A DNA stretch of 39,065 nt, taken from contig NZ_ADFP01000049.1 of assembly GCF_000177335.1 (NCBI RefSeq), positions 1 to 39,065 on the forward strand, given 5' to 3'. The stretch comes from Pyramidobacter piscolens W5455 (GTDB lineage: Bacteria; Synergistota; Synergistia; Synergistales; Dethiosulfovibrionaceae). A program made the translations under genes and the position numbers. The first letter of the stretch is position 1; every line of letters begins with the position of its first letter. The notes under the pieces are model-generated. The model made no database searches, was not told the origin of the DNA, and saw only the letters and a list, made by a program, of their open reading frames with translations. Positions 1-39,065 of this stretch are shown in pieces.

Positions 1-203
1 ATATTATCACTCCAATTTTAAGAGACGAAGACTTTGACCAAGGAGCTGAAATACAGGAGCCTTGGAACAGACGAGATTATTTCATGCAACGAACCGCTTC
101 GGAGCGCTGAACACTCGCTTTTGTAATATTTTTTATTTATGATGCAATTATGAAGTTTGTGATCGTTTTCGTTATACTTAGCTTGACTTCTCGTCGACGG
201 AAC

Positions 204-252
204 AAAAAAACGGGGCGAACGCCGTCGCGGCAAAAAAAACGGCGTTCGCCCC
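204..252 (-). terminator. Rho-independent terminator of the EptA-like gene
   Basis: A 13-bp perfect stem (GGGGCGAACGCCG at 212-224 pairs with 240-252) is followed, read on the minus strand, by a run of seven T. It lies 46 bases past the stop codon of the minus-strand gene ending at 298. The rest of positions 1-203 is AT-rich and I see no gene in it. Confidence 0.85.
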
Positions 253-297
253 ATTCTCGTTGATATCAACGATGTCTTTTTATTGCAAGGACAAACA

Positions 298-2196
298 TTA
301 CAGACCCGGCACGACCGACTTGAGCAGGCGGCCTTCCCAGAAGCGGGCGTTCTGTTCGTTGACGGCGTATTTCTCCGAGGTGAGCTGACGCTCCGGCACG
401 GCGTTGGCGTGCTGGACGTGCATCAGCCCCAGCACCAGCGGGCAGATCAGGTCGCTGGTGAAGATGCGGCCGGAATTCGCGCGCAGCTGCGCCGTCGTCG
501 CCGCGTAACGGCGGCGATATTCCGGCGAAAGCCACAGCACCACGGGGATCTCGGCCATGACGGGTTTGAAGGCGTCGAAGTTGTGGCCGACGCCGGTCAC
601 GTCCTCGCCGTGGTCGGAAAAATAGACCATGCTGCTGACGGCGAACTTGGACTGGGCGAGGATTTCAGTGATTTGCCGCAGCAGGTCGTCCGTATAGGTG
701 AGGCTGCGGTCGTACGCGTCGATGCGCTCGCGCAGCTCGCGCGAAAGGAGTTTGCTGCCCTTGACGCGGGGCAGCCACGGCCAGTTTTCGGGCGCGCTGT
801 TGCGGTAGCTCCAGTGGCTGCCGCGCAGGTGCAGGAAGATCGCGTGGCTCTCGCCGTCTTTGGCGCGCTGCAGCGCCCGGCGCAGCAGCGGCAGAATCTC
901 TTCGTCCTGATGGCCGTTTTTGCGGTCGAGCAGCGGCAGGTCTTCGATGAACTCCTGTTCTCCGGCGTCGCGCGACAGCGCGCTGACCAGATTGTTGTAC
1001 GCGCCGATCTTCTCCTGGTTGCTGAACCAGTGCGTCTTGACGCCGGCGCCGGCAAGGATCTCAAGCAGCGAAAAGGCTTTCATGATGCCGGTGAACATGA
1101 AAGAGCTGTCGCGATGGTCGAAATGCAGCAGCACGCGCGGGTCGTAATTGCTGAACTGGCTCAGCGCCAGCGTCACGGCCGATTCGGTGTGAACCATGCA
1201 GGAATAAGCGCGCTTCAGCACGATCAGCGCTTCCTGGACCGCCGCGTCGCTGGAACAGAGCCAGGGCGTGGTGGGGCGCCGGTAGCCCCAGCGCTGCATG
1301 TGCCTGGGGCTGGCCGACTCGCCGACGACGACCACGCAGACTTCGCCGCGTCCCGTTCTGGAGATCTTCAGGTCTTCGATGCGGCGCTGCGGGTCGGAAC
1401 GGGCTTTTTCCAAACTGTCGAGCGCCGTTTGATACTGACGATAGCCTTTTTGAAAGTCAAAAAAAAGATTGCTGTAACTGGTCGCCTTCGCGCGGCAGGA
1501 CAGGGCCAACGCCACGCAAAAGCAGAGCGTCGCGGCGGCGCACCACAGGCTTTTCACGGGACGACAGCGCCGGATCAGCGAGCGCAGCACCGCCGCCAGC
1601 AGCACGAACAGCCCCAGACTGGCCGCCGTCGGCAGCAAACCGAATTGATCCAACAGAAAAGATCTCGCTTCGACAAGATTTGTGCCGAGAACGGTCATCA
1701 GCGTGTTGGAACCCAGCCGCCGCCCATAGCGTACGATATAGACGAAATAGACGATGTACTGCGCGACGCCAGCCGCCAGCAGCGCCGTCAGCAGCGCTCC
1801 GAACAGGCGCTTCGCGCCCGCGAATCGCTGCGAAAGCATACACGCCAGCAGCGTCCAGCAGGCCGGAAAAAGGCACAGGCAGGCATATTCGTACAGCCCG
1901 CTGGGCGCGCGGCAGAGAAAGGCCGGCGCAAACTCGAAAAACAGAAAGAACGCGTAGATCTTCGCGCCGGCGCCGCCGCGCCAGTACAAGATCGCCGACC
2001 ACAGCGCCCAACTGCCGGCAAACTCGATAAACAGCTGCGTCGTCCGCAGACGTTCCGACATCACGAAGGTCAGGAAATTCGCCGAAATCCAGGAGCGGTA
2101 CAGAGGCCAGGCCAGAAACAACGTCATCAGCGCCGCCAGCAGCGCGCCCTGAAAGAGCGAGGCCACCGCGCGGTGGCGGCGAAAATATCCAAGCAA
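298..2196 (-). CDS. EptA/CptA-like phosphoethanolamine transferase (sulfatase fold)
   Basis: A membrane-anchored alkaline-phosphatase-superfamily enzyme of 632 residues. The first ~235 residues hold about five hydrophobic segments, and the C-terminal ~350 residues form the catalytic domain. The metal/nucleophile landmarks fit the EptA family: VVVVGESAS (E293), a probable Thr nucleophile in HTESAV (T337), and SDHGED (D528, H529). Family members move phosphoethanolamine from phosphatidylethanolamine onto lipid A or core sugars on the outer face of the inner membrane, which implies a diderm cell. The start is TTG, chosen because GAGGTGA lies 6-7 bases upstream and no better in-frame start exists. 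It is longer than typical EptA (~550 aa), and sequence around the usual CGTSTA motif is divergent, so the exact substrate is uncertain. Confidence 0.8.
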   Translation of the reverse strand: MLGYFRRHRAVASLFQGALLAALMTLFLAWPLYRSWISANFLTFVMSERLRTTQLFIEFAGSWALWSAILYWRGGAGAKIYAFFLFFEFAPAFLCRAPSGLYEYACLCLFPACWTLLACMLSQRFAGAKRLFGALLTALLAAGVAQYIVYFVYIVRYGRRLGSNTLMTVLGTNLVEARSFLLDQFGLLPTAASLGLFVLLAAVLRSLIRRCRPVKSLWCAAATLCFCVALALSCRAKATSYSNLFFDFQKGYRQYQTALDSLEKARSDPQRRIEDLKISRTGRGEVCVVVVGESASPRHMQRWGYRRPTTPWLCSSDAAVQEALIVLKRAYSCMVHTESAVTLALSQFSNYDPRVLLHFDHRDSSFMFTGIMKAFSLLEILAGAGVKTHWFSNQEKIGAYNNLVSALSRDAGEQEFIEDLPLLDRKNGHQDEEILPLLRRALQRAKDGESHAIFLHLRGSHWSYRNSAPENWPWLPRVKGSKLLSRELRERIDAYDRSLTYTDDLLRQITEILAQSKFAVSSMVYFSDHGEDVTGVGHNFDAFKPVMAEIPVVLWLSPEYRRRYAATTAQLRANSGRIFTSDLICPLVLGLMHVQHANAVPERQLTSEKYAVNEQNARFWEGRLLKSVVPGL

Positions 2197-2268
2197 AGAA
2201 ACTCACCTCTTTTGTCGTTCCCCAAATCGGCTGAAATTTCACCGATACCAGAAACTCACAACTGATTA

Positions 2269-2297
2269 AGTATAAGCGAAAGAATCGTAAAATTCCA
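2269..2297 (-). promoter_or_regulatory. weak promoter candidate for the EptA-like gene
   Basis: On the minus strand a TATACT hexamer (2269-2274) lies about 70 bases before the TTG start. The matching -35 position is a poor match (TGGAAT) at 17-base spacing, so this is tentative. Confidence 0.35.
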
Positions 2298-2311
2298 GAA
2301 AGACAGCTCGC

Positions 2312-2362
2312 AAAAAAACGGCGGGCTCCCCTTGCGCAGGACCACGGGAAGCTCGCCGTTTT
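2312..2362 (-). terminator. terminator of the sodium:solute symporter gene
   Basis: ACGGCGGGCTCCC pairs with GGGAAGCTCGCCGT allowing two G-U pairs. On the minus strand the stem is followed by seven T. It sits directly after the symporter stop codon. Confidence 0.8.
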
Positions 2363-2375
2363 CGGGAACGGTTCT

Positions 2376-3893
2376 TTACCGCTTGCGCGGCGGGAACAGC
2401 AGCCCCAGCAGACAGCCGCCGACCGAGACGCCCATGCCCGTCAACAGCGGATCGCCGGGCAGTTCGAAAAAATGCCCCGCCGCCACCGCTGCAGGAGCGA
2501 GAACGATCGCCGCGAGGATGAACCCGGAACGGATGCGTCCCTTGAGCGCCAGCGCACAGGTCATCGGCGCGAAGACCACGGCGCCGCGCAGCGCCATGGA
2601 GAGAAAACCGAAATCGTTCAGCGTCTTGTTGGGAATGACGATCGACAGCACCGCCGCCACGATCAGCACAACGGCGATCGTCAAACGCGTGGCCAGCAGT
2701 TCCCCCGCGGGCGTGCACAAACGCGGCCAGAAGCGTTTGTAAATATCCTTGACGAGGATCGTCGCCATCCCCAGCGACAGCCCGGCGCCGCCGCCGATCA
2801 CCGTGATCAGCAGCGTTCCGAGCACCACGCCGGCCAGAATCGGCGGCAGATGATCCATCGCAAAGGCCGGCATCACGTGCAGCGTGCTGGCCAGCACCGG
2901 CAGGTCGGGCACGGCCTGCCCGACGGCGGCCAGCGCCGCCGCTTCGGCCGCCGTGATGTAATGAGCGCGCATGGACAACCCCATCAGCACGCCGGCGATG
3001 CCCAGCGGCGGGATCAAAAAGGCGCTCAGCAACACGCCCTTGCGGGCGTCCGAGTCGGTGCGGCCGCTCCATACCGCCTGAGCGTACGTCTGCGTGGAGA
3101 GCACCCCGAGCAGCAGCGACACACAGGAACCGAGGTCCTTCATCGTGCCGCGCGCCGTCAAATTCATGAAACGACGGGGAATATCAGCCGCGCCCGTCAA
3201 ATTCGGCACGTTGTTCGCCGCCTGCTGCACCAAACCCAGCGGCGTGCCACCCAGAAGCGAGGAGAGCGCCGCCGTCAGGCCGTCGAGCCCGCCTTCGGAG
3301 CGGAGAACCAGAACCATGCCGCCCATCAGCGAAAGATAGAGCAGAACCACCTTGACCACGCCGCCCATGCCCGCGCCCCAGGCGCCGCCGAAAATCACGT
3401 AACAGCACATGACCAGCACCGCCAGCGCCGCCGCCGTTGTCACCGACATGGACGGGAACATCAGCGTGAACAGACCGATGCAGCCCATCACCTGCGACAG
3501 CACCGTGATGAAGATCCCCGTCGCGCTCAGCACGGAACCGATGCTTTCCACCGTGCCGCCGTATTCGCCCGAGATAATCTGCAGCTCCGTGACGCAGCCG
3601 CTGTTCCGCAGCGCCCTCGCGTATCCCAGCGCCATCAGCAGGCAGCCGAGGCCGGAACCGAGCGTGAACCACCAGGCCGCCAGGCCGTAATGGAAGGCCA
3701 GCTGCACAGAGCCCAGCGTCGATTGGCTGCTGACCAGGCTGCCCATCAACGCGCCACAGACCAGCCCTGGTCCGGCCTTGCCTCCTCCGGTGAGAAAATC
3801 TTTAGCGTTCTTCACCTTTCTTCCCGAGTACAGCCCCACGCCGATGATCAGCGCCAGGACCAGAACGATTCCGGCGACCGTCAGTCCCGTCAT
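2376..3893 (-). CDS. sodium:solute symporter family (SSS) permease
   Basis: A 505-residue inner-membrane protein with about 13 predicted hydrophobic helices and the glycine- and serine-rich first helices of the SSS family (LIIGVGLYSGRKVKNAKDF near residues 15-33, where the KxAxDF/L segment is family-typical). SSS proteins use the Na+ gradient to import sugars, amino acids, carboxylates or other small solutes; the substrate cannot be read from sequence. The ATG start is supported by AAGGAG about 9 bases upstream. It is monocistronic, with its own promoter and terminator. It is placed next to an envelope gene and rubrerythrin without an obvious functional link. Confidence 0.85.
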   Translation of the reverse strand: MTGLTVAGIVLVLALIIGVGLYSGRKVKNAKDFLTGGGKAGPGLVCGALMGSLVSSQSTLGSVQLAFHYGLAAWWFTLGSGLGCLLMALGYARALRNSGCVTELQIISGEYGGTVESIGSVLSATGIFITVLSQVMGCIGLFTLMFPSMSVTTAAALAVLVMCCYVIFGGAWGAGMGGVVKVVLLYLSLMGGMVLVLRSEGGLDGLTAALSSLLGGTPLGLVQQAANNVPNLTGAADIPRRFMNLTARGTMKDLGSCVSLLLGVLSTQTYAQAVWSGRTDSDARKGVLLSAFLIPPLGIAGVLMGLSMRAHYITAAEAAALAAVGQAVPDLPVLASTLHVMPAFAMDHLPPILAGVVLGTLLITVIGGGAGLSLGMATILVKDIYKRFWPRLCTPAGELLATRLTIAVVLIVAAVLSIVIPNKTLNDFGFLSMALRGAVVFAPMTCALALKGRIRSGFILAAIVLAPAAVAAGHFFELPGDPLLTGMGVSVGGCLLGLLFPPRKR

Positions 3894-3937
3894 GAAAACC
3901 CGCTCCTTTTCTTCGCTGAATATGACACGGAAAATTT

Positions 3938-3965
3938 ATTATACCCCCGCATTCGTTCTCGTAAA
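3938..3965 (-). promoter_or_regulatory. sigma70-type promoter for the symporter gene
   Basis: On the minus strand TTTACG (3960-3965), 16-base spacer, then a perfect TATAAT (3938-3943), about 45 bases before the ATG. Confidence 0.55.
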
Positions 3966-3982
3966 GCACAGTTGAAGCGCGC

Positions 3983-4024
3983 AAAAAAACGACCCATTCC
4001 TTCACGGAATGAGCCGCTTTTTTT
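3983..4024 (-). terminator. terminator of the rubrerythrin gene (bidirectional hairpin)
   Basis: CATTCC/GGAATG stem extended by an A7 run on one side and a T7 run on the other, just past the rubrerythrin stop. Its shape would allow termination from either side. Confidence 0.75.
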
Positions 4025-4037
4025 GTATCCGCAGATT

Positions 4038-4580
4038 TTAATAATTGTTCGCCCTGATCTGGAAATACGCCTGCGGATGGGCGCAGACGGGGCAGACCTG
4101 CGGCGCCTTCTTGCCGACGACGATATGGCCGCAATTGGCGCACTGCCAGACCATGTCGCCGTCGCGGGAAAAGACCAGACCGCCGTTGACGTTGGCGAGA
4201 AGCTTGCGGTAACGCTCTTCGTGCTCCTTCTCGATGGCGCCGACCATCTCGAAAAGCTTGGCGATGCGGGTGAAGCCCTCTTCGTGAGCGGTCTTGGCGA
4301 AACCGGCGTACATGTCGGTCCATTCGTAGTTCTCGCCGGCCGCGGCGTCTTCGAGGTTTACCGCCGTGGTGGGGACGTCGCCCTCATGAAGCAGCTTGAA
4401 CCAAATCTTGGCGTGCTCTTTCTCGTTGCCCGCCGTCTCTTCGAAGATCTTGGCGATCTGCTCGTAGCCTTCTTTTTTGGCTTTGCTGGCATAGTAGGTG
4501 TACTTGTTGCGCGCCTGCGACTCGCCGGCGAAAGCGGTCTGAAGATTCTTTTCGGTCTGAGTGCCCTTGATGTTTTCCAT
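4038..4580 (-). CDS. rbr: rubrerythrin
   Basis: A 180-residue cytoplasmic non-haem iron protein that reduces hydrogen peroxide with electrons from rubredoxin or NADH in anaerobes. Residues 1-130 form the four-helix diiron domain, with the two ExxH signatures EKEH at 53-56 and 117-120 and E20. Residues 145-172 form the rubredoxin-like knuckles CANC (C147, C150) and CPVC (C163, C166). Length and domain order match classical rubrerythrin. The gene stands alone between a strong TTGACA promoter and a terminator, suggesting independent, probably oxidative-stress-linked expression; no clear PerR box could be assigned. Confidence 0.97.
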
Positions 4581-4656
4581 GATAAAAATCCCCCTTCAGA
4601 ATCACTGTACGGATTTCCCGCAAAAATCTCTGCCCGTTCCCCCCGGACCTTTATTC

Positions 4657-4686
4657 AATATAGATTATTCTGATAAAATTTGTCAA
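4657..4686 (-). promoter_or_regulatory. strong promoter of the rubrerythrin gene
   Basis: On the minus strand a perfect TTGACA (4681-4686), 18-base spacer, and TATATT (4657-4662). The surrounding AT-rich bases would suit a Fur/PerR-type operator, but no full consensus is visible. Confidence 0.75.
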
Positions 4687-4708
4687 GACTAACAGCTTGT
4701 TTTTTTCC

Positions 4709-5449
4709 CTAAAAGGTCTCTTCGGGAAGCAGATAGCGCCACTGTCCCGGCGGCAGCGCCCCCAGGCGCACTGAACCGACGCGCACGCGTTTGAGGGCCA
4801 GCACTTCGAGCCCGACGAGAGCGCACATGCGGCGGATCTGACGTTTTTTTCCCTGCTGCAGCACGAAGCGCAATTGATCGTCGTTCTGCCATCGCACCCG
4901 AGCGGGCAGAAGCTCTTCGCCGTCGAGGCTGAGGCCGTGATTGAGCAGCGCCAGGCCGCGTTCGCTCAAAGATCCGGCCACGCGCACGAGATACTCCTTT
5001 TCCACGGCACTGTCCTCGCCGACGAGGCGCCGCGCCACGCGCCCGTCTTGGGTGAGCACGAGCAGCCCGGTGGAGTTGACGTCGAGCCGACCGGCCGGGA
5101 CAAGGTTCTGCAGCTGGCGGAGGTCGAAACGCAGCGGCGATTTGTCGCCGCTCCAACAGTTTTCCGGGCGGATCAGCACGCGGGCGGGCCGGTAACCGTC
5201 TTCGGCTTGGCCGGAAACGTATCCCAGCGGTTTGTGCAGGAGGATCGTGACGCGGCGGCTCTGATCCCGTTCGGCGACGCGGTTCATTTCGATGCGATCG
5301 CGTTCCGTTACTTTCTGCCCGAGCACGGCGGGAACGCCGTTGACGCTGACGAGCCCGCGCGAAATGTATTCGTCGGCTTCACGCCGGGAACAAAGACCAA
5401 GCTCTGCCATGCGCTTCGAGAGGCGCATCTCCCCGCGCAAGTTATTCAC
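4709..5449 (-). CDS. RsuA/RluB/RluF-family rRNA pseudouridine synthase
   Basis: A 246-residue protein with an N-terminal S4 RNA-binding domain (about residues 8-60) and a pseudouridine synthase domain. The catalytic aspartate is D123 in the family motif GRLDVNSTGLL, and the C-terminal GKKRQIRRM segment is also typical. It isomerises a specific uridine in rRNA; which site (16S U516-type or 23S U2605/U2604-type) is not resolved. The start is the GTG at 5449, because AGAGGTG lies 8 bases upstream; the later ATG at 5428 has its purine-rich stretch too close. A DnaA-box match overlaps this start codon. It is the last gene of the dnaA-side minus-strand block. Confidence 0.88.
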   Translation of the reverse strand: MNNLRGEMRLSKRMAELGLCSRREADEYISRGLVSVNGVPAVLGQKVTERDRIEMNRVAERDQSRRVTILLHKPLGYVSGQAEDGYRPARVLIRPENCWSGDKSPLRFDLRQLQNLVPAGRLDVNSTGLLVLTQDGRVARRLVGEDSAVEKEYLVRVAGSLSERGLALLNHGLSLDGEELLPARVRWQNDDQLRFVLQQGKKRQIRRMCALVGLEVLALKRVRVGSVRLGALPPGQWRYLLPEETF

Positions 5450-5476
5450 AAATTATGCACCTCTCTTTGTGGATAC
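5442..5476. promoter_or_regulatory. pair of convergent DnaA-box-like sites
   Basis: TTATTCACA (5442-5450) matches the TTATNCACA consensus perfectly. Opposing TGTGGATAC (5468-5476) has one mismatch. They flank the ribosome-binding site and GTG start of the pseudouridine synthase gene, in the 81-bp gap after dciA. Confidence 0.5.
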
Positions 5477-5530
5477 ATGAACGCCTTTCCCGAGCGAACC
5501 GCCCGCAATCAAAAAACGACCGATCGTTTT

Positions 5531-6013
5531 TCACTCCTCCCTGCGCCCTTCACCCCATCGCGTCCGCGCCGCCGCCTCGAGGCGAGCCAACGACAACGCC
5601 GTATCGGGATCCTTGACGGTCGCTTTCACTCGGTTTAAGGCCTCGTCGACCATTTCCGGCGAGACCTGAAGACGTCGCGACGGAGGAGGCGGCGCTTCAC
5701 GCTGGCGTTCGAGGCGCGACACGACGGCGCGGACGCCGGGCAGCTCCAAACCTGTCAGCTTTTTCACGCGACGCAGCAGCGTGCCGGCGCTCAATTTGAT
5801 CATCTGCGCCGCGGCCGGCGACTCGCAGGCGACGATCAGTTCGCCGCGTTCGAGGCGGCTCGGACGGGTCAAAGCGGAGAGCTGCGGGCCGACAATCGTG
5901 AGCCATTGGCGTTCCATGTCGGCCAGCTTAAAAGCGATCTGAAAAGCCGACGGCAGATTATGGACGATCACGGAACCGACTGCCCTTGGGGCAGATATCT
6001 GATCCTTCGCCAT
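5531..6013 (-). CDS. dciA: DciA-type DUF721 protein (replicative helicase operator)
   Basis: A 160-residue DUF721-family protein. The N-terminal ~95 residues carry the family core (RQWLTIVGPQLSALTRPSRL, then LIVACESPAAAQMIKL and LLRRVKKLTG). The tail is a charged, proline- and arginine-rich extension. DciA proteins load or operate the DnaB replicative helicase in bacteria lacking DnaC/DnaI, and this gene is typically found beside recF/dnaN, as here. Start ATG is preceded by GAAAGGGG about 10 bases upstream. It is separated from mnmG by 131 bases containing a parS site. The helicase role is inferred from family and context. Confidence 0.82.
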   Translation of the reverse strand: MAKDQISAPRAVGSVIVHNLPSAFQIAFKLADMERQWLTIVGPQLSALTRPSRLERGELIVACESPAAAQMIKLSAGTLLRRVKKLTGLELPGVRAVVSRLERQREAPPPPSRRLQVSPEMVDEALNRVKATVKDPDTALSLARLEAAARTRWGEGRREE

Positions 6014-6092
6014 ACTCTCGCGCCCCTTTCAAAATAAATAGAGAAAAACCGCACACTTCACAAAACAAGTTCACATCGGCTCTGTTGAAAAA

Positions 6093-6108
6093 TGTTCCAC
6101 GTGGAACA
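6093..6108. promoter_or_regulatory. parS site 1
   Basis: Perfect 16-bp palindrome TGTTCCACGTGGAACA, the ParB-binding parS sequence in its GC form, in the mnmG-dciA gap. A half site CGTGGAACAT follows at about 6118-6127. Confidence 0.93.
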
Positions 6109-6144
6109 TTGATCCGCCGTGGAACATTATAAAAATTTAAGCCT

Positions 6145-8037
6145 TTACTCGCAGCGCGCCGCTTCGCGACGGCGGGAACGCTCGCTCAGATAGAGCGCCA
6201 GATGCTGAAGATCGGTGGGAGTGACGCCGGAAATGCGGCCGGCCTGCCCCAGCGTCATCGGGCGGACGCGCTCGAGCTTCTCGCGGCTCTCGGCCAGCAG
6301 TCCCCGAAGCTCGCCGTAGTCGAAACCGACGGGGATCTTCATGCTTTCCAAGCGGAGCATCTTATCCACCGCAGCCTGCTGGCGGGCGATATAGCCCTGA
6401 TATTTGACCGCGGTTTCGACATTGGCGGCTTCTTCGCCTTTAAGGCGGCCATCGGGAACGATACGGCAGAGCAGCTCGTAATCCACCTCGGGACGGCGCA
6501 GCAGCTCGGCGGCGCTCATGCCGCGCTCCAGCGGCCGCAGTCCTTCTTCCGCCAGCACTGCGTTAGCCGGAGTCGGAGCGACGTGAACCCGTTCCAGCGT
6601 TTCGATCTCCTGATCTTCGCGTTCCCAGCGCTCGCAAAGCTGGCGCCACTTTTCATCATCCAAAAGGCCGAGACGACGCCCGATCGGGGCGAGACGACGG
6701 TCGGCGTTGTCGTGACGCAGCAGCAGCCGGTGCTCGCACCGGCTTGTGAGCATACGGTACGGTTCGTGGGTGCCCTTGGTGACCAGGTCGTCCACGAGCA
6801 CGCCGAGATAAGCTTCATGACGCCGCAGCACGAGCGGCTCTTCGCCGCGCATCGACAGCACGGCGTTGACGCCCGCCAGCAGCCCCTGCGAAGCTGCCTC
6901 TTCATAGCCCGAGGTGCCGTTGATCTGGCCAGCGCAGAACAGACCGGGAAGGCGTTTCATCTCCAGCGACAGCGAAAGCTGCTGCGGATCGATGGCGTCG
7001 TACTCGATGGCGTAGCCGGGACGCAAGATCACGGCGCGTTCGCAGCCCGGCAAAGTGCGGGTCATGGCGATTTGCACGTCGAAAGGCAGACTGGTGGAGA
7101 AGTTCTGCACGTAGATCTCGACGCTGCCGCGCGCTACGGGTTCGAGAAAAATAGGGTGGCTGTCCTTCTCGGGGAAAGCCATCACCTTCGACTCGATCGA
7201 AGGGCAATAGCGCGGCCCCACGCCGGTGATCTCGCCATGGACGATCGGCGAACGGTCGAGATTGTCCTTGATGATGCGGTGTGTGCGGGCGTTAGTGCGG
7301 ATCATGCCGCAACTGATCTCGCGGCGGATTTTTTTCTCATCCCAGAAGTCGAAGCCGACGGGATGGGGATCGCCTTCCTGAAGCTCGATGTGGCTCCAGT
7401 CGATGCTGTCGCGGTACAGGCGCGGCGTCGTCCCCGTCTTGAGGCGCTGCATGACGATACCCAACTCAGCAATGGATCGGGAAAGTCCGACGGCGGGTTG
7501 CTGTCCCATCGGCCCCGAAGCGAAATTCACCAGCCCAACGTGGACGCGCCCGCCCAGATGCGTGCCGGTCGTCAGGATCACGCGCGGTGCTTCGAAGCTC
7601 AACTGAAAGCGCGTCTTCACTCCCTTGAGCCGGTCGTTTTCAACCCACAGCGCGTCGACCTGGTCCTGAAAAACCCGTAAATTTGGACAGTTCACCAGCT
7701 CCCGCAGATAATAACCGTGGTAATCGTGCAGGTCGCACTGCGCGCGCAGGGCGCGCACGGCCGGCCCCTTCGAAGTGTTGAGCCAGCGCATCATCATCGC
7801 GGCAGCGTCGGCGGCCCGGGCCTGGACGCCGCCCAGCGCCGAAATTTCGCGCACCAAATGGCCTTTTGCCGGGCCGCCGATGGAAGGATTGCAGGGCATA
7901 TGCGCGACGTGATCGACATCCTGCACGATCATCAACGTCCGCGCCCCCATGTGCGCCGCGGCGAGGGCCGCCTCACAGCCGGCATGGCCGCCGCCGACGA
8001 CGATAACGTCAAAAGTGTTTTCGGGAAAAATTTGCAC
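6145..8037 (-). CDS. mnmG: tRNA uridine-5-carboxymethylaminomethyl modification enzyme MnmG (GidA)
   Basis: A 630-residue FAD-dependent enzyme that, with MnmE, installs the cmnm5 group on the wobble uridine of tRNAs. The N-terminal FAD motif GGGHAGCEAA spans residues 15-24. The family signature PCNPSIGGPAKGH is at 48-60, and SGYEEAASQG and the C-terminal KYQGYI..Q helical region are present. Length fits the family. The start is GTG at 8037; ribosome-binding sequence is weak (AAGGA about 13 bases upstream), but the N-terminus matches the family and no ATG is available. It follows the exported protein gene by 16 bases and is probably cotranscribed with recF and upstream genes. mnmG near dnaA is a conserved origin-proximal arrangement. 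Confidence 0.97.
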   Translation of the reverse strand: MQIFPENTFDVIVVGGGHAGCEAALAAAHMGARTLMIVQDVDHVAHMPCNPSIGGPAKGHLVREISALGGVQARAADAAAMMMRWLNTSKGPAVRALRAQCDLHDYHGYYLRELVNCPNLRVFQDQVDALWVENDRLKGVKTRFQLSFEAPRVILTTGTHLGGRVHVGLVNFASGPMGQQPAVGLSRSIAELGIVMQRLKTGTTPRLYRDSIDWSHIELQEGDPHPVGFDFWDEKKIRREISCGMIRTNARTHRIIKDNLDRSPIVHGEITGVGPRYCPSIESKVMAFPEKDSHPIFLEPVARGSVEIYVQNFSTSLPFDVQIAMTRTLPGCERAVILRPGYAIEYDAIDPQQLSLSLEMKRLPGLFCAGQINGTSGYEEAASQGLLAGVNAVLSMRGEEPLVLRRHEAYLGVLVDDLVTKGTHEPYRMLTSRCEHRLLLRHDNADRRLAPIGRRLGLLDDEKWRQLCERWEREDQEIETLERVHVAPTPANAVLAEEGLRPLERGMSAAELLRRPEVDYELLCRIVPDGRLKGEEAANVETAVKYQGYIARQQAAVDKMLRLESMKIPVGFDYGELRGLLAESREKLERVRPMTLGQAGRISGVTPTDLQHLALYLSERSRRREAARCE

Positions 8038-8053
8038 GGAGGCACCGAAATCC

Positions 8054-8638
8054 TTACTTGCGGCTGGCGTCCTCGTAGCTGAGCACAGTGTCGTTGCGGG
8101 ACAGCGAGCGATTCTCGAAAAGAGCGACGGACCGGCGCCCGAACGTGCCGGTGATCCACTGGTAGCCCGAAACCGCGCCGTCAGCGGCGTATTCCGCTTT
8201 AGGCGCGCCGTATTTACGAGTCAGCATAGCGTTGAGCTCCGTAAAATTGCGGCTGAAAGCGAGATATTTCTTCTCTTTCTTATTCTTATGCTCGTTTTCG
8301 GCGACGTCGGCTCTCTGAGGCGCGGCAGCCGGCAATTGCTCCGCGCGAATAAAGGCGAAGCGGGCCAAAAAAAGACCCCGTTTTGAAAAGCGCAGCAGCA
8401 GATGGCCTTCGCGCCCGAAGAAGTTGACTTTGTAAAACGCCTCGTGATAGTTGGGAACGTAGCTGTACTCGCACAGCAGCGCGGCGGCGTTCTGCTCGGT
8501 CATGATGCGGTTGGCTTCCGCGACGGACGTGCCGAACTTCACGCCCCAGACGCCGTCGATCGTGTCGTCGATTTCGGCGGCGCCGGCCCCCGCGCCCATC
8601 ACCGCGGCCAACAAAAGCGCTAAAAGAATTTTCTTCAT
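8054..8638 (-). CDS. small exported protein of unknown function
   Basis: A 194-residue protein that I do not recognise. Residues 1-20 form a Sec signal peptide (MKK, then a leucine/alanine core ending AGAGA-A), so it is probably periplasmic. The mature part starts with a GVWGVKFGTSVAEANRIM segment, a pattern seen in uncharacterised periplasmic proteins, and has a lysine-rich stretch around KNKKEKK. The ATG at 8638 is chosen over an in-frame start 66 bases earlier because GGGAGGAA lies 7 bases upstream and the signal peptide begins there. It sits between recF and mnmG, with only 16 bases to mnmG, an unusual insertion into the origin gene block. Confidence 0.75.
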   Translation of the reverse strand: MKKILLALLLAAVMGAGAGAAEIDDTIDGVWGVKFGTSVAEANRIMTEQNAAALLCEYSYVPNYHEAFYKVNFFGREGHLLLRFSKRGLFLARFAFIRAEQLPAAAPQRADVAENEHKNKKEKKYLAFSRNFTELNAMLTRKYGAPKAEYAADGAVSGYQWITGTFGRRSVALFENRSLSRNDTVLSYEDASRK

Positions 8639-8732
8639 GTTGAGTTCCTCCCCAAGGAAAAAATAACGGAAAACAATTTTCCGGCGCACATCGATTTTAT
8701 TCATCAGAATTCATCAATATCTTCAAACTCGT

Positions 8733-9791
8733 TTAATCAAGGCGCTGGATCTTTCCCGCCGACACCTGCCAGCGCGTCCCCTGAAAACATGGCAGCGCAC
8801 TTTCCGCCGTGGCGGCGAAAACCTGCCAGCGACTGTGCTGCAAACATTCCATCAGCACAGTGCGGCCCGCTTCGTCGAGCTCGGAAGCGACTTCGTCAAA
8901 CAGCAGCACCGGCGACGCGCGACCGCGCCGCTCCACCGCCGAGGCCGCGCCCATCACCAACGCCAGCGCGGCGCGACGGCGCTGGCCGCGGCTGAGAACT
9001 TCCGACGCCAGGCGCCCCTCGCAGCCGATGACCAGATCATCACGATGCGGACCGACCAAAGGCAGGCCGGAAGCCCGCTCTCGTTCCGCGAGGATCGCGC
9101 AGGAACGGTGAAAATCCTCCAAAAGGTCATCGGCATTGCCGCTTCCGCCCCTTTTTAAGTTCAGGTCGATTTTCCGGGGCAAAAGACCGCGCCATTTTTC
9201 CAGATGCTCCCGCAGCGCCGCGATCACTTCGAGACGACATTCCCAGATCCAGGCGGATAAATTGGCCATGGTCTCCTCCGTGACGCGCGTCGAGTGGCCG
9301 AGCCCAAGCAGATGACGGCGATGCTGCGTGATCTTGCGGTACTCGGAAAGCTTGTAGGCGTACAGCGGGAAATAAAGCGCGCAAAGCAGGTCGAGAAAGC
9401 GTCGGCGCACGGACGGCGCGCCCTCGATCAAGGCCATGTCCGACGGCAAAAACGTCAGCGACGGCACGCAGTTTCTCAGATCGCCCCAACGGCAGAGCTT
9501 GCCGTCGAGACGCAGCGAAGCGCGGGCCATGATCACGGCTTCGATTATGGCTTCCCGCTCGCCTGCCGCCTGTGCCGCCAGGGAAGCGCCGCCCTCGGAT
9601 TGCCATTTCACGGTGTCGGAACATTTCGAACCGCTGAAGGCTCCCCAGCCGGTGACGACGTGGAGAGCCTCGAGTATATTGGTTTTGCCTGCGCCGTTGG
9701 CCCCGGTCAGCAGATTCAGCCCCGGCTCCCAGGCGATGAGCGCGTTTTCCAGATTGCGAAAATTGCGGAAGCGCGTCTGTGCGATCCGCAT
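8733..9791 (-). CDS. recF: DNA replication and repair protein RecF
   Basis: A 352-residue SMC-like ABC-class ATPase that loads RecA onto gapped DNA with RecO and RecR. The N-terminus FRNFRNLE is family-typical. Walker A is GANGAGKT (30-37). The ABC signature is in LSRGQRRRAALAL, and Walker B is PVLLFDEVASELD near the C-terminus. Length matches the family. Its ATG lies 6 bases after the dnaN stop, with AAGGCGG just upstream, so translation is probably coupled to dnaN. Confidence 0.96.
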   Translation of the reverse strand: MRIAQTRFRNFRNLENALIAWEPGLNLLTGANGAGKTNILEALHVVTGWGAFSGSKCSDTVKWQSEGGASLAAQAAGEREAIIEAVIMARASLRLDGKLCRWGDLRNCVPSLTFLPSDMALIEGAPSVRRRFLDLLCALYFPLYAYKLSEYRKITQHRRHLLGLGHSTRVTEETMANLSAWIWECRLEVIAALREHLEKWRGLLPRKIDLNLKRGGSGNADDLLEDFHRSCAILAERERASGLPLVGPHRDDLVIGCEGRLASEVLSRGQRRRAALALVMGAASAVERRGRASPVLLFDEVASELDEAGRTVLMECLQHSRWQVFAATAESALPCFQGTRWQVSAGKIQRLD

Positions 9792-9797
9792 GCCGCC

Positions 9798-10955
9798 TTA
9801 AGACTCCTCGGCCGTCTCAGAGACATCCATGGACTTGAGCTTGATGGGCATGAGCATGTAAACGAAATCCGTGCCGCCCGGGCGCGTGATCATCATCTGC
9901 CCCTCGGCGCCGTTGAAAGCCAGCGTCACATCGCTGCCGTGGAACGCCTTGATGCCGGCCATCAAATAGCCGACGTTGAACGCCACCTTGAGCGGCTCGC
10001 CGCTGATGGAAGCGTCAACGCTTTCGTTGGCTTCGCCGATCTCGGGAGCGCGACCGCTCAGCTCCATGGCCGCTCCCGGCGACAGCGTCAGGATGACGAC
10101 GCGGCTGTTGTCGCCGACGACGATGTTGATACGATCCAGCGCCTGCATGAAGCCGGAACGGTCCGCCTGCATCTGCGTGGTGCTGGTGTTGCTGAGAATA
10201 CGTTCGTAGTTTGGAAATTTTGAATCGATACAGCGCACGGAATACTGCACGCCCGGCATGTTGAAGTAGGTTACGGCGCCGTCCTGAAGCACTTCGACCT
10301 CCTGGTCGGGGGCAAAACCAGTCAAAATACGCTGATATTCTTCAAGCGATTTCAGCGGCAGCAACATCTCCCGAGCGGAAGACGCCGCATCGGCGTTTTC
10401 GATCATGGTCTTCGACAGCGAAAGGCGGCGCCCATCGGTAGCGACGACGCGCAGCTCGCCGCCGGCTATCTGCATCAGGCCGCCGGACAGGTACTTGGGA
10501 AAATCTTCGTTCGGCGCCCCGGCGATGCCGCCTTCGGCCAGCACGCGCGAGAGCTCGCCGGCGGAAACGCGGGTAAACTCCTCGGCGGCGCGGGGAGACG
10601 GCAGATCGGGAAAATCGCCGACGTTGCAGGTCGTAAAGGAATAATGGCTGCGTCCGGCGCTGATCGTCCCTTTTTCGTTGTCAACCTCGACGGTAAAAGG
10701 GCTGGCGACGATCTTCTTGAAAAGTTCGCCGACGACTTTCAACGGCAAAATCGCCTTGCCGGGCTCAAGGACGGTCGCGCCTTCGGCTTTGACGCGGATC
10801 GTTGTCTTCAGATCCGTGGAGTTCAGCATCACGCCCGTTTCATCGGCAACGCAAAGAACGCTGGCCAGCGTCGCCATCGTGCTCTTCGTTCCGGTGACTC
10901 TTTCGGCCATGGACCAGTATTTCATGAATTCGTTTTGGGTGATTTCGAGTTTCAT
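9798..10955 (-). CDS. dnaN: DNA polymerase III beta subunit (sliding clamp)
   Basis: A 385-residue clamp protein with three repeated clamp domains. The N-terminal MKLEITQNEF, the central LVVATDGRRLSLSK-type motif (ELRVVATDGRRLSLS) and the C-terminal MLMPIKL are diagnostic. It tethers the replicative polymerase to DNA. The C-terminal tail is slightly extended past the usual MPI/L-R/K end. The ATG is preceded by GAGAGGA about 10 bases upstream. It follows dnaA across a 248-bp gap containing DnaA boxes and precedes recF by 6 bases. Confidence 0.98.
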   Translation of the reverse strand: MKLEITQNEFMKYWSMAERVTGTKSTMATLASVLCVADETGVMLNSTDLKTTIRVKAEGATVLEPGKAILPLKVVGELFKKIVASPFTVEVDNEKGTISAGRSHYSFTTCNVGDFPDLPSPRAAEEFTRVSAGELSRVLAEGGIAGAPNEDFPKYLSGGLMQIAGGELRVVATDGRRLSLSKTMIENADAASSAREMLLPLKSLEEYQRILTGFAPDQEVEVLQDGAVTYFNMPGVQYSVRCIDSKFPNYERILSNTSTTQMQADRSGFMQALDRINIVVGDNSRVVILTLSPGAAMELSGRAPEIGEANESVDASISGEPLKVAFNVGYLMAGIKAFHGSDVTLAFNGAEGQMMITRPGGTDFVYMLMPIKLKSMDVSETAEES

Positions 10956-11203
10956 CTGTGGAGAATCCTCTCTTTCCTTTGACTTATTCTTCGGTTTGAG
11001 ATTTATAAAAACCGTAAAAGACGTAGTAGGTCACGTGAATGTTGTGGATAAACGAGAAACTCATTAGAAAAATCTGACGTGGCGCTGTGGAATTTTTTTC
11101 GGATAAGCTGTGGAAATTTATCCAAAATATACACATTTTTTTGTGATTTTGGAGAATCGAAGCGGTTATCCACCGTTGAACCTCCAGAAAATCCTCTGCT
11201 CAA
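10956..11203. other. DnaA-box cluster between dnaA and dnaN (candidate oriC part 1)
   Basis: A non-coding AT-rich gap. It holds one perfect DnaA box (TGTGGATAA, 11043-11051), a near box TTATCCACC (11166-11174), and several looser ones: TGTGGAGAA (10957-10965), TGTGGAATT (near 11086), TGTGGAAAT (near 11110) and TTATCCAAA (near 11119). An AT-rich segment around 11115-11150 could unwind. Together with the cluster upstream of dnaA this resembles the bipartite origin of Bacillus-like chromosomes. Origin activity is inferred. Confidence 0.6.
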
Positions 11204-12520
11204 TCACAGCTTTTTATCGATGTTTTCCACAATCTTTTTCACACGGGCGTCTTCCTTCATGAGCATCTCGATTTTTTTCAGCGCGTGCAGCACCGTAGTA
11301 TGATCCTTTTTGCCGAAATCCTTGGCGATTTGCTGTAAGCTGGATTCAGTGTGGATACGGCACATGTACATGGCTACTTGACGGGCCAGCGCCACTTCCG
11401 CCGTGCGGCGCTTACTGCAAATATCCTCTGGAGAGAAGCCGAACTCACTGGAGACCACGTCCATGATGCTCTGGAAAGTGAGGAGCCCGCGGCGGCCGCT
11501 GCCGATTACGTCTTTGAGCCACTCCTGCGTGTTTTCGATGGTGATCGGCTCCTGCGAGAAGTTGGCGCTGGCGATGACGCGGTTCAAAGCGCCCTCCAGC
11601 TCGCGGATGTTGCTGGGAATGTTTTCGGCAAGAAAGCCGATGACGTCGTCGTTGACGGGAATGCGGCGTTGCTCGGCTTTTTTCTTGAGGATGGCGATGC
11701 GGGTCTCGTAATCGGGCTGTTGGATGTCGGTCACTAAACCCCATTCAAAGCGGCTGATAATGCGGTCCTCGATGTCGCCAAGCTCCTTGGGCGGTCGGTC
11801 GGAACTGAGCACGATCTGCTTGTGCTCGGTATGAAGGTCGTTGAAAGTATGAAAGAACTCGTCCTGTGTGCTTTCCTTGCCGGCCAGAAACTGGATGTCG
11901 TCGATCAAAAGGATGTCCACGTGACGGTATTTGGCGCGAAACTCCGCGGTGCGGGCGTTTTTGATCGCCGTGATCAGCTCGTTGGTGAACTTCTCGGAGG
12001 AGAGGTAAGTGACTTTCGTGTTCCCGTTTTTTCCCTGCGCGTAATTGCCGATGGCGTGCATTAGGTGAGTCTTGCCCAGCCCGACGCCGCCCCAGATGAA
12101 CAGAGGATTGTACGCCTCTCCGGGACTTTCGGCGACAGCCAGACTGGCGGCGTGAGCGAGACGGTTCGATTTGCCGACGACGAACGAGGTGAAATCGTAC
12201 TGCCGGTTGAGCCCGTTCGAGCCGATCGGAGAATGCGGCTGGGGAGACGGAAGCGCCTCTTCCGCTCCGACTGGCTTGCTGTCGTAGACCAGGTCGATGC
12301 CGCTGCCTTTCCCTTTGCGCTGCATCACGCTTTCCAACGTCGCCAGAAAGCTGTCCTTGACTTTTTTGGCGACAAAGGAATTGCCGGCGTCCAGCACCAG
12401 CCGGTCGTCTTCCATACGGAGGGGAGAGCATGATTTAAGCCAGATGTCGACAGTCTGGTTTGGCAGGAGCGGGGCGGCTCCTTCCAGAATTTGCTCCCAG
12501 ATTTCTTCTGCGTTTTTCAT
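11204..12520 (-). CDS. dnaA: chromosomal replication initiator protein DnaA
   Basis: A 438-residue AAA+ initiator. Domain I is residues 1-80. A short linker (80-105) is rich in Pro/Ser. The AAA+ domain carries Walker A GGVGLGKT (144-151), Walker B DILLIDDIQF (202-211) and the initiator-specific segment. The C-terminal domain IV has the box-binding signature DHTTVLHALKKIE. It binds 9-bp DnaA boxes, melts the origin and recruits helicase. Start ATG has AGGAGC 8 bases upstream. The likely promoter overlaps a DnaA box, suggesting autoregulation. It is the first gene of the leftward block. Confidence 0.99.
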   Translation of the reverse strand: MKNAEEIWEQILEGAAPLLPNQTVDIWLKSCSPLRMEDDRLVLDAGNSFVAKKVKDSFLATLESVMQRKGKGSGIDLVYDSKPVGAEEALPSPQPHSPIGSNGLNRQYDFTSFVVGKSNRLAHAASLAVAESPGEAYNPLFIWGGVGLGKTHLMHAIGNYAQGKNGNTKVTYLSSEKFTNELITAIKNARTAEFRAKYRHVDILLIDDIQFLAGKESTQDEFFHTFNDLHTEHKQIVLSSDRPPKELGDIEDRIISRFEWGLVTDIQQPDYETRIAILKKKAEQRRIPVNDDVIGFLAENIPSNIRELEGALNRVIASANFSQEPITIENTQEWLKDVIGSGRRGLLTFQSIMDVVSSEFGFSPEDICSKRRTAEVALARQVAMYMCRIHTESSLQQIAKDFGKKDHTTVLHALKKIEMLMKEDARVKKIVENIDKKL

Positions 12521-12818
12521 CGTCGAAAGCTCCTACTTTTGTGTTTTACTGTTCCTGAGCTCAAAAATAATCCAGTCTTATTATCCACAATTGGACGAGA
12601 GTTGCAAGAGTTGTCCACTATAACTCGATAAGCGAGATTTTTTTGTGGAGAGAAAAAGGAAAAATCTGGTGTATAATCAGGATGATCTCGTTAAAACTTT
12701 TTATTATGATAAGTAAAACTTTTCGATCTGGTTCGAAGAATCGGAAGGACTCCGACGTTCCAGTCGTTTTATTTTCGCTCTCGTTTCGTCGATCATTCGC
12801 TGGAGGAGGCAGTTGATC
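12521..12818. other. dnaA upstream region with DnaA boxes (candidate oriC part 2)
   Basis: A gene-free divergent gap of 298 bases. It contains a perfect DnaA box TTATCCACA (12581-12589), a near match TTGTCCACT (12611-12619) and TGTGGAGAG around 12645. AT-rich sequence lies at 12625-12720. It also carries the dnaA promoter leftward and a TATAAT (12672-12677) that could serve the rightward aminotransferase gene, although its -35 is poor. Confidence 0.55.
12578..12607 (-). promoter_or_regulatory. probable dnaA promoter overlapping a DnaA box
   Basis: On the minus strand TTGCAA (12602-12607), 18-base spacer, TAATAA (12578-12583). The -10 shares bases with the perfect DnaA box at 12581-12589, so bound DnaA would occlude polymerase. 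Confidence 0.5.
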
Positions 12819-14012
12819 ATGTCGATCTATTTCAACAACGCGGCCACCACGTGGCCGAAACCGGACTGTGTCGCCCGCGCCATGAGCGATTTTCTCGGTT
12901 CCGGAGGCGCCAACCTGGGGCGGGGAACCGCTTCGGCCCGAGACCTCGGCACCATGGGATTGGTGCTGGAGTGCCGCGAGCGCGCGGCGCGCCTGCTGGG
13001 CGGCTACGAGAACGCTTCGCCCGTGTACGTGACTTTTACGGCTAATATCACCGAGTCGCTCAACGTCGTGCTGAAAGGATTTCTCAAGTCCGGCATGCGC
13101 GCCGTCACCACGTCCATGGAACACAACGCCGTGACGCGCCCGCTGCGCCGCCTGGAAAAGGACGGCGTCGATCTGGAGATCCTGCCCTGCGACCGGCGGG
13201 GTTATCTTGATCCCGAAAAACTGGCGGCTGCGCTTGACGCGAAAAAAGCCGACCTGGTTGTGATCAGCCATTGTAGCAACGTGTGCGGTTCCGTACAAAA
13301 TCTCGAAGCCATCGCCGCCGCCTGCCGCAAGCGGGGAGTGCGCCTTGTCGTCGACACGGCGCAGACGGCCGGACTGATACCGCTGAACGCCGCGGCGCTC
13401 GGCCTGGCGGCGCTGTGCTTTACAGGGCACAAAGGGCTCATGGGGCCGCAGGGGATGGGCGGCATCGTCTGGCAGCCTGAATTCGCCCGTCTTTGCGAGC
13501 CCTTGGTCGATGGAGGCACTGGCAGCTTCTCGCATGTGGAAACGCAGCCGGAAGCCATGCCCGACCGTTTCGAGAGCGGCACGGGGAATCTGCCCGGCAT
13601 CGCCGGTTTGAACGCGGCCCTGAAATGGATCGAAGAACGCGGCGTCGACGTCATCCGCGCCCACGAAAACGAACTGGGCGCCCGCTTTTTGGCGGGGTTG
13701 AAAAAATTTGACGGTCTGATCCTGTACGGACTGCCGGAAATGATCGACAAAAAACGGTTATCCGTCTTCGCCGTCAACTTCGAAGGCGTGGACAACGGCG
13801 TTCTCGCCGCCGAGCTCAGCAGCCGCGGTCTGGAAACGCGTCCCGGTCTGCAGTGCAGCCCGTGGGGGCACCAGACGTTGGGCTGCTTTCCGCAAGGCGC
13901 GCTGCGCCTCAGCCTCGGCTATTTCAACACCCCCGCTCAGGTTGACGAAGCGTTGCGAATCTTGGCTGATTCGCTGGCGGTCGTGCGCGCCCCAAAACTG
14001 CCGGCAAACTGA
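12819..14012 (+). CDS. cysteine desulfurase-like class V aminotransferase
   Basis: A 397-residue PLP enzyme of the NifS/CsdA type, closest to the stand-alone family often labelled cysteine desulfurase family protein. The N-terminus YFNNAATTWPKP is typical. PLP contacts are in SHCSNVCG and DTAQTAG, and the Schiff-base lysine lies in TGHKGLMGPQG. A conserved cysteine near the end, RPGLQCSPWGH, fits the persulfide-carrying residue. It would release sulfur from cysteine or a related amino acid. The ATG at 12819 is chosen over TTG at 12813 because GGAGGAGG lies at proper spacing. It is followed by a clear terminator; no Fe-S scaffold gene is adjacent, so the role is uncertain. Confidence 0.85.
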   Translation: MSIYFNNAATTWPKPDCVARAMSDFLGSGGANLGRGTASARDLGTMGLVLECRERAARLLGGYENASPVYVTFTANITESLNVVLKGFLKSGMRAVTTSMEHNAVTRPLRRLEKDGVDLEILPCDRRGYLDPEKLAAALDAKKADLVVISHCSNVCGSVQNLEAIAAACRKRGVRLVVDTAQTAGLIPLNAAALGLAALCFTGHKGLMGPQGMGGIVWQPEFARLCEPLVDGGTGSFSHVETQPEAMPDRFESGTGNLPGIAGLNAALKWIEERGVDVIRAHENELGARFLAGLKKFDGLILYGLPEMIDKKRLSVFAVNFEGVDNGVLAAELSSRGLETRPGLQCSPWGHQTLGCFPQGALRLSLGYFNTPAQVDEALRILADSLAVVRAPKLPAN

Positions 14013-14020
14013 TCGCTCCG

Positions 14021-14052
14021 ATCCCCGCAAACGTTGTCTGCGGGGATTTTTT
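14021..14052 (+). terminator. terminator of the aminotransferase gene
   Basis: ATCCCCGCA pairs with TGCGGGGAT, followed by a T run, 9 bases past the stop codon. Confidence 0.9.
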
Positions 14053-14061
14053 CATAAGAAA

Positions 14062-14077
14062 TGTTCCACGTGGAACA
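14062..14077. promoter_or_regulatory. parS site 2
   Basis: Perfect TGTTCCACGTGGAACA, between the aminotransferase terminator and the nitroreductase promoter. Confidence 0.93.
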
Positions 14078-14182
14078 TTGACAACAGACGTTCGTCGATG
14101 TCGAGTCGGCTTCTGTCAGGTCTTTCTGACGGAAAATTTAAGCGTTGTATACTCCATTTTTGCTGAATTCCTCTTATCCCCG

Positions 14183-14191
14183 TGCTATAAT
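14183..14191 (+). promoter_or_regulatory. extended -10 promoter of the nitroreductase gene
   Basis: TGCTATAAT is a perfect extended -10 (TG-N-TATAAT) 52 bases before the ATG. The -35 region is poor, as is usual for extended -10 promoters. Confidence 0.6.
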
Positions 14192-14243
14192 ACGCTCACG
14201 TATAAAATAATACGTAATTGCTATGGTATTGGAGGTTGACATC

Positions 14244-14759
14244 ATGAACGAGACTTTGATGAACATCATGGCTCGCCGCAGCATCCGCCGCTACACTGAA
14301 GAACCGGTCTGCGAATCCACAATGAAGCTTGTCTTGGCGGCCGCCTGCGCAGCTCCCAGCGCCAAGGGGGAACGCCCGGTGCGTTTTGTCGTGTTGGATA
14401 AAAAGCGGATGGGCTCTCTGGCCGAAAAAGTTCAGCAGAAAGATCCCTTCCGCGAAGGGCAGTGGGCCATTGCCGTCCTTGCCGATCTGCGCGGCTACGA
14501 CAGCGGCCTGGCTTGGATCGAAGACGGAGCCGCCGCTATGGAGAACATGCAGATCGCCTGCAAGTCGCTGGGTCTCGGCTCGCTGTGGTACGGCGTCTAC
14601 CGCCGTGCCGCCAAGGAAGCGGCGGTCCGCGAGTTTTTGCAGCTGCCCGACGGCGTAGAGGTTCTCGGGATCACCGTGATGGGCTATGCCGCCGAGCGTA
14701 AAGAGGCTTACAGCGGCGTGGACGAAAGCAAAGTGCGTTACGGCATCTGGAGCGAATAG
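14244..14759 (+). CDS. nitroreductase family protein
   Basis: A 171-residue FMN-dependent nitroreductase-fold protein. The N-terminal RRSIRRYTEEPV is the FMN phosphate-binding arginine motif, followed by AAPSAKGERPVRFVV, and the later region AMENMQIACKSLGLGSLWYGVY is also family-typical. Such enzymes reduce nitro groups, quinones or flavins with NAD(P)H; the real substrate is unknown. The ATG at 14244 is preceded by GGAGG 8 bases upstream, which excludes the earlier in-frame ATG at 14223. It is a single-gene transcript ending at a strong hairpin shared with the converging kinase gene. Confidence 0.9.
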   Translation: MNETLMNIMARRSIRRYTEEPVCESTMKLVLAAACAAPSAKGERPVRFVVLDKKRMGSLAEKVQQKDPFREGQWAIAVLADLRGYDSGLAWIEDGAAAMENMQIACKSLGLGSLWYGVYRRAAKEAAVREFLQLPDGVEVLGITVMGYAAERKEAYSGVDESKVRYGIWSE

Positions 14760-14827
14760 ACGGCGATGGCGAATCTTTGCCTCAGCAGCGGAGTTTTTTG
14801 GAAACATTTTTTCTGATCTTTGGTGGT

Positions 14828-14878
14828 AAAAACAAGGGATGTGACGAGTGAATTGCGCTCGCTGCATCCCTTGTTTTT
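14828..14878. terminator. bidirectional terminator between nitroreductase and histidine kinase genes
   Basis: AAAAACAAGGGATG (14828-14841) pairs with CATCCCTTGTTTTT (14865-14878); an inner CGAGTG/CGCTCG stem extends it. T runs appear on both strands, as expected between converging genes. Confidence 0.85.
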
Positions 14879-14880
14879 GT

Positions 14881-16107
14881 TCAGCGCTTATTTTTTATGG
14901 TGATTACGATAGTCGTCCCGCAGCCGAGGCTGCTTTTGACGGCGATCGTGCAGCGCGCGCCGAAAAACATCCTCAGCCTTTTAAAGCAGTTGCTCATGCC
15001 GATATGGATTTTGCCGCCGCGCGGGAGTCTTTTCGAGGCTAGTTCTTCCAGGATGGCGCCAAGCGTATTTTCGTCCATGCCCGCTCCACTGTCGCGGATT
15101 TCGATCGTGTACGCCGACATGCCGGCGCGGCAAGCGATATTCAGCTCGCCTCCATATTTGCGAGTCGGGTTCAGGATCCCGTGTTCGAGCGCATTTTCAA
15201 CAAAAGGCTGAAGACTGAAGAATGGGATCGTCAAAGGCTCTGATTTTTTATCGCAATCAATATGATAGACCAGATTTTCACCGAAACGATATCTCTGGAT
15301 CCGCAGGTAATGGCGTATGTAGTCGAGTTCCTGTTTGAGCGTCACTTTGGCCGCCGGCCGGGACAGAGTGTAACGGAGCATCGACGAAAATGACTCCAGC
15401 ATTTCTTGGGCCTGATCGTTCTTTTTCATGCTCATGAGTCTGGAAATCGAGTTAAGGACGTTAAAAGTGAAGTGCGGCATGATCTGCTTCTGCAAAGCCT
15501 CGAAGCGGGCCAGGGTCAGTTGGTTTTTGAGGTTGATCAGTTTTTTTTGGTTTTTTAGCAGCTCGTCCGTTAGATGTCCGACGTGCTCCTGGATCTGCGT
15601 GTAGGACTTTTGTTGAAGGATGTAGTTGGAAAAATTTTGCAGAGCGCGCGCCGTTTCCTGGATCTGCTTCAGGCTGAGGACGGGAATTTCACGATAATAC
15701 GATGTATACAGCTCATTTTCACGCCACAGTTGTTGGGGCGCCTGTTCGTCTTGAGGAAAAGGATGGTTCCCTTCGCAAATGACCTGCCCGGCGGTGATCG
15801 CGCCGATCAGTTCGCCGTCCAGCGTCAGCGGGATCTCGATGTTGACCAGGCCGGCATGGCAGATATAGATGCCGGGGCGCCCATCTTTCAGTGCGATCTG
15901 GATGGCATTCTTGTTCGAACACTGGCAGCGCGCGCCGTCTTTCGGATCGGCGTTGATGGCACGGCAAAAACGGGAGAAGTTGCTTCCCTCGCCGAGGTGC
16001 CGCCCTTCCTTGTCTACGAAAACGACGCCGAAGCCCGTCGCATAGGCGAAAGACTCCTGCAGTTCCCGCTGCAGTTTTTCCGGGATAAGATCAGCAAGTT
16101 CACTCAC
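14881..16107 (-). CDS. cytoplasmic sensor histidine kinase with PocR domain (LytS/YesM-type kinase core)
   Basis: A 408-residue soluble kinase with no membrane segment. Residues 5-115 form a PocR-type sensory domain with cysteines C48, C61, C63, C83 and C111 and the motif YICHAGLVNIEIPL. A coiled-coil-like linker (145-205) leads to the His_kinase core QIMPHFTFNVLNSIS (phospho-acceptor H212), and an HATPase domain with N box FVENALEHGI (N305) and G box DSGAGM (339-344). PocR domains sense small cytosolic ligands; the cysteines suggest a metal or redox element. The start is GTG, 8 bases inside the end of the regulator gene, with AAAGGA upstream, so the two are translationally coupled. The ligand is unknown. 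Confidence 0.88.
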   Translation of the reverse strand: MSELADLIPEKLQRELQESFAYATGFGVVFVDKEGRHLGEGSNFSRFCRAINADPKDGARCQCSNKNAIQIALKDGRPGIYICHAGLVNIEIPLTLDGELIGAITAGQVICEGNHPFPQDEQAPQQLWRENELYTSYYREIPVLSLKQIQETARALQNFSNYILQQKSYTQIQEHVGHLTDELLKNQKKLINLKNQLTLARFEALQKQIMPHFTFNVLNSISRLMSMKKNDQAQEMLESFSSMLRYTLSRPAAKVTLKQELDYIRHYLRIQRYRFGENLVYHIDCDKKSEPLTIPFFSLQPFVENALEHGILNPTRKYGGELNIACRAGMSAYTIEIRDSGAGMDENTLGAILEELASKRLPRGGKIHIGMSNCFKRLRMFFGARCTIAVKSSLGCGTTIVITIKNKR

Positions 16108-17164
16108 GGTATTTTTCCTTTCTGTACCGGGCGGGCGTCAGACCATATTTCTTTTTGAAATTCCGAAAGAATGTCGATACGTTTTGAAATCCTGCGCGTT
16201 CTGAAATTTCCTGCGTCGTCATCCTGCTCTGCAGCAAAAGCCGTTCGGCTTCGGCGAGACGTTTTTCATTGACGTACTGCTGGATCGAAACGCGCTGAGT
16301 CCTGCGAAACAGCCTCTCGACGTAGTCTTCGCTCAAAAAGACGAGTCCTTTCAAATCGCCGGCGCCGACGTCTTCCCGGAAATGTTCGTCCAGGAACTCC
16401 ACAATGCGCCGTATCGGCGCGGCTGAATCGCGAAAAGAACTTCTGACGGCGGAAAGGATATTGTCAAGGCAGGAATTGGCGAGATCGGCGATCTCCGGCA
16501 TGGTGGGCGTCTGCGAAATGCGCGTCAGGATCCGGTCGCACAGGCGTTCATCAGCGGCGCTCATGGAAACTGAGCCAAGACGGCACGCTTTCATGACGTC
16601 GAACAAAACGTTGAGGACGTGCAGCCGATAAACGTTTAAACTCAGGTTCTTTCCAAGCGAAGCGCGGATCTCGCTCAGCACGCTCTCGCACAGCGCGCCG
16701 TCCTTTGTTTCCAAAGCTCGGGCGAAGTTTTCGGCGGCTTCCGTCGGAAAAGCGTCCAGAAGAGAGCGGAACGTCTCCTGACCGTCGCGTTCAAGAGACC
16801 GCGGCGTAAAACGGGAACGCAGCAGGGAAAATATCTCGCTTTCCGACGAGGGCTTCAGCAGATAGGCGTCGACGCCGCAGTCGATGCCTTGCTGCGCGTA
16901 CTTGAATTCGGCAAACGCCGAATTCAGCACGATAAACGTTTGAGGCAAAGCTTTTTTGATCTTTCCCGCCGCGGCCAGGCCGTCCAGCAGCGGCATGCGG
17001 ATATCGAGAAACGCGACGTCGGGACGATGCAGAAAGGCCAATTCGACGGCGGTCTGCCCATCCCCGGCCTCCGCGACGACGTGAAAATCTTCGAGGCGGT
17101 TCAATAAATTTACGAGAAATTCCCGCTCGATCATCTCATCTTCAGCAATCAGTACGGTATGCAT
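16100..17164 (-). CDS. response regulator with AraC-type DNA-binding domain (YesN-like)
   Basis: A 354-residue regulator. The receiver domain (1-120) has acidic residues E8-D9, phospho-acceptor D54 in AFLDIRMPLLDG and the conserved lysine K104. A middle region (125-245) is of unknown fold. Two helix-turn-helix motifs of the AraC/XylS class fill about 250-350, ending in the family motif FQNVSTFFRNFKKKYGLTPARYR. It is cotranscribed with and upstream of its kinase. It is divergent from the isochorismatase-permease operon, which is its most likely target. Its own ribosome-binding site (AGAAGAG) is weak. Confidence 0.93.
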   Translation of the reverse strand: MHTVLIAEDEMIEREFLVNLLNRLEDFHVVAEAGDGQTAVELAFLHRPDVAFLDIRMPLLDGLAAAGKIKKALPQTFIVLNSAFAEFKYAQQGIDCGVDAYLLKPSSESEIFSLLRSRFTPRSLERDGQETFRSLLDAFPTEAAENFARALETKDGALCESVLSEIRASLGKNLSLNVYRLHVLNVLFDVMKACRLGSVSMSAADERLCDRILTRISQTPTMPEIADLANSCLDNILSAVRSSFRDSAAPIRRIVEFLDEHFREDVGAGDLKGLVFLSEDYVERLFRRTQRVSIQQYVNEKRLAEAERLLLQSRMTTQEISERAGFQNVSTFFRNFKKKYGLTPARYRKEKYRE

Positions 17165-17257
17165 CTCTTCTTGCCTTTCTGTCGCAAATCTGTGGATTTT
17201 TATTGCAAAATAGTGAGCATATAACTTTTTTTGACGATGAAAAGTCGCTTTTATGAA

Positions 17258-17286
17258 TTGTCAGAAACGTGATATTTGCTGATAAT
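17258..17286 (+). promoter_or_regulatory. promoter of the isochorismatase-permease operon
   Basis: TTGTCA (17258-17263), 17-base spacer, GATAAT (17281-17286), 41 bases before the ATG. The gap with the divergent regulator gene is 163 bases, enough for an AraC-type operator, but no clear direct repeat was identified. Confidence 0.6.
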
Positions 17287-17327
17287 GATGCTATCTTAAC
17301 ATACTTTATACTATTGGAGGGATTCTC

Positions 17328-18017
17328 ATGAAGGTGAACGATCGGTACTGTTCGTTCTACTATGAGCTGGACGACGACTATTGCGACATCGAGGTCGACA
17401 GGGACAGGACGGCGCTGCTCATTGTCGATATGCAGCATCATTTCCTCACTCGTCCGAAGTTGGGCGATAACGCGTCCGAGCGTGAAAAAGCCTACTATGC
17501 CAAATGGGGCTACTTTTACGACCGGGTCGAAAGAGAAGTCGTCCCGAACAATCAAAAACTGTTGGCCGCTTTCAGGGAGAGAAACATGTTTGTTTCCCAC
17601 GCGCGCATCACCGGTCAGCTCGAGAGCGGGCGCGAGCGTTCTCTTGATCAGAAAGCGACCGGGTACAACGAACTGCTTCTGCTTCCCGGCATGCCTTCCG
17701 CTGAAATCGTCGAGCCTCTGAAGCCTGCCAGAAACGAGCTGGTCGTCATGAAGACGACCGACAGCGCCCTGACGGGGACTTCTCTGCGCCTGATGCTTCA
17801 TAACTGCGGCATCGATACGGTGGTCGTCACCGGCGTTTTGACGGATCAGTGCGTTTCCGGAACGGTGCGCAGCCTCGCCGACGAGAGCTTCAAGGTCTGG
17901 CTGATTGAAGACGCCTGCGCCGCGTCGACCAAGGAGATCCAGGAACACGAGCTTTCCGTGCTGAACAACATTTACTGCCACGTCGTCAATACCGAAGAGC
18001 TTATCGGCGCTCTTTAA
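17328..18017 (+). CDS. isochorismatase-family cysteine hydrolase
   Basis: A 229-residue alpha/beta hydrolase of the isochorismatase/nicotinamidase superfamily. The catalytic triad is visible: D34 in LLIVDMQHHF, K142 in VVMKTTDSAL and C175 in TDQCVSGTVR. The family includes nicotinamidases, N-carbamoyl-sarcosine and biuret amidohydrolases and true isochorismatases. The N-terminal 25 residues are an extra extension, and residues 45-70 form a longer insert than in small nicotinamidases, so I leave the substrate open. GGAGG precedes the ATG. It is 28 bases ahead of an APC permease gene, which suggests import and hydrolysis of one amide-type compound under control of the divergent two-component system. 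Confidence 0.88.
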   Translation: MKVNDRYCSFYYELDDDYCDIEVDRDRTALLIVDMQHHFLTRPKLGDNASEREKAYYAKWGYFYDRVEREVVPNNQKLLAAFRERNMFVSHARITGQLESGRERSLDQKATGYNELLLLPGMPSAEIVEPLKPARNELVVMKTTDSALTGTSLRLMLHNCGIDTVVVTGVLTDQCVSGTVRSLADESFKVWLIEDACAASTKEIQEHELSVLNNIYCHVVNTEELIGAL

Positions 18018-18045
18018 TTTCTGTTGAAGCGGGAGGAAGAAAAAA

Positions 18046-19407
18046 ATGAAAGACAACAGGCTGAAGAGAGATTTAAGTTTTATCCAAGTCATCGCGATTT
18101 CCTCTGGAGCCGTGATCGGCGGCTGGCTAGCGGAAGCGCCGTATTGGTTCCAGACGACGGGGGCTGGCGCGGCGTTCCTGTTCCCGCTGCTGGCGCTGCT
18201 GCTCGTTCCCGTGGGGCTGGCGTTCGGTGAGCTGTCGGCGATGCTGCCTTTTGCGGCCAGCACCGACGTGTGGACGTGCAACGCTTACAATAACAAAGCG
18301 GGTTTCGCCACACAGTGGATGATGTTTCTGATCCAGGTTGTCGAGCCGCCGATGATGGCGTTTATTTTCGGCACGGCGATCAACCACTTCTATCCGCTGA
18401 CGAACGAGCAGATGATGATTATCGCCATGCTGTCCGTCACACTGTGGTTCGTGCTTTCCAACTTCAATATCAGCCTGACCGGACGGCTTTCCAACATCTT
18501 TTTCTTTGCGATGATCCTCATCTCGCTCTGCGTCTCGACGTCGTTTTTCCTGAGCGGACACTGGAGCTTCGACAATATCCGCCTGCACCAGGGATTCTTC
18601 CCTAAAGGAGGATATGGGATTTTCATCGCCATGGCTGTGTTCTCGTTGAAATTCATCGGTTTCGAGATGACGCCGACGCTGGTCGAGGAGGCCAACTTCT
18701 CTGCTTCCAAGTTGTGGAAGGTCATTTTGTCCGCCCTTTTCATTCCCGCGCTGCTGTACAGCTTTGTCGTCCTCGCCATGGGCGGCATGGCGCCCTGGAA
18801 GGAAATCGCGGCCATGAGCATGCCTGAGCCGGAATTGATCGCCCGTTTCGGACTACCCAGCATCCTTGCCGTTCTCGCCATTGTGTCCGGGCTGATGCAC
18901 GCCTTTACGACGCTGATGGGGTTTTGGACTTCCAGCGCGCGCGTGCTGTACGGCGCTTCCCAGCTGAATCAGCTGCCGAAGGTGTTCATGAAGGTGAACC
19001 GCTACGGGCAGCCGTTTTGGGCTAACGTCGTCGTGTATCTGTTTTCACTGTTCTTCTGCTACTTCAGCGGCGACAACTGGGTGCAGTACATCTACGCGAT
19101 CTCCAGCATCGCCGCGGGCATCGTCTACTTTATTTCCTGCCTTGACGTCGTGCGTCTCAGGAAGCTGCACCCCGAATGGAAGCGTCCGTTCAGGGCCCCG
19201 GGGGGGAACTTCGTCTTCGGCGTCGGTATGCTCATTTCCATCTGGCTGATCATCGGCGCGTGTATGGAGCTGGACCGCGGCGGATACGTTTCATTGGGGC
19301 TTTTCTTCGCTCTTGGAGCGGTAGTCTACGCTTTCGCCGCGACGCATCGGCGCGTCTGTGGCTATCAGATGCGCGTCCTTACGCCGGACGATGTCGGTAA
19401 AGAATAA
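18046..19407 (+). CDS. APC-family amino acid permease
   Basis: A 453-residue inner-membrane transporter with about 12 hydrophobic helices. The first helix carries the APC substrate-binding glycine motif SSGAVIGGWL, and helix 6 region FIGFEMTPTLVEEA resembles the F-x-G-x-E segment of APC carriers. It would import an amino acid or amine. Ribosome-binding site GGGAGGAA precedes the ATG. It is second in an operon with the isochorismatase-family hydrolase, and is followed by a terminator. Confidence 0.9.
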   Translation: MKDNRLKRDLSFIQVIAISSGAVIGGWLAEAPYWFQTTGAGAAFLFPLLALLLVPVGLAFGELSAMLPFAASTDVWTCNAYNNKAGFATQWMMFLIQVVEPPMMAFIFGTAINHFYPLTNEQMMIIAMLSVTLWFVLSNFNISLTGRLSNIFFFAMILISLCVSTSFFLSGHWSFDNIRLHQGFFPKGGYGIFIAMAVFSLKFIGFEMTPTLVEEANFSASKLWKVILSALFIPALLYSFVVLAMGGMAPWKEIAAMSMPEPELIARFGLPSILAVLAIVSGLMHAFTTLMGFWTSSARVLYGASQLNQLPKVFMKVNRYGQPFWANVVVYLFSLFFCYFSGDNWVQYIYAISSIAAGIVYFISCLDVVRLRKLHPEWKRPFRAPGGNFVFGVGMLISIWLIIGACMELDRGGYVSLGLFFALGAVVYAFAATHRRVCGYQMRVLTPDDVGKE

Positions 19408-19455
19408 AACGACTCTCGTCTTTTGGCTATAATTATCAGAGAAGATTTTTCGTTG

Positions 19456-19487
19456 TCCGGGCTTTCGCGTGGAAGCCCGGATTTTTT
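19456..19487 (+). terminator. terminator of the isochorismatase-permease operon
   Basis: TCCGGGCTT pairs with AAGCCCGGA, followed by T6, 49 bases past the permease stop. Confidence 0.88.
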
Positions 19488-19505
19488 ATGTTTGTTGTTC
19501 TCGAG

Positions 19506-19558
19506 ACAAACGATTGGGCAGGATAGACGGCGACCGCTTATCCTGCCCAATCGTTTGT
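19506..19558 (-). terminator. long perfect hairpin, probable terminator of the HIT-yigZ transcript
   Basis: A 20-bp uninterrupted stem (19506-19525 with 19539-19558) with a 13-base loop lies 15 bases past the minus-strand stop. The 3' arm ends TTTGT on the minus strand but has no long T run, so its role could also be RNA stabilisation. Confidence 0.6.
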
Positions 19559-19573
19559 TTCTGTCAAATTTTT

Positions 19574-20245
19574 TCATGATCCGTCGGCTTGTTTTTCTGC
19601 TGCAAGCACGTAGTCTTTTCCCCAGCGCGGCGGGGCGGCGAGCAGAGTACGTCCTTCGTAGCTGTCGAGCAGAACGCGCAGCCGTTCTTCGATCTCGGGG
19701 GAGACGAGCAGGTTGAGCGTGACATCCGCGGCATAGGTCGTGCGCAGGCGGTTCTCGGCGACGCCGGCGTTTTTGACGACGCGGCTGAGGGAGGCCAGAT
19801 GTTCGTAACTGCAGCACAGTTCCAGATCTTTGAAAGGCAGAGCGGTTTCGAGCGCGGCGCGTTCGATGACTCCGGCCGCGGCGGCGCCGTAGGCGTCGAT
19901 GAGGCCGCGCACGCCGAGCTTGACGCCGCCGAAATAACGCGTCACGACGAGAACGGCGTTGAACAGCCCGGCTTTTTGCAAAACGCCGAGGATCGGCCGT
20001 CCCGCGGTCCCGCCCGGCTCGCCGTCGTCGGAGCAGAATTCTTCCACGTCGGGGTAGCCGACGCGCCAGGCCGGGCAATTGTGCGCGGCGCCGTAATGCT
20101 CCTTGCGTACGGATTCCAGCGCGGCGCGAGCCTCGTCGCCCGCCGCGGCGGGAAAGAGGGCGGCGATGAACTCGCTGCGTTTCTCCTTGAAGCTGTAAAC
20201 GGCGGGGGCCGCGGGGCGGCGGCAGGGCTGGTTTAGCGCCAGCAC
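19574..20245 (-). CDS. YigZ/IMPACT family protein (UPF0029)
   Basis: A 223-residue protein of the YigZ/IMPACT family. The N-terminal domain has the signature SDDGEPGGTAGRPIL followed by VVTRYFGGVKLGVRGL, and a smaller C-terminal ferredoxin-like domain follows. Its molecular role in bacteria is unsettled (translation-related or hydrolytic). The GTG start lies 13 bases inside the end of the HIT gene, so the pair is probably translationally coupled. No good Shine-Dalgarno is seen before it. Confidence 0.88.
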   Translation of the reverse strand: MLALNQPCRRPAAPAVYSFKEKRSEFIAALFPAAAGDEARAALESVRKEHYGAAHNCPAWRVGYPDVEEFCSDDGEPGGTAGRPILGVLQKAGLFNAVLVVTRYFGGVKLGVRGLIDAYGAAAAGVIERAALETALPFKDLELCCSYEHLASLSRVVKNAGVAENRLRTTYAADVTLNLLVSPEIEERLRVLLDSYEGRTLLAAPPRWGKDYVLAAEKQADGS

Positions 20246-20718
20246 GAGCGGCAGCGTTCCCAGGTCTCTTCAAGGGAGATGGGGACGACCTTGACGTCGC
20301 CGATTGCGCCCATGAAGTTGCTGTCGCCGTTCCAGCGCGGCACGACGTGGCAGTGGATATGGGTGTCGATGCCGGCGCCGGCCGCCGCGCCGATGTTGAT
20401 GCCGACGTTGAAGCCGTCGGGATGGAACGCGCCTTTGAGGCACTCGACGGCGCGGGCGATCAGGTCGTGGAACTCCAGAGACTCCTCGGAGGTAAATGAT
20501 TTCAGGTCGGTGGTGTGGCGGTAGGGGATGACCATCAGATGACCCGAGCTGTAGGGATAGGCGTTGAGAATCACGAAGCAGTGTTTGCCGCGAAAGACGA
20601 TGAAGTGTTTTCTGTCGTCGCTGCCGTCGGCGGGAAAGTCGCAGAAGATACAGCTCTTGCCGTCGCTTTTGGTGGAGTTGAGGTACGTATACCTCCATGG
20701 GGCCATGAGTGTTTCCAT
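20233..20718 (-). CDS. HIT family nucleotide hydrolase/transferase
   Basis: A 161-residue histidine-triad protein. The triad is H120-I-H122-C-H124 followed by VVPRW. An N-terminal CIFC (C23, C26) is like the zinc knuckle of the Ap4A-phosphorylase-like HIT branch, and YPYSSGHLMVIPYRH is the conserved strand. These enzymes cleave dinucleoside polyphosphates or nucleotide phosphoramidates. ATG is preceded by AGAGGAAAG. It lies beside the DnaA-box-rich gap and overlaps the YigZ gene. Confidence 0.92.
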   Translation of the reverse strand: METLMAPWRYTYLNSTKSDGKSCIFCDFPADGSDDRKHFIVFRGKHCFVILNAYPYSSGHLMVIPYRHTTDLKSFTSEESLEFHDLIARAVECLKGAFHPDGFNVGINIGAAAGAGIDTHIHCHVVPRWNGDSNFMGAIGDVKVVPISLEETWERCRSCWR

Positions 20719-21197
20719 GTTCTTTCCTCTTTTCTATGAGCAAAAAGATGGGAGTTATTCACCGCTGTGGATAACATTGGTGGATAACTTGTGAGTGGGA
20801 TGTGCACTCGTAAAATTTTACAGCCGGAACTGCGCGAGAAAAGATTTTTAAAAGCTCTTTTCGAGGGGATCTGAAGAAAAACGGGGCGGTTCTGTGGAAA
20901 CTGTGAATCAAAGCGTCGCGGGAAAATTTGAATGGTCAGAAAACTTTTCCCATGTGAACTTTTCGGCATCGCGATTTATATTGAAAACGAATTTTTTATG
21001 TTCGTTCTTCGTGACGGGCTTTTCAAAAGTCTTCGGCGTTAGGCGTTTTGAAATACTATCCTCTTCAAAAGATTTTTTGAAAGAGCTCCTTTGTTCCTGG
21101 AAAATTTTGTCAAGTGCCGGAAAGTATGCTTTTGCGATGGTGGAGAAGTGGACAAAATGTGGATAACTTGGGACGTTCAATGCTTCATGCCGCGGCT
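20719..21197. other. 479-bp gene-free AT-rich region with DnaA-box cluster (alternative oriC)
   Basis: No credible coding sequence. Three DnaA-type boxes fall within 33 bases: TTATTCACC (20755-20763), TGTGGATAA (20766-20774, perfect) and GGTGGATAA (20779-20787). A further perfect TGTGGATAA lies at 21158-21166. Between them the sequence is clearly more AT-rich than the genes, with T- and A-runs and a repeat of TTTTGAAA at 21021-21082. It lies immediately downstream of the parAB operon. Function as origin or DnaA-titrating site is inferred. Confidence 0.55.
21021..21082. repeat. TTTTGAAA/TTTCAAAA iterated inverted 8-mer
   Basis: Four copies in alternating orientation: TTTCAAAA (21021-21028), TTTTGAAA (21046-21053), CTTCAAAA (21063-21070, one mismatch) and TTTTGAAA (21075-21082). 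They fall in the DnaA-box-rich gap. Confidence 0.5.
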
Positions 21198-21437
21198 TCA
21201 CCGGTTCTGGCGGTCGCGGCGGATCATCGCGAGAATGCTTTTCAACTCGTGAACTCCCGAGAGCAGCGCGCCGATCAGGCCGGCAATCAGGCACAGGGGG
21301 AGCGTCCATTGCGGGTAACCGCGGTCCAGAAAATAGCGGCCGATGAACAGTCCCGCCAACAGGTAGCCGCAGACGAGCAGAGCCGCTCCGACGATTCGGC
21401 TGAAGACGATGACGTCTCTGACGTGGGGAATTTTCAT
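21198..21437 (-). CDS. small two-helix membrane protein, AtpZ/AtpI-like
   Basis: A 79-residue protein with two hydrophobic helices (about 14-34 and 44-64). The pattern G-x-x-x-G-x-x-x-L-D-R between helices (AGLFIGRYFLDRG) followed by a glycine-spaced second helix resembles AtpZ/AtpI, the small assembly or Mg2+/Ca2+ transport factor of F-type ATPases. Its ATG touches the parB stop codon (TAAATG), so it is translationally coupled to parB. No ATP synthase gene is visible in the window, so the assignment rests on pattern and is moderate. Confidence 0.6.
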   Translation of the reverse strand: MKIPHVRDVIVFSRIVGAALLVCGYLLAGLFIGRYFLDRGYPQWTLPLCLIAGLIGALLSGVHELKSILAMIRRDRQNR

Positions 21438-22397
21438 TTATTTGCTGTCCGGCTCTCCGCCCATAAAATCGGCTTCGCGGTCCAGCAGGGCGAAAAGACG
21501 TTCCACTTGCCCACGGCGCATGCCGTTGATGACGACGCGGTTTTCTCTCTCGTTGCCGAAGACGCTGAAAGACAGGCCGAGCCGGCGCGCCACTCTCAGC
21601 GCTCCTTTGGGGCGCCAGGGATCAAGCTGAGGGGCCTTGTAAAGGACGGTGACGCGGCGGCTGTTGAGGGAGTCGATGCGTTTTTGCAGGTTGTGAACGG
21701 ACCAGTGGTGCGTAACGCAATCCTCTACAAGCTCTTCAAGAAATTTCTGCGGTTCCTTCAGAGACAGCAGGGCTTTGGCGTGCCCTTCGCTGAGGTTGCC
21801 GGCGGCGATCTGGTCCAGAGCGCATTGAGGCAGCGAGAGGATGCGGAGCTTGTTGGCCACGACGCTGCGGCTCCAACCGATGCGCTCGGCCAGTTGGTTC
21901 TGGGTGAGCTGGTGTTTTTCCATCAGGGCTTTGAGAGCGTTGGCGGCCTCGAGCACGGTCAGATCTTCGCGCTGAAGATTCTCTACGAGGGCGATCTCGC
22001 TGAGGAGCTGCTCGTCGCCACGGACGATGCGCACGGGCACTTCCGCGAGTCCGGCCAGCTCGCAGGCGTGAAAACGGCGTTCGCCGGCAACGATGCGGTA
22101 TTTCTTCGCGCTTTTTGCAGGCGCGGGGGTGACGATCAGCGGCTGAAGCAGCCCATGAACTTTGATGGACGCCGCCAGTTCGTGCAGCGTTGCGCTGTCG
22201 AAGAGCTTGCGGGGCTGATGGGGATTGGGCTCGATATCGGCCAGCGGGGCCATTTCGCTGTTCTGGGGGACGCGGCTCACGTTTTGCTTGGCCAGCAGCG
22301 CGCCGAGGCCGCGCCCAGACTGGATGATGGACTTTGCGGAAGCGGCGGATTTCTTCGCGGTCTGAGCCGCGGCGGTATTTTTGCGATTTACAGCCAT
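21438..22397 (-). CDS. parB: chromosome partitioning protein ParB (CTPase, parS-binding)
   Basis: A 319-residue ParB. The N-terminal tail has the ParA-contact motif GRGLGALL (28-35). The CTP-binding domain has NPHQPR (58-63), GERRFHA (105-111) and ENLQRED (139-145). A helix-turn-helix for parS binding spans 164-187, and a C-terminal dimerisation domain ends the protein. ATG at 22397 is preceded by GGAGG and overlaps the parA end by 10 bases. It would spread from the seven parS sites in this window and load SMC. Confidence 0.96.
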   Translation of the reverse strand: MAVNRKNTAAAQTAKKSAASAKSIIQSGRGLGALLAKQNVSRVPQNSEMAPLADIEPNPHQPRKLFDSATLHELAASIKVHGLLQPLIVTPAPAKSAKKYRIVAGERRFHACELAGLAEVPVRIVRGDEQLLSEIALVENLQREDLTVLEAANALKALMEKHQLTQNQLAERIGWSRSVVANKLRILSLPQCALDQIAAGNLSEGHAKALLSLKEPQKFLEELVEDCVTHHWSVHNLQKRIDSLNSRRVTVLYKAPQLDPWRPKGALRVARRLGLSFSVFGNERENRVVINGMRRGQVERLFALLDREADFMGGEPDSK

Positions 22398-23149
22398 AGT
22401 CTTTTGACCTCCAATGCCAGATCGTGATAGGCTTGGCCGCCGCGGCTGGAACGGACGTAGTCGCGGATGGCCAGTCCCTGCGCGGGGGCTGCCGCCAGGT
22501 CGATGTTGCGGGGAATCACGGTCTTCAGCACGTGTTCGCCGAAGACGTCGCGGATTTGCGTTTCGATCTCGCGCGTCAAGCGCAGATTGGGGTTGTACAT
22601 GGTGAGCAGAATCGCGTCGATCTGCGCGCCTTGGTTGATGCCTTGTTCGCGGACCATCTGCACGGTGCGCGCCAGCAGGCTGAGCCCCTGCATGGAGTAG
22701 TATTCGCACTGCACGGGCACCAGCAGGCGGTTGGCGGCGGCCAGCGCGTTGACGGTGAGCAGTCCAAGCGACGGGGGGCAGTCGACGAGGACGACGTCGA
22801 AGTCGTTTTCAAGCTTGCGTAGCGCTTCGCGCAGGCGGAACTCCCTTCCTTTAAGGCCGCCCATTTCCAGATCGGCGCCGACCAGATTGATGTTCGAGGC
22901 GATCAGCGAGACGTTTTTGGCGCTGGTCGAATGCAGCGCCCATTTAGGCTCTTCGTTGCCGACGACGAGGTCATAAAGCGACACGGAATCGTCGAACTGG
23001 AAGCCGAGGCCGCTGGACGCGTTGCCTTGAGGATCCGCGTCGACGACGAGCACCTTTTTGCGCATGGCGCCGAATTCGGAAGCCAGATTGACGCAGGTCG
23101 TCGTCTTGCCGACGCCGCCTTTCTGATTGATGACCGCGATGGTCTTCAT
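22388..23149 (-). CDS. parA: chromosome partitioning ATPase ParA (Soj)
   Basis: A 253-residue deviant Walker A ATPase. The P-loop KGGVGKTT spans residues 10-17, including the signature lysine K10. VDADPQGNASSGLG and VLVDCPPSLGLLTVNAL are the Walker A' and B regions. It lacks the N-terminal DNA-binding extension of plasmid-type ParA, so it is the chromosomal Soj type. The ATG at 23149 is chosen because GGAGGTGA precedes it and the protein then begins MKTIAVINQKGG. It follows rsmG by 4 bases and overlaps parB. Confidence 0.97.
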   Translation of the reverse strand: MKTIAVINQKGGVGKTTTCVNLASEFGAMRKKVLVVDADPQGNASSGLGFQFDDSVSLYDLVVGNEEPKWALHSTSAKNVSLIASNINLVGADLEMGGLKGREFRLREALRKLENDFDVVLVDCPPSLGLLTVNALAAANRLLVPVQCEYYSMQGLSLLARTVQMVREQGINQGAQIDAILLTMYNPNLRLTREIETQIRDVFGEHVLKTVIPRNIDLAAAPAQGLAIRDYVRSSRGGQAYHDLALEVKRLWL

Positions 23150-23153
23150 CGTC

Positions 23154-23840
23154 TCACCTCCACCACAGTTTTTTTTCGGCCCGCCCGGGCTTGCGCGGAT
23201 AGACCGCGGGACAGGGAGCGCTTTTCTTCCAGAGCAGCATATAACTTTTATGATCTTTGAGATCGTACTCGTACAGATTGGGCTCTGCCAGTCCCAGAGT
23301 GTGCCAGAGGCCTTCAAGCGGCGCCAGCTCTTCGCCGACGGAACTGCCCTTCATGGCGATCAGCGCGCCGCCTTCGCGCACCAACGGCGCCAGATATTCG
23401 GCGATGACGCCGGCTTCGCTGACAGCCCGCACCACGGCGGCGTCGTACCGTTCACGGCGCGCGGCGGCGAAATCCTCCGAGCGCATGCAGATCACTTCCG
23501 CGTTGGGGAGCTTCAGCGCAGCGATAATTTCTGCAAGGGCCTTGGTCTTGCGCGAAAGGCTGTCCAGCAGGGTGAATTTCAGATCGGGGCGGCACACGGC
23601 CAAAACGGCGCCGGGCAGACCGCCGCCGGTACCAACGTCCACGACTGTGCCTGAAGGCGGCAACAGCGGCAGCACGTGCAGGCAGTCTTCGATATGATCC
23701 GTCCACAACGTTTCCTCGTCGTACGGCCCTGTCAGCCGCACGCGCTCGTTGGCGACAGCCAGCAGCGAAGCGTAGCGGCGCAGCTGCGTCACCGTTTTCG
23801 CGGATGGTTCGGGGAGCGGCGGCAACGGTTGAATCTCCAT
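23154..23840 (-). CDS. rsmG: 16S rRNA (guanine-527-N7) methyltransferase RsmG (GidB)
   Basis: A 228-residue SAM-dependent methyltransferase for G527 of 16S rRNA. The SAM motif VVDVGTGGGLPG is at about residues 66-77. SLSRKTKALAEII and the FAAARRERYDAAVVRAVS stretch are family hallmarks. The ATG at 23840 is chosen over 23855 because GGAGGTG lies just upstream of the former only. The rsmG-parA-parB order is a conserved origin-proximal operon. mnmG, its usual neighbour, is here about 15 kb away on the other side of dnaA. Confidence 0.95.
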   Translation of the reverse strand: MEIQPLPPLPEPSAKTVTQLRRYASLLAVANERVRLTGPYDEETLWTDHIEDCLHVLPLLPPSGTVVDVGTGGGLPGAVLAVCRPDLKFTLLDSLSRKTKALAEIIAALKLPNAEVICMRSEDFAAARRERYDAAVVRAVSEAGVIAEYLAPLVREGGALIAMKGSSVGEELAPLEGLWHTLGLAEPNLYEYDLKDHKSYMLLWKKSAPCPAVYPRKPGRAEKKLWWR

Positions 23841-23872
23841 GGGGTTCACCTCCATGCTTTATTTTCGATTCA

Positions 23873-23901
23873 ATCATACCGCAAAAATGTTCCACGTGGA
23901 A
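23873..23901 (-). promoter_or_regulatory. rsmG-parA-parB promoter overlapping parS
   Basis: On the minus strand TATGAT (23873-23878) with a 17-base spacer to TTCCAC (23896-23901). The -35 hexamer lies inside parS site 3, so ParB binding would block it. Confidence 0.5.
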
Positions 23902-23903
23902 CA
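23888..23903. promoter_or_regulatory. parS site 3
   Basis: Perfect TGTTCCACGTGGAACA just upstream of rsmG-parAB. Confidence 0.93.
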
Positions 23904-24003
23904 GCGAGCCCCTTTTCTTGAAGGTCTGTTTGGTGAGAAACAACGCGTGAAACGGCATTGGATCGTTGGCGCTGAACGTTCGGCCCCATCGCCGGAAAAG
24001 CGA

Positions 24004-24019
24004 TGTTCCACGTGGAACA
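24004..24019. promoter_or_regulatory. parS site 4
   Basis: Perfect TGTTCCACGTGGAACA, 116 bases from site 3; the closest pair in the window. Confidence 0.93.
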
Positions 24020-24141
24020 TCAGGCGGTTGGAAGGACGCCCAGCGGATGTTTTGCCGATGGAAAACTTTCTCTTCGTGAAAAAGAGATATAAGAGATTGA
24101 TTAATACTGACTATTATTGGATCATATTCGTGGAGCACCGA

Positions 24142-24495
24142 ATGAAGCGTCGGAGGGAATCGCTTTTTTGTTTTTGGGATGGACGGATCTTCGCTTGCGG
24201 CAGCCCCGGAGGCGTCCGCATCACCACCACCGTCCTGCAGGTGATCTCCAATGTGATCGACCATAAAATGCCCATCAACAAGGCGGTCAGCGCTCCCCGG
24301 GTGCATATGCAGTGGCTGCCCGACGAGCTGCGCGTGGAACCGATGAACGGCCTCAGCGGCGGAACCGTCGACAGTCTGCTCTCCATGGGCTACTCGCTGC
24401 CGCTCAAATCCTACATGGGCGACGTCAACGCCATCCTGATCGATCCCGAGAGCGGAGAAATGACGGGGAGCCATGATTCGCGTCACGAGTTTTGA
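24142..24495 (+). pseudogene. C-terminal remnant of gamma-glutamyltransferase
   Basis: A 117-codon open frame whose product from about residue 14 matches the end of gamma-glutamyltransferase: GSPGGVRITTTVLQVISNV (the GG oxyanion motif), DAP-like SAPRVHMQWLPDELRVEP, then a GDVNAILIDPESGEMTGSHD tail. The large subunit, the autoprocessing threonine and the first half of the small subunit (together ~450 residues) are missing, and nothing upstream encodes them. An ATG with GGAG 7 bases upstream exists, so a short product is possible, but it cannot be an active transpeptidase. It probably marks an old deletion at the parS-rich region. Confidence 0.75.
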
Positions 24496-24538
24496 TTGAT
24501 CCGGTAAGGAGCTTTTGAAAATTTGCGCTGTTATAAAT

Positions 24539-24577
24539 AAAGAAGCCGTCTCAAAAATCAATTGAGGCGGCTTCTTT
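24539..24577. terminator. bidirectional terminator after the gamma-glutamyltransferase remnant
   Basis: AAAGAAGCCGTCTCAA pairs with TTGAGGCGGCTTCTTT (one G-U). A T run follows on the plus strand, and an A/T-rich stretch follows on the minus strand. The next stretch to 24722 has no gene. Confidence 0.8.
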
Positions 24578-24722
24578 GTTCTTTTTTGATGAATCTCTTC
24601 GTACTCATGCTGTTTGTTGACTAAAACGTTGAATAGCAGGAGCCCCCAAGGGAATTTAGTCGCTCAGGATGTTCTCGATTTGGAGATCTCCTTCGGAGCT
24701 CTCGTATCGTTCAGTTGTCTGG

Positions 24723-26057
24723 TTATATCGGGAAGAAAATCGGCATCGCAAACCATGACCACACGACGATGAACGCGATTGACGTCATAGATACTGACCA
24801 GCCGCCGAACAGCATGGCTTTCAGACTTTCGCTGCGCGCCAGTCCCATTGGAGCGATCATGTTCGATCCGGGATAGATCGACGTCGTGACGCGGGAACCG
24901 CAAATCAACGCCAGAGCCCAGAACTCCATGGGGACGGAGGCTGTTTTCACGGCGCTGGCGAACAAATCGTGCGTAACTTGCAGCTGCGCGACGGCGCCAC
25001 CATTGACGCCGAAAGAGCCGACCAATGTGCCCATAATGACAACCATCATGCGGCTTCCCTCGCCTGCAAACGAAACAAGGATTTTGCCAAGAGCTTCAAA
25101 GCCATGACCATAATTGATGTATTCGAGCATCATGTTCAACAAGATAAAGAGAAGAAATGTGCCGGCCATGGAGCCCATGCCTTTGGCAAACGCCCGGAAC
25201 ATGACTGACATATCGAGGGGCTTGAAAAGGCAGATCACGAGAGCCAGAACCAGCATGACGAACACCGTGAACGCCGTTTTTTGATGGGTGATCATCGAAA
25301 ACGTCAGAAGTCCGACAAAGCCAATTAGGAACGCCAGTGTCACGCGCTTTTCCTGAGCGGTGATGCCGAGCGTCGTCTGTTCGGCGGTGTCGAGCTCGTA
25401 TCTTTCGTCGTAACTTGGGTCGTGTTGAATTCGCAGACCGCAGAAGTAGATGACCGTGAGCCAAATGAGACCATAAGGAAGCGCGGCCCACAGCATCATA
25501 CGACCGTAGCTCAGATGCGTAATCGCAAGGAGAGCGACAGTCGGTCCCGTGAATGGTCCCCAGATCAGACCCGTTTCGCCGGATGATTGGAAAAGACAGG
25601 CCACCGTGGCAGGTTTCAATCCTGCCGCCGCTACAATAGGAATGAGGATGGGGGCGACGATAGCACAACCGCCCGCCAAGGTTCCCAGCAGACCGCAGAC
25701 AAGCGTTGTTGTGACGATCACACAGAGAATGGCACGTTTTTCAGTCGTCACGCCGATATATTTGACGATCCAATACACGATCGTATGGCTTACACGCGCC
25801 TCGCTCATGACACTGCCGAGCCCGGCGCCACACATGATGATGAAGCCGATCAGACCGAGCGTCGATCCCAGCGATTTCACAACGAGAGCTCCCGTCATGG
25901 CGGGGGTTTGTCCCGTCAGAATATAACCAAACAGACAGGCGATCATCGCGATCGTCAGCGCGTGAACTCTCGGGCGGAACGAAACAAGAATGTATACTGC
26001 AAGCGGAATCAATGCCCATAACGATTCTTCAGGAATCAACGCATAAGGCCCCAACAT
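24723..26057 (-). CDS. NhaC/ion-transporter-superfamily permease
   Basis: A 444-residue inner-membrane protein with about 11-12 hydrophobic segments, arranged as two related halves: GLLGTLAGGCAIVAPILIP around residue 125 and VGSFGVNGGAVAQLQ around 355. This resembles the NhaC/GntP/DcuC part of the ion transporter superfamily. The ATG at 26057 is chosen because GGGGAGAGGG precedes it, whereas the ATG 18 bases earlier has no ribosome-binding sequence. It follows the D-aminoacylase gene by 23 bases, so it probably carries a substrate or product of that enzyme, such as an N-acyl amino acid or a D-amino acid, or exchanges Na+/H+. Confidence 0.75.
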   Translation of the reverse strand: MLGPYALIPEESLWALIPLAVYILVSFRPRVHALTIAMIACLFGYILTGQTPAMTGALVVKSLGSTLGLIGFIIMCGAGLGSVMSEARVSHTIVYWIVKYIGVTTEKRAILCVIVTTTLVCGLLGTLAGGCAIVAPILIPIVAAAGLKPATVACLFQSSGETGLIWGPFTGPTVALLAITHLSYGRMMLWAALPYGLIWLTVIYFCGLRIQHDPSYDERYELDTAEQTTLGITAQEKRVTLAFLIGFVGLLTFSMITHQKTAFTVFVMLVLALVICLFKPLDMSVMFRAFAKGMGSMAGTFLLFILLNMMLEYINYGHGFEALGKILVSFAGEGSRMMVVIMGTLVGSFGVNGGAVAQLQVTHDLFASAVKTASVPMEFWALALICGSRVTTSIYPGSNMIAPMGLARSESLKAMLFGGWSVSMTSIAFIVVWSWFAMPIFFPI

Positions 26058-26080
26058 GGAAATCCCTCTCCCCATGGTCG

Positions 26081-27670
26081 TTATTTATGGACAACAAGGT
26101 GTCCGATGTTATCGCCAGTCTGTTCGCCATTTTTGAACGCGACACGGCCGTCGATCACAACCGCGCAAATGCCTGCCGGTTTCTGCGGGGAATCGGTGTA
26201 TGTGGCGCGGTCGCTAATTTCGGCCGCATCGAAAACGGTTATATCCGCGATCTTATCGACGGCAATCACGCCACGGTCCTTCAAGCCGAGGATTTGCGCC
26301 GGAAGCATTGTAGCCTTGTAAACAGCGTCTTCGAGGCTCATCAGCCGATGCTCCCTGATCGTCTGGAAATAACGGGGAAAGGTGCCGAAACTGCGCGGGT
26401 GCGGGTTCGTCCCAAGAAAATGGCGGTCATAGGTCATCGCGTAACCGTCCGATCCGATACAGACGAACTGCTCGCGCATAATGTGCAGCATATCGTCTTC
26501 CGAAAGGCTGAAATAACAGCACGGAACGCCCCCATCGCTCGCACGCAGCAGGCGAACGACGGCCTGAGCCGGAGGCAGCTCCATGTCCGCGGCGATCTCG
26601 TCAAGGCGTTTCCCTTCATACTGCGGGAGTCTGCCGTGCGTGGAAACGACCAGAACCGCATGGGCGCCGCCGCGGCGTTCGGTTTCCGATTCCGTTTCAG
26701 AGAGCAATTCTTCCGTCGGAGACGCAAGGCGTTTGCACATTTCATCCGAACCGCCATCATGGGCCCAGGCAGGAACCAAGGCCGACATGCCTGTCGACGT
26801 TGCGGTATATGGATACTGGTCGCACGTGATATTCAATCCTTCTTCGCGGGCCGCTCTGATTTTTGCAAGGAGCTCTTTGGAACGGCCCCATTGCGGTTTG
26901 CCGATCAACTTGAGATGGGAAATCTCGACGTGGACGCCGGAATGGCGCGCCACTTCGAGCATTTCATCGACCGCTTCAAAGATTTTCGTGCTCTCGCTGC
27001 GCATATGAACAGTAAGGATCGCATCGTGCCTTTTAAGCACTTTGCCCAACGCGACGAACTCGTCAATCGCGCCGTACGAACTGGGCGGATAAATCAGGCC
27101 GAGCGACATGCCAAATGCGCCTTCGCTAAGTTCCCGCTCAAGCACGCACTCCATATGTTTCTGTTCCTCGAAAGTCGGTTTTCGCATGCCAAATCCCATG
27201 ACCATGCCGCGAAGTGTGCCGTGACCGACAAGGACGCCGATATTTGTCGCGGCTGGGCAACGTTTCAGGTGTTCGGCATAATCCGACAGAGAATCGTCCT
27301 CGACGGTCCTGCCATCCATCGGCAGTTCGAGACCTGAAGAGATGAGGCGAGTGATCGCCTCGCGTGAAGCGTCGTCGGTCGGCAGACACGAGATGCCGCA
27401 GTTTCCGACAATCTCGAGCGTGATGCCTTGATAGAGTTTGCTCTGCATTTTCTGATCGGTGAAAAAGGGACTCATGTCGGAGTGGGAATGGATATCGATG
27501 AATCCAGGAGCGACGATTTTTCCAGAGGCGTCGATCGTCTCCTTTGCTTCTTCTTCGATCTGCGGGGCGACCGCGACGATCTTTCCATGGCGGACGCCAA
27601 CGTCTGATTTCCGCCGCGTCGTTCGTGTTCCGTCAATGACGGTACCGTTTCGAATCAAAAGATCCAGCAA
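26081..27670 (-). CDS. N-acyl-D-amino-acid deacylase (D-aminoacylase)
   Basis: A 529-residue amidohydrolase that hydrolyses N-acyl-D-amino acids to a D-amino acid and a carboxylate. Metal-site residues fit the family: H61 and H63 in FIDIHSHSD, C91 in GNCG, H222 in TVHMRSE, H252 in EISHLK and D408 in IGSDG. Length and the C-terminal urease-like beta-sandwich (VIAVDKIADITVFD) are typical. The start is TTG, with AAGGGGG about 9 bases upstream; no in-frame ATG is nearby. It is first in a two-gene operon with the ion-transporter-type permease and has an unusually long leader. Confidence 0.92.
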   Translation of the reverse strand: MLDLLIRNGTVIDGTRTTRRKSDVGVRHGKIVAVAPQIEEEAKETIDASGKIVAPGFIDIHSHSDMSPFFTDQKMQSKLYQGITLEIVGNCGISCLPTDDASREAITRLISSGLELPMDGRTVEDDSLSDYAEHLKRCPAATNIGVLVGHGTLRGMVMGFGMRKPTFEEQKHMECVLERELSEGAFGMSLGLIYPPSSYGAIDEFVALGKVLKRHDAILTVHMRSESTKIFEAVDEMLEVARHSGVHVEISHLKLIGKPQWGRSKELLAKIRAAREEGLNITCDQYPYTATSTGMSALVPAWAHDGGSDEMCKRLASPTEELLSETESETERRGGAHAVLVVSTHGRLPQYEGKRLDEIAADMELPPAQAVVRLLRASDGGVPCCYFSLSEDDMLHIMREQFVCIGSDGYAMTYDRHFLGTNPHPRSFGTFPRYFQTIREHRLMSLEDAVYKATMLPAQILGLKDRGVIAVDKIADITVFDAAEISDRATYTDSPQKPAGICAVVIDGRVAFKNGEQTGDNIGHLVVHK

Positions 27671-28043
27671 CGCATTTTCCCCCTTAAAAGTTCTCCATTT
27701 TTTGAATAACGTTCAATCGCCCATAAAGACAATAGAATTTACGGACCGCCTTCTTCTTTGCCTTCACGAGGGAGGTCTCCATCTTTCGGAGAGCTTCCGA
27801 TGATATCTTATTCGTGAAAAATTATAACATTAATAAATGAATAATGCCATGTATACTCTAATTTTTAGTATGGAACGGATATTTATGAAAAGGATGCTGG
27901 AAGCCCATGAAATTTGCTTTTCATGTCATATGGACAAGTGATGGCGCTTTTTGACATTCGTAGAATCAGATGGGAGATCGGGGACTGGTATATAATAAGA
28001 AAAAACGGCGTCTTACAGAGCGCTGATCGAGGAGGATTTTCCG
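27671..28043. other. 373-bp divergent region with structured leader
   Basis: No gene. It holds an extended -10 (TGTTATAAT, minus strand, near 27821-27829) for the D-aminoacylase gene and a leader of about 150 bases with hairpins such as TCTCC/GGAGA. On the right it has a TATAAT (27991-27996) for the gene at 28044. A TTGACA at 27951-27956 is too far from it (34 bases) to pair. Confidence 0.45.
27821..27829 (-). promoter_or_regulatory. extended -10 promoter of the D-aminoacylase operon
   Basis: TGTTATAAT on the minus strand (TG-N-TATAAT). The -35 region is weak. It leaves a leader of about 140 bases before the TTG start. Confidence 0.5.
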
Positions 28044-28484
28044 ATGGGAGTGTTAAGGGAAGAACTGCGCCGCAACTTGATGAACGCCGGCGCGGTACTG
28101 GTCGGATATGCTTCGTTGGCGGGAAACGAAAAGCTGCCTTATCCGGCGCTGACGCAGGCCGTGTCCTACGCTGTGCGCCTCGAACCGGCCGACGGCAGCG
28201 TCTGGGCTTACGCGCGCGCCTACTTCGAAGCGGGAGACAAGGTGGAGCTGCTGGCCGAACACGTCAAAGCGTGTCTGCGCCGCTACGGCTTTGCCGGCGA
28301 GGTCATGCCCAAGGCGTATATGGACGGCGAAACGCCGGTCACCGAGTTCCCCGACCAGACCGCGGCGGCCGCCGCCGGACTGGCGGAACGCAACGGCGAC
28401 GGCCTGATGACGGCGCCGGAATTCGGCGTCAACGTGCGTTTCGGCACGGTGTTCACCGACGCCACCTGGAAGAAAACGGAATAA
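28044..28484 (+). CDS. short QueG-like protein lacking the 4Fe-4S domain
   Basis: A 146-residue protein. The N-terminus LREELRRNLMNAGAVLVGYASL and YPALTQAVSYAVRL resemble the first domain of epoxyqueuosine reductase-like (QueG) corrinoid proteins. The C-terminal TAPEFGVNVRFGTVFTDA corresponds to the QueG segment normally followed by the ferredoxin domain. The protein stops there: no CxxCxxCxxxCP motif and no HEAT tail, and the middle is shortened. It might be a stand-alone corrinoid- or substrate-binding relative, not a full reductase. GAGGAGG precedes the ATG. It is followed by a long hairpin. The function is not established. Confidence 0.65.
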   Translation: MGVLREELRRNLMNAGAVLVGYASLAGNEKLPYPALTQAVSYAVRLEPADGSVWAYARAYFEAGDKVELLAEHVKACLRRYGFAGEVMPKAYMDGETPVTEFPDQTAAAAAGLAERNGDGLMTAPEFGVNVRFGTVFTDATWKKTE

Positions 28485-28490
28485 CGAGCA

Positions 28491-28531
28491 CAAGAGATCC
28501 CGCGGACGAAAAGCGTTCGCGGGATCTCTTG
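28491..28531 (+). terminator. long hairpin after the QueG-like gene
   Basis: An 18-bp stem (CAAGAGATCCCGCGGACG with one G-U) just past the stop codon. No T run follows, so termination strength is uncertain. Confidence 0.6.
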
Positions 28532-28695
28532 CGTCGGCGCAGACGGAGCGGAGAAAATTTATAGTCAGGTTTAATCAATTTCTTCTCTCGCGGAATTTGC
28601 TGCGAAAGTTCGCGTTTTTTCAGTCCGTCGCAGCCGCTTCGTCCGCGGCTGTGCGATGGAAAAAGTTTCGCGCGCTTCTTTTTTGGCGGCCGCTG

Positions 28696-28704
28696 TGATA
28701 TTAT
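28696..28704 (+). promoter_or_regulatory. extended -10 promoter of the zinc-ribbon gene
   Basis: TGATATTAT, 56 bases before the ATG; TTCTTT is at the -35 position (28676-28681). Confidence 0.45.
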
Positions 28705-28759
28705 TCGAAAATAAAAACGTGATTTCGGGTTTTTATCCCGACGAACGGAGGAATCACCA

Positions 28760-29317
28760 ATGAAGAAGTGTGCATACTGCGGCTCTGAATTCGACGGAGC
28801 CCTGCACGGATGTCCCTATTGCGGCGGGCGCGCGGCGGATCACATCTGCAAAAACTGCGGCGCCGAGTACGACGGCGCGGCCTGTCCGCAGTGCGGCGTG
28901 CGGGCCGACGACGAAGGGCAGAGGTGCCCCCGCTGCGGCGCGCGCATGTTCAAGGGCGAGTGCTCTTCCTGCGGCTACATGGCCGACAAGGGCAAAGCCG
29001 TGGCTGCCGAAGCCAAAAAAGCCGGCGCGGCGATGGCCTCGTGGTTCGGCACGCTCTGCCTCTGCGTCGTCGGCGTCATTTTCCCCTTCGTCAGCATCCC
29101 GTTCATCTTCAGCCGCCGCCACGGAAAGGTGATCAAATGGTTTTTCGGGGGGTACGGCCTTTTCTATATCTGGGCGCTGACCTTGCCTCAGGAGGGCGGC
29201 ACGGCTGCGACGGAGATGTCGCCCGGGCTGCGCTGGAGCTCGGTGGCTCTGACGGCGCTGGCGCTGCTTTTCGCGCTGTACCGACTCTGGAGAGAAAGCG
29301 CGCGTCCGTCTGTCTGA
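28760..29317 (+). CDS. triple zinc-ribbon membrane protein
   Basis: A 185-residue protein. Residues 1-75 hold six CxxC knuckles (C4/C7, C18/C21, C30/C33, C42/C45, C56/C59, C68/C71), enough for three tandem zinc ribbons. A short alanine/lysine linker follows, then hydrophobic segments at about 90-115, 127-142 and 155-175. The ribbons would face the cytoplasm. No enzymatic motif is visible; related zinc-ribbon membrane proteins are uncharacterised. AACGGAGGAA precedes the ATG. It is a single-gene unit with its own promoter and a perfect terminator stem. Confidence 0.8.
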   Translation: MKKCAYCGSEFDGALHGCPYCGGRAADHICKNCGAEYDGAACPQCGVRADDEGQRCPRCGARMFKGECSSCGYMADKGKAVAAEAKKAGAAMASWFGTLCLCVVGVIFPFVSIPFIFSRRHGKVIKWFFGGYGLFYIWALTLPQEGGTAATEMSPGLRWSSVALTALALLFALYRLWRESARPSV

Positions 29318-29330
29318 GCGAGCGGGATGG

Positions 29331-29379
29331 ACAGGGCCGCCGGCTGTCGTTTTTTCGACAGCCGGCGGCCCTGTTTCTT
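29331..29379 (+). terminator. terminator of the zinc-ribbon gene
   Basis: A 19-bp perfect stem (29331-29349 with 29356-29374), a T6 loop, and TTCTTT after it. Confidence 0.85.
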
Positions 29380-29584
29380 TGCGGCCCCGTCGGACAGAGA
29401 ATTCAATTTGATTTATAGTATTTTATTCAAAAGACGGGATCGCCGCGATGCCGCGCGGCGGAAGCGCGCTGTGACGCCATCGCGCGGCTTTTCCGTGAAA
29501 TATTCGCCGAAAATGATACAGATCGCGCCTTTCCGCGCCGCACCCGACATTGCTTCCCTCTGAAAGTGCGAAGCCGTGCCGCGT

Positions 29585-29613
29585 TTGCTTTTCGCCGCGG
29601 CGCAGAATATAAT
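29585..29613 (+). promoter_or_regulatory. promoter of the hxlR-msrA operon
   Basis: TTGCTT (29585-29590), exactly 17 bases, TATAAT (29608-29613), 77 bases before the ATG. Confidence 0.7.
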
Positions 29614-29690
29614 TTCGATATAAAATGGCCGGAGCCGCCGCCCGCTGTTCTGACACGAGCTTGCGGCCCCGCGAGATCGGAGGGAAGGTC

Positions 29691-30071
29691 ATGGACAAGC
29701 AGAACCTTTTTCCCGCCTGTCCGGTGGAGACGACGCTGAAGCTGATCGGCGACAAATGGAACGTGCTGATCCTGCGCGACCTTTTTCTCGGCACGAAGCG
29801 CTTCAGCGAGCTGAAACGGTCGCTCGCGGGCGTTTCGCAGAAGGTGCTCACGTCCCAGCTGCGCGGCATGGAAGAAGCGGGGCTGGTGAGCCGCGCCGTC
29901 TATCCCGAGGTGCCTCCGCGCGTGGAATATTCGCTCACCGCGCGCGGCCGTTCGCTGCGGCCGGTGATCGAGTCGATGTGGAACTGGGGCCGCGCCTTCA
30001 AAGAGGATCTGGGGCTGGACGTCGCGGCGATCCCCGAGCGTATGCCCGTTCCCGCCGAGCCGCGGGAATAA
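29691..30071 (+). CDS. HxlR-family winged-helix regulator
   Basis: A 126-residue transcription factor. CPVETTLKLIGDKWNVLILRDL is the HxlR N-terminal signature, with the conserved, possibly redox-sensing cysteine C10. LKRSLAGVSQKVLTSQLRGMEEAGLV is the winged helix-turn-helix and VPPRVEYSLTARGRSL the wing. The ATG at 29691 is chosen because GGAGGGAAGG precedes it; an upstream in-frame ATG lacks this. It lies 15 bases before msrA and is likely cotranscribed with it, so an oxidative or electrophile response is a reasonable guess. Confidence 0.9.
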   Translation: MDKQNLFPACPVETTLKLIGDKWNVLILRDLFLGTKRFSELKRSLAGVSQKVLTSQLRGMEEAGLVSRAVYPEVPPRVEYSLTARGRSLRPVIESMWNWGRAFKEDLGLDVAAIPERMPVPAEPRE

Positions 30072-30086
30072 TAAGGAGGAAGACCG

Positions 30087-30596
30087 ATGTCGAAGAGGAT
30101 CGTTTTGGCCGGAGGCTGTTTTTGGGGCCTCGAGGCCTACATGAGGGAATTGCCCGGCGTATTGGATACGGAAGTGGGATTCGCCAACGGGCGCATGCCG
30201 CACCCGACGTACGAACAGGTCAAAGCCGGCGGCACGGGGTACGCCGAGGCCTGCAAGGTCGAATACGACCCGCAGGTCATCAGCCTGCGCACGCTGTTGC
30301 GTCACTATCTGCGCATCATCGACCCGACGACGCTGAATCGGCAGGGGCCGGATATCGGCGCGCAGTACCGTACGTCCATCTACTACAACGACGACGAGGA
30401 GCGCCGTCTGGCCGAGGAGCTTCTCGCCAAAGAACAGAAGAACTGGGACGAGCCCGTCGTCACGACGGTGGAGCCTCTGGTCAACTTTTATGCGGCCGAG
30501 GAATACCATCAGGACTATCTGAAAAAGAAGCCGTGCGGCTACTGCCACGTCAACCTCGCCTTGCTCGACGAGCCGCTGCCGCCCGAGGAAGACTGA
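30087..30596 (+). CDS. msrA: peptide-methionine (S)-S-oxide reductase MsrA
   Basis: A 169-residue enzyme that reduces methionine-S-sulfoxide in proteins. The catalytic motif GGCFWG carries C11. The family segment GYAEACKVEYDP is present. C-terminal C150 and C153 in PCGYCHVNL probably serve as resolving cysteines. No MsrB domain is fused. AAGGAGGA precedes the ATG. It is downstream of an HxlR regulator in the same transcript. Confidence 0.96.
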   Translation: MSKRIVLAGGCFWGLEAYMRELPGVLDTEVGFANGRMPHPTYEQVKAGGTGYAEACKVEYDPQVISLRTLLRHYLRIIDPTTLNRQGPDIGAQYRTSIYYNDDEERRLAEELLAKEQKNWDEPVVTTVEPLVNFYAAEEYHQDYLKKKPCGYCHVNLALLDEPLPPEED

Positions 30597-30643
30597 GCCG
30601 CGTTCTGCCGCGGCATCGCTGAAATTTTGAGAGGAGAATCGTT

Positions 30644-31771
30644 TTGGAAGCGTTGTTTCAGGGTTTTTTGAGCCTGACCTGGCAGCAGGCGGTGATGATT
30701 GGCATCGGCCTGACGCTGATCTGGCTGGCGGCGGCCAAGGAATACGAGCCTTCGCTGCTGCTGCCGATGGGATTCGGCACGGTGCTGGTGAACATTCCCA
30801 TGACGGCCGCGCTGACGCAGGCCGTCGGCGGCACGGTAGTGCCCGGCGCGATCAGCGTGCTGTTCGACGCCGGCATCGCCAACGAGATGTTCCCGCTGCT
30901 GATCTTCATCGGCATCGGCGCGATGATGGACTTTTCGCCCGTGATGGAGCGCCCCGTCTACGCGCTCTTCGGCCTCACGGCGCAGGTGGGGATCTTCCTC
31001 ACCATGGGGCTGGCGTATTACGTTTTCGGCTTCAGCGTTAGGGAAGCGGCCTCCATCGGCATCATCGGCGCCGCCGACGGCCCCACGTCGATCTTCGTCT
31101 CTAGCCGTTTCGCGCCGCAGCTGCTCGGTCCCATTTCCGTGGCGGCGTATTCCTACATGTCGATGGTGCCGGTCATCCAGCCGCCGGTGGTCCGCGCGCT
31201 GACGACCAAAGAGGAGCGGCGCATGAACATGACGCTCCGCGCCGGGCGCACGGTGAGCAAGCGTGCCAGGATCCTCTTCCCGATCGTCGTCACGATCGTG
31301 GTCGGCATCTTCGCGCCCTCGTCGTCGACGCTGATCGGCTTTCTGATGTTCGGCAATCTGCTGCGCGAGAGCGGCGTAGTCGCGCGCCTTTCCAACAGCG
31401 CCCAGAACGAGCTGGCCAACATCGTCACGATCATGCTGGGGCTGGGCATCTCCTGCACGATGACGGGCGACCGCTTCCTGCGCGCCGACACGCTGATGAT
31501 CCTCGGCATGGGGCTGGTGGCCTTCGTCTTCGATACGGCCGGCGGCGTGCTCAGCGCCAAGCTGCTGAATCTGTTCATGAAGGAAAAGATCAACCCGATG
31601 ATCGGCGCGGCGGGCATTTCCGCCTTCCCGATGTCGTCGCGCACGATCCAGCAGATGGCGGCCAGGGAAAAACCCGGCACGTTCGTGCTCATGCAGGCTT
31701 CTGCGGCCAACGTGGCCGGACAGATCGGTTCCGTCGTCGCCGGCGGGCTGCTGTTGGCGCTGCTGAGCTGA
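30644..31771 (+). CDS. Na+-translocating decarboxylase beta subunit (OadB/GcdB/MmdB family)
   Basis: A 375-residue membrane protein, the beta subunit that couples decarboxylation of a carboxybiotin intermediate to Na+ export. About nine to ten hydrophobic segments are visible. The key acidic residue is D145 in GAADGPTSIF, matching the Na+/H+-coupling aspartate of the family. The start is TTG with GAGAGGAG upstream. No carboxyltransferase, biotin-carrier or delta subunit is nearby, so the rest of the complex must be encoded elsewhere. The substrate (glutaconyl-, methylmalonyl-CoA or oxaloacetate) cannot be determined. Confidence 0.9.
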   Translation: MEALFQGFLSLTWQQAVMIGIGLTLIWLAAAKEYEPSLLLPMGFGTVLVNIPMTAALTQAVGGTVVPGAISVLFDAGIANEMFPLLIFIGIGAMMDFSPVMERPVYALFGLTAQVGIFLTMGLAYYVFGFSVREAASIGIIGAADGPTSIFVSSRFAPQLLGPISVAAYSYMSMVPVIQPPVVRALTTKEERRMNMTLRAGRTVSKRARILFPIVVTIVVGIFAPSSSTLIGFLMFGNLLRESGVVARLSNSAQNELANIVTIMLGLGISCTMTGDRFLRADTLMILGMGLVAFVFDTAGGVLSAKLLNLFMKEKINPMIGAAGISAFPMSSRTIQQMAAREKPGTFVLMQASAANVAGQIGSVVAGGLLLALLS

Positions 31772-31786
31772 TTTTTTCCCGATCGT

Positions 31787-31842
31787 AAAAATCGAGCCGC
31801 GCCGTTTTTTTCGGATGGAAGAGACGGAGCGGCTCGATTTTT
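31787..31842 (+). terminator. terminator of the decarboxylase beta subunit gene
   Basis: AAAAATCGAGCCGC (31787-31800) pairs with GCGGCTCGATTTTT (31829-31842); the loop is long (28 bases). Confidence 0.75.
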
Positions 31843-31855
31843 ATGGCCCGGCGGC

Positions 31856-31861
31856 TATAAT
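31856..31861 (+). promoter_or_regulatory. -10 element for the P1 peptidase gene
   Basis: A perfect TATAAT 48 bases before the GTG start; its -35 position falls inside the preceding terminator stem and is weak. Confidence 0.45.
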
Positions 31862-31908
31862 ATGAACGGGATTCTTTCATCTTGCGCTGTGAAAGGGACG
31901 TGTGAAAC

Positions 31909-32976
31909 GTGAAAAACAACGACTGGCTCGAGCGTTTCGGGCTGAGCGCCGGCCGCCTGCCCAAAGGCCCCCGCAACACGATCGCCGACGTGGCGGGCGT
32001 GACGGTGGGGCACGCGACGCTGGCGGAAGGGAAAACGCAGACGGGCGTGACGGCGGTGATCCCCGCGCCGGGCAGCTTGTTCCGGAACAAGCTGATCGCC
32101 GCCTCGCACGTGATCAACGGTTTCGGCAAGACGGCGGGGTTGGTGCAGATCGACGAGCTGGGCACGCTGGAAACGCCGGTTTTGCTGACCAACACGCTCA
32201 GCGTCGGCGACGCCTGGCGCGGCTTGTCGCAAGCGATGATCGAGAGCGAACCGTCGATCGGCGGCGCGGCGGGCACGGTCAATCCGCTGGTGTGCGAGTG
32301 CAACGACGGTTTTCTAAACGACATCCGCGTCCAGGCGGTGACGCCGGAGCTGGCGCGTCAGGCGCTGGCGGCCGCCGCGCCCGATTTCGCGCTCGGCGCG
32401 GTGGGCGCGGGACGGGGCATGAGCTGCTACCAGTTCAAGGGCGGCGTCGGTTCGGCTTCGCGGCTGGTGACTGCCGGCGCACGGACCTATACGCTGGGCG
32501 CGCTGGTTCTGAGCAACTTCGGCGAGATGGACGATTTCACGCTGGACGGTCAGCCGACGGGGGCCGAAGCGAAAAAGATCCTCGCCGCGGAACAGCTGCG
32601 CGAGCAGGGATCCTGCATCGTGCTGATCGCCACCGACGCGCCCATGACCGCGCGCCAGCTGAAGAGGCTCTGTAAACGCGCCAGCGCCGGCATCACGCAC
32701 ACCGGCTCGATCATCGGCAACGGCAGCGGCGAGATCGCCGTGGCTTTTTCCACCGCGCAGCGGGTTCCCTTCGACGCGGCGGGGGAACTGGCGTTTCGTT
32801 CGGTCAGCGACGCGCACGCCAACCTGTTCTTCCGCGCCGTGATCGAGTCGGTACACGAGGCGATCCTCACCTCCATGCTGGCGGCCGAGACGGTGACGGG
32901 TTTTCAGGGACACCGGCGCGTTTCGCTTGCTGTGCTGGCCGGGCGCGTGCCGGGGTTGCCCGCGCCGCGCCGTTAA
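31909..32976 (+). CDS. P1 family (DmpA-like) N-terminal nucleophile aminopeptidase
   Basis: A 355-residue self-processing hydrolase of peptidase family S58/P1, which releases N-terminal amino acids or beta-peptides. GAVGAGRGMSCYQFKGGVGSASR (164-185) is the family signature. The autocleavage point is predicted between G234 and S235 in REQGSCIVLIATDAP, which would leave S235 as the nucleophile of the beta chain. The start is GTG, with AAAGGG about 11 bases upstream; no ATG is available. No signal peptide is seen, so it is cytoplasmic. It lies among other peptide-degrading genes. Confidence 0.92.
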   Translation: MKNNDWLERFGLSAGRLPKGPRNTIADVAGVTVGHATLAEGKTQTGVTAVIPAPGSLFRNKLIAASHVINGFGKTAGLVQIDELGTLETPVLLTNTLSVGDAWRGLSQAMIESEPSIGGAAGTVNPLVCECNDGFLNDIRVQAVTPELARQALAAAAPDFALGAVGAGRGMSCYQFKGGVGSASRLVTAGARTYTLGALVLSNFGEMDDFTLDGQPTGAEAKKILAAEQLREQGSCIVLIATDAPMTARQLKRLCKRASAGITHTGSIIGNGSGEIAVAFSTAQRVPFDAAGELAFRSVSDAHANLFFRAVIESVHEAILTSMLAAETVTGFQGHRRVSLAVLAGRVPGLPAPRR

Positions 32977-33036
32977 GTCCAGAGGCAAAGAGACGCGTCG
33001 ATCCGGAAAAAGCGCTGTGCTCCTTTTCGGACAGAA

Positions 33037-33052
33037 TGTTCCACGTGGAACA
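33037..33052. promoter_or_regulatory. parS site 5
   Basis: Perfect TGTTCCACGTGGAACA followed by TTTTT, in the 201-bp gap after the P1 peptidase. As RNA the palindrome plus T run could also act as a terminator. Confidence 0.93.
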
Positions 33053-33177
33053 TTTTTCGTTGGAATAGATGAACGCTGATGTTATGTGATATGCGTTCGG
33101 ACATTTCTCTTGGTTCCCGCGGCAATCCCCGTTTTTGCCGCGCGTGAATTCGAAAAATCCAGAGGGAGGGGTTTTTT

Positions 33178-34560
33178 ATGGTTGGAGAAGTCGCGTTAAA
33201 AGCGATTCAGGCACGAGAGGAACGGTTTGTCGCCCACGCTAAAAAAATCTGGGAGCATCCCGAGACCGCCTACAACGAAGTGAGCACGTGCGCGGTCACT
33301 GCCGAGCTGCTGCGCGAGCTGGGCTTTGTCGTGGAGACGGGGATGTACGGGATGCCCACGGCCCTGCGTGCCAGTTGGGGCAGCGGCGAACCGACGATCG
33401 GTTTTCTGGGCGAGTTCGACGCTCTGCCCGGTCTGAGCCAGAAGGTCAGCACTCGCCAGGAGCCTGTGCAGGAAGGCGCGCCGGGAGAGGGATGCGGCCA
33501 CAACCTGCTCTGCGTGGCGCCGCTGGCGGCGGCGTACGGTCTGAAAGAAGAGCTGCGGGCTTCCAGCCGTCCCGGCACCGTGGTCTACTACGGCTGTCCC
33601 GCCGAAGAAGCTCTCACCGGCAAGGTCTTTATGGCCCGCGGCGGCGCGTTCCGTGAGCTGGATCTTGCTTTTTCCTGGCACGGAGCCGCAAAAAACTGCG
33701 TCATGCGCGGCGTCATGACCGGATTGAACAGCGCCAAGTTCCATTTCACGGGGCGCACTTCTCACGCCGGCGGCGCGCCGGAGAACGGCCGCTCCGCCCT
33801 CGACGCCGTCGAGCTCATGAACGTCGGCGCCAACTATCTGCGCGAGCACGTCACCATGGACAACCGCATCCACTACGTCATCACCGACGGCGGCATGGCT
33901 CCCAACATCGTTCCCGACAAAGCCTGCGTCTGGTACTTCGTGCGCGCCCTGACCCGCGAGGCCGTGGAAGACACGTATCGCCGCCTCGTGCTGGTCGCCG
34001 AGGGGGCGGCGCACATGACCGAGACGAAAGTGGAGATCGAGTTCCTCGGCGGCTGTTATCCGACGCTGGAGAACCGCGTCCTCAGCGACGTAATTTACCA
34101 AAGCCTGCAGGAAGTGGAAAAGCCCGTTTGGACCAAGGAAGAGCTGGAATTTGCCGAAGCCATCAACGTGCAGAATCCGAACTACGATCAGATCAAACGG
34201 CGCCCCGATTACGACGGCCCGCTCGGCGTCAGCGTCGGGATCCGCGAGGAGAATGGCTTTGGTTCCACCGACGTGGGCGACGTGCAGCACATCGTCCCCT
34301 GTGCGGAAGTGAACACCGCTTCGTGGAACTGCGCCGCACCCGGCCACAGCTGGCAGGTCACGTCCTGCGCCGGCTCGTCCATTGGCATGAAGGGCATGCT
34401 TTACGGCGCTCGCGCCTTGGCTCTGACGGCCGCCAAGGTCGCCGCCGACCCGCAGCTCGTCGCCGCCGCCAAGGCGGAGTTCCTCAAAGCCACCCGCGGC
34501 AAACCCTACCGCTGCCCCATTCCCGCCGACGTTCCCGTGCCCATGCCGGTCCAAAAATAA
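33178..34560 (+). CDS. M20-family amidohydrolase, AbgB-like
   Basis: A 460-residue metallo-amidohydrolase of the M20D group, most like AbgB, which cleaves p-aminobenzoyl-glutamate. Metal-site residues are GCGHN (C106, H108), PAEE (E143/E144) and H196 in RTSHAGGAPENG. A dimerisation lid fills about 185-300. The N-terminus is at an ATG with GAGGGAGG upstream. It is monocistronic, with a very strong terminator. It could hydrolyse N-acyl or glutamyl conjugates; the substrate is not established. Confidence 0.88.
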   Translation: MVGEVALKAIQAREERFVAHAKKIWEHPETAYNEVSTCAVTAELLRELGFVVETGMYGMPTALRASWGSGEPTIGFLGEFDALPGLSQKVSTRQEPVQEGAPGEGCGHNLLCVAPLAAAYGLKEELRASSRPGTVVYYGCPAEEALTGKVFMARGGAFRELDLAFSWHGAAKNCVMRGVMTGLNSAKFHFTGRTSHAGGAPENGRSALDAVELMNVGANYLREHVTMDNRIHYVITDGGMAPNIVPDKACVWYFVRALTREAVEDTYRRLVLVAEGAAHMTETKVEIEFLGGCYPTLENRVLSDVIYQSLQEVEKPVWTKEELEFAEAINVQNPNYDQIKRRPDYDGPLGVSVGIREENGFGSTDVGDVQHIVPCAEVNTASWNCAAPGHSWQVTSCAGSSIGMKGMLYGARALALTAAKVAADPQLVAAAKAEFLKATRGKPYRCPIPADVPVPMPVQK

Positions 34561-34574
34561 GAGCGAGACGCGAA

Positions 34575-34621
34575 TAATGCCGCCAGACCGGCGAAATTTT
34601 TTCGCCGGTCTGGCGGCATTA
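34575..34621 (+). terminator. terminator of the AbgB-like gene
   Basis: A 21-bp perfect stem (34575-34595 with 34601-34621) with a 5-base loop. Confidence 0.85.
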
Positions 34622-34758
34622 TCATTATGAGGAGGGGACTGATACGGTCTCTTTATTAAAAAAGTAAAATGTTGTGGTCGACGACGAGTGTTCCGTCTCG
34701 CGTAGCGGCTTTCAGGCGGGCGTGGTAAACTGGTCGAAAAGTGACGAGACGGCGACGG

Positions 34759-34788
34759 CGGGGAATGTTCCACGTGGAACATTCCCCG
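34759..34788. promoter_or_regulatory. parS site 6 inside a 30-bp perfect palindrome
   Basis: TGTTCCACGTGGAACA (34766-34781) is flanked by CGGGGAA and TTCCCCG, giving 30 bases of perfect dyad symmetry 49 bases before the AEC permease start. Confidence 0.93.
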
Positions 34789-34837
34789 TCTCGAGGGCCG
34801 CCGATCCTGATCGGATATGGACGGAGGGGCTGAAACG

Positions 34838-35779
34838 ATGCAAGGTTTTCTAACGAATCTGGTGATTTTCATCGTCATGGGCTGCGGCTGGGTTCTGAAA
34901 AGGCGAGGACGGCTGACTGAAACCGGGCTGAAGGAACTGAACGGCCTGCTTTTCTCGTTGCTGATGCCTGTCAGCTTTTTCAAGGCCGGACTTGGCTTCA
35001 ACGCGTCAATGATCCATGGCTGGCGCTTTGCCGCCGTGCTCATTGGCGGTTACGCGGCGGCGACGGCAGTGCTCTGGGTGGCGTCGGGGCTGCGCAAAAT
35101 CGCGCCCGAACGGCGCGCCGTGTCCATGCTCACGTCGGTGCGTCCCAACGCGATCTTTATCGGCCTGCCGGTGATGACGCTTTGGCTCGGGCAGGCGGGG
35201 ACGGAAGCGCAGCTGCTCTTCGTAGCGGTCGGTACGCCGTATTTCAACCTCGTACCGCTGCTGATGTCGCAGATTGCCATGAGCGGTCGGAGCGACGGCC
35301 GGTCACTGGCGAACGCGTTGGTGCGGACGGTCAGAAATCCGATCCTGCTGGCGGGCATCTGCGGCATCCTGATCGGCGCTTTGGGGTGGACGCCTTATAT
35401 CCCGCAATGGTTTGCGCGCGTCCTCGAGGTGCTGGGCGACTGCGGCAACGGCATGGCGTTGCTGGTCATCGGCGCGGCGTTGGCGCCGGAACGCCTGTGG
35501 AGCGACGTCAAATCGGCCTGGCCTGACATGCTCATGAAACTGTTCGTTCACCCGGCGATCGTCATGGTCGCGTTCATGCTCTTTCCCGTGGAGAATCCCG
35601 TCGTCATGCAGGTGGCGGTGGTCGGATCCGCCGTGGCGCCGGCCTTCAACTGTTACGTTCTGGCCCGCGGTTTCGGCATGGACGGCGATTACGCGGCCAT
35701 GCTGGTGGCGTCGTCGACGCTGCTGTGCATGGTGACGATGCTGTTTTGGATGGAGGTCTCGCTGCGCGTTTTCGCGTAG
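34838..35779 (+). CDS. AEC-family (auxin efflux carrier-like) permease
   Basis: A 313-residue membrane protein with about ten hydrophobic helices in two five-helix halves. The first half contains LNGLLFSLLMPVSFF and RPNAIFIGLPV, and the second VAPAFNCYVLARGFG; the central broken-helix signatures fit the AEC family. Bacterial AEC members often export or exchange carboxylates or amino-acid-derived acids. The ATG at 34838 is chosen because GGAGGGG precedes it at proper distance. It converges on the YgjP gene with only 2 bases between stop codons and no terminator. Confidence 0.88.
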   Translation: MQGFLTNLVIFIVMGCGWVLKRRGRLTETGLKELNGLLFSLLMPVSFFKAGLGFNASMIHGWRFAAVLIGGYAAATAVLWVASGLRKIAPERRAVSMLTSVRPNAIFIGLPVMTLWLGQAGTEAQLLFVAVGTPYFNLVPLLMSQIAMSGRSDGRSLANALVRTVRNPILLAGICGILIGALGWTPYIPQWFARVLEVLGDCGNGMALLVIGAALAPERLWSDVKSAWPDMLMKLFVHPAIVMVAFMLFPVENPVVMQVAVVGSAVAPAFNCYVLARGFGMDGDYAAMLVASSTLLCMVTMLFWMEVSLRVFA

Positions 35780-35781
35780 CG

Positions 35782-36501
35782 CTATTCTTCGAATGCTTCC
35801 TGCGCGCCCCGGTTGGTCAGCTTGCGCCGCTGCCGCCAGTCGGGCAGGCAGCGGGCCACGCAGTTCCAGAAGGCGGCCGAATGGCCGGCGACGATCAGAT
35901 GGCTGAGTTCGTGCACGACGACGTACTCGAGGCAGCGCGGGTCTTTGGCGGCGAGGCGAAGGTTGAAGCACAGCCGCCCCGTGCGCGTGTTGCAGCTGCC
36001 CCAGCGCGTCGTCATGTCGCGCACATGCCAGCCCGAGGCCTGCACGCCCAGCGCAGCCTGCCAGCGGGCCAGCAGCGGCGGGATGGCGAGCCCGAGACGG
36101 GCGCGCAGAAAGCTGTGGATCAGTTTGCCTCGTTCATCGGCGGTGCCGTTCTCCGGCAGGTTCAGGAGAATGGTTTCGCCGCGCAGGCTGGCGCCGTACG
36201 GCCGTCCGTGTGCGACGACCAGCGGCAGAGGACGTCCCCACAGCGGTATCGTATCGCCGGTTTCGTATTCCGCCGCGGCGGCCAGAGCCGTTTGCATGAC
36301 TGCCGCGCGGCGTTTCCGCAGCCAGGATGCCTGCGCGATTACGAAGCGCTCGATCTCCGTGTCGGACGTAGAGACAGGGCAGGAAACGCGCAGCGTGCCG
36401 TCGGGGCGCACCGTCAGATACATGTTTTTCTGCCTCTGGCGCAGGATCAGCAGCGGCACGCCGAGGATGTCGCGCCGTTCGTCATTGTCTTTGTCTGCCA
36501 T
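35782..36501 (-). CDS. YgjP-type metal-dependent hydrolase (DUF45, M48-like)
   Basis: A 239-residue protein of the YgjP/DUF45 family. HELSHL at about 197-202 and a third histidine in VAGH (H207) form the zinc site. TRWGSCNTRTGRLCFNLRL is the conserved strand upstream. The biological substrate is unknown. The ATG at 36501 has GGGAGG 8 bases upstream; the GTG at 36510 is too close to that sequence. It is convergent with the AEC gene. Confidence 0.88.
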   Translation of the reverse strand: MADKDNDERRDILGVPLLILRQRQKNMYLTVRPDGTLRVSCPVSTSDTEIERFVIAQASWLRKRRAAVMQTALAAAAEYETGDTIPLWGRPLPLVVAHGRPYGASLRGETILLNLPENGTADERGKLIHSFLRARLGLAIPPLLARWQAALGVQASGWHVRDMTTRWGSCNTRTGRLCFNLRLAAKDPRCLEYVVVHELSHLIVAGHSAAFWNCVARCLPDWRQRRKLTNRGAQEAFEE

Positions 36502-36635
36502 CCGCTTCACCTCCCTTTCCGTCTCAGTGTATCATGTTTTGCCGGTGTGAACGTCGTCGCGAGATCGTGCGGGGAAAATTATATAAGTTGTGTCTAATGA
36601 ACAGCTACCGTTGAGAATACTGAAACGGCGGAAAA

Positions 36636-36651
36636 TGTTCCACGTGGAACA
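36636..36651. promoter_or_regulatory. parS site 7
   Basis: Perfect TGTTCCACGTGGAACA between the YgjP and ABM monooxygenase genes. Confidence 0.93.
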
Positions 36652-36725
36652 GCGCGAATCGGCGTTCGGACGAAACGCTGCGGCGTCCCTCCACCGGTGT
36701 GGAGGGGTCTTGCAAAAAGAGAAAA

Positions 36726-36770
36726 AGGAGAACGGCCGGCGGGATTTTCTACCCCGCCGGCCGTTCTCCT
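36726..36770 (-). terminator. terminator of the ABM monooxygenase gene
   Basis: An 18-bp perfect stem (36726-36743 with 36753-36770) followed on the minus strand by a T-rich tract. Confidence 0.85.
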
Positions 36771-36825
36771 GTGCCGTGTTTTTTGCAGGAGCATTCAGTT
36801 GCAATACGAATTTGCGGGTGGCGCC

Positions 36826-37116
36826 TTACGCCACTGTGTAAATGCGCACGTCGGGATCGGCGCCCCAGAGAGGTTTTAACCCCGGAACGACTTTTTGGGT
36901 GAACAGAGCGCTGTCGAGGTAGCCCCGCGCATGTTCTGCGCTGTCGAAACCATGGATCACCTGCACGTCTTCGTCGCGAATCAGCAGTTCCTTGGTCAGG
37001 GCCCCGGGGATTTCGTCGAGGAAAGGCGCGCGATAATCGTGATACACTTTTGCGGCCGCCGGACGGTTTTCGGGAGCAATTTCCATGACCACTTCCAAAT
37101 AGGCATTGACTTTCAT
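36826..37116 (-). CDS. antibiotic-biosynthesis-monooxygenase (ABM)-like small protein
   Basis: A 96-residue protein with the size and layout of the dimeric alpha/beta-barrel ABM/putative quinol monooxygenase fold: an initial strand MKVNAYLEVVMEIAPENRPAA, a helix, and the central ..ELLIRDEDVQVIHGFDSAEHARGYLDS segment. Such proteins are linked to quinone or aromatic oxidation or stress. GGAGG precedes the ATG at proper spacing. It is divergent from an HxlR regulator across a gap with a clear inverted repeat, a classical regulated pair. Confidence 0.7.
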   Translation of the reverse strand: MKVNAYLEVVMEIAPENRPAAAKVYHDYRAPFLDEIPGALTKELLIRDEDVQVIHGFDSAEHARGYLDSALFTQKVVPGLKPLWGADPDVRIYTVA

Positions 37117-37192
37117 CGTAAGACCTCCTCAAGGTTTGTTTTTGAATCCGAGAAAATTTTAGCGGTCTCGCTGTAAAAATCAAAGATATGGA

Positions 37193-37227
37193 GAAATTTA
37201 TGAGTCGCTCATAAATTTCATAGCGAC
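37193..37227. promoter_or_regulatory. operator-like overlapping inverted repeats of the HxlR-ABM pair
   Basis: GAAATTTATGAG-TCG-CTCATAAATTTC (37193-37219) is a perfect 12-bp dyad. It overlaps a second dyad GTCGCT-N12-AGCGAC (37204-37227). It lies between the divergent start codons, where an HxlR dimer would bind. Confidence 0.7.
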
Positions 37228-37289
37228 TTTTGCGGAAAGAGGCGTTAGGGTAGAATGAAATGAGGAAAGACGGGAAAGGGGGGCTTGTT

Positions 37290-37688
37290 ATGTATCAGCC
37301 GAAACTGGAAAAGGACATCCGCTGCCCGCTGGAATACGGTCTGGAAATTTTCGGAGGCAAATGGAAGTCGCGAATTATCTGCGTGCTGGCCGAAAAAAGA
37401 CGGCTGCGTTACAGCGAGCTGCGCGGCGAGATGATAAACATCACCGACGCCGTGCTCTCCTCGATGCTGAAAGAGCTGCTGCGCGACGGGATCCTGCGCC
37501 GCCGTTCCTACGACGAGATCCCTCCGCGCGTGGAATATTCGCTGACGGAGAGGGGAAAATCGGTGGTTCCCATTCTGCAAGACATCTGCCGCTGGTCGGG
37601 AGCGTTTCATCGCGAGAGCGGCGAACGGTTCTTGCCCCAGTGCCGCAAATGCGACTACGGCGCGGGAAAACGAGGATCGTCTGTTTGA
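37290..37688 (+). CDS. HxlR-family winged-helix regulator (second copy)
   Basis: A 132-residue transcription factor. IRCPLEYGLEIFGGKWKSRIICVL is the HxlR signature, with conserved C12. SELRGEMINITDAVLSSMLKELLRDGIL is the winged helix and IPPRVEYSLTERGKSV the wing. The C-terminus adds CRKCDYGAG, a CxxC pair not present in the first HxlR of the window and possibly metal- or redox-active. The ATG at 37290 has AAAGGGG upstream; the earlier in-frame ATG has no ribosome-binding sequence. It probably controls the divergent ABM gene. Confidence 0.92.
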   Translation: MYQPKLEKDIRCPLEYGLEIFGGKWKSRIICVLAEKRRLRYSELRGEMINITDAVLSSMLKELLRDGILRRRSYDEIPPRVEYSLTERGKSVVPILQDICRWSGAFHRESGERFLPQCRKCDYGAGKRGSSV

Positions 37689-37747
37689 CGGCGCGTTTGC
37701 CATACGAAAAAGCCGTGTGGTAGAAGGCAGCGATGCTTTACATACGA

Positions 37748-37804
37748 AAATTGCCCCGTCGGGGCCTGTGAATTTTTTCAGCAGGCTTCGATGGGGCGAT
37801 TTTA
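37748..37804. terminator. bidirectional terminator between HxlR and M20 peptidase genes
   Basis: AAAATTGCCCC and GGGGCGATTTT arms, with inner GCCTG/CAGGC pairs and small bulges, between converging genes. Confidence 0.7.
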
Positions 37805-37827
37805 TGCTGCTCTTCCCGTTTCCCGCC

Positions 37828-38964
37828 TTACCGCTGCGCGGTGAGCATCAGGCTGAGGGCGATTTTCAGCCCCGTTTCCATGCTGCTCAGGTCTACCCAC
37901 TCTTCGCGGGTGTGCGCCCCCATGCCGACGATAGTGCCGAGCGTATTGGCCATGATGCCCAGAGACAAGGGCACGTTGCTGTCGGTGGACGAGGGGGTGA
38001 CGGTCAGCTCGCCGTCGTAATAGCTGCGGATCACGTCCAACGTGCGGGCGGTAAAGGCTTGCAGCGCCTCGCGGTTCAGCGCGCCGTCGCCGGGACGGAC
38101 TCCCAACAGTTCGGCCGCGAATTCGCCGCCGCGGTTGCGGTTGGCGTCGAGGATCGCGTCGAACTGAACCTTCATGTAATCCAGACATTCCTGGGAGGGA
38201 GAACGGAATTCGTACAGCATCGCGGCATACTGGGCGATGGAGTTGACGGTGGAGCCGCCCTCGATGCGCCCGACGTTGAAGGTCGTGCGCGCGCTTTCGG
38301 GCAGCTTGACGGCGTAGAGATCCTCGATCAGGTGCGCCAGGCACTCGATGGCGTTGGCGTTGCCGAAGTTGGCGTAGGAATGGCCGCCCGCGGTCCGGCA
38401 CGTGACGCGGTAACGATAGGATCCGACGGCGCCACTGCAGCAGTGGCCAAGCTTGCCGTCGAGCGAGTAAAAGGCTTTGACGCGCTCCCCGTAGGCGGCG
38501 AACAGCGCCTTCGTACCGTCGAGGTTGCCCAGCCCTTCTTCGCAGGCATTGGCGACGATCAGCACGCCCTGCGTCAGTTCGTCTTCGCGCCGCGCCAAAT
38601 GACGGGCGGCGATCATCAGGTTGACGAGGTTGGCGGTGTCGTCGCCGATGCCGGGCGCGTAGAGCCGGCCGTCTTCCTCGCGCATGGGCAGCGGCGCCGT
38701 GTCGGGAAAGACGATGTCGGTGTGCGCTGCGAAGACGACCAGATCGCCGTCCTGCGGCCCCAGCTTACAGATCACGTTTTGGGCGGCGTCGATCTGTACG
38801 TCCTTGAATCCCTGCGATTTGAACCACTCGCTGACGAAGGCCGCGCGCCGGCCTTCGTCGTGCGACGGCGCCGGGATCTTCCCCAGCGTGCGCAGCAGGT
38901 TTTGAGCCTCTTTTACGTTCTCACGGGCGAACTGTTCGGCCGCGGCTTTGATCATGTCGTTCAT
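37828..38964 (-). CDS. M20/M25/M40 family metallopeptidase
   Basis: A 378-residue zinc peptidase. Metal and catalytic positions are visible: AAHTDIVFP (H81, D83), GIGDDTAN (bridging D108) and ANACEEGLG (E142/E143). The lid domain includes TAGGHSYANFGNANAIE. Length and motif order are close to PepT/M20 dipeptidases and carboxypeptidases. No signal peptide is seen, so it is cytoplasmic and fits peptide fermentation. The ATG has GGGGGAG upstream. No confident promoter is seen in the last 100 bases of the window. Confidence 0.9.
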   Translation of the reverse strand: MNDMIKAAAEQFARENVKEAQNLLRTLGKIPAPSHDEGRRAAFVSEWFKSQGFKDVQIDAAQNVICKLGPQDGDLVVFAAHTDIVFPDTAPLPMREEDGRLYAPGIGDDTANLVNLMIAARHLARREDELTQGVLIVANACEEGLGNLDGTKALFAAYGERVKAFYSLDGKLGHCCSGAVGSYRYRVTCRTAGGHSYANFGNANAIECLAHLIEDLYAVKLPESARTTFNVGRIEGGSTVNSIAQYAAMLYEFRSPSQECLDYMKVQFDAILDANRNRGGEFAAELLGVRPGDGALNREALQAFTARTLDVIRSYYDGELTVTPSSTDSNVPLSLGIMANTLGTIVGMGAHTREEWVDLSSMETGLKIALSLMLTAQR

Positions 38965-39065
38965 GACGGACTCCCCCTTTATAAAAGTTCATCGAACGGG
39001 CGCTCTTTTCAAAAAACTCGTTTCATCATAAACGACGGGGGCGTTCCCGTCCAGTGCGAAACGGA

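What the first reader, a model, noticed from the sequence alone, without database searches (positions are those of the whole stretch)
20719..21197. Second, unexpected origin-like region beside parAB
A 479-bp AT-rich gene-free stretch holds two perfect DnaA boxes and at least two one-mismatch boxes. Three of them lie in 33 bases, and two of those share orientation with starts 13 bases apart. It sits directly after parA-parB-atpZ-like and about 8 kb from dnaA. The textbook origin would be the dnaA flanks, so this could be the real origin, an origin sub-element or a DnaA-titration site. The sequence shows the boxes; the role is inference.
Basis: partly seen in the sequence, partly recalled or inferred. 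Interest (0 to 1): 0.65.

Follow-up and report, generated by a model that had tools for sequence, protein, structure and literature searches.

The report
Displaced half of a replication origin
In the mouth and gut bacterium Pyramidobacter, the cluster of initiator-protein binding sites that its relatives keep right in front of the dnaA gene appears to sit several kilobases away, beside the chromosome-segregation genes, so its replication origin looks unusually widely split.

Summary
Window 20719-21197 (Pyramidobacter, Synergistota) has two perfect DnaA boxes and five near-matches, beyond chance (0 of 1000 shuffles). A triad (→2←4←, 20755-20787) and an overlapping triplet (←-1←2←, 21139-21166) are conserved in all five Pyramidobacter genomes that hold the locus, 390-392 bp apart, although the DNA between has diverged in the most distant one. 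A single-copy 21-bp element beside the triplet is conserved too. None of 25 other parB neighbourhoods in the order has such a cluster. It is probably not where replication opens: the dnaA-dnaN gap (10956-11203) carries a DnaA box plus DnaA-trio (the B. subtilis-type unwinding module), conserved in the family; the finding region has none. GC skew cannot separate sites 10 kb apart. The best clue is geometric: across Synergistales the same triad and/or overlapping pair/triplet lies directly upstream of dnaA. In Pyramidobacter that spot has only scattered boxes, and the module sits between HIT and atpZ, 3.7-8.2 kb from dnaA. I read it as the upstream half of a bipartite oriC, re-housed beside parAB. 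A DnaA-titration or DARS-like regulatory cluster is the main rival; E. coli DARS spacing is not matched.

The parts
20755..20763 (+). Triad box I, TTATTCACC
   Evidence: conserved in G001, G004, G005, as TTGTTCACC in G003
20766..20774 (-). Triad box II, TTATCCACA (perfect), 2 bp from box I, convergent
20779..20787 (-). Triad box III, TTATCCACC, 4 bp from box II
20893..20910 (-). Weak abutting box pair (GTTTCCACA, TGATTCACA), conserved in the close species, not in G003
21108..21128 (+). 21-bp single-copy conserved element TGTCAAGTGCCGGAAAGTATG, role unknown
21139..21155 (-). Two weaker boxes overlapping by 1 bp (TTCTCCACC 21139, TTGTCCACT 21147), part of the triplet
21158..21166 (-). Triplet perfect box TTATCCACA
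20233..20718 (-). HIT-family protein gene whose start codon bounds the region
21198..21437 (-). AtpZ-like 79-aa membrane-protein ORF (name by resemblance; only read)
21438..23317 (-). parB and parA
11204..12520 (-). dnaA
10956..11203 (-). dnaA-dnaN gap: proposed opening half of the origin, box 11043-11051 then trio CTACTA at 11024-11029
12521..12812 (.). dnaA-upstream gap; scattered boxes only, without the triad and triplet that relatives have here

Best explanation
The region is a DnaA-assembly platform equivalent to the upstream half of a bipartite chromosomal origin. In Pyramidobacter it has been moved, or re-evolved, from its usual place directly upstream of dnaA into the HIT-atpZ gap beside parAB. 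Shown: the boxes, their conservation, the matching geometry upstream of dnaA in relatives, its absence upstream of dnaA here, and a box-plus-trio opening module in the dnaA-dnaN gap. Inferred: DnaA binds the triad (convergent pair plus follower) and the head-to-tail triplet; the complex contacts, by looping over about 5-10 kb, DnaA bound in the dnaA-dnaN gap, where the strands open at the DnaA-trio; it thereby sets local DnaA supply and initiation timing.
For: (1) Box groups conserved but the DNA between them not, in five Pyramidobacter genomes; spacing between the strong boxes 390-392 bp in all. (2) The triad pattern occurs exactly once per Pyramidobacter genome, here (5/5). In other genomes every match with a 2-bp convergent gap is upstream of dnaA (G006, G008, G010, G012, G018), as is one with a 5-bp gap (G017); the matches with a wider gap in G009 and G012 are on the dnaN side of dnaA (G013 has the same sequence type). 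(3) The triplet pattern finds this locus in 5/5 Pyramidobacter and dnaA-upstream sites in G006, G008, G009, G010, G012, G051, G059; the only exceptions are two genomes of family f5. (4) Triad and triplet keep the order and relative orientation seen in the sister genus; random placement of 8 boxes gave triad plus overlapping doublet in 15 of 400,000 trials. (5) Pyramidobacter's dnaA-upstream gap lacks both. (6) The dnaA-dnaN gap has a box-trio unwinding module across the family.
Against: No similarity to relatives' dnaA-upstream arrays beyond the boxes themselves, so true relocation is not shown and convergence is possible. Interaction of oriC halves over 5-10 kb is not documented in the papers read. 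Genus g3 (G007) also lacks the upstream array, so an upstream half may not be essential in this family. The pattern was defined after seeing it, so the simulation overstates significance. No binding or genetic data were found for any Synergistota origin.
Confidence: 0.55

Rival explanations
1. An oriC-proximal DnaA regulatory cluster (titration site like B. subtilis DnaA-box clusters, or a DARS/datA-like DnaA-recycling site) that tunes initiation without being part of the origin.
For: DnaA-box cluster outside the dnaA flanks and oriC-proximal, as in B. subtilis (PMC5295017). The triad has the same orientation pattern as the E. coli DARS core. Its distance from dnaA varies (3.7 to 8.2 kb), which a free-standing regulator would tolerate.
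Against: DARS spacing not matched (starts 11 and 13 apart here, 14 and 12 in both E. coli cores). The geometry is otherwise found at dnaA-adjacent origin halves, and it is missing at dnaA here.
Confidence: 0.28
2. DnaA-controlled promoter region of the HIT gene.
For: The triad lies 37-69 bp upstream of the HIT start codon; DnaA is a known transcription factor (PMC4447404).
Against: The triplet and the 21-bp element lie about 390-450 bp upstream; no sigma-70-type promoter was found towards HIT; HIT follows parB in other genera without any boxes.
Confidence: 0.1
3. The region is itself the main site of replication opening.
For: AT-rich, dense strong boxes, beside parAB.
Against: No DnaA-trio beside its boxes, while the dnaA-dnaN gap has a family-wide box-trio module. 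The lowest-energy 100-bp stretch near the dnaA flanks (10973-11072, 12618-12717) is weaker-paired than any in this region.
Confidence: 0.05

Closest known systems
Bipartite oriC (B. subtilis; H. pylori and other Epsilonproteobacteria oriC1/oriC2)
   Same: Two DnaA-box clusters; the unwinding module lies between dnaA and dnaN and the other cluster lacks it.
   Different: In the known cases the clusters flank dnaA directly. Here the strong second cluster is 3.7 kb (G001) to 8.2 kb (window) beyond dnaA, with several genes between.
dnaA-upstream DnaA-box array of other Synergistales (families f1-f4, f6, f8, f9 here)
   Same: Triad with a convergent 2-3 bp gap and/or an overlapping (-1) pair or triplet; same order where both are present.
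   Different: Placed upstream of HIT instead of dnaA; triad and triplet about 350 bp apart, not about 130-150; no sequence similarity outside boxes.
B. subtilis oriC-proximal DnaA-box clusters (DBCs)
   Same: DnaA-box cluster outside the origin core, near oriC.
   Different: The geometry here matches relatives' origin halves; effect on timing unknown.
E. coli DARS1/DARS2 core
   Same: Three boxes, the first opposed to the next two.
   Different: Starts 11 and 13 bp apart here versus 14 and 12 in both E. coli cores; oriC-proximal here, whereas both E. coli DARS lie far from oriC.

Membership tests
Bipartite oriC | Two separate DnaA-box clusters | tested here: met
Bipartite oriC | Clusters lie in the two gaps directly flanking dnaA | tested here: not met
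   The strong second cluster is in the HIT-atpZ gap, 3.7-8.2 kb from dnaA; the dnaA-upstream gap has only scattered boxes
Bipartite oriC | One half carries the unwinding module (DnaA box plus DnaA-trio) | tested here: met
   dnaA-dnaN gap
Bipartite oriC | DnaA bridges both halves; both needed in vivo | not testable with these tools
   Needs electron microscopy, ChIP and deletions
DARS (DnaA-reactivating sequence) | Box I opposed to boxes II and III | tested here: met
DARS (DnaA-reactivating sequence) | Core spacing shared by DARS1 and DARS2 (starts 14 and 12 bp apart) | tested here: not met
   11 and 13 here
DARS (DnaA-reactivating sequence) | Promotes ADP release from DnaA | not testable with these tools
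   Biochemical assay needed
DnaA-box cluster (DBC / titration site) | DnaA-box cluster outside the origin core | tested here: met
DnaA-box cluster (DBC / titration site) | Loss advances initiation | not testable with these tools
   Genetics needed
Origin opening site | DnaA-trio next to a DnaA box | tested here: not met
   None beside boxes in 20719-21197
Origin opening site | Strand-skew minimum at the site | tested here: inconclusive
   Weak, mosaic skew

The most novel reading that the evidence does not exclude
Pyramidobacter runs a widely split bipartite origin: the ancestral dnaA-upstream DnaA platform was physically transplanted next to parAB and still works with the opening site in the dnaA-dnaN gap across 5-10 kb, possibly coupling initiation to the segregation locus.
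Probability: 0.4. Interest if true: 0.72.

Novelty: new variant of a known kind. Interest (0 to 1): 0.6.

Why it matters
In the bipartite origins described in the papers read, the two halves flank dnaA directly. A natural case where one half sits several genes away, at variable distance but with invariant box geometry, would make three questions testable: must the halves be close, do they talk by looping, and what is the non-opening half for (a role called unexplained in PMC5043019). Its place next to parAB also offers a test of cross-talk between initiation and segregation.

Tried and rejected
GC skew: sampled whole-chromosome skew of the 2.78-Mb relative G005, fourfold-site skew controlled for gene strand, and k-mer skew give a weak mosaic signal, with a local minimum at dnaA and a deeper one near 300-400 kb, so they cannot choose between sites 10 kb apart. 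Conserved small protein or RNA in the middle of the region: no convincing coding similarity to G003, no Rfam match. parS in the region: none; parS-like sites lie elsewhere in the window. DARS membership: orientation fits, spacing does not. Flanking homology with relatives' dnaA-upstream arrays: only box-sized matches.

Full report
IDENTITY. The window's parA is 92% identical to that of Pyramidobacter sp. C12-8 (contig NZ_MUHX01000003.1, whose length equals contig C122 of G004), so the window is from Pyramidobacter (Synergistota). Gene order: rlu-type pseudouridine synthase, dciA, mnmG, an unknown, recF, dnaN, dnaA, a + strand gene, a PocR-type two-component pair, HIT, an AtpZ-like ORF, parB, parA.

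OBSERVATION. Box density is far above dinucleotide shuffles. The perfect box TTATCCACA occurs only 19 times in the 2.56-Mb genome, 4 of them in this window. Tight same-direction pairs of near-perfect boxes occur 2-3 times per Pyramidobacter genome and nearly all are in this one gap.

CONSERVATION. The gap aligns at 85-88% with G001, G004 and G005; in G003 (ParB 58% identical) BLAST finds only the triad stretch and the triplet-plus-element stretch. The box groups are therefore constrained and the middle is not. Spacing between the strong boxes is 392, 391, 390, 390 and 392 bp (positions). A 21-bp element next to the triplet occurs once per genome in the four genomes searched (own, G001, G003, G005) and is present in G004 too. 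None of 25 other parB loci of the order has a box cluster within 1.5 kb. The module lies 8.2 kb from dnaA in the window and in G004/G005 but 3.7 kb in G001, so it tolerates a change of distance.

WHERE REPLICATION OPENS. The dnaA-dnaN gap holds TTATCCACA followed shortly by CCTACTACG (G003: CCTATTATTACGG). The sister genus has ATATCCACATATACACAGCCCATACTACGACGACTACT in the same place, and other families have similar box-trio strings. This is the arrangement of the B. subtilis basal unwinding system (PMC6669920). None was found beside boxes in the finding region. Skew is weak and mosaic: a local minimum sits at dnaA in G005, but the method cannot resolve 10 kb, and a deeper minimum near 300-400 kb suggests rearrangement. 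The origin-biased spread of parS-like sites is coarse but its interval includes dnaA.

WHAT THE MODULE IS. Writing boxes as arrows with the gaps between them, the finding region reads > 2 < 4 < ... < 0 < ... < -1 < 2 <. The sister genus g2, directly upstream of dnaA, reads > 2 < 2 < ... < -1 < 4 <. Other families of the order show > 2-3 < 2-3 < and/or < -1 < upstream of dnaA (G014, G018, G020, G037, G051, G059, also G011 of g2). Pattern searches of 24 genomes find the triad and the triplet essentially only at such dnaA-adjacent sites, and in Pyramidobacter only in the HIT-atpZ gap. The exceptions are a triplet 3.6 kb from parB in two genomes of family f5. In Pyramidobacter the dnaA-upstream gap has just scattered boxes. 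A simulation of eight randomly placed boxes gave triad plus overlapping doublet in 15 of 400,000 trials; it ignores my freedom in choosing the pattern and is only a guide.

MECHANISM (inferred). In bipartite origins of B. subtilis and Epsilonproteobacteria the half without the unwinding element is bridged by DnaA to the other half; it is needed in vivo in B. subtilis and H. pylori although not for unwinding in vitro (PMC5043019; PMC6669920). I propose the same for this module, across 9.7 kb in the window (11043 to 20755) and about 5.1 kb in G001. Relative to the chromosome the module is inverted compared with the sister genus; two nested inversions could produce this, but that history is speculation.

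RIVALS. A titration or DnaA-recycling site is the main rival (PMC5295017; PMC5742627). E. coli DARS cores, measured here, have starts 14 and 12 bp apart in both copies, against 11 and 13 in the window, so the module is not filed as a DARS though it could work like one. Promoter control of HIT could explain the triad but not the distant triplet. The 'real origin' reading has little left to support it.

LIMITS. No binding, transcription or replication data are available; nothing on Synergistota origins was found in the literature searched. G004 and G005 are near-identical and count as one lineage. G002 could not be checked because its contig ends at parB.

Noticed in passing
6093, 14062, 23888, 24004, 33037, 34766, 36636 (16 bp each): Perfect palindrome TGTTCCACGTGGAACA (parS-like) seven times in the window; 57 exact copies in G005 and 57 matches within 2 mismatches of canonical parS in the own genome, spread over the chromosome with origin bias (Rayleigh p about 2e-5, gap at 1.10-1.49 Mb in G005). 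Two sister-genus genomes have 3-4. A review cites 20-23 as the high end (PMC7333895).
   Followed up: partly
5442-5535: Another small DnaA-box cluster at the start of the rlu-type pseudouridine-synthase gene, partly conserved in G005.
   Followed up: partly
21108-21128: Single-copy 21-bp element strictly conserved in the genus beside the triplet; no known motif recognised.
   Followed up: partly
L141:13784-13956: Genome G007 (genus g3) has no array upstream of dnaA or at parAB but a DnaA-box cluster 13.8 kb from its dnaA on the dnaN side, so the second cluster may have moved there too.
   Followed up: partly
L163:7830-7930: Family f5 genomes (G026, G017) carry a DnaA-box triplet 3.6 kb from parB, near the start of an aldehyde-dehydrogenase-like gene (name by resemblance), about 80 kb from dnaA in G026.
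   Followed up: partly
G005:C1 180-400 kb (loci L040, L071-L072, L121-L126): GC and k-mer skew keep falling beyond dnaA to about 300-400 kb, suggesting a recent inversion or an atypical skew pattern.
   Followed up: no
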